A DNA stretch of 35,234 nt, taken from NCBI GenBank assembly GCA_017557405.1, contig JAFYYV010000022.1, positions 1 through 35,234 of the forward strand, in the 5' to 3' direction. Source of the DNA: Prevotella sp. (GTDB taxonomy: Bacteria; Bacteroidota; Bacteroidia; Bacteroidales; Bacteroidaceae). Each line of letters starts with the position of its first letter. Position 1 is the stretch's first letter. Positions 1 through 35,234 of the stretch are shown piece after piece. The translations under genes and the position numbers were made by a program. The notes below the pieces were generated by a model. That model was given only the letters and a program-made list of their open reading frames with translations. It was not told the origin of the DNA and made no database searches.

Positions 1-299
1 ATAATTAATATATATTAATAATAATAATTATATATTTAACTATAAATTAACATAGTTATAGCCTATTTTGTAGCCATTTTGAGCGATTTCCATGCTTGTT
101 GATTCATTTTTTTAGCAGAGATAACCCTCTTTTTTCAACATGCCAAAAACACTCAGCAGTCTCCTCCCCTACGGGGGGAAAGGCTACGGGTAGGCGAGCT
201 TTGCTCGGGAACCAAAGGTCGCTGGCCGAAGGGGAAAGCAATGGGGAGGTGGGGCTCCGATCGTGTAAAAAACACTGTCCTAATTGTCCCAATTGTCAC
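1..299. repeat. Dispersed inverted-repeat (MITE-like) element, copy 1, cut by the window start
   Basis: This stretch aligns over exactly 299 positions with 22163-22461. The left half is an AT-rich tract. The right half contains a 107-bp core (143-249) that differs from copy 2 (22302-22408) by about one base, and it ends in an AATTGTC-rich terminal repeat at about 261-299. In copy 2 that end is matched by an inverted repeat at its left end; here the left end would lie before the window. The core has a CGAGC/GCTCG hairpin and complementary CCTCCCC and GGGGAGG at its edges, so it could fold as RNA. An apparent reading frame through the core is shared with copy 2 but does not look like a protein. 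There is no transposase, so this would be non-autonomous. The mobile nature is inferred from the inverted ends and two copies. Confidence 0.75.
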
Positions 300-359
300 A
301 AAACTGAAAATGCCATTATTTTTCAACATCCAAAGTATTGTTTGCTGAAAGAAAAGTTT

Positions 360-545
360 TATCTTTGTAGCAGAAATCGTTTGCTATCAATTCAACCATA
401 ATAATACAGAATATCAATGGAAAATGCAATAGTCATTAGTTTTTTTCAAAACCTCTGCCATAGTTTGGCGTAGCTTTGCCATACTTTTGCAGAAAAAACG
501 AACATTACGACATTCAACATGAATCCTAAACAACAATGCGTATGA
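360..545 (+). promoter_or_regulatory. Promoter and leader of the WYL regulator gene
   Basis: A perfect Bacteroidota -7 box TATCTTTG lies at 360-367. A second cluster of boxes of the form TAnnTTTG or near it occurs as an 11-bp direct repeat at 457-489 (units start at 457, 468 and 479). The leader carries two tiny frames: 417-473 (18 codons) and 519-545 (8 codons), the latter ending in a TGA that overlaps the ATG at 542. The repeats just upstream of a regulator gene could be operators for autoregulation; that is inference. Confidence 0.5.
457..489 (-). repeat. Three-unit 11-bp repeat in the WYL leader
   Basis: Read on the minus strand, three consecutive 11-mers are CAAAAGTATGG, CAAAGCTACGC and CAAACTATGGC, with exact 11-bp phase. 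They resemble the CAAAGCTATGC units spaced every 22 bp at 21773-21893 and 35041-35117. On the plus strand the units read as TAnnTTTG-like -7 boxes. Confidence 0.5.
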
Positions 546-1483
546 TAAACAATGACAGAGGACAAAACCTGATCAATAAATATGTATGGGTGATAGAAAC
601 CATACTTCGCGCCAAAAAGATATCCTTCGAAGACCTAAACAAAAAGTGGCTTCGCGATACGGATATCAGTAGGGGTGTGGAAATCCCCAAGCGCACTTTC
701 GACAACTGGCGCTATGCCATTGCCGACATGTTCGGACTGTTCATCGAGAACGAGCAGAAGGGGAAATACCGTTATTACATCATGAACGAGGAGGACATCA
801 GTAAGAACGGCCTGCGCTCGTGGCTCTACAACACGTTTTGCGTGAGCAACGCATTGGCAAACAGCCAAAGCATCAAAGACCGCGTTCTTCTTGAATATGT
901 TCCGTCTGGTCAGGAATATCTGCAAACCATCATCGAGGCGATGAAAGAGAACCGAATGCTCAACATCACTTACCACAGTTATTGGAAAGACGAAGAAAAC
1001 AACTTCGATGTTCAACCATATTGTGTAAAATTATTCCGCCAAAGATGGTATTTGGTCGCCCGCAGCACCTATACCTATTATTATAATAAGGGACCACGCA
1101 TCTACTCACTCGATCGCATTCATAGTCTTCGCACAACGGACGAGACTTTCGAAATGCCCAAAGACTGGAGCGCCAAAGACTTTTTCGAGGGATGCTTCGG
1201 CATCATTGCCGACCTGCGTATTGAGCCCCAAATCGTCAAACTTAAGGTATCAGCAGGGCAGGCTAACTACATCCGAGATTTGAAGATGCATGATTCGCAG
1301 GATGAGATTGAACGAAACGAGGAATATAGCATTTTCAAATACCGTTTGCGTCCATCATACGATTTCATTCAAGAGATCCTGTGGAACGGTGAGACTATGG
1401 AAGTGCTGGAGCCTATATCATTGCGTAAAGAGATTGCAGGAATCATCAGTAGAATGAACGAAAAATATAGGGAGGACAAATAG
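542..1483 (+). CDS. WYL-domain transcriptional regulator
   Basis: This is a predicted DNA-binding regulator of the HTH-WYL-WCX type. Residues 1-85 look like an N-terminal winged-helix region. The WYL domain lies at about 135-205, with a beta-rich core holding RQRWYLVARS and a later RIYSLDRI strand; a WCX-like C-terminal region follows. WYL proteins sense ligands, often nucleic acid or nucleotides, and repress or activate neighbouring genes; BrxR/CapW-type members control defence systems. An in-frame ATG at 536 would add two residues. I prefer 542 because its ATG overlaps the TGA of a short upstream frame, which suggests translational coupling. The stop codon lies one base before the next gene, so the two genes are co-transcribed. 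It is the only obvious regulator of the island. Confidence 0.85.
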   Translation: MINNDRGQNLINKYVWVIETILRAKKISFEDLNKKWLRDTDISRGVEIPKRTFDNWRYAIADMFGLFIENEQKGKYRYYIMNEEDISKNGLRSWLYNTFCVSNALANSQSIKDRVLLEYVPSGQEYLQTIIEAMKENRMLNITYHSYWKDEENNFDVQPYCVKLFRQRWYLVARSTYTYYYNKGPRIYSLDRIHSLRTTDETFEMPKDWSAKDFFEGCFGIIADLRIEPQIVKLKVSAGQANYIRDLKMHDSQDEIERNEEYSIFKYRLRPSYDFIQEILWNGETMEVLEPISLRKEIAGIISRMNEKYREDK

Positions 1484-1484
1484 T

Positions 1485-1976
1485 ATGCGAGATTTTGCTG
1501 CAATAGATTTTGAGACGGCTAACAATGAACGTTCTTCGGTTTGTTCCGTTGGAGTTGTCATTGTCCGTGGCGGTGAGATTGTTGATTCGTTCTACTCACT
1601 CATTCAACCCGAGCCTAACTATTATAATTATTGGTGCAGTCAGGTTCATGGTCTATGCTATGAAGACACTGACGAAGCTCCAATATTTCCAAAGGTTTGG
1701 GCGCAGGTTGAACCCTTGATAGAAGGCCTTCCCCTTGTTGCCCACAACAAACCTTTTGATGAAGGCTGCCTGAAGGCTGTGTTCCAAGTCTATCAAATGG
1801 ACTACCCTGACTATGAGTTTTACGACACTCTGTGTAAATCACGGCGTGTGCTTCCTGAATTAGAGAACCATCAACTACACACTGTTGCTGCCGCCTGCGG
1901 TTATCAACTGAAGAACCATCACCATGCACTCGCCGATGCAGAGGCTTGTGCCTGGATTGCAAGGGAAATCCTATAG
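1485..1976 (+). CDS. DnaQ-like DEDDh 3'-5' exonuclease
   Basis: This 163-aa protein is a single exonuclease domain of the DNA polymerase III epsilon / RNase T type, which removes nucleotides from 3' ends using two metal ions. The DEDDh residues are visible: D8 and E10 in AAIDFETAN, D92 in AHNKPFDEGC, and H146 with D151 in HHALADAEA. There is no C-terminal polymerase-binding tail, so it need not be the replicative proofreader. It starts one base after the stop of the WYL gene, so the two form one unit. With the replication-like genes further downstream, a fourth class of replisome part is represented in the island. Substrate and role are unknown. Confidence 0.88.
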   Translation: MRDFAAIDFETANNERSSVCSVGVVIVRGGEIVDSFYSLIQPEPNYYNYWCSQVHGLCYEDTDEAPIFPKVWAQVEPLIEGLPLVAHNKPFDEGCLKAVFQVYQMDYPDYEFYDTLCKSRRVLPELENHQLHTVAAACGYQLKNHHHALADAEACAWIAREIL

Positions 1977-2050
1977 TTATCAACTTACCCACATTACTTT
2001 ATCATTTTCTTATATTATTAATTTAGAAAATAAAGAATAAAAAAAATTTA

Positions 2051-2058
2051 TATCTTTG
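2051..2058 (+). promoter_or_regulatory. -7 box (TATCTTTG) of the nuclease operon
   Basis: A perfect TATCTTTG sits 22 bp before the ATG at 2081, in a very AT-rich intergenic stretch. It marks a new transcription unit, separate from the WYL-exonuclease pair. No clear -33 TTTG is seen. Confidence 0.65.
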
Positions 2059-2080
2059 CAACAACTAATAACAAAAGCCT

Positions 2081-2302
2081 ATGAGTAAAGTCTTTAAAAT
2101 CATCCCAAAGCGTACCAAGCGCACAAATGGACAGGTACTCACACCTGAAATGACCATTACTGTGACTACGCGGTCACACACTACTACCCCGTTCTACAAC
2201 GGAGCAAAAGAAATACAAGAGCAGTACATGCGCATGTTTCAGTTTGATTACAAGAAAGCATGCTGCTCAGCAAATGATTTTGATTTTGAAAAATTGGGCT
2301 AA
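2081..2302 (+). CDS. Small hypothetical protein (73 aa) leading the nuclease operon
   Basis: I do not recognise this family. The protein has a basic N-terminus (KIIPKRTKRTNG), a central Thr-rich strand-like stretch (EMTITVTTRSHTTTPF) and an acidic, helical C-terminus. It has no membrane segment or signal peptide. A good -7 box lies directly upstream and the PD-(D/E)XK nuclease gene follows after 15 bp, so it is probably expressed with it. The size and basic start would suit a DNA-binding or nuclease-partner protein, but nothing in the sequence proves this. Confidence 0.65.
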   Translation: MSKVFKIIPKRTKRTNGQVLTPEMTITVTTRSHTTTPFYNGAKEIQEQYMRMFQFDYKKACCSANDFDFEKLG

Positions 2303-2317
2303 AAATATAATAACAAT

Positions 2318-3646
2318 ATGGAAAACCCATTGGAACGATTATTGGAAAATCTTCAATTAATTGATGATTTTGCGAAACGATATGATCTGCTCAAACAAAA
2401 ACTCCCTTATCATATAAATGTAATAGATGAGTTACATGTAAACGAAAATGCTAATAGTCGCATTCTGGCATCACTTCTGCTTTACAATAGTGAAGGAAAG
2501 TACCCCTTACTAGAGAGTTTTATTAATTTTTGCATTAAAGATTGGAATATCGAAGTCTCTCACCCGTATGTTACTTCTGAAGAAATGAGAATAGATCTCC
2601 TCGTTAGAGAGAAGGGCAAATATGCAATCATTTTTGAGAATAAGATATATGAGGCAATTTTACAGAAGAATCAAATTGCCCGTTATATCCAAAAACTACG
2701 TCAAGAAGGTTTTAAAGATGAACAAATATACGTTGTTTTTCTTCCTCCATCTGAGTATGAACCAGATATTTGTAGTTGGCAAGAACCGAAAGAATGTTGT
2801 GAGACATGTAATCGCAACGAATGTCTGATTAATAAGACGCCCAAACTTAGAGAATCATTTATTGATCGATTTAAGATTGTCACATTCAGAGAGGATATTT
2901 TATTGTGGCTTAAGAAGGAAGTTATTCCCAATTGCAAACAAAAAGAGGTTTATTTGTACACTGCAGCAATGCAATATCTCGATTATCTTGAAGGTTATTT
3001 TGATTTACGAACAATGAATATGAAAATGAATATGGAATTGAAAGACTATTTGTATGAGAAATTAAAGTTGAATGAATTATCAACTGAAGAAAAAATGAAG
3101 GTGCTCGAAGGGAAAGCGGAAGAAATAAACCGTCTTCTTAACCAAATAAACGTTATTAAAGAGTCTATTCAAAAAGAATTTGCGATTCAAGATGTGAAAA
3201 ATTGGGAACCTTATAGAGACAAAATTAGAGATATTTTGTCTTCAATAGGAGATAGTTTTCAACTAAAAACAGAATGTGACTTTTTTGATCCTAGTAATAG
3301 CTCTCATCTTTTCATTAAACTAGATAAAGAAGATTGGCAACTATCTATTATAATAGAAAAATATGGTTTCCCTGATCATTCTGGAGACGAATCCTTTATT
3401 TATATTGGTATACCCCAAGAAAAGAAAGTCGATAGTAAATATTGGGTAGATCGAGATAATAAAATAATCTTTAATCAAAAAAGTTACAAAGAAGGGCATC
3501 CTTATGGATGGGAATGGATAGATCGATATAATCGAAAGCCCGATGTATTTCAATATGAAATTGATAATGGCCAATTCCAATCATATTTATTCAATAAAGT
3601 CGAAAACATTTTAAAACTAATAGAACAGAAACAATTGTCAATGTAA
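2318..3646 (+). CDS. PD-(D/E)XK nuclease superfamily protein
   Basis: This 442-aa protein has the core of a PD-(D/E)XK nuclease in its N-terminal half. E43 lies in NENANSRILASLL, a usual first motif of this family, D93 in MRIDLLVRE, and E107-N-K109 in IIFENKI; NQIARY at 118-123 follows. Such enzymes cut DNA with Mg2+. Five cysteines at about 152-169 (one CC and a CxxC-like group) could bind zinc. The C-terminal half (about 245-442) has a coiled-coil-like stretch followed by a region I do not recognise, perhaps for target or partner recognition. The gene is strongly AT-rich compared with the flanks, a sign of transfer. It lies between a 73-aa protein and a PLD-like nuclease with gaps of 10-15 bp, so the three are likely one operon. 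Confidence 0.8.
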   Translation: MENPLERLLENLQLIDDFAKRYDLLKQKLPYHINVIDELHVNENANSRILASLLLYNSEGKYPLLESFINFCIKDWNIEVSHPYVTSEEMRIDLLVREKGKYAIIFENKIYEAILQKNQIARYIQKLRQEGFKDEQIYVVFLPPSEYEPDICSWQEPKECCETCNRNECLINKTPKLRESFIDRFKIVTFREDILLWLKKEVIPNCKQKEVYLYTAAMQYLDYLEGYFDLRTMNMKMNMELKDYLYEKLKLNELSTEEKMKVLEGKAEEINRLLNQINVIKESIQKEFAIQDVKNWEPYRDKIRDILSSIGDSFQLKTECDFFDPSNSSHLFIKLDKEDWQLSIIIEKYGFPDHSGDESFIYIGIPQEKKVDSKYWVDRDNKIIFNQKSYKEGHPYGWEWIDRYNRKPDVFQYEIDNGQFQSYLFNKVENILKLIEQKQLSM

Positions 3647-3655
3647 TTACAGACC

Positions 3656-4168
3656 ATGCTCACCTTCATCTCTAACTCTGACCACTACAAAGAGGTGCTT
3701 TCACGGGTGCAATCCGTGAAGCATACGCTTTGGATTGGTACCGCTGACATCAAAGATCTTTATGTTGAGGTGGGCAAAGAGAAAAAGCCTTTTCTTGCTC
3801 TTATCGCCCAACTCATTCGGCGTGGCGTGGAGGTACGGTTGATTCATGCAAAGGAACCTGGGCCTAACTTCCGAGAGGATTTTGACAAGTACCCGGTTCT
3901 GTATGACCGCTTGGAGCGAGTGCTCTGTCCACGTGTTCACTTTAAGATGCTTGTCTTTGACTGCAAAGAGGCGTATATTGGCAGTGCAAATCTAACAGGT
4001 GCTGGCATCGGCATGAAAGCAGAGAGCACACGCAACTTCGAGGCTGGCATCTTGACTGATGATCCTGAAATCGTGGAACAGGCTATGAATCAGTTTGATG
4101 AAGTTTGGATAGGCAAGCATTGTAAATCCTGCAAACGTAGAGACTTCTGCCCAGACCCCATCGCATAA
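3656..4168 (+). CDS. Single-HKD phospholipase D-like nuclease
   Basis: This 170-aa protein carries one complete HKD motif: H95, K97 and D102 in VHFKMLVFD, followed by GSANLT (110 region) and NFEAGI (about 127-132), as in Nuc/BfiI-type PLD nucleases that work as dimers. It would cleave phosphodiester bonds without metal. A CxxC group with a third Cys near the C-terminus (C156, C159, C165) may bind metal. It follows the PD-(D/E)XK gene by 9 bp and is the last gene before a strong terminator. Two unrelated nucleases in one operon fit a defence or restriction role; that is inference from context. The start is the first ATG after the upstream stop. Confidence 0.82.
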   Translation: MLTFISNSDHYKEVLSRVQSVKHTLWIGTADIKDLYVEVGKEKKPFLALIAQLIRRGVEVRLIHAKEPGPNFREDFDKYPVLYDRLERVLCPRVHFKMLVFDCKEAYIGSANLTGAGIGMKAESTRNFEAGILTDDPEIVEQAMNQFDEVWIGKHCKSCKRRDFCPDPIA

Positions 4169-4194
4169 TTTTATCGAAAACATAATTTTTCTTT

Positions 4195-4232
4195 GACCTC
4201 TGCCACGAGTTGGCGGAGGTCTTTGTTTTCTT
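4195..4232 (+). terminator. Rho-independent terminator after the nuclease operon
   Basis: An 11-bp stem (4195-4205 with 4211-4221, one G-T pair) encloses a 5-nt loop and is followed by a T-rich tract. It separates the nuclease operon from the replication-like operon. The T tract includes a TTTCTTTG that might serve as a weak -7 box for the next gene. Confidence 0.8.
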
Positions 4233-4278
4233 TGCCCCATGAAATATAAAATATAGTAAAACCTATAAAAAATGAATT

Positions 4279-4647
4279 ATGGAAGTAAACGTTGTAACTA
4301 AAAATGGGGTGTCTGCACTTTCGGTTAAAGCAGACTTTTACGAGGTGTTAGATGAGAACTTTACTGCGATATGTGAAGCCATCTCCAACAGAGGAAAGGC
4401 TATCAAAGAACTAACGAGTGTCTTTGAGAAAGAAGACAACAGCCTTGATACTATTATTCAAATAATGACTACGTCAATAGGTGAAAATGCAGCAAAAAAT
4501 GCTCTTTCCGAGAAACTGGGAATAAGCCCGCAAACCGCTCAATATCTTTTGGTTATGTCGCTGGAGGACCTCACCACCTTAAACGTCAAGAAACTGAAAA
4601 AGATGCTTGATGATTATCGAACAAACATTAGTAAATTGGTTGTTTAA
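4279..4647 (+). CDS. Stand-alone protein resembling the GyrA/ParC coiled-coil exit-gate region
   Basis: This is a 122-aa helical protein. From about residue 56 to 120 it lines up without gaps with the part of type IIA topoisomerase A subunits around the C-gate: the IRxS-AxxAxxxL segment, then EKLGIS-QTAQYLLVMSLEDLT (compare EQFSLT-KQAQAILDMRLQRLT in gyrase A), then KLKKMLDDYRTNISKL for the returning helix. It has no winged helix, catalytic Tyr or tower, so it cannot cut DNA. In gyrase this region forms the dimer interface through which DNA leaves. The N-terminal 50 residues are not recognised. It is first of four genes, each resembling a replication component. The match is from memory of the family; function, perhaps binding to gyrase or topoisomerase IV or mimicry of them, is inferred. 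An out-of-frame ATG at 4272 was ignored. Confidence 0.7.
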   Translation: MEVNVVTKNGVSALSVKADFYEVLDENFTAICEAISNRGKAIKELTSVFEKEDNSLDTIIQIMTTSIGENAAKNALSEKLGISPQTAQYLLVMSLEDLTTLNVKKLKKMLDDYRTNISKLVV

Positions 4648-4701
4648 TACCCTCCCAAGCATTTTTGTACCCTTTCTATATTACTTCGGAATAATGTGGT
4701 T

Positions 4702-5259
4702 ATGGATAAAATGGATTCATATGAGAAGTTAAACAAACCAGGGTTATGGTTTGTAAAAACCAGACAGCCTTGCACAGAACTATGCAGGTGTGTGTATGAA
4801 TTAGCAGTAGAGTTAGGTTTGCCTGTTGTGGTCTATTCTTCAGCTTCAAAAAGGGAGATACAAAACAACGTCATTGAAATGGTCAAAAAGAAATGCATTG
4901 ATATGGCTTCAGACGAACTGGAGCGTAATTGGCTGGAACAGGAAATGACGGAATATAACACTCATGGTCAGTTCTGGTATCCAGAGGAGATGAATGATTA
5001 CGTGCCAAATGGTTCTTTCTGGACAAACTATGTTTTCATTGATGAATTTGAGATACTGTCATTTACTAATAGCTTTTCTAATTTGTACCTAATAGATAAC
5101 TTGTCTGAGCTGTGGTATGACGAAATAAATGACGATAATTTGTCAAGGCTTCCTTTGATAGAAAAAGAGGCTATTGAATATAAAAAGACTATAGTGGTGT
5201 TTCTCGCATCACCTAATACAGAAATGCTAAGCGAGTTTGTAGAAAATCATTTATTCTAA
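4702..5259 (+). CDS. Degenerate DnaB-like RecA-fold protein lacking Walker A
   Basis: The 185-aa product follows the order of the DnaB C-terminal ATPase domain but has lost the ATP-binding loop. GLWFVKTRQPCTEL stands where DnaB has a GRPxMGKTAL-type loop. PVVVYSSASKREIQNNVI matches the strand and helix after it (FFSLEMSKE-L). NYVFIDEFEIL fits Walker B, and KTIVVFLASPN fits the sensor strand ending in SQLN. An insert rich in Trp, Tyr and Glu separates them. Loss of the GKT means it should not hydrolyse ATP. A GTG at 4696 would add two residues; the ATG is more likely. It precedes an intact mini-DnaB by 12 bp, suggesting an inactive/active pair. The DnaB link is a pattern judgement and should be tested by structure prediction. 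Confidence 0.65.
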   Translation: MDKMDSYEKLNKPGLWFVKTRQPCTELCRCVYELAVELGLPVVVYSSASKREIQNNVIEMVKKKCIDMASDELERNWLEQEMTEYNTHGQFWYPEEMNDYVPNGSFWTNYVFIDEFEILSFTNSFSNLYLIDNLSELWYDEINDDNLSRLPLIEKEAIEYKKTIVVFLASPNTEMLSEFVENHLF

Positions 5260-5271
5260 ATTATAACAACT

Positions 5272-5928
5272 ATGGATTGTTCAGATTACACAAGATTAGA
5301 TTATAAAACCATCAACGAGTTTTTCCCAAAAGGACAAGTAAGTATTTTGGCAGCAAGACCTGCAATGGGTAAAACGATGTTTGCTTCTCAAATTGCAAAC
5401 CAGTTTTGCCGTCATGGAGAGAATACCCTGTTTTTCTCTTTAGAATTCGACTACAAAGATATTATTAACCATTTTGATCCTGTCGGGAATGGAAATGTCA
5501 AATGTTGTATTGTCGATATACCTGGCATAACAATAGAGGATATTCAACTTGCCATAAAAAAGCGCTATTTCAATGTAATCATTATTGATTATGTTGGATT
5601 AATGAATTCAATTAGAGTCATCGAAGGATTAGAACGACATGATGAACTTAGGGAAATCTGGATGTCATTGGATAAAATTGCGAAAGAGAATGATATAAGG
5701 ATAATTGGTGTGTCACAATTACCCGGCATTCGTATAGATGGTAGCGAAAATGCATTGCCAGATGACTGCATGAGTTACTTAGATAGAAAATTCTTGACGA
5801 AGAGAATAAAGGTACTTCATAGGGAAAGTTACTACTCTGGTAAATCGGACAAAGAGGATTTGGAGCCTTTTTCAATTATTGAATACGTTTATGACTCAAG
5901 TTATACAACAACACTTAGATACATATGA
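5272..5928 (+). CDS. Mini-DnaB: isolated replicative-helicase RecA domain
   Basis: The 218-aa protein is the C-terminal ATPase domain of DnaB without the N-terminal domain or linker. It shows Walker A RPAMGKT (29-35), FFSLEF (54-59, position of the catalytic Glu region), Walker B IIIDYVGLM (103-111) and the sensor GVSQL (146-150). Near the C-terminus, VLHRESYYSG corresponds to the FLYRDEYYN strand of DnaB. The segment after it lacks the conserved KxRNGPTG with the Arg/Lys that reaches the neighbouring subunit. It may bind ATP but is unlikely to be a processive helicase. Known DnaB is about 450 aa. Its TGA overlaps the ATG of the next gene (ATGA), so the two are translationally coupled. It may join host DnaB rings or imitate them; that is inference. 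Confidence 0.82.
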   Translation: MDCSDYTRLDYKTINEFFPKGQVSILAARPAMGKTMFASQIANQFCRHGENTLFFSLEFDYKDIINHFDPVGNGNVKCCIVDIPGITIEDIQLAIKKRYFNVIIIDYVGLMNSIRVIEGLERHDELREIWMSLDKIAKENDIRIIGVSQLPGIRIDGSENALPDDCMSYLDRKFLTKRIKVLHRESYYSGKSDKEDLEPFSIIEYVYDSSYTTTLRYI

Positions 5929-7088
5929 CTTACAAAGAGGAAGTGGAATTAACAAATCCTGAAGGATTCAGCAATGATGCTGGTTATTTGGAACATCTGA
6001 CGTTTCATAAAGCGAAACTCATCTATGGATACCCAATTCCTGAGGATGTTGATGACCGTCTCCAATTTGAACTGGAGATTATTGAGAAATCCGGCAACTC
6101 AAAGTATCTGCTCTTCCTTTATAATCTTGTCAACACGGCCCAAAAAGAACTTGGCGCATTAATAGGTCCTGGTCGAGGCTCCATAGGTGGAAGTCTTGTC
6201 GCATATTGCTTAGGTATTACAAAGGTTGACCCGTTAAAACATGATTTGCTATTTGAGCGGTGTATAAATCCTGATATACTTTCACATCTTGAAGTATGGA
6301 TTGATGTGGATAAAGAAGGGCTGTCTGCAATCCTTGACTGGCTGAAGGAGAAGCATGTCAAGATGATAGATAAGGATACTATTATATTTGAGGATGAGTC
6401 AGATAAAGAGAAATGGCAGTTTGTGACTAAACTTGTAGCCAAAAATGCACTATCCGAAATCAAAACTGTTTTGTCAAACATCAAACAGACGCAGGGGATA
6501 GATGTAAATCTTGATGACATTCCTATTGATGATCCTCAAACCTTTGCACTTTTCCAGAAGGGCGACACGGACGATGTATTTTGCTTTGATTATTATGGTA
6601 TGCAAGAATGGTTGAAGTACCTGCATCCCACAACATTCAACGACTTAGTGATTCTGAATGCAATGTTCTGTCCAGTCATGTTAGATTATATCCCTCAAAT
6701 GCTTCAACGAAGGAGTGGAAAGGAAAAAATAGAACATCCTATTCCTGCGATGGAGAAATACCTTCAGGAGACATACGGCATATTGGTTTATCAGGAACAG
6801 TTGATATTGCTATCTAGATTAATTGCAGATTTTACAAGGGACGAAAGTGACATGCTCTTCCATGCAATTAATCAAAAACAAAAGGATGAATCAACCGTCT
6901 TGAAACATAAATTCATAGAAGGTGGGGAAAGAAATGGGTATGAGAAGGAAACATTAGAACGGATTTGGACTATATGGGAAGAAATAGGCCCTCATAGTCA
7001 TAATAAATCCCATATAGTTTGTCTAACTTTGATAGCATATCAGATGGCCTATCTGAAAGCACATTATCCCAAAGAGTTTATAGTATGA
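5925..7088 (+). CDS. Miniature, probably inactive DNA polymerase III alpha (DnaE)-like protein
   Basis: This 387-aa protein follows DnaE from just after the PHP domain to the end of the fingers. It shows IGPGRGSIGGSLVAYCLGIT (80-99), DPLKHDLLFER (102-112), the catalytic pair D127-V-D129, GIDVNLDDIPIDDPQTF (191-207), GDTDDVF (213-219), ETYGILVYQEQ (282-292), NKSHI (360-364) and AYQMAYLKAHYPKEF at the end. DnaE is about 1,100-1,250 aa. Here the PHP domain, about 110 residues of palm, the helix-hairpin-helix, beta-binding and OB regions are absent. The third catalytic Asp aligns to K169, and Arg in the RPGPM-type motif is gone (FCPVML). DNA synthesis is therefore unlikely. It overlaps the mini-DnaB gene by 4 bp and ends the operon. 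A decoy or dominant-negative role is inferred. Confidence 0.85.
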   Translation: MTYKEEVELTNPEGFSNDAGYLEHLTFHKAKLIYGYPIPEDVDDRLQFELEIIEKSGNSKYLLFLYNLVNTAQKELGALIGPGRGSIGGSLVAYCLGITKVDPLKHDLLFERCINPDILSHLEVWIDVDKEGLSAILDWLKEKHVKMIDKDTIIFEDESDKEKWQFVTKLVAKNALSEIKTVLSNIKQTQGIDVNLDDIPIDDPQTFALFQKGDTDDVFCFDYYGMQEWLKYLHPTTFNDLVILNAMFCPVMLDYIPQMLQRRSGKEKIEHPIPAMEKYLQETYGILVYQEQLILLSRLIADFTRDESDMLFHAINQKQKDESTVLKHKFIEGGERNGYEKETLERIWTIWEEIGPHSHNKSHIVCLTLIAYQMAYLKAHYPKEFIV

Positions 7089-7097
7089 TAAAACATT

Positions 7098-7187
7098 ATG
7101 ACTACGATATTGCATGCAATTAGAGACCTCATCTATGTGCGTAGGTTCGAAACAGAAATCAATATTAAAAACAGCAAAAAAGTATAG
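7098..7187 (+). CDS. Possible 29-aa peptide after the mini-DnaE gene
   Basis: A short frame of 29 codons starts 9 bp after the mini-DnaE stop and ends just before the terminator. It contains a basic segment RDLIYVRRFETEIN. I see no known motif and no strong translation signal. It may be a small operon partner, a gene remnant at the edge of the island, or chance. Confidence 0.2.
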   Translation: MTTILHAIRDLIYVRRFETEINIKNSKKV

Positions 7188-7190
7188 CAC

Positions 7191-7230
7191 AAAAACAGCC
7201 TCAACATTTCACTTTGTCGAGGCTGTTTTT
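7191..7230. terminator. Bidirectional terminator between the island and the core genome
   Basis: A 10-bp perfect outer stem (AAACAGCCTC with GAGGCTGTTT) is flanked by A and T tracts, so it works both ways. It ends the replication-like operon on the plus strand and the aldo/keto reductase gene on the minus strand. Confidence 0.85.
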
Positions 7231-7244
7231 CTATATATCCTTTT

Positions 7245-8231
7245 CTATACTAGATCTTTCTCATCGAACGGCTGCGCTTTGATACACTTCAGGTTCTTGG
7301 CCAACTGTTGGGTGCTACTGGCTCCTACGAGCACACTGGTGACGCCCCGTTGTGCCAATATCCACGCCAAAGCCATTTCAGCCAACGTCTCGCCACGAGT
7401 TTCTGCGGTTTGGTTGAGCCGCTTCAGATAAGCCAACAGTTCAGGCGTCAATGCTTCTTGTTTCAAGAAACGGCCTTGTATCATGCGCGAACCTTCGGGG
7501 ATTCCATTCAGATAACGGTCGGTCAGCAGACCTTGAGCGAGCGGTGAGAACGAGATAAAACCGATGCCGTGCTCTGCACAATAGTCGAGAACGCCATCTT
7601 CTTGCGGCTCGCGGTCGAGCAGATTCAGCCGCCCTTGATAGATGAGCAAGGGCACATCGCGCTCACGAAGATATTTGTCTGCAATCTTCAATGCCTCCAG
7701 CGGCCAGCGTGAGATGCCCACATAGAGGGCTTTTCCGCTGCGCACAATGTCGACCAACGCCTGAAGAGTCTCTTCGAGTGGTGTCTCAGGGTCATAGCGA
7801 TGACTATAGAAAAGATCCACGTAATCGAGATTCATGCGACGCAGCGACTGGTCGAGACTTGCCATGAGGTATTTACGAGAGCCCCACTCGCCATAAGGAC
7901 CAGGCCACATGTCGTAGCCCGCCTTGGTGGATATGAAGAGTTCATCGCGATAAGCGCCGAAGTCATCGCGCATCAACTGCCCCAACGTCTCTTCTGCCGA
8001 GCCGTATGGAGGACCATAGTTGTTGGCAAGGTCGAAATGAGTGATTCCATTGTCGAAAGCCAGATGAGTAATAGCACGACTGCGTTCATAAGGGTCGACA
8101 CCTCCGAAATTGTGCCAGAATCCCAACGAGATTTTCGGCAGCATCACACCCGAAAGACCACAACGCCGAAACATGTTGGAAGCGTTGTCATAGCGGGTAG
8201 CGGCAGGAATATACTTTTCTTTCAGTTCCAT
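7245..8231 (-). CDS. gpr: Aldo/keto reductase, YghZ / L-glyceraldehyde 3-phosphate reductase type
   Basis: The 328-aa protein is an NADPH-dependent aldo/keto reductase of the AKR14 type, acting in the cytosol on small aldehydes such as methylglyoxal or L-glyceraldehyde 3-phosphate. Visible features are GLSGVMLPKISLGFWHNFG at the first strand, ITHFDLANNYGPPYGSAEE with the catalytic D and Y, ISTKAGYDMWPGPYGEWGSRKYL with the catalytic K, and YSHRYDPETPLEE with the catalytic H. The cofactor-binding end has ISFSPLAQGLLTDRYL and VLVGASSTQQLAKN. Length is normal. It is the last gene of the minus-strand run, 39 bp after ispG. The symbol follows the E. coli homologue; the physiological substrate here is not shown by the sequence. 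Confidence 0.9.
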   Translation of the reverse strand: MELKEKYIPAATRYDNASNMFRRCGLSGVMLPKISLGFWHNFGGVDPYERSRAITHLAFDNGITHFDLANNYGPPYGSAEETLGQLMRDDFGAYRDELFISTKAGYDMWPGPYGEWGSRKYLMASLDQSLRRMNLDYVDLFYSHRYDPETPLEETLQALVDIVRSGKALYVGISRWPLEALKIADKYLRERDVPLLIYQGRLNLLDREPQEDGVLDYCAEHGIGFISFSPLAQGLLTDRYLNGIPEGSRMIQGRFLKQEALTPELLAYLKRLNQTAETRGETLAEMALAWILAQRGVTSVLVGASSTQQLAKNLKCIKAQPFDEKDLV

Positions 8232-8270
8232 AGGATAGTAGTTTAGGTTTTCTAATTCTTTTGTGTTGTG

Positions 8271-9674
8271 TCAATTGCTTTTCTCTTTTTCTTTGTCTTG
8301 TCGGATGAGAGCCAGCAGATGCTCCACAGCCTCGCTTTCTGGGATGTTCTTCTCCACGCACTCTTTTTGTCGGTAAAGGGAGATGCGGCCAGGCCCTGCG
8401 CCAACATACCCATAATCGGCATCAGCCATTTCGCCCGGTCCGTTGACGATACAACCCATGATGCCAATTTTCAATCCAACAAGGTCGGCAGTAGCTTCTT
8501 TGATGCGAGCAATAGTGGAGCGCAAATCATAGAGTGTGCGTCCGCAACCTGGACACGAGATGTACTCAGTCTTCGTGAATTTGATGCGGGCAGCCTGAAG
8601 AATGGCATCAGCCAACGACGTGAGTCGTTCCTTGCTGAATCCTGGATTGTTAATGACCAGCTGGTGAGCCTTGCGGTCGATGAGTAGCGCTCCGACAGCC
8701 ATAGCGGCTTTTAGTTGAAGCGATTCCCAATCTGTCTCGTTGAGGTTGACGGTAGCCGTATCGTCGTGGATGGTTGCTTCGACCTGAACCCTTAATGCAG
8801 CGCACTCTTCGATGCTATCAACCAATTTCCGAGCCACGGGGATTTCTGCCTCGGGTTCCTCGGAGAGCGAAACACGAATGGTGTCGCCAATGCCTTCGGT
8901 AAGCAAAGCGCCAATGCCTACAGCACTCTTGATGCGCCCGTCTTCACCTTCGCCAGCCTCAGTCACACCCAGATGGAGGGGATAGTGCATGTCTTCGCAA
9001 TCCATCTGTTTGACCAAAAGACGCACACTCTCCACCATGACGACCGTATTGGAGGCCTTGATGCTGATGACAATATCATCGAAATGCTCGCGACGGAAGA
9101 TACGAAGGAACTCCATGCAACTCTCAACAATGCCCTCAGGGGTGTCTCCGTAGCGCGACATAATGCGGTCGCTGAGCGATCCATGGTTGACGCCAATGCG
9201 CACAGCCGTGTGATGCTCCTTACATATATTAATAAAAGGTATCAACCGTTCGTCAATCTTATGCAATTCGGATGCATATTCCTCATCGGTGTATTCCAGA
9301 TGTTTGAAAGTACGTGCAGGATCGACATAGTTTCCTGGGTTGATGCGTACCTTTTCGGCATATTGCGCAGCCACATCCGCCACATTGGCGTTGAAATGCA
9401 CATCGGCAACCAACGGTGTCTGGATACCTTTCGAACGCAAACCTGCATTGATGTTCTTCAGGTTCTCAGCTTCGCGGCGTCCTTGTGTAGTCAGTCTGAC
9501 AAGTTCACCACCTGCTTCGATGATGCGCATGGCCTGAGCTACACAAGCATCGGTGTCGAGCGTATTGGTGGTAGTCATCGATTGGATGCGAATGGGATTG
9601 TCGCCACCAATGCCAATGACTCCCACATGAGCCACTGTTGAATGTCTTCTTTGATAGTTACGAGGGCATTCCAT
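8271..9674 (-). CDS. ispG: 4-hydroxy-3-methylbut-2-enyl diphosphate synthase, short-insert form
   Basis: IspG (GcpE) reductively opens methylerythritol cyclodiphosphate in the MEP route to isoprenoids, using a 4Fe-4S cluster. The TIM barrel is present: IRIQSMTTTNTLDT, LVADVHFNANVA, KVRINPGNY, AVRIGVNHGSLSDR and LHLGVTEAGEGEDG. The cluster Cys residues are C374 and C377 in CPGCGRT and C408 in GIMGCIVNGPGE, with E415. Between barrel and cluster domain (about 280-368) is an insert that E. coli lacks (372 aa in total). At 467 aa the protein is shorter than the roughly 600-aa Bacteroidota, chlamydial and plant three-domain forms I know, so the insert appears trimmed. purE lies 19 bp upstream in the same direction. 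Confidence 0.95.
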   Translation of the reverse strand: MECPRNYQRRHSTVAHVGVIGIGGDNPIRIQSMTTTNTLDTDACVAQAMRIIEAGGELVRLTTQGRREAENLKNINAGLRSKGIQTPLVADVHFNANVADVAAQYAEKVRINPGNYVDPARTFKHLEYTDEEYASELHKIDERLIPFINICKEHHTAVRIGVNHGSLSDRIMSRYGDTPEGIVESCMEFLRIFRREHFDDIVISIKASNTVVMVESVRLLVKQMDCEDMHYPLHLGVTEAGEGEDGRIKSAVGIGALLTEGIGDTIRVSLSEEPEAEIPVARKLVDSIEECAALRVQVEATIHDDTATVNLNETDWESLQLKAAMAVGALLIDRKAHQLVINNPGFSKERLTSLADAILQAARIKFTKTEYISCPGCGRTLYDLRSTIARIKEATADLVGLKIGIMGCIVNGPGEMADADYGYVGAGPGRISLYRQKECVEKNIPESEAVEHLLALIRQDKEKEKSN

Positions 9675-9693
9675 ATTGTAACTTCAATGATAT

Positions 9694-10209
9694 TTAATTG
9701 GTCTTGAATTCATATTTCACTTCAGAAAGAGCGGCGTTGGCCTTTTCTATCTTCTGACCCAACGTCGACTTGTATTCCTCCATCTTACGAGCAATCTCCT
9801 CATCTGCCAAAGCCAACATCTCTGTAGCAAGGATGGCGGCATTGAGGGCTCCATTAATGGCTACTGTAGCAACAGGGATGCCTAGAGGCATCTGCAGAAT
9901 ACTATATAGCGCATCCATACCATCGAGTACACTGCCCTTGATAGGAACGCCGATGACAGGCAACGTAGTACTGGCAGCTATCACGCCAGGCAACGCAGCA
10001 GCCATGCCGGCACCTGCAATGATAACACGAATGCCACGACTCTTCGCGCCTTTGGCAAAAGCCTCAACTGCATCGGGGGTACGATGGGCTGAAAGAGCAT
10101 TCACTTCGAAAGGAATTTGCATGTCGTTGAGGAACTGACATGCCTTTTCCATGATAGGCAGATCGCTCGTACTGCCCATGATGATACTGACCATTGGAAT
10201 CTTGTTCAT
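9694..10209 (-). CDS. purE: N5-carboxyaminoimidazole ribonucleotide mutase
   Basis: PurE moves the carboxyl group of N5-CAIR to C4 to give CAIR in purine synthesis; it is an octameric cytosolic enzyme. The class I signatures are clear: IIMGSTSDLPIMEKA at residues 9-23, VNALSAHRTPD at 37-47, VIIAGAGMAAALPGVIAA, and VIGVPIKGSVLDGMDALYSILQMP-type binding segment, where most PurE have PxQSxxxxGxDSL. The 171-aa length is normal. No purK lies nearby, and class I enzymes normally depend on it, so it should be elsewhere. The gene is in a minus-strand run between a PAP2-like gene and ispG. Confidence 0.95.
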   Translation of the reverse strand: MNKIPMVSIIMGSTSDLPIMEKACQFLNDMQIPFEVNALSAHRTPDAVEAFAKGAKSRGIRVIIAGAGMAAALPGVIAASTTLPVIGVPIKGSVLDGMDALYSILQMPLGIPVATVAINGALNAAILATEMLALADEEIARKMEEYKSTLGQKIEKANAALSEVKYEFKTN

Positions 10210-10278
10210 ATATGATTATTTGGCTTATATTATATAATTAATGTTGTTTATAAATGTTTGTTGAATGACGATTTGCAT

Positions 10279-10896
10279 TCAGAAACGCAGGATGATGTAG
10301 AACGCGCAAACCAATCCCACAAAAAATCCCGCCACCACTTGGGAAAGCGAGTGCTGACGCAGTATCATGCGAGCCGTGCCTACCATTCCCGCCAATATCA
10401 AAACCAGACACAACCACCAGATGGGATTGAACGAAAATATGAGGGAGAAGGCGACGATAGCACCTGTAACGCCACCGATGGCTGCCGAATGGGTGGATAT
10501 CTTCCACCAGACATTGATAATGGCACAGACTATCTGTATCATAAGCGCCGCCACCAATATGCCACCCATGAAATGGGGAATCTTCATTAACCCCATGATA
10601 TAGTAACAAGTGAAATAGCAAACAATGCTGATGATGTAAGGTACCATGCGGCGTTCCTTGATTCCCAACTCTATGAGACTCCACCCTTGGTATTTCCTAT
10701 ACAAATGAATCAAGATGGTAGGCAAGAGAATGGTGAAAAGATACACCATGACGAGCACCTCGATTTTGAATTTCAAGTGATAGGCATTGAGATAACTGAA
10801 AAGGAACAATGCTATCAACCCCACAAAGGGCAGATAGAACGGTGTGAAAATCATACTGATGACACGTGCTGCCAAGATGATGTTTTTTTCTCTCAT
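10279..10896 (-). CDS. PAP2-superfamily-like membrane protein
   Basis: The 205-aa protein has about six hydrophobic segments. The C-terminal half shows a relaxed PAP2 phosphatase pattern: KISTHSAAIGGVTG in place of the SGH motif and ARMILRQHSLSQVVAGFFVG for the SRxxxxxHxxxD motif, with the final Asp replaced by Gln or Val. It could be a lipid or undecaprenyl phosphate phosphatase, or a member that has lost catalysis. It starts 7 bp after the rpoN stop and should be co-transcribed with it. Confidence 0.75.
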   Translation of the reverse strand: MREKNIILAARVISMIFTPFYLPFVGLIALFLFSYLNAYHLKFKIEVLVMVYLFTILLPTILIHLYRKYQGWSLIELGIKERRMVPYIISIVCYFTCYYIMGLMKIPHFMGGILVAALMIQIVCAIINVWWKISTHSAAIGGVTGAIVAFSLIFSFNPIWWLCLVLILAGMVGTARMILRQHSLSQVVAGFFVGLVCAFYIILRF

Positions 10897-10903
10897 TTCT
10901 TTC

Positions 10904-12397
10904 TTATACTTTTCTTAATCGAGCAACGGCAAACCCCATTTGTTCACGATATTTGGCCACTGTGCGGCGAGCAATGGGGAATCCTTTCTCTCTCATCAAA
11001 ACTGTCAAAGCCTCGTCGCTAAGTGGTTTCTGCTTGTCTTCGTTCTCTATGATATCTTTCAATGCCAGTTTTATCTTACGCGTTGACAATTCTTCTCCGC
11101 CCTCGGTCGTGTAACTGTCGCTGAAGAAAAAGCGCAATGGGAACGTTCCCCAGCGTGTTTGGGCGTATTTCACATTCGAGACTCGCGACACCGTGGAGAT
11201 GTCAAGTCCTGTTCGCTCGGCAATGTCTTTTAAAATCATGGGCTTCAAGTCGGCCTCATCGCCGTCTTGAAAGAAGCGATATTGCCAATCGATGATAGCT
11301 TTCATCGTAATATAGAGCGTGTGTCGGCGTTGTTTCACGGCATCAATGAATCCTTGCGCCTTGTCAACCTTCTCTTTGGCATAGAGTAATGCCTCTTTTT
11401 CTTGGCGACTCATGCCATCACGATTGTTTTTGTAAGTGCTCACCATGTCGGCAAACGATGGCGAAATCTTCAATTCGGGGATGTTTCCACGATTCAAATA
11501 GAACGTGACTGTGCCATCATCATTGGTATCGACAATAAAGTCGGGCGTTATTTGCTGCAAATTCCGGCCTTCCGTCTCACCGAGCGATGCTCCTGGCTTG
11601 GGATTTAACCGATGGATTTCTTCCTGTAATGTCTTTACTTGTTCGGAAGTCAAATCAAGTGAGTCTTGTATCTTATGCCAATGCTTCTTGATGAACTCGT
11701 CAAAATGATGAGTGATGATACGTTTCATTTGAGTGCGAATCCAACTGACTGGCTTGCGCTCCACTTGCAACAGAAGGCATTCTTGCAACGAACGTGCACC
11801 GATGCCAGCAGGATCGAACAACTGCAATTGCTTCAACACTTCTTCTATCTCCTTCTCGCTAACATCGATGTAATGTTTGATGGCAAGGTCGTCGGAGATT
11901 TCACCGAGATCTTTTCTCAAATAACCATCATCATCAAGCGAACCTATGAGATATTCCATCACATCACGTTGGGTTTCGTTGAGGTCCAACTCTCCCATTT
12001 GTTCTTTCAACTTATCGTAAAACGAGATGGTATCACCATATACCATTTCCTCGTATTCCGCATTCTGATAGAAATCTTGGGCATAAGATTCGGGCATTTC
12101 ATCATCGCGTCCGATATTTGAAAGCGCATTTTCAAGCGCATCCTCACGTTCTTCGCGTTCGGTTTGCTGTTCAAAAGTCTCGATTTCTCCAATATTCATG
12201 CCATCCCGCTCATCACTCATCGCATCATCAAGCGACATAGTTTCAAGAGCAGGATTGTCATCGAGTTCGACATTAATACTCTCCTCCAATTCAGTCAATG
12301 GCATTTCAAGAAGTCTCACCTGCAACATTTGTTGGGCCGAAAGGCGCTGTTGCAGTTTCTGTTCTTGCTTCTGCGTTTGAATCAGTTCTTGTGCCAT
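10904..12397 (-). CDS. rpoN: RNA polymerase sigma-54 factor
   Basis: RpoN directs RNA polymerase to -24/-12 promoters that need an AAA+ activator. The 497-aa protein has a Gln-rich N-terminal activator region (QELIQTQKQEQKLQQRLSAQQMLQVRLLEMP), an acidic linker (about 45-120), the core-binding domain with PAGIGARSLQECLLLQ, and the HTH segment with LKDIAERTGLDISTVSRVSNVKYAQTRWG. The RpoN box ARRTVAKYRE lies near the C-terminus. It follows a conserved hypothetical gene by 28 bp and precedes the PAP2-like gene by 7 bp, all on the minus strand. No sigma-54 activator gene is in the window. Confidence 0.97.
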   Translation of the reverse strand: MAQELIQTQKQEQKLQQRLSAQQMLQVRLLEMPLTELEESINVELDDNPALETMSLDDAMSDERDGMNIGEIETFEQQTEREEREDALENALSNIGRDDEMPESYAQDFYQNAEYEEMVYGDTISFYDKLKEQMGELDLNETQRDVMEYLIGSLDDDGYLRKDLGEISDDLAIKHYIDVSEKEIEEVLKQLQLFDPAGIGARSLQECLLLQVERKPVSWIRTQMKRIITHHFDEFIKKHWHKIQDSLDLTSEQVKTLQEEIHRLNPKPGASLGETEGRNLQQITPDFIVDTNDDGTVTFYLNRGNIPELKISPSFADMVSTYKNNRDGMSRQEKEALLYAKEKVDKAQGFIDAVKQRRHTLYITMKAIIDWQYRFFQDGDEADLKPMILKDIAERTGLDISTVSRVSNVKYAQTRWGTFPLRFFFSDSYTTEGGEELSTRKIKLALKDIIENEDKQKPLSDEALTVLMREKGFPIARRTVAKYREQMGFAVARLRKV

Positions 12398-12425
12398 ATT
12401 ACGTTATCGGATGAAGAATGAGGAG

Positions 12426-13106
12426 TTAAGGATTGAAATAATCTTTTAATTGGGCTGCAAAGGCTGCCAGTTTCTGTGGGTTCTCGTTGCCGAATCGTTG
12501 CCACACCTGTTGACAAGAGTTGAGCAGAGGACTTGTCATGAAGTCATTTCGATTGAGGTATGGATCACAGAATTGGAAAATTTCCATGATTTCCACAATC
12601 AACCGGATGGGCGATTTAGTCAGTTTGGCGAGTTCTACAACCTCAGGTGTATCTGCCACCATAGTGATGGGCGTGAGTCTGAAGTAAAGGTCGAGAGTCA
12701 GAATGAGTACCACGGGAGTGAGCGAGGTAAGAGAAGTGGGATACTGCTTGCTGCTTGGTGGCAGTTCAATGGGTTTGAAATCCTTTTCCCATGTCTCGTT
12801 CAAATCCACTCCATCGTAGAAGAGTGAAGCATTTCCATAACCATTTTTTTGACGCAGCAACTTCACGCCACGCGCCAGTTTTTTGGGGTTTTGTCCGTAA
12901 GTATCCCAAAGCCGCTGTATGCGTGGGGTATCAATGGAGCGCAGACGGAACATCTGTTGATTGAGAAACTGTGGCGGAATGTGGAGTTCCAGCGCCAAAG
13001 CCACCAACTGTCGGTTATAGATGGGTTTCACGCCTTCAGGCTTCTTGAGATAGAGGTGCATCAACAAGAGCCAATATTCGTCTGACCAAAGTGGATGAGT
13101 TGCCAT
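12426..13106 (-). CDS. Conserved hypothetical protein upstream of rpoN
   Basis: I do not recognise a named family for this 226-aa soluble protein. It is mostly helical and has no signal peptide. Visible segments are HPLWSDEYWLLLMHLYLKKPEGVKPIYNRQ near the N-terminus, LVALALELHIPPQFLNQQMFRLR (helix-turn-helix-like), and a central stretch IRLIVEIMEIFQFCDPYLNR. The reading frame has codon use like its neighbours and sits 11 bp after the histidine phosphatase stop and 28 bp before rpoN. A regulatory or DNA-binding role is possible from the helical segment but not shown. Confidence 0.75.
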   Translation of the reverse strand: MATHPLWSDEYWLLLMHLYLKKPEGVKPIYNRQLVALALELHIPPQFLNQQMFRLRSIDTPRIQRLWDTYGQNPKKLARGVKLLRQKNGYGNASLFYDGVDLNETWEKDFKPIELPPSSKQYPTSLTSLTPVVLILTLDLYFRLTPITMVADTPEVVELAKLTKSPIRLIVEIMEIFQFCDPYLNRNDFMTSPLLNSCQQVWQRFGNENPQKLAAFAAQLKDYFNP

Positions 13107-13117
13107 GATGAATTTGA

Positions 13118-14437
13118 TTAAAGGTTTTCCTCTTTGAAGCTTGCCAATTTCTTCGTGTAATAATCACGGAAGTCAGTCCAGCGATAATAAGGTCCCGAAA
13201 CGGGAGTTAGGGGCAGTCGAGCCTCGTTCTCATTCAACAACACCTTCACGAGAATGTCACCCTTACCTTTCTTGGGTTTATAGAAGATGAACTGAATGTT
13301 GGCTCCCATGGGGAATACATGATAATTAACCCAACCTATTTCAGGCAAACGCTCAAAGTCTGTTATTTGTTTCCCAAAGTTGTTCAACTCGAGCAGACAA
13401 GTCAACGGCATTACACATGTCTCATGACCAAAACGCAAAGTGGCTCCAGGATGTGGCAAGGCCAAACACGAGTCGGCCTCGTGCAATATCACACCGAGCA
13501 GGAAACGCTGTGAGAACGGTTGCAGACCACCATTCAAAGGACAAGGGCCATGGGTCACATACCAATTGGCATTCTCAATCATCCAGTTGTCATACACTTC
13601 TTGTTCATTGAAAAGGTCGTAGAGCGAAATACTATGCCTGAGTTCAGAACTTTGCAGATTACTTGCCAACTTGAAAAGGTGATAGTTCAGGTTCTCTGCG
13701 TTGACTTCATGGTTAACATATGCTGTATCGTTGAACAACCGCTGCATAAGCCTGTCATAGTTGGCATGACGCTTACGATATTGCGACATAATGCCACGTA
13801 AATCATCATTCCAACGTTTTCTGAATAGTTGGGGTTGACGTTCGTTGTTCATATACCACATGTCATGTTCCGAGGCATCGTGGCGGATGATGAGTTGTGG
13901 GTTGATACACTTCAATTCTTGCAACGCGTTCTCCATCGATAAAATACAACGAATGACAATGGTACTCTTAGCATCGATATTAGTTTTTCCTTTGAAAACC
14001 TGTGGGAAATGTTCGTACATGCGATGAGCGATGCCACGATGCTGCTCAGCACCGAGCAATGTGAGTTCACCTCGGCGATGGTCGGCTTCGTTGCGAATCA
14101 TCACTACACGTCGCAACACGTCTTTTCCGTAATCAGTGAGTTTGTCCATCGAATCAGCTCTGAGCAACACTTTCCAAGCCTTGTCATAGTCATCGCGACT
14201 AATAAGATAACGACTTCCATGGCGACCATAATGCGATATATAATAAGGCTCATAGCCCTTTGGAGCGGGCGTGAGCTTCTTTTGTTGGGGGCCAGGATAA
14301 GCATAATAGTTACTTGCCGAACGATAGATGTTTTCTTTAATCTGTTGTCGGGCATCAACGCCATCCGTGTTTTGCGCCATCACTCGAGGGGCACTAACAC
14401 CTAACAAGACCGTCAATGCGATGATTGATTTTTTCAT
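13118..14437 (-). CDS. Exported histidine acid phosphatase (inositol polyphosphate phosphatase-like)
   Basis: The 439-aa protein has a signal peptide (residues 1-21, ending VMA-Q) and is probably periplasmic. HYGRHGSRYL (69-78) carries the RHGxR catalytic motif of clade-2 histidine phosphatases such as MINPP and phytase; the phospho-accepting His is in it. A later RFGHETCVMPL supplies the second conserved His, with Glu in place of the usual proton-donor Asp, as in MINPP (HAE) enzymes. It should release phosphate from phytate-like or sugar phosphates, the substrate being inference. A clear promoter lies upstream and it is the first gene of the minus-strand run. Confidence 0.85.
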   Translation of the reverse strand: MKKSIIALTVLLGVSAPRVMAQNTDGVDARQQIKENIYRSASNYYAYPGPQQKKLTPAPKGYEPYYISHYGRHGSRYLISRDDYDKAWKVLLRADSMDKLTDYGKDVLRRVVMIRNEADHRRGELTLLGAEQHRGIAHRMYEHFPQVFKGKTNIDAKSTIVIRCILSMENALQELKCINPQLIIRHDASEHDMWYMNNERQPQLFRKRWNDDLRGIMSQYRKRHANYDRLMQRLFNDTAYVNHEVNAENLNYHLFKLASNLQSSELRHSISLYDLFNEQEVYDNWMIENANWYVTHGPCPLNGGLQPFSQRFLLGVILHEADSCLALPHPGATLRFGHETCVMPLTCLLELNNFGKQITDFERLPEIGWVNYHVFPMGANIQFIFYKPKKGKGDILVKVLLNENEARLPLTPVSGPYYRWTDFRDYYTKKLASFKEENL

Positions 14438-14462
14438 GTTCCACGGTTTTTGGTTTCTTTGG

Positions 14463-14494
14463 CAAAGTTACTGATTATCCTTGAACAACACAAA
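14463..14494 (-). promoter_or_regulatory. Promoter of the histidine phosphatase gene
   Basis: On the minus strand a -7 box TAACTTTG (14463-14470) is preceded by a -33 TTTG (14491-14494) with a 20-bp gap, the standard Bacteroidota spacing. It may drive the whole minus-strand run down to 7245. Confidence 0.7.
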
Positions 14495-14532
14495 TAAATG
14501 TCGCTTTATTTTTCAAAATAAAAAAATTGCCG

Positions 14533-14540
14533 TATCTTTG
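14533..14540 (+). promoter_or_regulatory. -7 box of cysS
   Basis: TATCTTTG ends 28 bp before the cysS ATG. It lies inside a longer upstream frame that begins with TTG at 14527, which shows that the longer start is wrong. Confidence 0.75.
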
Positions 14541-14568
14541 CACGAAGAAAACAAATAGAGGAAGAAAG

Positions 14569-16062
14569 ATGAAACAGACATTGTTGATTTACAACACGCT
14601 CACAAGACAAAAAGAACGTTTCGAACCGCTGCATGCACCCAACGTTGGCATGTATGTTTGTGGTCCTACCGTTTATGGCGACCCCCATCTGGGGCACGCC
14701 CGTCCTGCTATCACGTTCGACATCTTGTTTCGCTATCTGAAACATTTGGGGTATAAGGTTCGTTATGTCCGCAATATCACTGATGTGGGCCACTTGGAGC
14801 ACGATGCCGATGAAGGCGATGACAAGATAGAGAAGAAAGCTCGATTGGAACAATTGGAACCGATGGAGATTGCACAATACTACACCAATCGCTATCATCG
14901 TGCGATGGATGCACTAGGCGTTCTCAGACCTTCTATTGAACCTCATGCAACAGGGCACATCATCGAACAGCAACAATTGGTGCAACAAATACTGGAAAAT
15001 GGCTTCGCCTACGAGTCGAATGGTTCCATCTATTTCGACATCGAGGCCTATAACCAAAAACATCATTACGGCATTTTGAGCGGTCGCTCATTGGAAAACA
15101 TCAAAGACGAGAGCCGCACACTTGCAGGTGTGGGTGAGAAACGCAACCAAGCCGATTTCGCACTTTGGAAGAAGGCTTCGGTAGAACACATCATGCGATG
15201 GCCTTCACCATGGGGCGATGGTTTCCCTGGTTGGCACTGCGAATGCACTGCCATGGGACGCAAATATCTGGGCGAGGAGTTCGATATCCACGGCGGCGGC
15301 ATGGATTTAGTATTCCCGCATCATGAGTGCGAGATTGCCCAAGCTGTGGCTTCGCAAGGCAAGCAAATGGTGAAATACTGGATGCACAACAATATGATTA
15401 CCATCAACGGACAGAAGATGGGTAAGTCGCTCGGCAACTTCATCACTCTGGAGCAATTCTTCACAGGACAAAGTGAATTGCTTTCGCAACCCTACTCGCC
15501 TATGACCATCCGCTTCTTCATCCTCTCGGCTCACTATCGCTCAACCGTTGATTTCAGCGACGAAGCCCTGCAAGCCAGCCAAAAGGGATTGGAACGACTG
15601 ATGGACGGTTTGAAGAATCTTGAACGCATTCAGGTTTCCGACCATTGCGACGCCGAAACTGAGAAGTTCGTAAAGGCTTTGCGTCAGCGTTGTTACGATG
15701 CGATGAATGACGATTTGATGACGCAACTTGTCGTGAGCTATTTGTTCGAAGCCTGCCATCTGATCAACACGCTCATCGACCACAAGGCTCAAATCTGCAC
15801 CGAATGCCTCAACGAACTCAGCGAAGTGATGCATCTCTTTGCTGAAAATCTGCTCGGATTGAAATCAGAAGCTGGTGGCGAGAAGCAAGAGGCACGTGAA
15901 GAGTCTTTCGGAAAGGTGGTTGATATGGTGCTTTCTTTGCGTGCAAAAGCCAAAGCTGACAAAGACTGGGCAACTAGCGACCGAATTCGCAATGAGTTAG
16001 CTGCGTTGGGATTTGAAGTGAAAGACACCAAAGATGGTGCTACTTGGAAGCTAAACAAATAA
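14569..16062 (+). CDS. cysS: Cysteinyl-tRNA synthetase
   Basis: CysS charges tRNA-Cys with cysteine in the cytosol. The 497-aa protein has the class I motifs: HLGH in [11 protein letters not shown] (HIGH) and KMGKS (KMSKS) in [12 protein letters not shown]. The zinc site residues are visible in YVCGPTVYG and GWHCECTAM with the later FPHHECE. The C-terminal part after about 300 is the helical anticodon-binding region. I chose ATG 14569 because the -7 box at 14533-14540 lies inside the longer frame. The gene is divergent from the histidine phosphatase gene. Confidence 0.97.
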
Positions 16063-16070
16063 CAAAGTGG

Positions 16071-16078
16071 TATCTTTG
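16071..16078 (+). promoter_or_regulatory. -7 box very close to the DUF3667 start codon
   Basis: TATCTTTG ends only 8 bp before the ATG at 16087, in the short gap after cysS. If used, the transcript would start within a few bases of the ATG and be leaderless or nearly so. Confidence 0.55.
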
Positions 16079-16086
16079 CGCCCATC

Positions 16087-17097
16087 ATGGCGAATCAAAT
16101 TGATAATCTGAAAGAAAAGTACAAGAGGTTCAGAGAGTGGCAACAACAACCTTATCAGGTGAAGCCGCTCTCTGAAGAGAAACATGACTGCGCCACCTGT
16201 GGCACGCACTATGAGGGCAACTTCTGTCCGCGTTGTGGGCAATCTGAGAAGGTGGGGCGCTACTCGTTCAAGACAACCTTCCTGCTTTTTCTTGATGTGT
16301 GGGGGCTGGGCAATCGAGGTATGTTCCGTACCATTCGCGACCTATTTTTGCGCCCTGGCTACATGATTCGCGATTATCTGAAAGGCATGCAGATGGCATA
16401 TTTCCCGCCTTTCAAGTTATTTTTCCTCGTAATAGCCTTGTCGGTGCTGGTAGACAGCGGATTTAACATCAAGGGTGAAAATAGACTCAAGAAAGCAGAG
16501 GTATTGATTCATGTTAATATCAGAGACGCTATGAATGAAAGCGACTCGGTATTGTCGACCGCGAAGGCTGATGCCCATAATCAGCAAAGGTTTGGAACAT
16601 TGGAACAGATTGTGGTCGATGCGAAAAAGGCAAATGCTAAAGAACATGTAAACGTCAATGAGGATAGCAATGATGTGCGTACTTCCTCAAATGAGAAGGC
16701 GGATAAAATAAAACAAATTGTCAATTGGATTATAGATCACCAAACTTTTGTCATGTTCGTTTGGTTGCTGGTGTTGTCTGGTCCTCTCTACCTTTTCTTC
16801 CGTCATAGTCCCGCTTTCTCCGACATTCGCTATTCGGAGTTCTTTGTAGCGATGGTATATACGACAAATATGATGAACATCGCTTCCACTGCAGGCGGTC
16901 TGTTGTGTCTCGACACCATCGGTGTGGAATCATTCTGCTACCTGTTGAGTATCATTCCGCTAAAACAACTCTCTGGTTACAGTTATTGGCGCACGCTTTT
17001 GAAGATAATCGCGGCCTTCGTCCTACTGTTCATCGCCATTATCGTTATAAGTTTCACAGGTGCCATCATTTTCGGCATATTCTACACGGCTGGGTAA
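16087..17097 (+). CDS. DUF3667 zinc-ribbon membrane protein
   Basis: The 336-aa protein begins with a short basic region and a zinc ribbon: CATCGTHYEGNFCPRCGQ (about 36-53) has two CxxC pairs. This is followed by the DUF3667 signature with a repeated GNRGMFRTIRDLFLRPGYMIRDYL segment just before the first membrane helix. Four or five hydrophobic segments follow, separated by a Lys/Asn-rich loop (about 130-205) that is probably outside the membrane. The function of the family is unknown; it is common in Bacteroidota. The start is fixed by the next Met being within the conserved region. Confidence 0.85.
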   Translation: MANQIDNLKEKYKRFREWQQQPYQVKPLSEEKHDCATCGTHYEGNFCPRCGQSEKVGRYSFKTTFLLFLDVWGLGNRGMFRTIRDLFLRPGYMIRDYLKGMQMAYFPPFKLFFLVIALSVLVDSGFNIKGENRLKKAEVLIHVNIRDAMNESDSVLSTAKADAHNQQRFGTLEQIVVDAKKANAKEHVNVNEDSNDVRTSSNEKADKIKQIVNWIIDHQTFVMFVWLLVLSGPLYLFFRHSPAFSDIRYSEFFVAMVYTTNMMNIASTAGGLLCLDTIGVESFCYLLSIIPLKQLSGYSYWRTLLKIIAAFVLLFIAIIVISFTGAIIFGIFYTAG

Positions 17098-17120
17098 TAA
17101 AACCTAGAAATAAACACCTC

Positions 17121-17160
17121 TAAAAACAAAGCGGCGCCCGTTCCAGTTGGATGGGCGCCC
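17121..17160 (-). terminator. Terminator of carB
   Basis: GGCGCCC at 17133-17139 pairs with GGGCGCC at 17153-17159. On the minus strand the stem is followed by a TTTGTTTTTA tract (17121-17130), so it ends carB. It could also act weakly on the DUF3667 transcript. Confidence 0.8.
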
Positions 17161-17174
17161 GCTCATATTTTTGT

Positions 17175-20100
17175 TTAGTTGTTGTACTCTTGCCAACTCT
17201 TTGTCTGAATGTCTTCCACCGACATGCTGCAGAAGGCTTCGATGAAGGCTTTTGCAAGTCTCACGTTGGTCATCAGCGGCGTATTGTGGTCGATGGCCGC
17301 ACGGCGGATACGGTATCCGTTAGTAAGCTCGCGCTTCGTGTGGTTCTTCGGTACGTTGATGATGAGGGCAAAACGATGAGCGGCAATCATGTCGATGACG
17401 TTGCCATCAGGTGTTTCCTCGTCAGGCCAAGCCACTATCTCGGCTTTCACGCCGTTGTCGTTGAAGAATTTGGCTGTACCAGCTGTGGCGCAGATTTGGA
17501 AACCGCGCTCCTGCAAACGCTGTGCGGGCTCCAACAGGTCAACCTTGCCTTTTGCCCCACCACTCGAGATGAGGATGGCAGGTTTCTCACCATCTTTCAC
17601 CTGAGGCACCTTGTAACCTGTGGCGATGAGGGCGTTGAGCAGAGCTTCTTCCATGCTGTCACCGAGACATCCCACTTCACCAGTTGATGACATGTCGACC
17701 CCAAGAACGGGATCAGCATTCTGCAAACGTGCGAACGAGAACTGCGAGGCTTTCACACCGATGCGATCGATGTCGAATTCGCTCTTGTCAGGACGTGAAT
17801 AGGGAACATCGAGCATGATCTTTGTGGCGGTCTCGATGAAGTTGCGCTTCAAAATCTTCGATACGAAGGGGAACGAGCGTGATGCACGCAGGTTGCACTC
17901 GATGACCTTCACTTCGCGGTTCTTGGCCAGATACTGGATGTTGAACGGTCCTGATATGTTGAGCTCGCGAGCAATCTTGCGCGAGATCTTCTTAATCTGA
18001 CGGATGGTGGAGAAGTAGATGTGCTGTGCAGGGAACACCATCGTGGCGTCACCCGAGTGCACACCAGCATACTCCACGTGCTCGGAGATAGCGTATTCCA
18101 CAATGTCGCCCTTATCGGCAACAGCGTCGAATTCAATCTCCTTGGTATCCTGCATGAACTGCGATACTACCACGGGGAATTCTTTCGACACCTCGGTAGC
18201 CATATCGAGGAAGCGATGCAACTCCTCATCGTCGTAGCAGACGTTCATAGCTGCACCCGAAAGCACATAGCTAGGACGCACGAGAACAGGATATCCAACC
18301 TCAGAAACAAACTCCTTGATGTCTTCGAACGAGGTCAACGCACGCCAACGTGGCTGGTCAACTCCCAGTTTGTCGAGCATTGCCGAGAACTTGTCGCGGT
18401 TCTCTGCACGGTCGATATCCACAGGACTTGTACCGAGTACAGGAACGCTCTGACGATGGAGCTTCATAGCGAGGTTGTTAGGAATCTGACCACCCACGGA
18501 AACGATGACTCCGCGCGGCTCTTCGAGGTCGATGACATCGAGGACACGCTCCAAGGAAAGTTCATCAAAGTAGAGTCGGTCGCACATGTCGTAGTCAGTA
18601 GAAACAGTCTCGGGGTTGTAGTTGATCATAATCGACTTGTATCCGAGCTTGCGTGCGGTGTTGATGGCGTTGACCGAGCACCAGTCAAACTCCACAGAGG
18701 AACCGATGCGGTAAGCGCCAGAACCAAGCACAACCACCGACTTGTCGTTCTTATAATAAGGAATGTCGTAGACGGGTTTGTATGCGGCAGCACTATCTAC
18801 CTGCGAGGTGTTGCCCAATGTGAAGGCATCGCTGAATGCGGGAGCCTGATTGTATGTGAAATAAAGATAGTTGGTCAGCTCGGGATGCTCGCTGGCAACA
18901 GTCTCTATGCGGCGTACAGAAGGCATGATGCCGCGCTGCTTGCGATGCTGACGAACAGCAAGGTTCTCGCGTTCCATATTGCCGTTTTCGGGTTTCAGCA
19001 CAAAACGAGCGATTTGGAAATCGCTGAATCCAGCCTGTTTCACTTCAAGCAGGAAGTCATCGGGAATCTCCTCAAGAGCATTGTATTGCTGCAACTGATG
19101 CTTCAAATCAACAATGCGCTTCAGGCGTTTGAGGAACCACGGATCGATTTTCGTCAGTTCTTCAATGCGCTCGATAGTGTATCCATCCTCCAAAGCTTGT
19201 GCAATAGCAAAGATGCGGAGGTCAGTGGGATTCTGCAGAGCATCGTCAAGGTCTTGGAAGCGCGTGTGGTCGTTGCCAACAAAACCGTGCATACCCTGAC
19301 CAATCATACGAAGACCCTTCTGAATCATCTCCTCAAAAGTACGACCGATGCTCATGATTTCGCCGACCGACTTCATTGAAGAACCGATTTGGCGCGAAAC
19401 ACCAGCAAACTTCGTGAGGTCCCAACGAGGTATTTTGCAAATCATGTAGTCAAGTTGCGGAGCAACATATGCAGAATTGGGTGTTCCCATCTCGCCGATT
19501 TGGTCGAGCGTGTATCCTAAAGCAATCTTCGCAGCCACGAAAGCAAGGGGATAACCGGTGGCTTTCGAAGCGAGTGCACTTGAACGCGACAGACGGGCGT
19601 TGATCTCGATGATACGATAATCATTTGTAACAGCGTTGAAAGCAAACTGGATGTTACATTCGCCAACAATACCTAAATGGCGTACGCAACGGATGGTGAG
19701 GTCTTGCAACATCTTCACCTGTTCCTCTGTGAGAGAGCAAGTAGGAGCCACAACTATCGACTCTCCCGTGTGAATGCCCAGAGGGTCGAAGTTCTCCATC
19801 GAAGCCACCGTGAAACAGTGGTCGTTGGCATCGCGAATGCACTCGAACTCAATCTCTTTCCAGCCTTTCAACGACTCTTCCACCAATATCTGTGGAGCAA
19901 ACGTGAAGGCACTCTCAGCCAACTCACGGAAGGCAGCCTCATCGGGGCAGATACCGCTACCCAAACCACCTAGCGCATAAGCCGAGCGAATCATGATGGG
20001 GTAGCCGATGGCACGTGCAGCAGCGAGTGCATCGTCCATATTCTCAACAGCATGGCTCACGGGAACCTTCAGGTCAACCTCAGAAAGTTTCTTGACGAAC

Positions 20101-20486
20101 AAATCGCGGTCCTCAGTGTTCATGATGGCTTCCACACTGGTGCCCAGCACCTCAACGCCGTACTCCTGGAACACGCCATTGCGCCACAACTCAGTGCCGC
20201 AGTTCAGCGCTGTCTGTCCACCGAATGCCAACAGAATGCCATCAGGGCGCTCCTTGCGGATGATTTCGGTCACGAAATGGGTATTCACCGGCAGGAAGTA
20301 AACCTTATCGGCAATGCCCTCTGACGTTTGGATGGTAGCGATGTTGGGATTCACGAGCACACTCTGGATGCCCTCTTCGCGCAACGCCTTCAGTGCCTGC
20401 GAACCACTATAGTCGAATTCGCCGGCCTGACCGATCTTCAGGGCTCCTGAGCCCAGCACCAATACTTTTGAGAGTTTCTTCTTCAT
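17175..20486 (-). CDS. carB: Carbamoyl phosphate synthase large subunit
   Basis: CarB makes carbamoyl phosphate from bicarbonate, ammonia supplied by CarA and two ATP, for pyrimidine and arginine synthesis. The 1,103-aa protein shows two ATP-grasp halves: VLVLGSGALKIGQAGEFDYSG at the start of the first, and VVVLGSGAYRIGSSVEFDWCS at the start of the second (about residue 590). NARLSRSSALASKATGYPLA and CNLRASRSFPFVSK are the metal-binding segments. The C-terminal MGS-like regulatory domain starts near 965 (ISSGGAKGKVDLLEPA). The GSGALKIGQAGEFDYSGSQA wording is closer to the eukaryotic CAD type than to E. coli (GAGPIVIGQACEFDYSG). carA is not adjacent. Confidence 0.96.
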   Translation of the reverse strand: MKKKLSKVLVLGSGALKIGQAGEFDYSGSQALKALREEGIQSVLVNPNIATIQTSEGIADKVYFLPVNTHFVTEIIRKERPDGILLAFGGQTALNCGTELWRNGVFQEYGVEVLGTSVEAIMNTEDRDLFVKKLSEVDLKVPVSHAVENMDDALAAARAIGYPIMIRSAYALGGLGSGICPDEAAFRELAESAFTFAPQILVEESLKGWKEIEFECIRDANDHCFTVASMENFDPLGIHTGESIVVAPTCSLTEEQVKMLQDLTIRCVRHLGIVGECNIQFAFNAVTNDYRIIEINARLSRSSALASKATGYPLAFVAAKIALGYTLDQIGEMGTPNSAYVAPQLDYMICKIPRWDLTKFAGVSRQIGSSMKSVGEIMSIGRTFEEMIQKGLRMIGQGMHGFVGNDHTRFQDLDDALQNPTDLRIFAIAQALEDGYTIERIEELTKIDPWFLKRLKRIVDLKHQLQQYNALEEIPDDFLLEVKQAGFSDFQIARFVLKPENGNMERENLAVRQHRKQRGIMPSVRRIETVASEHPELTNYLYFTYNQAPAFSDAFTLGNTSQVDSAAAYKPVYDIPYYKNDKSVVVLGSGAYRIGSSVEFDWCSVNAINTARKLGYKSIMINYNPETVSTDYDMCDRLYFDELSLERVLDVIDLEEPRGVIVSVGGQIPNNLAMKLHRQSVPVLGTSPVDIDRAENRDKFSAMLDKLGVDQPRWRALTSFEDIKEFVSEVGYPVLVRPSYVLSGAAMNVCYDDEELHRFLDMATEVSKEFPVVVSQFMQDTKEIEFDAVADKGDIVEYAISEHVEYAGVHSGDATMVFPAQHIYFSTIRQIKKISRKIARELNISGPFNIQYLAKNREVKVIECNLRASRSFPFVSKILKRNFIETATKIMLDVPYSRPDKSEFDIDRIGVKASQFSFARLQNADPVLGVDMSSTGEVGCLGDSMEEALLNALIATGYKVPQVKDGEKPAILISSGGAKGKVDLLEPAQRLQERGFQICATAGTAKFFNDNGVKAEIVAWPDEETPDGNVIDMIAAHRFALIINVPKNHTKRELTNGYRIRRAAIDHNTPLMTNVRLAKAFIEAFCSMSVEDIQTKSWQEYNN

Positions 20487-20563
20487 CGTTTGTCTGTATG
20501 AATTTTTTGTTAAAATATAATAAAGAATGGATGCTGCGGAACCTACCCCCGCAAAATCCGGTG

Positions 20564-20571
20564 CAAAGGTA
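20564..20571 (-). promoter_or_regulatory. -7 box of carB
   Basis: On the minus strand TACCTTTG lies 77 bp before the carB ATG. The transcript would have a leader of about 70 nt. Confidence 0.6.
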
Positions 20572-20669
20572 CTACAAAAATACGGAACGCCGAAACATGG
20601 GGCGTAAAATGTTGAAAGAAATCTTCAAAAATGCATAAAAGTGGAATAAAAAGCGCATAAACCAACGCA

Positions 20670-20705
20670 AAATCGCCCTCGATGAGCATTTTTCGAGTGC
20701 GATTT
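20670..20705 (-). terminator. Hairpin downstream of the 207-aa secreted protein gene
   Basis: Arms at 20670-20682 and 20693-20705 pair with one mismatch. No long T tract follows directly on the minus strand; a TTTTT occurs about 15 bp further on. Terminator function is likely but not certain. Confidence 0.4.
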
Positions 20706-20849
20706 ATGCAAAAAGGGGCAAACGAATATTTGGCAATTTGTCAACAAAATTGCTCTAACGCTGACAAAATGCTTTGCGGCGGCAACGTCTTGCATCTTTC
20801 TGCCAACGAAACAGGGTTTTCGCTGACTTGTCCCGTTAGAGGAAAGACC

Positions 20850-21473
20850 TCAATACGCCTCGCATTCAATATCGAGGAAAAGTTGGCGCATTGTTTTCGA
20901 GGTGCCCACAAATCCGTTGAAACTATCTTTGTATATCGGCTTGAGTGTGCTTCCCGACCACACCTCCTTGAACTCCTTGTCATCTCCATCCTTGCGCTTA
21001 ATGATGCCCTTTATCATCTTGCCTTTGTTCAGATAGAAGCGGAACTCGTATTCCATATCGTGCTCATCGCCTTCAAACGATGTCATCGGATCGTAGGAAT
21101 AGATAAAAGCCACGCTGCCGTCTTTGTCATAAAGGAATTCCTGAAAGAATTGGCGGGCGGCAAAGTTGAACTTCTTGGTGATGAACTGCACATAGTGGGG
21201 CGGATAGATTACATCTTCGTCCTCAGGTTCGTCCTCATCGTAATAAAAATAGGTTTCCTCTATGTGGCCACCCGTGCCAGGCAACCATTGGCGCACTTCC
21301 AAATGATACCAATTTCCCCATTCGGCTCCATCGTATTGGTCGTTGCCCTGATGGGTGGCGATATACTCTTTCATAGCGTTGTAGCGCTGACGGATACTCT
21401 CTACCGTGTTCTGCGCCCAACAGACCTGCAAACATGCTACCAAACATAGCAATGTGACGATTCTCTTTTTCAT
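20850..21473 (-). CDS. Secreted hypothetical protein (207 aa)
   Basis: The protein has a clear signal peptide (residues 1-20, ending CWA-Q). The mature part is acidic and aromatic-rich, with ETYFYYDEDEPEDEDVIYPP at about 73-92 and strand-like segments further on. It has no catalytic motif I recognise. Its beta-strand pattern and size resemble many periplasmic Bacteroidales proteins of unknown role. A -7 box TATATTTG is found upstream. It is monocistronic by position. Confidence 0.75.
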   Translation of the reverse strand: MKKRIVTLLCLVACLQVCWAQNTVESIRQRYNAMKEYIATHQGNDQYDGAEWGNWYHLEVRQWLPGTGGHIEETYFYYDEDEPEDEDVIYPPHYVQFITKKFNFAARQFFQEFLYDKDGSVAFIYSYDPMTSFEGDEHDMEYEFRFYLNKGKMIKGIIKRKDGDDKEFKEVWSGSTLKPIYKDSFNGFVGTSKTMRQLFLDIECEAY

Positions 21474-21523
21474 ATCTTCATGGTTTTTGAGGTTGTTTTC
21501 TTAATGATGGCTTGCAGCCGTTG

Positions 21524-21531
21524 CAAATATA
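21524..21531 (-). promoter_or_regulatory. -7 box of the 207-aa secreted protein gene
   Basis: On the minus strand TATATTTG lies about 50 bp before the start codon. Confidence 0.55.
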
Positions 21532-21617
21532 TGGAAAATTTTCCGTTTCGCAGCAATTTTATACTTTTTTATTGCATCAGATGATGGTTATTTGATATTT
21601 ATTGTATACATTTGCAC

Positions 21618-21763
21618 CACATATTATTATTACTATCATATGATTTAGGTTTTTTGCTTGCGAAAGCAGAAAGAATTATTATTCGAGCAGGTATTTTGCT
21701 TGGTAAACAAGAAGTGTTTAGGCATGACAGGAGAGCGGATGAATGGATTCACTCTCTTTTTTT
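21618..21763 (+). ncRNA. Possible small RNA
   Basis: A -7 box TACATTTG (21607-21614) precedes about 145 bp with short hairpins (GCTT/AAGC and CTTG/CAAG) and then a terminator-like hairpin (21731-21756) followed by seven T. No protein of convincing length is encoded; a 28-codon frame from 21724 runs into the repeat array. No -33 box is seen at the proper distance. It matches no RNA family that I recognise. Confidence 0.35.
21731..21763 (+). terminator. Terminator-like hairpin before the 22-bp array
   Basis: GAGAG pairs with CTCTC and an inner GAA/TTC continues the stem after a 4-nt bulge. A run of seven T follows directly. Confidence 0.55.
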
Positions 21764-21772
21764 CTGTTTTGT

Positions 21773-21893
21773 CAAAGCTATGCAATGAGGCGGTCAAAGC
21801 TATGCTTTAAGCGTGTCAAAACTATGCTTTAAGAGTGTCAAAGCTATGCTTTAAGAGTGTCAAAGCTATGCAATGACAAGCTCAAAGCTGCGT
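21773..21893 (+). repeat. 22-bp tandem array, six units
   Basis: Units start at 21773, 21795, 21817, 21839, 21861 and 21883, an exact 22-bp period. The first 11 bp (CAAAGCTATGC, with one variant CAAAACTATGC and a last weaker unit) are best kept; the second 11 bp vary. On the minus strand each well-kept unit contains TAGCTTTG, a match to the TAnnTTTG -7 box, pointing toward the secreted protein gene. Confidence 0.85.
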
Positions 21894-22070
21894 GAGCAGT
21901 TTAGCCGAAGGCAAAGACCACCTTTGACAGCGCATCAGATACACCTCCAAAAACAATGCTTCATCATCAGAAAATGGCGGTTTAGGAGTCATTTTCATGA
22001 AAAATCAGCGCAAAACAACCACTTATCGGCTCCTTCCGCAAAGGCCATTTCGGGCTCCAAACCCATGTGT

Positions 22071-22461
22071 GTGACAATTGTGACAATTAGACACCCCTTT
22101 TTTACGCCCCTCACTATTTTCGAAAAAACTTGAATAGATTGATTATCAATTAGTTATATAAAATAATTAATATATATTAATAATTATAATTATATATTTA
22201 ACTATAAATTAACATAAATATAGTCGATTTTATAGCCATTTTGATCGATTTTGATGCTTGTTGATTCATTTTATGCTGAGAATCCCTTCATTTTCAACAC
22301 GCCAAAAACACTCAGCAGTCTCCTCCCCTACGGGGGGAAAGGCTACGGGTAGGCGAGCTTTGCTCGGAAACCAAAGGTCGCTGGCCGAAGGGGAAAGCAA
22401 TGGGGAGGAGGGGGCTCCCTATGCGTGCAAAAAAGACTGTCCTAATTGTCCCAATTGTCAC
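22071..22461. repeat. Dispersed inverted-repeat (MITE-like) element, copy 2, complete
   Basis: The ends are inverted repeats of about 37 bp (22071-22107 with 22423-22461); 18 of the outermost 20 or so bases match, starting GTGACAATTG. Inside are an AT-rich tract and the 107-bp core (22302-22408) shared with copy 1. The last 299 bp align end-to-end with 1-299. No transposase and no obvious target duplication are seen. It is an orphan element, moved in trans if mobile, or a structured RNA with a long closing stem. Confidence 0.75.
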
Positions 22462-22534
22462 GCAGCCTTTTGGTCGGGCGATCCCAAACTCAAATTGTTT
22501 GCTTTTCAAACCGCCGTTCATAGCGCTAATAGAC

Positions 22535-22572
22535 AAAAAAGAAGCGGCCCAGATTTGAGCCGCTTTGTTGTT
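22535..22572 (-). terminator. Terminator of the DUF805 gene
   Basis: AAGCGGC (22542-22548) pairs with GCCGCTT (22559-22565). On the minus strand it is followed by a CTTTTTT tract; on the plus strand a weaker TTGTTGTTT follows, so it may act in both directions. Confidence 0.75.
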
Positions 22573-22612
22573 TGGATTCCACTATGATGGGAAATCCGAG
22601 TTTCTTCCACCG

Positions 22613-23257
22613 TCAGATAGACAGTTTGTTGTCGCTGTTGTAGAGTGGTTCCTCACCAGGTTCTGGAGCGGGCTCTTCGGGAGCAGGAGCCACAGGATCA
22701 GGTTCGGGTTCCACACGTGGCGGCTCATAGCGCGGTGCTTCGGGCTCAGGTACTGGTTTCACCACATACTTCGGTGATGGACCGAATTTGTTCACACCAC
22801 GATCGCTATCCTTCAGATAGAAGTAGAGCAGCACAAATACCACAACGAAATTCACAAACGGGATGAGCATCAAAAGCAGAAGCCAACCCGACTTGCCAAT
22901 ATCGTGCAGACGACGTACGGCGACGGCCAACGACGGCAACAGTAGCACAAGGCCCACTATGCCGACAAGTGCCAGAAGCAGGAAGAAAATCGTGTCGAAA
23001 TTAGAAGCCTGCGCTTGCAGAGCATTCAGCTTTTCTTCATCGAACATCACCTCGCGCACCTGAGACTCGAGGGATTCTACCTTTACAAATTTCCATGTAA
23101 CGAGGGCATAGGTGCAGGCAGACAGAATCCATCCCAGCACACTGAACCACCAGAACTCAGAGCGGCGAGCGCGTCCGCTGAACGTGGCATACTTCTTGAA
23201 GCAAGTCTTCAAGGCCTCCCCGAATGACATCGAGGGCGTTTGAATCACATTTTCCAT
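22613..23257 (-). CDS. DUF805 membrane protein with a Pro/Glu-rich tail
   Basis: The 214-aa inner-membrane protein has the DUF805 pattern: FSGRARRSEFWWFSV (26-40) before the first membrane helix, and VAVRRLHDIGKSGWLLLL (about 111-128), then DSDRGVNKFGPSPKYV. There are four hydrophobic segments. From about 163 a tail of repeated Pro-Glu-Pro units is added (EPEAPRYEPPRVEPEPDPVAPAPEEPAPEPGEEP); it should be extended and cytosolic. The family function is unknown. It is a single gene with its own -7 box and terminator. Confidence 0.88.
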   Translation of the reverse strand: MENVIQTPSMSFGEALKTCFKKYATFSGRARRSEFWWFSVLGWILSACTYALVTWKFVKVESLESQVREVMFDEEKLNALQAQASNFDTIFFLLLALVGIVGLVLLLPSLAVAVRRLHDIGKSGWLLLLMLIPFVNFVVVFVLLYFYLKDSDRGVNKFGPSPKYVVKPVPEPEAPRYEPPRVEPEPDPVAPAPEEPAPEPGEEPLYNSDNKLSI

Positions 23258-23302
23258 TCTCTTGTTTTTTTAGGTTAATAAATATGGTTAGGTTTCATCT
23301 AG

Positions 23303-23323
23303 CAAAGCTACGCGTCAAAGATA
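23303..23323 (-). promoter_or_regulatory. Two -7 boxes before the DUF805 gene
   Basis: On the minus strand TATCTTTG (23316-23323) and TAGCTTTG (23303-23310) follow each other. The latter is part of a single CAAAGCTACGC unit, the same motif as in the 22-bp arrays. Confidence 0.5.
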
Positions 23324-23419
23324 ATGAAAAAATCCCATACTCGGCACTGTTTCATCGAAAAGCAGTCTCGCGTTAAACTTTTTTTGCATTTTCATGCTCA
23401 TTTACACAAATAAAATCAC

Positions 23420-23427
23420 TATCTTTG
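23420..23427 (+). promoter_or_regulatory. -7 box of the NahK-like kinase gene
   Basis: TATCTTTG ends 25 bp before the ATG, as for other genes in this window. Confidence 0.7.
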
Positions 23428-23452
23428 CGGCAATAACAAAAATCTATCACCC

Positions 23453-24586
23453 ATGCAGACACCTGAACAACTACAAGCCATTGTCGGCCAATTCGATACC
23501 GAAGGCACTATTGCCGACATCTGTCCGCTAGGCAACGGACTTATCAACGACACTTTCCGCGTGAAGACTGCTGAAGCCGACGCGCCTGACTACGTATTGC
23601 AGCGTATCAACACCAATGTCTTCACAGATCCCGTCCAACTGATGAACAACATCGATGCCGTTACCTCCCACATACGTGGCAAACTGCTGGCGCAAGGTGT
23701 TGACGACATCGACCGCCGCGTATTGCGGTTTGTGAAAACAAAACAGTCGGAAACAGATTCTTCCCCCCTGCTGCTTGAATGGTCTGCTTCTGGAGAAAAT
23801 AACGGAGGTTCCACCTATTGGCGTCTCTGCGTTTTTATTCCCCGTTCCATCAGCAAAGAGGTCGTTGACGCTCCCAACAGCCGTCATGCTGGCGAGGCTT
23901 TCGGTGACTTCCAATCGTTGCTTGCCGACCTCCCCACCCCACTCGTGGAGACCATCCCTTATTTCCACAACCTGGAGTTCCGTCTGCAACAGCTGACCGA
24001 TGTGGTCGCACAAGACCCTGTTGGACGCGTACATGAAGATGCCGTGTTGCACATGCTTGATGAAATTCGCACCGACATGCACTACATGACGCTCGCTGAA
24101 CAACTATATCGCAAGGGGCAACTGCCCAAACGTGCCTGCCACTGCGACACGAAGGTGAACAACATACTCTTCGATGAGGATGGCCGCGTACTCTGTGTGA
24201 TTGACCTCGATACCGTCATGCCCTCGTTCATCTTCAGCGACTACGGCGACTTCCTGCGCTCGGCTGCCAATGCCACTGCCGAAGACGACCCCGAACTCAG
24301 TCATGTGCAATTCCGCCGCGACATCTTCGAGGCATTTACCGAGGGTTACATCCACTCCACACGCAGTTTCCTCACGCCCATAGAGCGTGAGAACCTGCCC
24401 TATGCTGTCGCTCTATTCCCCTTCATGCAAGCCGTTCGCTTCCTTTGGGACTATGTATCGGGCGACCACTATTGGCGTTGCGACCGACCTACACACAACC
24501 TTGACCGCGCTCGCAATCAGATGCAACTCTACCACATCGTCAAGCAAGAGCAGCCTTCGTTGCAGAAGTTCGTGGACTCGATTTGA
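23453..24586 (+). CDS. APH-fold sugar kinase, N-acetylhexosamine 1-kinase (NahK)-like
   Basis: The 377-aa protein has the aminoglycoside-phosphotransferase kinase fold. GNGLINDTFRVKT (29-41) is the nucleotide loop, ACHCDTKVNNILFDE (about 224-238) is the catalytic loop with D and N, and VIDLDTV (about 245-251) holds the metal-binding Asp. The order and length agree with NahK, which phosphorylates GlcNAc or GalNAc at C1 for glycan use. Substrate is inferred. The outer-membrane protein gene follows after 47 bp and may share the transcript. Confidence 0.82.
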   Translation: MQTPEQLQAIVGQFDTEGTIADICPLGNGLINDTFRVKTAEADAPDYVLQRINTNVFTDPVQLMNNIDAVTSHIRGKLLAQGVDDIDRRVLRFVKTKQSETDSSPLLLEWSASGENNGGSTYWRLCVFIPRSISKEVVDAPNSRHAGEAFGDFQSLLADLPTPLVETIPYFHNLEFRLQQLTDVVAQDPVGRVHEDAVLHMLDEIRTDMHYMTLAEQLYRKGQLPKRACHCDTKVNNILFDEDGRVLCVIDLDTVMPSFIFSDYGDFLRSAANATAEDDPELSHVQFRRDIFEAFTEGYIHSTRSFLTPIERENLPYAVALFPFMQAVRFLWDYVSGDHYWRCDRPTHNLDRARNQMQLYHIVKQEQPSLQKFVDSI

Positions 24587-24633
24587 AATCCGAAATAATT
24601 CACCATATTTATTAACTTACAAACAAAACAATT

Positions 24634-25194
24634 ATGAAGAAATTACTTTTCTTGGCCGTCATTCTGATGGCAACAACGAATGTCTTCGCACAACGCGAAG
24701 CTGGTTCTTTTTCTATTCAGCCGCGTATAGGTTTTAGCGCAGCCGATTTTGACTGCACCGCCGACACGAAGGCTCGCGTAGGTCTCGTTGCTGGAGTTGA
24801 GTATGAATACATGATGACCAATAAGCTGGCTTTCGCTGCAGGTTTGAACTACTCACAGCAAGGTGCTGAAATGAAGGCTACAGATTACACTTGGAAACTG
24901 GACTACTTGACCATTCCTCTCACCGCTAACTATTATGTTTGGAAAGGTTTGGCTCTGAAGGCTGGTTTGCAACCAGGAATCAAAGTTAATGCTAAACTTG
25001 ATGGCAAAAACGTGAATGCTGATCTCGAAAATGTGAAAAGTTTCGACCTTGCCATACCTGTAGGTCTGTCATACGATTTCAATGGTTTCGTTATTGACGC
25101 CCGCTACAATCTCGGCCTATTAGAGATTGCCAAAGACTCCGATATCAAGAACCTTGCCTTCCAACTCACGTTCGGCTACAAGTTCACCCTCTAA
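24634..25194 (+). CDS. Outer-membrane beta-barrel protein (porin family)
   Basis: The 186-aa protein has a signal peptide (1-19, ending VFA-Q). The rest alternates strands typical of an eight-stranded barrel: SFSIQPRIGFSAADF, ARVGLVAGVEYEYMM, LAFAAGLNYSQQGAEM, YLTIPLTANYYVW, LALKAGLQPGIKV, DLAIPVGLSYDF and FVIDARYNLGLLEI. It ends in an aromatic-basic strand FGYKFTL, an outer-membrane insertion signal. It is similar to the OMP_b-brl_2 type. A terminator follows. Confidence 0.88.
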   Translation: MKKLLFLAVILMATTNVFAQREAGSFSIQPRIGFSAADFDCTADTKARVGLVAGVEYEYMMTNKLAFAAGLNYSQQGAEMKATDYTWKLDYLTIPLTANYYVWKGLALKAGLQPGIKVNAKLDGKNVNADLENVKSFDLAIPVGLSYDFNGFVIDARYNLGLLEIAKDSDIKNLAFQLTFGYKFTL

Positions 25195-25218
25195 ACCGTT
25201 TCAACGGACAACATTCAG

Positions 25219-25246
25219 CCCCTTCCCCCATAGGAAGGGGTTTTTT
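25219..25246 (+). terminator. Terminator after the barrel protein gene
   Basis: CCCCTTCC pairs with GGAAGGGG across a 6-nt loop and six T follow. Confidence 0.9.
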
Positions 25247-25304
25247 CTTGACTTTTTAATCTGATTATTTGAGCAAGGGGTAGCATTTTTTCGAGAATAA
25301 TCTA

Positions 25305-25312
25305 TATCTTTG
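25305..25312 (+). promoter_or_regulatory. -7 box of the 180-aa membrane protein gene
   Basis: TATCTTTG lies 36 bp before the ATG at 25349. It overlaps a longer frame starting with TTG at 25310, which is therefore rejected as a start. Confidence 0.65.
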
Positions 25313-25348
25313 CATTCGATTATTCATCCAACGAACATCGATATTTGC

Positions 25349-25891
25349 ATGAAGCTACCCACGCGGTTGAGCCGCATCCTCGCTATCATCCTCGTCATCG
25401 ACGTGGTGCTACTGCTATTTTTGTATTTCCCACCTCATCAGCAAGAGGGACTGAACAACCTTGTTCTTTCCTTCGAAGTTGCCATCGTCAACATTGTGGC
25501 CGCTATTATCATGCTCTTGATGAAGAAAAGCCGATGGAGCCTTGCGCTTTTCATCAATGCTTTTCTGATGCTGTTTGCCATCAACTATTTCGCTATCCGC
25601 TCCTCGCGCATTTATTGGAAAAGCAAGCATCTCGAATACACCTTCGAGGCGAACGACAGCATTTTCAATCTGATTATCGACAAGGATGATTCTTTGTTCT
25701 TCCTGCATTGCTCAAACCACGACTATTATTGTTCAGGTATCTATCAGAAAAAGCCCGACAATGTTTATTTCCTCGATGTGGACACGACCTTCTTGAGGAA
25801 GAACGCGAATGACCTCCATTTCGTCATTAAGAACGATTCCATCGAAAGAATTGGAATGGATAAACTTCCCCTCAAGACCTCGTTCTTCTAA
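25349..25891 (+). CDS. Small membrane protein with a C-terminal soluble domain
   Basis: The 180-aa product has three hydrophobic segments in its first 85 residues ([53 protein letters not shown]), followed by a soluble beta-rich domain of about 90 residues with HCSNHDYYC and repeated aromatic/Asp positions. I do not recognise a family. The start at 25349 is set by the promoter box. It is followed by xpt on the same strand, which has its own promoter. Confidence 0.75.
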
Positions 25892-25996
25892 CTTCTGCGA
25901 GAAGCAATGGCGCTTTTATCCGTTCGCTTCTTGTCTGATTAACAAATATTATGCGCTCAAAAGGCATAAAAGCTTGGAGGATTTAGATAATTTTCG

Positions 25997-26004
25997 TATT
26001 TTTG
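25997..26004 (+). promoter_or_regulatory. -7 box of xpt
   Basis: TATTTTTG ends 23 bp before the xpt ATG, and TTGG at about 25974-25977 is at the right distance for -33. This shows that the long upstream frame from 25809 is not coding. No purine riboswitch is seen. Confidence 0.65.
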
Positions 26005-26027
26005 CCCATCAACGAAAAAAGAATACT

Positions 26028-26609
26028 ATGTCAATGAAAGTGCTGTGCGACCGCATCCTTTCTGACGGCCGCAGTTTAGAGGGAGTCATCCTGAAAGTCG
26101 ACAAGTTCATCAACCATCAGATGGATCCCTATCTGATGAAACAGGTGGCTGTGGAGTTCATCCGCCGATTTAGCGACTTGCATGTAAACAAAATCCTCAC
26201 TGTCGAGGCATCGGGTATTGCGCCATCTATCATGTTGGGCTACTTGATGGAGTTGCCTGTTGTCTTCGCCAAGAAACGGCAGCCATCAACCATGAAGGAT
26301 GCATACGTCACCACCGTCCACTCGTTCACCAAACAAAGCGATTGCCATCTGATAATCAGCCACGAATATCTGACGGCTGAAGACCACGTGCTTTTTATCG
26401 ATGATTTCCTGGCTTATGGCAACGCTGGCATCGCCGTGCTCGACCTCTGCCGCCAAGCTGGTGCCACCATCGAGGGAATGGGCTTCATCATCGAAAAAGA
26501 GATGCTTCATGGTCGTGAACTGCTCCAAGCAGAGGGCATCAACCGCATTGAGTCACTCGCCATCATCGATTCGCTTGCCAACGACACGATTCACATCAAG
26601 GAAGACTAA
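26028..26609 (+). CDS. xpt: Xanthine phosphoribosyltransferase
   Basis: Xpt makes XMP from xanthine and PRPP in purine salvage. The 193-aa length is that of the Bacillus-type enzyme. [20 protein letters not shown] (about 52-71) and [12 protein letters not shown] fit the family. [15 protein letters not shown] contains the PRPP-binding motif with two acidic residues. I chose ATG 26028 ([10 protein letters not shown]), 23 bp after a -7 box. The GH29 gene follows after 38 bp. Confidence 0.93.
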
Positions 26610-26647
26610 ACGATGGAGCATACCATACACAAATAAAGAACTATGAC

Positions 26648-28405
26648 ATGTTAAAAAAACAACTACTGACCATCGTAGCCTTGATGCTGAATATCTTGTC
26701 CATGCTGCCGATTCAAACTTATGGACAAGGAGTGAAAACAACACCTTGTGGCCCCATTCCCACTGAGAACCAGCTGCGTTGGCAGGAGATGGAGATGTAT
26801 GCGTTTATTCATTATTCGCTGAACACCTATACCGATGAGGAATGGGGGTTCGGAAACGAGACATTGGAACTGTTCAATCCCAGCAATTTGGATTGCCGTC
26901 AGTGGGCACGGGTATGCAAACAAGCAGGTATGAAAGGCATTATCTTCACCGCCAAGCACCACTGCGGATTTTGTATGTGGCCCTCAAAATACACGGAATA
27001 TTCGGTGAAGAACACACCTTGGAAACAGGGTAAGGGCGATGTGGTTAGAGAACTCGCAGAGGCTTGCCGCGAAGAAGGATTGAAGTTCGCTGTGTATCTC
27101 TCGCCGTGGGACAGAAACCACAAAGACTATGGAAAACCAGAATATGTCACCTACTTCCGCAATCAACTCCGCGAGTTGCTCACCAACTATGGCGACATCT
27201 TCGAGGTGTGGTTCGATGGAGCAAACGGAGGCGATGGTTGGTATGGTGGAGCCAACGAACGCAGACAAATCGATAAGGATTACTATGGCTGGTCAGAGAC
27301 CTTTAAGATGATACGCGAACTGCAACCTAAATGCGTCATCTGGAGTGATGCTGGCGGCGAACGTGGTGATTTGCGCTGGGTAGGTACTGAAGGCGGATAC
27401 ATCGGTGAGACAAACTGGAGTCTAGTGCCACGGGAGGGGCGCTTGGATTATCAAATTCTCCATTATGGCGCAGAGGACGGTGAACTTTGGGTGGCTGGCG
27501 AGACGAATACCAGCATCCGCCCAGGTTGGTTTTACCACAAAACGGAGGACGAACATGTGAAGAGCCTCTCGAAACTGATGGATACTTATTATAAAAGTGT
27601 AGGCCGCAATTCCTGTCTGCTGCTCAACTTCCCAATTGCTCCCAACGGACGCATCCATCCTAACGATAGTCTGCGAGGCATTGCTTTCAACAAGATGATT
27701 CATGAGGTATTCAAGACCGACCTCGCCAAGAAAGCAAAAATCAAGACTCAAGGCACTGAAACCATCATCAAATTCAAGAAACCCACAACTTTCAATCGTT
27801 TTGTAGCCGAAGAGGACATCCGCTATGGACAACGTGTGAAGAAATTTGCGCTCGAAGCAGAAATCGATGGCAAATGGCAACCACTGAAGGATGAATTGGT
27901 GGAGAATGGAAACGGTTTGACCACTATTGGTCATCGGCGAATCATTTGTTTTCCTACCATCACGGCTACACGGCTGCGTTTCACCATCCTCGATGCCAAA
28001 TGTGAACCGATTATCAAACGCACTTCAGTCTATCTGGCTCCAGAACTGACCGCCGATATTCCTGACTCGGGCGAGAAATATAGCAGCAATCTGCACTATT
28101 TCTTCAGCAATCCCAAACAGATGATGATTGATTGGGACACCGAGCAGACATTCACCTCGTTCCGCTACCTGCCACCGCAAAACACTCACGAAGGAATTGT
28201 CACCCACTACACCCTTTGGGCCTCTACCGATTGGCAAAATTGGACAAAACTTGCTTCTGGTGAGTTCTCGAATATTGTGAACAACCCCATTTGGCAGACC
28301 ATCAGGTTTGCTCCCGTCAAAGCCAAGATTCTCCGTCTCGATGCCGATCGGCTCGCCGAAGGAAACAGAATGGCTTTTGACGACATTGAAGTAGTAAAAG
28401 AATAA
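26648..28405 (+). CDS. Exported GH29 alpha-L-fucosidase
   Basis: The 585-aa protein has a signal peptide (about 1-27) and a GH29 catalytic barrel. FTAKHHCGFCMWPSKYTEYSV (100-120) is the conserved substrate strand, and D190 in FEVWFDGANGGDGW is the expected nucleophile. SPWDRNHKDYG is also typical. After the barrel (about 350 onward) there is a beta-rich segment with an F5/8 type C (discoidin)-like look near the C-terminus (TEQTFTSFRYLPPQ through LRLDADRLAEGNRMAFDDIEV). It should remove fucose from host or plant glycans in the periplasm. Linkage preference cannot be read from the sequence. The acyltransferase gene follows after 42 bp. Confidence 0.9.
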   Translation: MLKKQLLTIVALMLNILSMLPIQTYGQGVKTTPCGPIPTENQLRWQEMEMYAFIHYSLNTYTDEEWGFGNETLELFNPSNLDCRQWARVCKQAGMKGIIFTAKHHCGFCMWPSKYTEYSVKNTPWKQGKGDVVRELAEACREEGLKFAVYLSPWDRNHKDYGKPEYVTYFRNQLRELLTNYGDIFEVWFDGANGGDGWYGGANERRQIDKDYYGWSETFKMIRELQPKCVIWSDAGGERGDLRWVGTEGGYIGETNWSLVPREGRLDYQILHYGAEDGELWVAGETNTSIRPGWFYHKTEDEHVKSLSKLMDTYYKSVGRNSCLLLNFPIAPNGRIHPNDSLRGIAFNKMIHEVFKTDLAKKAKIKTQGTETIIKFKKPTTFNRFVAEEDIRYGQRVKKFALEAEIDGKWQPLKDELVENGNGLTTIGHRRIICFPTITATRLRFTILDAKCEPIIKRTSVYLAPELTADIPDSGEKYSSNLHYFFSNPKQMMIDWDTEQTFTSFRYLPPQNTHEGIVTHYTLWASTDWQNWTKLASGEFSNIVNNPIWQTIRFAPVKAKILRLDADRLAEGNRMAFDDIEVVKE

Positions 28406-28447
28406 AAACATAATATATAATAAAAGAACCCTGACCATATTGCTACG

Positions 28448-29632
28448 ATGAACAAGAACGATATTTACCTCGCATCAAAACTGCGATATGAGATTCTCGA
28501 TGGCTTGCGCGGCGTGGCAGCCATGTTGGTGGTGGCCTACCATCTGTTTGAAACCTACTTTGAAGGGAAACCCAACCAACCCATCAATCACGGCTATTTG
28601 GCCGTTGACTTCTTTTTCGTGCTCTCAGGCTTTGTCATCGGTTATGCTTACGACGACCGTTGGGACAAGATGTCAACATGGTCATTCTTCAAACGCCGAT
28701 TGATTCGTCTGCATCCGATGGTCATTTTCGGCACACTGTTCGGCGCCCTGATGTTCTATTTCGGCAGTTCGTCAGCCTTCCCACTCATTGGACAGACTCC
28801 GTGGTGGATGACGTTGCTCGTGATGTTGTGGTGCTTCACACTGCTTCCGCTGCCCCACACGATGGATATCCGAGGTTGGGCAGAAACCAATCCATTGAAC
28901 GGCCCTGCGTGGTCATTGCAATGGGAGTATATCGCCAACATCCTCTACGCACTCTTCATCCGAAAGTTCTCGAAGGTGGCATTAGGCGTCTGCGTGGCAA
29001 TATTTGCCATCCTCACCATCATCCTCTGTCTGAACATCGATGTGTTCGGATTGCTCGAAGCACGCTCATGGGCGGCTTATACCGTTGTGGGTGGATGGAG
29101 TACCACACCCGAGCAACTGCAAGTAGGACTCACCCGACTGCTCTATCCCTTCTTCTGCGGATTGTTCGTCTCGCGCATGGGTTGGATGATAAAAGTCCGT
29201 GGCGGATTCTGGTGGTGCTCGCTCATCATCGTTGTGCTCTTCGCCATGCCTTGGATGGGACTCGGAACAGAAGGAGAGGCACGTTGGACAAACGGTCTTT
29301 ACGAGGCATTCTGCATCCTCGTCTGCTTCCCACTCATCGTATCGATGGGAGCCGGCAGCAGTGTGAAAGGCGGCAAATCCGAAGCCATCAACCGTTTCCT
29401 CGGTGAAATATCCTACCCTATCTACATCACGCACTATCCGCTCATCTACATGCAGATGGCGTGGGTGAACAACCATAAAGACGCGCCACTCAGCACGCAC
29501 ATCTTCGTGGCCGTGTGCATCTTCATACTTGCCATCCTCGTGGCCTACGGTGCCTATAAACTCTACGACCTGCCCATTCGAGAGTGGTTGAAGAGGAAGT
29601 GGTTCAGCACGACGGCATTAAAAAATAACTAG
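28448..29632 (+). CDS. Acyltransferase family 3 membrane protein
   Basis: The 394-aa protein is an inner-membrane O-acyltransferase of the OafA/YrhL family. RYEILDGLRGVAAMLVVAYHLFE contains the RGxAA and H of the catalytic region, GYLAVDFFFVLSGFVIGYAY is the second signature, and FFKRRLIRLHPMVI is the RxxRIxP-type segment. About ten membrane helices are visible. It acetylates a surface or periplasmic glycan in known members; the target here is unknown. It sits between the GH29 and EamA genes with short gaps. Confidence 0.92.
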   Translation: MNKNDIYLASKLRYEILDGLRGVAAMLVVAYHLFETYFEGKPNQPINHGYLAVDFFFVLSGFVIGYAYDDRWDKMSTWSFFKRRLIRLHPMVIFGTLFGALMFYFGSSSAFPLIGQTPWWMTLLVMLWCFTLLPLPHTMDIRGWAETNPLNGPAWSLQWEYIANILYALFIRKFSKVALGVCVAIFAILTIILCLNIDVFGLLEARSWAAYTVVGGWSTTPEQLQVGLTRLLYPFFCGLFVSRMGWMIKVRGGFWWCSLIIVVLFAMPWMGLGTEGEARWTNGLYEAFCILVCFPLIVSMGAGSSVKGGKSEAINRFLGEISYPIYITHYPLIYMQMAWVNNHKDAPLSTHIFVAVCIFILAILVAYGAYKLYDLPIREWLKRKWFSTTALKNN

Positions 29633-29648
29633 ACAACAAAACAGCATC

Positions 29649-30557
29649 GTGAATCGTCAATCGATAGGAAAAACGGGCTTTGCCCATTTCATGGCGTTTG
29701 TCACAGTGGCCATATGGGGTAGCACCTTCGTGTTCACCAAGATATTGCTACTCAATGGCTTGTCGCCCGCTCAAATCTTCACACTTCGTTTCATCATTGC
29801 ATACGTTTTGCTGCTAGCTTTCGAATTGGCATTCCGATGGCAGTCGTTCAAGTTGTTCAGCAAATCGTGGCGCGATGAACTGATGTTGCTGTTGTTGGGT
29901 GTGACAGGCGGTTCGTTGTATTTCCTCACTGAAAATGCCGCCATGCTCTACACCACAGCCACCAACACCTCGCTCATCGTATGCTCGTGCCCATTGTTCG
30001 CCATGTTGCTCGTGGCATTGGTCTATCATCATAGTGAAAAGTTCACGCGCGTGCAGGTAATCGGTTCGCTGATGGCTTGCTTGGGAATGGCAGCAGTGGT
30101 GCTCAATGGTCATTTTGTGCTCCATCTCTCCCCTTTGGGCGACATGTTGGCATTCGGCGCATGTCTTTGCTGGGCAATCTATTCGTTGCTGATGAAATCA
30201 GTGACTGAACGATATTCCACCTTTTTCATCACCCGTAAAGTGTTCTTCTATGGTCTGCTGACAATACTCCCCTACTATATCGTATACCCAGGCTTCCCAT
30301 CGATGGAAGTCATACTCAGCCATCAGGTGCTTTGGAATCTATTATTCCTCAGCGTTGTGGCCTCTATGGTTTGTTTCCTGGTGTGGAACTGGGTAATTCA
30401 TCAGCTGGGTGCGGTTGTGGCTACCAACTGGGTGTACTTCAATCCCATCACCACCATCCTTTTCGCGTGGTGGCTACTCCACGAACAAATCACGCCTTGG
30501 TTCTTGTTGGGCACAGTACTCATTCTCGTGGGAATGTACTTATGTGATAGACATTGA
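29649..30557 (+). CDS. EamA-family drug/metabolite transporter
   Basis: The 302-aa protein has ten hydrophobic segments in two EamA halves. FMAFVTVAIWGSTFVFTKILL and SPAQIFTLRFIIAYVLLLAFE open the first half; GDMLAFGACLCWAIYSLLMKSVTERY opens the second, and NWVIHQLGAVVATNWVYFNPITTILFAWWLLHEQIT closes it. Exporter of a small metabolite by family; the substrate is unknown. The start is a GTG at 29649, 16 bp after the acyltransferase stop; the next ATG would remove part of the first helix. A heptad DNA repeat begins at its stop codon. Confidence 0.92.
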   Translation: MNRQSIGKTGFAHFMAFVTVAIWGSTFVFTKILLLNGLSPAQIFTLRFIIAYVLLLAFELAFRWQSFKLFSKSWRDELMLLLLGVTGGSLYFLTENAAMLYTTATNTSLIVCSCPLFAMLLVALVYHHSEKFTRVQVIGSLMACLGMAAVVLNGHFVLHLSPLGDMLAFGACLCWAIYSLLMKSVTERYSTFFITRKVFFYGLLTILPYYIVYPGFPSMEVILSHQVLWNLLFLSVVASMVCFLVWNWVIHQLGAVVATNWVYFNPITTILFAWWLLHEQITPWFLLGTVLILVGMYLCDRH

Positions 30558-30593
30558 GCATTGAACATTGAAGATTGAAGATTGAAGATTGCA
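30552..30593 (+). repeat. 7-bp tandem repeat (CATTGAA/GATTGAA), six units
   Basis: Six 7-bp units begin within the EamA stop codon. Five similar units, in the same order, occur at 33400-33434. Confidence 0.85.
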
Positions 30594-30717
30594 CGGTTTT
30601 TTACCATCTTCAGCATACGAAATAAAAAAAATTTAGGGAAAAAGCAATTTTTTTTCAAAAATCGCGAAAGGAATTTGAAGCTTTGGGTACTAACTGTTTG
30701 AATAAACTCCTAAACAG

Positions 30718-31200
30718 ATGAATGAAATTGAATTAGAATTCACGAAATTGGTCCGAGAATACCGTAAGACAATCTACACGGTATGTTACTTTTTCTCAGA
30801 CAATCCCACCTATGTGGACGATCTTTTCCAAGAAGTGTTGGTCAACCTTTGGAAAGGCTTCCCCAAGTTCCGAGGCGACAGCAATCCCAAGACGTGGATA
30901 TGGCGTGTGAGCCTGAACACCTGTTGCAATGTGGAACGAGGTAAGAAACGGAATGTACCAACCGTTCCGTTGATGATCGACAAGGACGTCATGAGCGATT
31001 CCGATGAAGGTGGTCGGCAGATCAAGATGCTCTACGAGCGCATCAACCGCCTTGAGTTGTTCGACCGCGCCATCATTCTCCTCTGGCTGGAGAGCATGAG
31101 GTACGACGAGATAGCCGCCATAGTGGGCCTCTCCACCTCTGCTGTCACAAGCCGTCTGTTCCGCATCAAGGAACAACTCAAATCAATGTCAAACAATTAA
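30718..31200 (+). CDS. ECF-type RNA polymerase sigma factor
   Basis: The 160-aa protein has region 2 (YFFSDNPTYVDDLFQEVLVNLWKGFPKFRGDSNPKTWIWRVSLNT, about 23-67) with the usual core-binding and -10 segments, and region 4 (RAIILLWLESMRYDEIAAIVGLSTSAVTSRLFRIKEQL, about 118-155), a helix-turn-helix for -35. It starts 160 bp after the EamA gene. A membrane protein gene follows after 14 bp, the usual place of an anti-sigma factor, although that protein has no zinc anti-sigma motif. The signal is unknown. Confidence 0.93.
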   Translation: MNEIELEFTKLVREYRKTIYTVCYFFSDNPTYVDDLFQEVLVNLWKGFPKFRGDSNPKTWIWRVSLNTCCNVERGKKRNVPTVPLMIDKDVMSDSDEGGRQIKMLYERINRLELFDRAIILLWLESMRYDEIAAIVGLSTSAVTSRLFRIKEQLKSMSNN

Positions 31201-31214
31201 AAAACCGCAAAGCT

Positions 31215-32180
31215 ATGTCAGAGAATATTTATGAGCTCCATGAATTGGATGAGCTGAAAGCCACATACAACCTGATGGATGAAAGGTTGGACGGACAGGA
31301 AATCGTTTCCGACGAGCAACTTCAGGTGGTGATGAGTCGTAGGATGAACTTCATACGAAAGGATGCCAAACAACTGATAGTCATGATCAACCTGGTACTG
31401 TTGCCGTTGATTGCATTTGTAGAATACTACAATGGTCGTCTCAACCGTCTGGGCGGCATCGTGCTCTCCGTTGACTGGATTATAACATTGTTGTTCGGAC
31501 TGTATCTTATGAGACTTGCCCGTACGGATGAATTTTCCACATCGGATGTGAAAACACTGTGCGAAAAGAACTCTTTGTACCAGAAGTTGACGAAATGGTT
31601 CGTTCCGATCATCGTGCTGTTCATCCCCGTGTATTTCTGTATGAGTTATGTCGAAGAAGGCCGCTGGGGCGTAGGACTCGTTTTCTTCTGCCTATTGACC
31701 ATTCCTTTGATGATAGGTTATTTCGTAGGTGCTTCTTACCGACGCAATATCATCAAGAAGGAACACAATGGCATCGATATGGACCCGGAAACAGGCGGAC
31801 CTGCCAAGATTGCAAAAAAACACAAGGGAATCTTCATCTTGCTGATGGTCCTTTTCAGTATTGCTACAATACTTGGCAACATCCCCGTATTTGTCGGATT
31901 CAACTCCATCGACAGCATGACCGACTTGATGGTCTACCTGTACCACGCCTCAGACCTTGCCGTAGGAATCGTCTTAGTACTGGCACTGCTTCATGTGATC
32001 AACGTCATCAGGATTCCCAAAGGACTGTTCTATGCACTTCTTGCATTCGTGGTGCTTGTGGCAGTGGCAGTCATCCTGGTTTCGATGCATCAGAACATTG
32101 CAGAATCGGGCAATCCCGACATGTTGGTGAAGGTTATTGGAATGTCGATCTTAGCCTACTACTTCTATAAGAATGCTTGA
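31215..32180 (+). CDS. Membrane protein paired with the ECF sigma factor, possible anti-sigma
   Basis: The 321-aa protein has a cytosolic N-terminal helix region of about 52 residues (acidic start, ELHELDELKATYNLMDERLDGQEI) and then about seven hydrophobic segments. The residues 1-40 could bind the sigma factor; in other bacteria such N-terminal helices make up the anti-sigma part. I do not recognise the membrane part. Co-transcription with the sigma gene is likely from the 14-bp gap. The regulatory role is inferred from position only. Confidence 0.75.
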   Translation: MSENIYELHELDELKATYNLMDERLDGQEIVSDEQLQVVMSRRMNFIRKDAKQLIVMINLVLLPLIAFVEYYNGRLNRLGGIVLSVDWIITLLFGLYLMRLARTDEFSTSDVKTLCEKNSLYQKLTKWFVPIIVLFIPVYFCMSYVEEGRWGVGLVFFCLLTIPLMIGYFVGASYRRNIIKKEHNGIDMDPETGGPAKIAKKHKGIFILLMVLFSIATILGNIPVFVGFNSIDSMTDLMVYLYHASDLAVGIVLVLALLHVINVIRIPKGLFYALLAFVVLVAVAVILVSMHQNIAESGNPDMLVKVIGMSILAYYFYKNA

Positions 32181-32184
32181 GGTG

Positions 32185-32240
32185 CGAACTATTGCGAATA
32201 GCGTGCAAACTATTGCAAATGGCATGAAAACTATTGAGAA
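32185..32240 (+). repeat. 21-bp tandem array, three units
   Basis: CGAACTATTGC at 32185, CAAACTATTGC at 32206 and AAAACTATTGA at 32227 are exactly 21 bp apart. They resemble the CAAARCTATGC units of the 22-bp arrays. The array begins four bases after the membrane protein stop. Confidence 0.7.
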
Positions 32241-32273
32241 TGGAAACATTTGGAGGTTTTGAAAATAAGCCTT

Positions 32274-32280
32274 TACTTTG
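32274..32280 (+). promoter_or_regulatory. -7-like box of the thioredoxin-like gene
   Basis: TACTTTG (one base shorter than TAnnTTTG) lies 18 bp before the ATG at 32299. It is close to consensus and in the expected place. Confidence 0.4.
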
Positions 32281-32298
32281 CAAACGAGAAATTTAAAA

Positions 32299-33396
32299 AT
32301 GATCAAGAATATGAAAAAGGTATTAGTTTTGGCTGCTTTCATCGCAGCAACGTTGCCCACCGAGGCACAACAAGTGAAGTATACCGTCAACGGTATCAGT
32401 AATAACAACGGAGCCACCGTCGAGTTGTACAACCGACAGACCCGTCAGCAACTTGCCACCACCGTCGTCTCCGATGGCAAATTCACCCTCAGCGGCACAG
32501 CCGAGAAAGACGCCTTCCTGGCACTCGGCCAAACAGGAAACGGCTGGTATACACTCTTCTTCAACGATGGCACGCCTGTCACCATCAACCTCAACGACAG
32601 CACCCTGAAAGGCTCGCCCGTGAACGAACGCCTCGTGGCTTACGACCTGGCTGCCAACGCCGGCATTGCCAAAGTTCAAAACCAGGTGCAGAACATGTCG
32701 GAGGAAGAGCAGGAGAACAAGAAAATGGAGCTGACAGCCGCGATGGTGATGGCCATGATGAAGATGGGCGACCAAGTGGCAAAGGTCTTCAAAGAGGAGA
32801 ACGAGACGCTGATTCCTGTGGCATTCATCGATGAGTATGTGCAATTCTTCGGACAGGAGAAGCTTGACAGCCTCATCAACTTGAAACCCGTCTGGGCAAG
32901 CCATCCCCTTGTGCAGGCCCAACAAAAGGAAGTCGCCCTGCGCAAAGCCCAAGAGGAGAAGAAGAACGCCTTCATCGGCCAGCAGTTCACCGACCTCGAG
33001 GAGGCTGATCCTGACGGAAACATGCACAAGCTGAGCGAGTATGTGGGCAAAGGCAAATGGGTGCTGGTTGATTTCTGGGCTTCGTGGTGCGGACCTTGCA
33101 AGGCTGAGATGCCCAATGTGGTGGCTGCCTACGACAAATATCACGCCAAAGGATTCGACATTGTCGGCCTTTCGTTCGACAACAAGAAGGAACCCTGGGT
33201 GAAGGACATCGAGAACCTGAAAATGCCCTGGACGCACCTGTCCGACTTGAAAGGCTGGAACACAGTGGCCTCGAAGGTATATGGCGTCAACTCCATCCCC
33301 GACAACCTGCTCATCGACCCGCAAGGCAAGATTGTAGCTCGCGGACTGCGTGCGGAGGCTCTGCATGCCAAACTCAAGGAGATATTCGGAGAGTAA
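32299..33396 (+). CDS. Exported thioredoxin-like (TlpA/DUF4369) protein
   Basis: The 365-aa protein has a signal peptide (about 1-24, ending TEA-QQ). The N-terminal part is a DUF4369-like beta domain (VKYTVNGISNNNGATVELYN), the middle is helical and Met/Glu-rich, and the C-terminus is a thioredoxin fold with WVLVDFWASWCGPCKAEMP, the WCxxC redox motif, and NSIPDNLLIDPQGKIVARGL with the cis-Pro. Such proteins reduce or exchange periplasmic disulfides in Bacteroidota. A second ATG at 32311 is also possible. It is convergent with the CE15 gene. Confidence 0.9.
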   Translation: MIKNMKKVLVLAAFIAATLPTEAQQVKYTVNGISNNNGATVELYNRQTRQQLATTVVSDGKFTLSGTAEKDAFLALGQTGNGWYTLFFNDGTPVTINLNDSTLKGSPVNERLVAYDLAANAGIAKVQNQVQNMSEEEQENKKMELTAAMVMAMMKMGDQVAKVFKEENETLIPVAFIDEYVQFFGQEKLDSLINLKPVWASHPLVQAQQKEVALRKAQEEKKNAFIGQQFTDLEEADPDGNMHKLSEYVGKGKWVLVDFWASWCGPCKAEMPNVVAAYDKYHAKGFDIVGLSFDNKKEPWVKDIENLKMPWTHLSDLKGWNTVASKVYGVNSIPDNLLIDPQGKIVARGLRAEALHAKLKEIFGE

Positions 33397-33399
33397 GGA

Positions 33400-33434
33400 G
33401 ATTGAACATGGAACATTGAAGATTGAAGATTTAA
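33400..33434 (+). repeat. 7-bp tandem repeat (GATTGAA/CATTGAA), five units
   Basis: The units run from just after the thioredoxin-like stop into the terminator. They match the heptads at 30552-30593, also placed right after a stop codon. Confidence 0.8.
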
Positions 33435-33472
33435 AAAAAGGGCACCGAACATATTCGTTCGATGCCTTTTCT
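33433..33472. terminator. Bidirectional terminator between convergent genes
   Basis: GGCACCGAAC (33441-33450) pairs with GTTCGATGCC (33457-33466) with one mismatch; A and T tracts flank it on both sides. Confidence 0.85.
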
Positions 33473-33507
33473 ATTAATGGTCAAATTGTAAATCGTCCAA
33501 TTGTCAA

Positions 33508-34869
33508 TTACCTAACCACTTCCCTCTCAAAGAAATCGAGGAAGAAAGGCCAGTTGGGACCCGCTTCATGACCTCCGTGGTGCTGCCGATAAGTGAGACG
33601 ACCCTCCATCAAACCGTTGTCCATGCCTGGGAAGAGGTCGGTGCCCACGCCCTTGTAGCCCAGTAGTTCATACACGGGCGATGCCTTCGAAGCCGATATG
33701 AACGAACCCACCACATCCTGCCATTTGTCGCCATCCCAACTGCCGGTGGAGATGAAGCAGGCGCGCGGGGCGCAGAGGGCTATCAACTCGTGCTGATCAA
33801 CAGGCAAATCGTTCTCTGTCAGCGGATCGGTTCCATATTTTATCAGGTTACCGCACACCCAATGGTATTCCTCGTGCGACACGATGTTGCCGATGCTCTC
33901 ACCACAGTCGCGGCGCCATCCGGCTGCACCTCCCTTACCAGAAGAAGCAATGAATCCAGCTGCAATGCGCTCCTCGAATGCCATTGCCACCAGCGAGGCC
34001 TTGCCATAGCGCGAAACGCCCTCGATGGCGCATTTGGTGGCATCGAACGTCTTGTCGGTCTCGAAGTAGTCAATCAGTCGTGAAAGACCCCACCCCCAGG
34101 CGCGGAGCGAACCCCAATCTGTTGGCTGGCGGTGTCCACCCTTGTTGCAGAGTCCGATGATGCCGTTTGTCAGCCCCGACCCTGCATCAGCTTGGATGGA
34201 AGAGGGGTTGATGGTTGCTGCTGCCCAACCACGCTCTATCACCAGCTGCTTCCACGACACGCCTCTGCCAAAGCTACGCAGGGGGTCTCCACCGCCGAAT
34301 CCGAATTCAATGATCACGGGCAGATTCTGTTTGCCGTTGTCGGGATACACCACATTGGCCTCAATTTCAACCTTGATGGAGGGATAGCTCGAGTTGTCCA
34401 CCACGCCCTTCAAGTAGCGTACCACCACTGGCTTTCCTTCAAAATCCCTCTTCTCCTCTTTCGTCACCTCCCATTTCACGTTGGGCACATTCGCGGGAAT
34501 GCGGCCATATACGTTGTCCTCAAACAGACGTACGATCTCCGGACGGCGCACCTTATACCACATATTGGCGCTCGTCACTCGCTTGCCACCTTCCGTCACC
34601 AGCGGATCGGGATAGAAAGGATAAGGGTTGGCTGTCAGCTCATCATAGTTGGGATGCTTGCTCTCGTCAGGGCTATTGGGTTGGCGGCCTTCACGGGGCT
34701 GACCCACACCCACCTTGGCCAGCATGTCGGCATAGTCGGCAGCGGCAATCTTGCGAAGACTGTCCTGGTTCGGGCGGTTTCCACCTCCGAACATCATGAA
34801 CTGCGCGTTAGCCGTGAATGGGATGCAAACCATTAGCATCGTCACGAAAAAGTACTTCAAGTTTTCCAT
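33508..34869 (-). CDS. Exported CE15-type glucuronoyl esterase-like protein
   Basis: The 453-aa protein has a signal peptide (1-22, ending ANA-Q). It shows the CE15 pattern: GVSRYGKASLV (284-294) with S286 as nucleophile in GxSRxGK, SSGKGGAAGWRRDCGESI following it, and HHGGHEAGPNWPFFLDFF (430-447) with the catalytic His. CE15 enzymes cleave esters between glucuronic acid and lignin or xylan; many Bacteroidota members have other substrates. A longer frame starts 192 bp upstream, but ATG 34869 gives the signal peptide and lies downstream of a -33/-7 pair. It is a single-gene unit ending at a bidirectional terminator. Confidence 0.88.
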   Translation of the reverse strand: MENLKYFFVTMLMVCIPFTANAQFMMFGGGNRPNQDSLRKIAAADYADMLAKVGVGQPREGRQPNSPDESKHPNYDELTANPYPFYPDPLVTEGGKRVTSANMWYKVRRPEIVRLFEDNVYGRIPANVPNVKWEVTKEEKRDFEGKPVVVRYLKGVVDNSSYPSIKVEIEANVVYPDNGKQNLPVIIEFGFGGGDPLRSFGRGVSWKQLVIERGWAAATINPSSIQADAGSGLTNGIIGLCNKGGHRQPTDWGSLRAWGWGLSRLIDYFETDKTFDATKCAIEGVSRYGKASLVAMAFEERIAAGFIASSGKGGAAGWRRDCGESIGNIVSHEEYHWVCGNLIKYGTDPLTENDLPVDQHELIALCAPRACFISTGSWDGDKWQDVVGSFISASKASPVYELLGYKGVGTDLFPGMDNGLMEGRLTYRQHHGGHEAGPNWPFFLDFFEREVVR

Positions 34870-34894
34870 ATCTTTTCTGTTTTTTACTGTATTG

Positions 34895-34926
34895 CAAAGA
34901 TACAAATAATTATTGATACCTCCAAA
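34895..34926 (-). promoter_or_regulatory. Promoter of the CE15 gene
   Basis: On the minus strand TATCTTTG (34895-34902) is preceded by TTTG (34923-34926) with a 20-bp gap, the standard spacing, 25 bp before the ATG. Confidence 0.75.
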
Positions 34927-35040
34927 TTTCAGGCTCGCTAGTGTGCTAAAATCTGTTAATATAATCGATTTTACGAAAGCGAAACCAACCGAGGCTGATT
35001 CATGGTCTTTGAGCCGATTAAAAACCATAAATGACCACCT

Positions 35041-35117
35041 CAAAGCTATGCAATGACACACTCAAAGATATGCAATACCCAAGGCAAAACCATGTAATGA
35101 AGCGGTTAAAGATGTCT
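35041..35117 (+). repeat. 22-bp tandem array, four units
   Basis: Units start at 35041 (CAAAGCTATGC), 35063 (CAAAGATATGC), 35085 (CAAAACCATGT) and 35107 (TAAAGATGTC), an exact 22-bp period. On the minus strand the first two contain TAGCTTTG and TATCTTTG, matches to the -7 box and directed toward the CE15 gene. Confidence 0.75.
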
Positions 35118-35135
35118 TTGATAAAACACGGATAA

Positions 35136-35165
35136 AACGTCACACGTCACAACGTCACACGTCAC
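35136..35165 (+). repeat. 15-bp direct repeat, two units
   Basis: AACGTCACACGTCAC occurs twice in a row (35136-35150, 35151-35165). Each unit has an inner CGTCAC repeat. Confidence 0.8.
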
Positions 35166-35234
35166 ATTAAGCACCTTGCAGATGTGCAGCGCGGAGAAAA
35201 TGATAGTTTACTATTATTATAATTATATATTATA

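Follow-up and report, generated by a model that had tools for sequence, protein, structure and literature searches.

The window analysed here is a stretch of 35,234 nucleotides from Prevotella sp. (GCA_017557405.1, contig JAFYYV010000022.1, positions 1 to 35,234), with a four-gene operon at 4279-7088. The features of the island are the following:

536..1483, + strand: WYL-domain transcriptional regulator, 315 aa, the first gene of the island (PF13280, 6e-15; PF25583, 2e-8)
1485..1976, + strand: DEDDh 3'-5' exonuclease, 163 aa (PF00929, 1e-19)
2081..2302, + strand: DUF6140 small protein (PF19637, 5e-7)
2318..3646, + strand: PD-(D/E)XK nuclease (PDDEXK_4), candidate effector (PF14281, 1e-12; PADLOC candidate PDC-S26, 8e-17)
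3656..4168, + strand: PLD-family nuclease, DrmC-like, candidate effector (PF13091, 3e-14; NCBIfam DrmC, 4e-11, far under cut-off)
4195..4221, + strand: terminator-like stem of 11 pairs in the gap that separates the PLD gene from the four-gene operon
4279..4647, + strand: mini-GyrA, exit-gate (C-gate) fragment, 122 aa
4696..5259, + strand: p187, orphan family, 187 aa, possible RecA/DnaB-like fold without Walker A (weak fold evidence)
5272..5928, + strand: mini-DnaB, RecA-domain fragment with Walker A (GKT) retained, 218 aa (PF03796, 2e-22)
5925..7088, + strand: mini-DnaE, 387 aa, with portions of the NTPase/palm and fingers regions and without the DxD motif (PF17657, 1e-40; PF07733, 6e-31)

An earlier, sequence-only reading had described the operon as shrunken pieces of the replication machinery, and this was confirmed: the four genes are a GyrA exit-gate fragment, an orphan, a DnaB RecA fragment and a DnaE fragment. 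Terminator-like stem sites were observed 6 times against 4.5 expected. The PLD and PDDEXK_4 genes resemble DrmC of DISARM and the PADLOC candidate PDC-S26, respectively; a scan of nine window genes gave DISARM matches for the DrmC-like PLD gene only and did not find the DrmA/DrmB core, so that these genes do not make up a DISARM system. The scanned machine fragments had no PADLOC match except a weak one to mad8 for mini-DnaB.

The profile match of mini-GyrA is limited to the exit-gate part of GyrA, without the catalytic-tyrosine domain or the C-terminal wrapping domain, so that the protein is not a functional GyrA, and structure prediction gave the exit-gate fold. Its PDB matches include 1x75_A (E 0.02), which we take to be the GyrA14 exit-gate fragment in complex with CcdB, that is, the same part of GyrA. 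Because of this match mini-GyrA was considered as a CcdB bait. The arginine of the GyrA DMRL motif has a role in CcdB binding; unlike GyrA14, the mini-GyrAs carry S or P in this alignment column (9/9), and the CcdB bait is therefore disfavoured on the residues seen. Mean identity was 45% among mini-GyrAs versus 77% among host exit gates, the minis thus diverging faster, and 26% on average between the two groups. Open frames were retained in nine mini-GyrAs with pairwise identity down to 29%, and in G359, the locus most like the window, mini-GyrA is interrupted. Among the matches listed mini-GyrA was present in 6 of 398 genus genomes, a count that may miss weaker-scoring small ORFs.

Mini-DnaB matches the host profile from 205 to 379 of 506 with internal segments absent; without the N-terminal domain and with an incomplete RecA domain it is not a functional replicative helicase, and its Walker A is kept (RPAMGKT). 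Relatives were found in L024 (45% identity) and L017. The second gene had been read as a DnaB-like fold without Walker A. No sequence link between p187 and DnaB was found, which leaves this relationship unsupported by sequence, and a PDB search with p187 gave no significant match; a RecA-like structure model of low confidence is at best what stands of the claim. The C-gate fold expected of the GyrA piece was predicted, and the DnaB and DnaE assignments are supported by sequence profiles, not by structure prediction. Of 8 distinct loci, 6 have p187 adjoining a DnaE-like gene, in one case as a 57-aa remnant.

DnaE catalysis involves three aspartates, the DxD pair plus a third, and the clamp-binding region of DnaE lies beyond host residue 853-861. 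Mini-DnaE spans host residues 364-518 and 637-853 only and lacks the PHP domain, part of the palm and the C-terminal clamp-binding region, so that it is not a functional Pol III alpha; HLEVWIDVD replaces PDIDxDF and the stretch with the third Asp is absent, so the catalytic aspartates are lost. In the alignment the DxD motif is gone in 10/10 truncated DnaE rows covering it, with the replacement PKFQFD common to all six mini-B rows. The complete tail-less DnaEs of about 815 aa, which stop near host residue 853-861, retained PDIDxDF and the third Asp in 5/5 aligned, and the 814-aa DnaE of G359 has an intact catalytic motif. The same locus has the interrupted mini-GyrA, so the pieces are dispensable and not always disarmed. 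In a DnaE tree with the DnaE2 references left out, the window mini-DnaE was on a long branch, and the window and tail-less DnaEs were separated from the host-type ones with a support of 100 when mini-B was left out but only 61 when it was included. Short DnaE pieces of 124 and 141 aa were present in L070 and L090, respectively, and in sister loci a mini-DnaE is followed by WG repeats within one ORF. For a 152-aa protein upstream of some mini-DnaEs, Pfam and PDB gave nothing convincing. Mini-DnaE-B was found in 6 of 398 genus genomes, the G168 match being flagged with one stop.

Such machine pieces, at least two together, were combined at 12 loci in 11 related genomes, a count taken without L060 (contig end) and without L136 and L137 (short stretches with one piece each), and a second such locus lies in the window's own genome. 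A DnaE-like gene is at most 3 kb from mini-GyrA in 9/9 assessable loci, likewise without L060, some of them not independent (near-identical genes, 97%, in L017 and L111; L110 and L112 alike); a tenth mini-GyrA locus, G414, runs into a contig edge. With mini-DnaB in two of these nine and in L024, the co-occurrence expected from the sequence-only reading held for three of the four genes. Sigma-70 pieces are present in 6 of the 9 assessable mini-GyrA loci, and L024 has DnaA and DnaB pieces together. By eye, a P-loop was seen in the AAA+ domain of this DnaA piece. The order sigma, mini-DnaE, mini-GyrA recurs in L017, L110, L111 and L112, where some genes abut or overlap. The sets differ between loci, no sigma being seen in the window and L107 and no GyrA in L138 and L029. 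The best named matches of the DnaA, full-size sigma and DnaE pieces are Bacteroidales records. Residues of sigma region 2.2 have a functional role, and this region of the small sigma fragments differs from host sigma. The 290-aa sigma of L018 was set aside as a host gene because it shares 88% identity with an RpoD-type factor of Prevotella. A PADLOC scan of ten genes, mostly from type-B loci, gave nothing convincing.

The pieces are linked to WYL regulators in 9/12 loci (none in the examined stretch of L018, L061, which is cut by the contig end, and L107) and to nuclease-type genes (PDDEXK_4, PLD, REase-ARP, MBL) in 9/12 by profile, with L110 as a borderline case, L112 as a weak one and no such assignment for L111. 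Seven carrier genomes, picked because they hold such loci, have one full-length dnaE each, and 7/7 extra PF07733 matches lie inside the islands, one of them under the family cut-off; the only extra DnaA domain in these genomes is that of L024. As a control, 12 genomes were sampled with 20 arbitrary stretches of 14 kb, placed at round coordinates on long contigs and not randomly drawn; these contained 0 fragments and 3 housekeeping genes. The WYL-exonuclease pair anchors islands of the genus, and McrBC and DUF262-like genes (DUF262 assigned by eye) occur in such islands. The window exonuclease has 91% identity with two relatives, and at E<=1e-55 the exonuclease is found in 157 of 299 genus genomes. 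No DnaE-related ORF was seen in 33 of 40 WYL-exonuclease neighbourhoods, which were chosen from about 150 listed, mostly the best-scoring, and include the known L063 and L083 and several at contig edges.

Purifying selection acts on mini-GyrA (window versus G414, dN/dS 0.175/0.57, about 0.31) and on p187 (window versus G359, 0.166/0.677, about 0.25), each measured on one close ortholog pair. The pieces had pN/pS values of 0.27-0.54, the exonuclease 0.07-0.09 and PLD 0.06-0.17, so that the pieces are less constrained than their neighbours. After neutral simulation (0.2 substitutions per site, 2000 runs) the frame stayed open in 0 runs for DnaE, 10 for p187, 5 for DnaB and 126 for GyrA; the open-frame argument is weak for GyrA because of these 126.

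The reading that we prefer, tentatively and with a rough probability of 0.42, is a WYL-controlled defence cassette in which inactive mimics act as baits or sensors for phage takeover proteins. The operon would be the mimic arm of an anti-phage cassette in Prevotella-like gut bacteria, its products being shortened, mostly inactive paralogues of host machines targeted by phages (topoisomerase, helicase and polymerase, with sigma and DnaA in sister loci). They would retain the surfaces bound by takeover proteins and could not perform the host job. A phage protein engaging a mimic may be soaked up, as by a sponge, or its binding may free a co-encoded nuclease, as from a guard. We infer the anti-phage role, the binding of phage proteins, the coupling to nucleases and the WYL control. 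In favour of this reading are the recurrent sets, the confinement of the extra DnaE and DnaA domains of the seven carrier genomes to the islands, the control stretches empty of fragments, the DxD loss in the truncated DnaEs, the purifying selection, the faster divergence of the mini-GyrAs, the linked nuclease-type genes, the McrBC and DUF262-like genes of WYL-exonuclease islands and the Bacteroidales best matches. The earlier interpretation is thus partly supported, through the co-occurrence and the exit-gate fold, its DnaB-like second gene staying weak. Several observations count against baits: 26% identity to the host is low if a specific surface is to be mimicked, nucleotide-binding motifs survive in some pieces (Walker A of DnaB), and there are the G359 pieces, the weak constraint, the three of 12 loci showing no WYL in the stretch examined, the doubtful or missing nucleases of L110, L112 and L111, the 33 neighbourhoods that showed no DnaE-related ORF, the rarity and the partly dependent co-occurrences.

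PARIS, Ronin and Panoptes follow a guard or decoy logic in which a viral protein engages a bait and a toxic effector is released or spared (PMC12409349); nucleotides, a defence complex or a restriction-like system serve as baits in those cases, whereas the proposed baits here would be paralogues of the host's own proteins for replication and transcription. The literature searches, which reached few subscription journals, listed no comparable system. That swappable inactive paralogues (GyrA, DnaB, DnaE, DnaA, sigma-70) detect phage takeover and unleash linked nucleases as a new type of immunity is conceivable, if somewhat unlikely; the swappable repertoire of machine paralogues is proposed as a bacterial counterpart of the integrated decoys of plant immunity. 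If the pieces are baits, the operon names the host surfaces attacked by phages and each mimic is a pull-down reagent for takeover proteins. The recurrence of disarmed host-machine fragments beside defence-type genes makes protein decoys of a bacterium's own essential machines directly testable.

A dominant-negative shutdown, in which the induced fragments join the gyrase exit gate, the DnaB ring, Pol III and RNA polymerase and stop replication and transcription in an abortive infection, is unlikely. It agrees with the surviving parts, which serve in interaction or oligomerisation (exit gate, Walker-A-bearing RecA domain, DnaA AAA+ domain, sigma region 2), and with the ability of a WYL regulator to respond to genotoxic stress (PMC10693628); however, the mean mini-GyrA/host identity is low for heterodimers, the small sigma fragments are unlike host sigma in region 2.2, and no separate antitoxin came to notice. 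As such poisons, the pieces would be natural inhibitors that act in a dominant-negative way on validated antibacterial targets.

We consider quite unlikely a damage-induced accessory polymerase of the mutasome type, with an active DnaE of about 815 aa, p187 in the role that ImuA has for DnaE2, a dead RecA-like partner, and the window as a reduced form. The ImuA-ImuB-DnaE2 mutasome (PMC12926913) likewise places a C-family polymerase by dead paralogues, one of them RecA-like; here the mini polymerase is without DxD, and gyrase, sigma and DnaA pieces are added. The catalytic residues kept in the tail-less DnaEs and the neighbourhood and low-confidence RecA-like model of p187 are in its favour. 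Against it, these DnaEs end before the clamp-binding region, the DnaEs of the window and of the mini-B loci are without DxD, the window DnaE thus not being a DnaE2-type polymerase with an intact active site, and a mutasome offers no evident role for fragments of GyrA, sigma and DnaA.

The recurrent gene order and the fusion of mini-DnaE with WG repeats would suit a pseudo-complex in which the pieces associate with one another, respond to stress in replication or transcription and control the nucleases, with no phage protein bound; the gene sets vary and therefore argue against a single obligatory complex, and we hold this idea to be very doubtful.

Scanning viral contigs with one protein at a time (mini-DnaE, mini-GyrA and mini-DnaB), a method that detects close relatives only, gave zero relatives. 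A profile scan of these contigs with mini-GyrA gave none, the mini-DnaE-B profile found two loci (33% and 26% identity), and in the plasmid collection mini-GyrA had no match at E 0.01. The least probable explanation, a decaying replication module of a mobile element, draws on the interrupted mini-GyrA of G359, the shortened DnaE pieces of L070 and L090, the long branch of the window mini-DnaE, the constraint on the pieces, weaker than on their neighbours, and one p187 relative on an IMG/VR contig, and this alternative, also raised by the sequence-only reading, was weakened because the pieces recur with other regulators and nucleases, include sigma (not a replication gene) and DnaA, show purifying selection in the two close pairs and keep frames open that the neutral simulation mostly closed (a weak argument for GyrA, with its nine open frames), and because mini-GyrA was not found in the plasmid collection or by the profile scan of viral contigs. 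Among phages, mini-DnaB matched 43 records (26-33% identity in ten listed) and mini-DnaE 1204, the best two at 49% and 47% and most others listed at 30-37%. These two, both fecal scaffolds that are unverified, may be host DNA because the first, L010, carries a 1236-aa DnaE. As a separate observation, a tyrosine-recombinase-like sequence was seen by eye near L003.

The four open reading frames that the sequence-only reading had described at 4279-7088 of the window were present as described. The Pfam scan matched the mini-GyrA to the exit-gate part of PF00521 (6e-9, profile positions 328-413 of 432), the mini-DnaB to DnaB_C (2e-22) and the mini-DnaE to the DnaE NTPase region (6e-31) and fingers (1e-40), and gave no family for the 187-aa protein (p187). 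Genes for a WYL regulator, a DEDDh exonuclease, a DUF6140 protein and two nucleases, PDDEXK_4 and PLD (Pfam), precede the four genes in the same orientation, and are separated from them by a terminator-like stem (4195-4221).

Two or more kinds of machine-derived piece, that is, shortened paralogues of GyrA, DnaB, DnaE, DnaA or sigma-70, were found together in twelve loci from 11 genomes (the window and the fetched loci L016, L017, L018, L024, L029, L061, L107, L110, L111, L112 and L138), one of them a second locus in the window's own genome:

G000:C49 8340-12479 (L029): 198-aa DnaE-fingers fragment, WYL, REase-ARP nuclease and sigma-70 region-2 fragment.

In all nine assessable loci the mini-GyrA has a DnaE-like gene at most 3 kb away (2.9 kb in L016; L061 is counted with an interrupted mini-GyrA and an 814-aa DnaE), and 6/9 of these loci contain sigma pieces. 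The nine are partly non-independent: L017 and L111 have nearly identical genes in common (97%), and L110 resembles L112. L024 carries a DnaA piece (PF00308, 3e-48) and DnaB pieces. By profile, WYL was present in 9/12 loci (none in L018, L061 and L107) and a nuclease-, PLD- or MBL-type gene in 9/12 (none in L110, L111 and L112). L110 has a REase-ARP match that narrowly misses the cut-off, L112 has a PDDEXK_13 match that is weak, and L111 has no nuclease-type match in the profile scan; the gene order of all three is WYL, variable gene, sigma, mini-DnaE and mini-GyrA, with small genes between some.

In the matches listed, small mini-GyrA frames occurred in 6 of the 398 genomes of the genus, with the G359 copy interrupted; four more genomes (RUI437, RUG606, UBA4336 and RGIG9433) also have one. 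Eight mini-GyrA records, mostly metagenome-assembled, are titled as Prevotella, Prevotellaceae, Bacteroidaceae or Bacteroidales, two with water-buffalo omasum and yak cecum named as sources. The mini-GyrAs share 45% mean identity (29-97%), compared with 77% among 24 host exit gates, and 26% with the latter. Stops interrupt the mini-GyrA at 1210-1568 of G359:C8 (L061), the locus most like the window. The p187 gene adjoins a DnaE-like gene in six of eight distinct loci (window, L002, two in G032, G359, and G376 with a 57-aa remnant) and stands without one in G055:C12 and G279.

Seven genomes picked for carrying such loci were scanned for PF07733 and the DnaA domain. PF07733 matched 14 times: every genome has one full-length dnaE (1240-1334 aa), and 7 matches are extra, all inside these islands and one under the cut-off, with no extra match in G414 and G072; the only extra among 8 DnaA matches was that of L024. 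As a control, 20 arbitrarily chosen stretches of 14 kb, taken from 12 genomes, contained no machine fragments, three housekeeping genes (dnaB, rpoD and dnaE) and one WYL.

The window mini-DnaE covers host DnaE 364-518 and 637-853. In the alignment, the DxD motif was lost in all ten truncated rows covering its position (window, six mini-B from L016, L017, L018, L110, L111 and L112, L107, and two mini-C from L016 and L018), with the third-position Asp kept in L018 mini-B and L107; the L029 and L090 pieces do not cover it. DxD was kept in both full-length DnaEs aligned, a 909-aa plasmid DnaE and 5/5 complete tail-less DnaEs of ~815 aa. All six mini-B rows share a single replacement, PKFQFD, so the disarmed state itself is conserved in that lineage. 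The window mini-DnaB has its Walker A and lacks internal segments. On shared columns, the window mini-DnaE grouped with the tail-less DnaEs, away from host-type DnaEs, with a split support of 100, falling to 61 once mini-B was included.

The pieces are recurrent, are disarmed in the truncated polymerases, resemble host-type proteins and adjoin nucleases and regulators of types common in defence. Among the host proteins that phages target are gyrase, sigma factor, helicase and polymerase. We favour the reading that the pieces would act as bait or sensor; a dominant-negative shutdown, in which they would stop the host machinery, ranks next. A mutasome-like complex, paralleling the one in PMC12926913, would suit the ~815-aa DnaE with p187 but does not suit the window. 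Decay, which does happen in G359, is unlikely as a general account of the pieces. Between the window and G414, mini-GyrA gave dN 0.175 and dS 0.57, and p187 between the window and G359 dN 0.166 and dS 0.677; other pairs of the pieces were mostly saturated, with pN/pS of 0.27-0.54, against 0.20-0.31 among tail-less DnaEs, 0.06-0.17 for PLD and 0.07-0.09 for the exonuclease, which indicates constraint on the pieces, weaker than on the neighbouring PLD and exonuclease genes. After neutral simulation of 0.2 substitutions per site, frames still open among 2000 numbered 0 for DnaE, 5 for DnaB, 10 for p187 and 126 for GyrA.

Pfam, NCBIfam, PADLOC and PHROGs scans named the parts and no such set, and none was found in the searched literature. 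Any novelty would lie in the kind of locus; the mechanism may turn out to be one form of guard or decoy immunity.

Of 299 genomes of the genus, 157 carry the WYL-linked exonuclease. Among 40 fetched WYL-exonuclease neighbourhoods, 7 had a DnaE-related frame (absent from the other 33) and 3 had p187 or a remnant; McrBC and other defence-type genes recurred. The tail-less clade (L002, L061, L063, L065, L079 and L139) lies in islands with McrBC, DUF262-like, PLD or AAA genes, and the five aligned members end near host residue 853-861. Two WYL-exonuclease islands hold short DnaE pieces, PHP-only (124 aa, L070 8179-8553) and NTPase-region (141 aa, L090 9841-10266), which may be remnants or further pieces. 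The 909-aa DnaE (L006, Prevotella sp. E2-28 plasmid, 5888-8617) is preceded by an AAA ATPase, a protein in which a VWA-like motif was recognised by eye, and a protein annotated as M48 metallopeptidase.

The mini-DnaE frame runs on into six WG repeats in L017 (6929-8518, Pfam) and, judged by eye, into WG repeats in L110 and L112 (6194-7411). A conserved 142-152-aa protein of no known family lies directly upstream of mini-DnaE in L017 (8531-8989), L107 (5494-5922) and L111 (6619-7077). In L018, the cassette (6530-7763) immediately precedes an RpoD-type gene, which has 88% identity to a Prevotella relative and whose start is overlapped by the mini-GyrA frame. Also beside the L018 cassette is an MBL/RNase J-like protein (10762-12924) with a C-terminal part PD-(D/E)XK-nuclease-like by eye.
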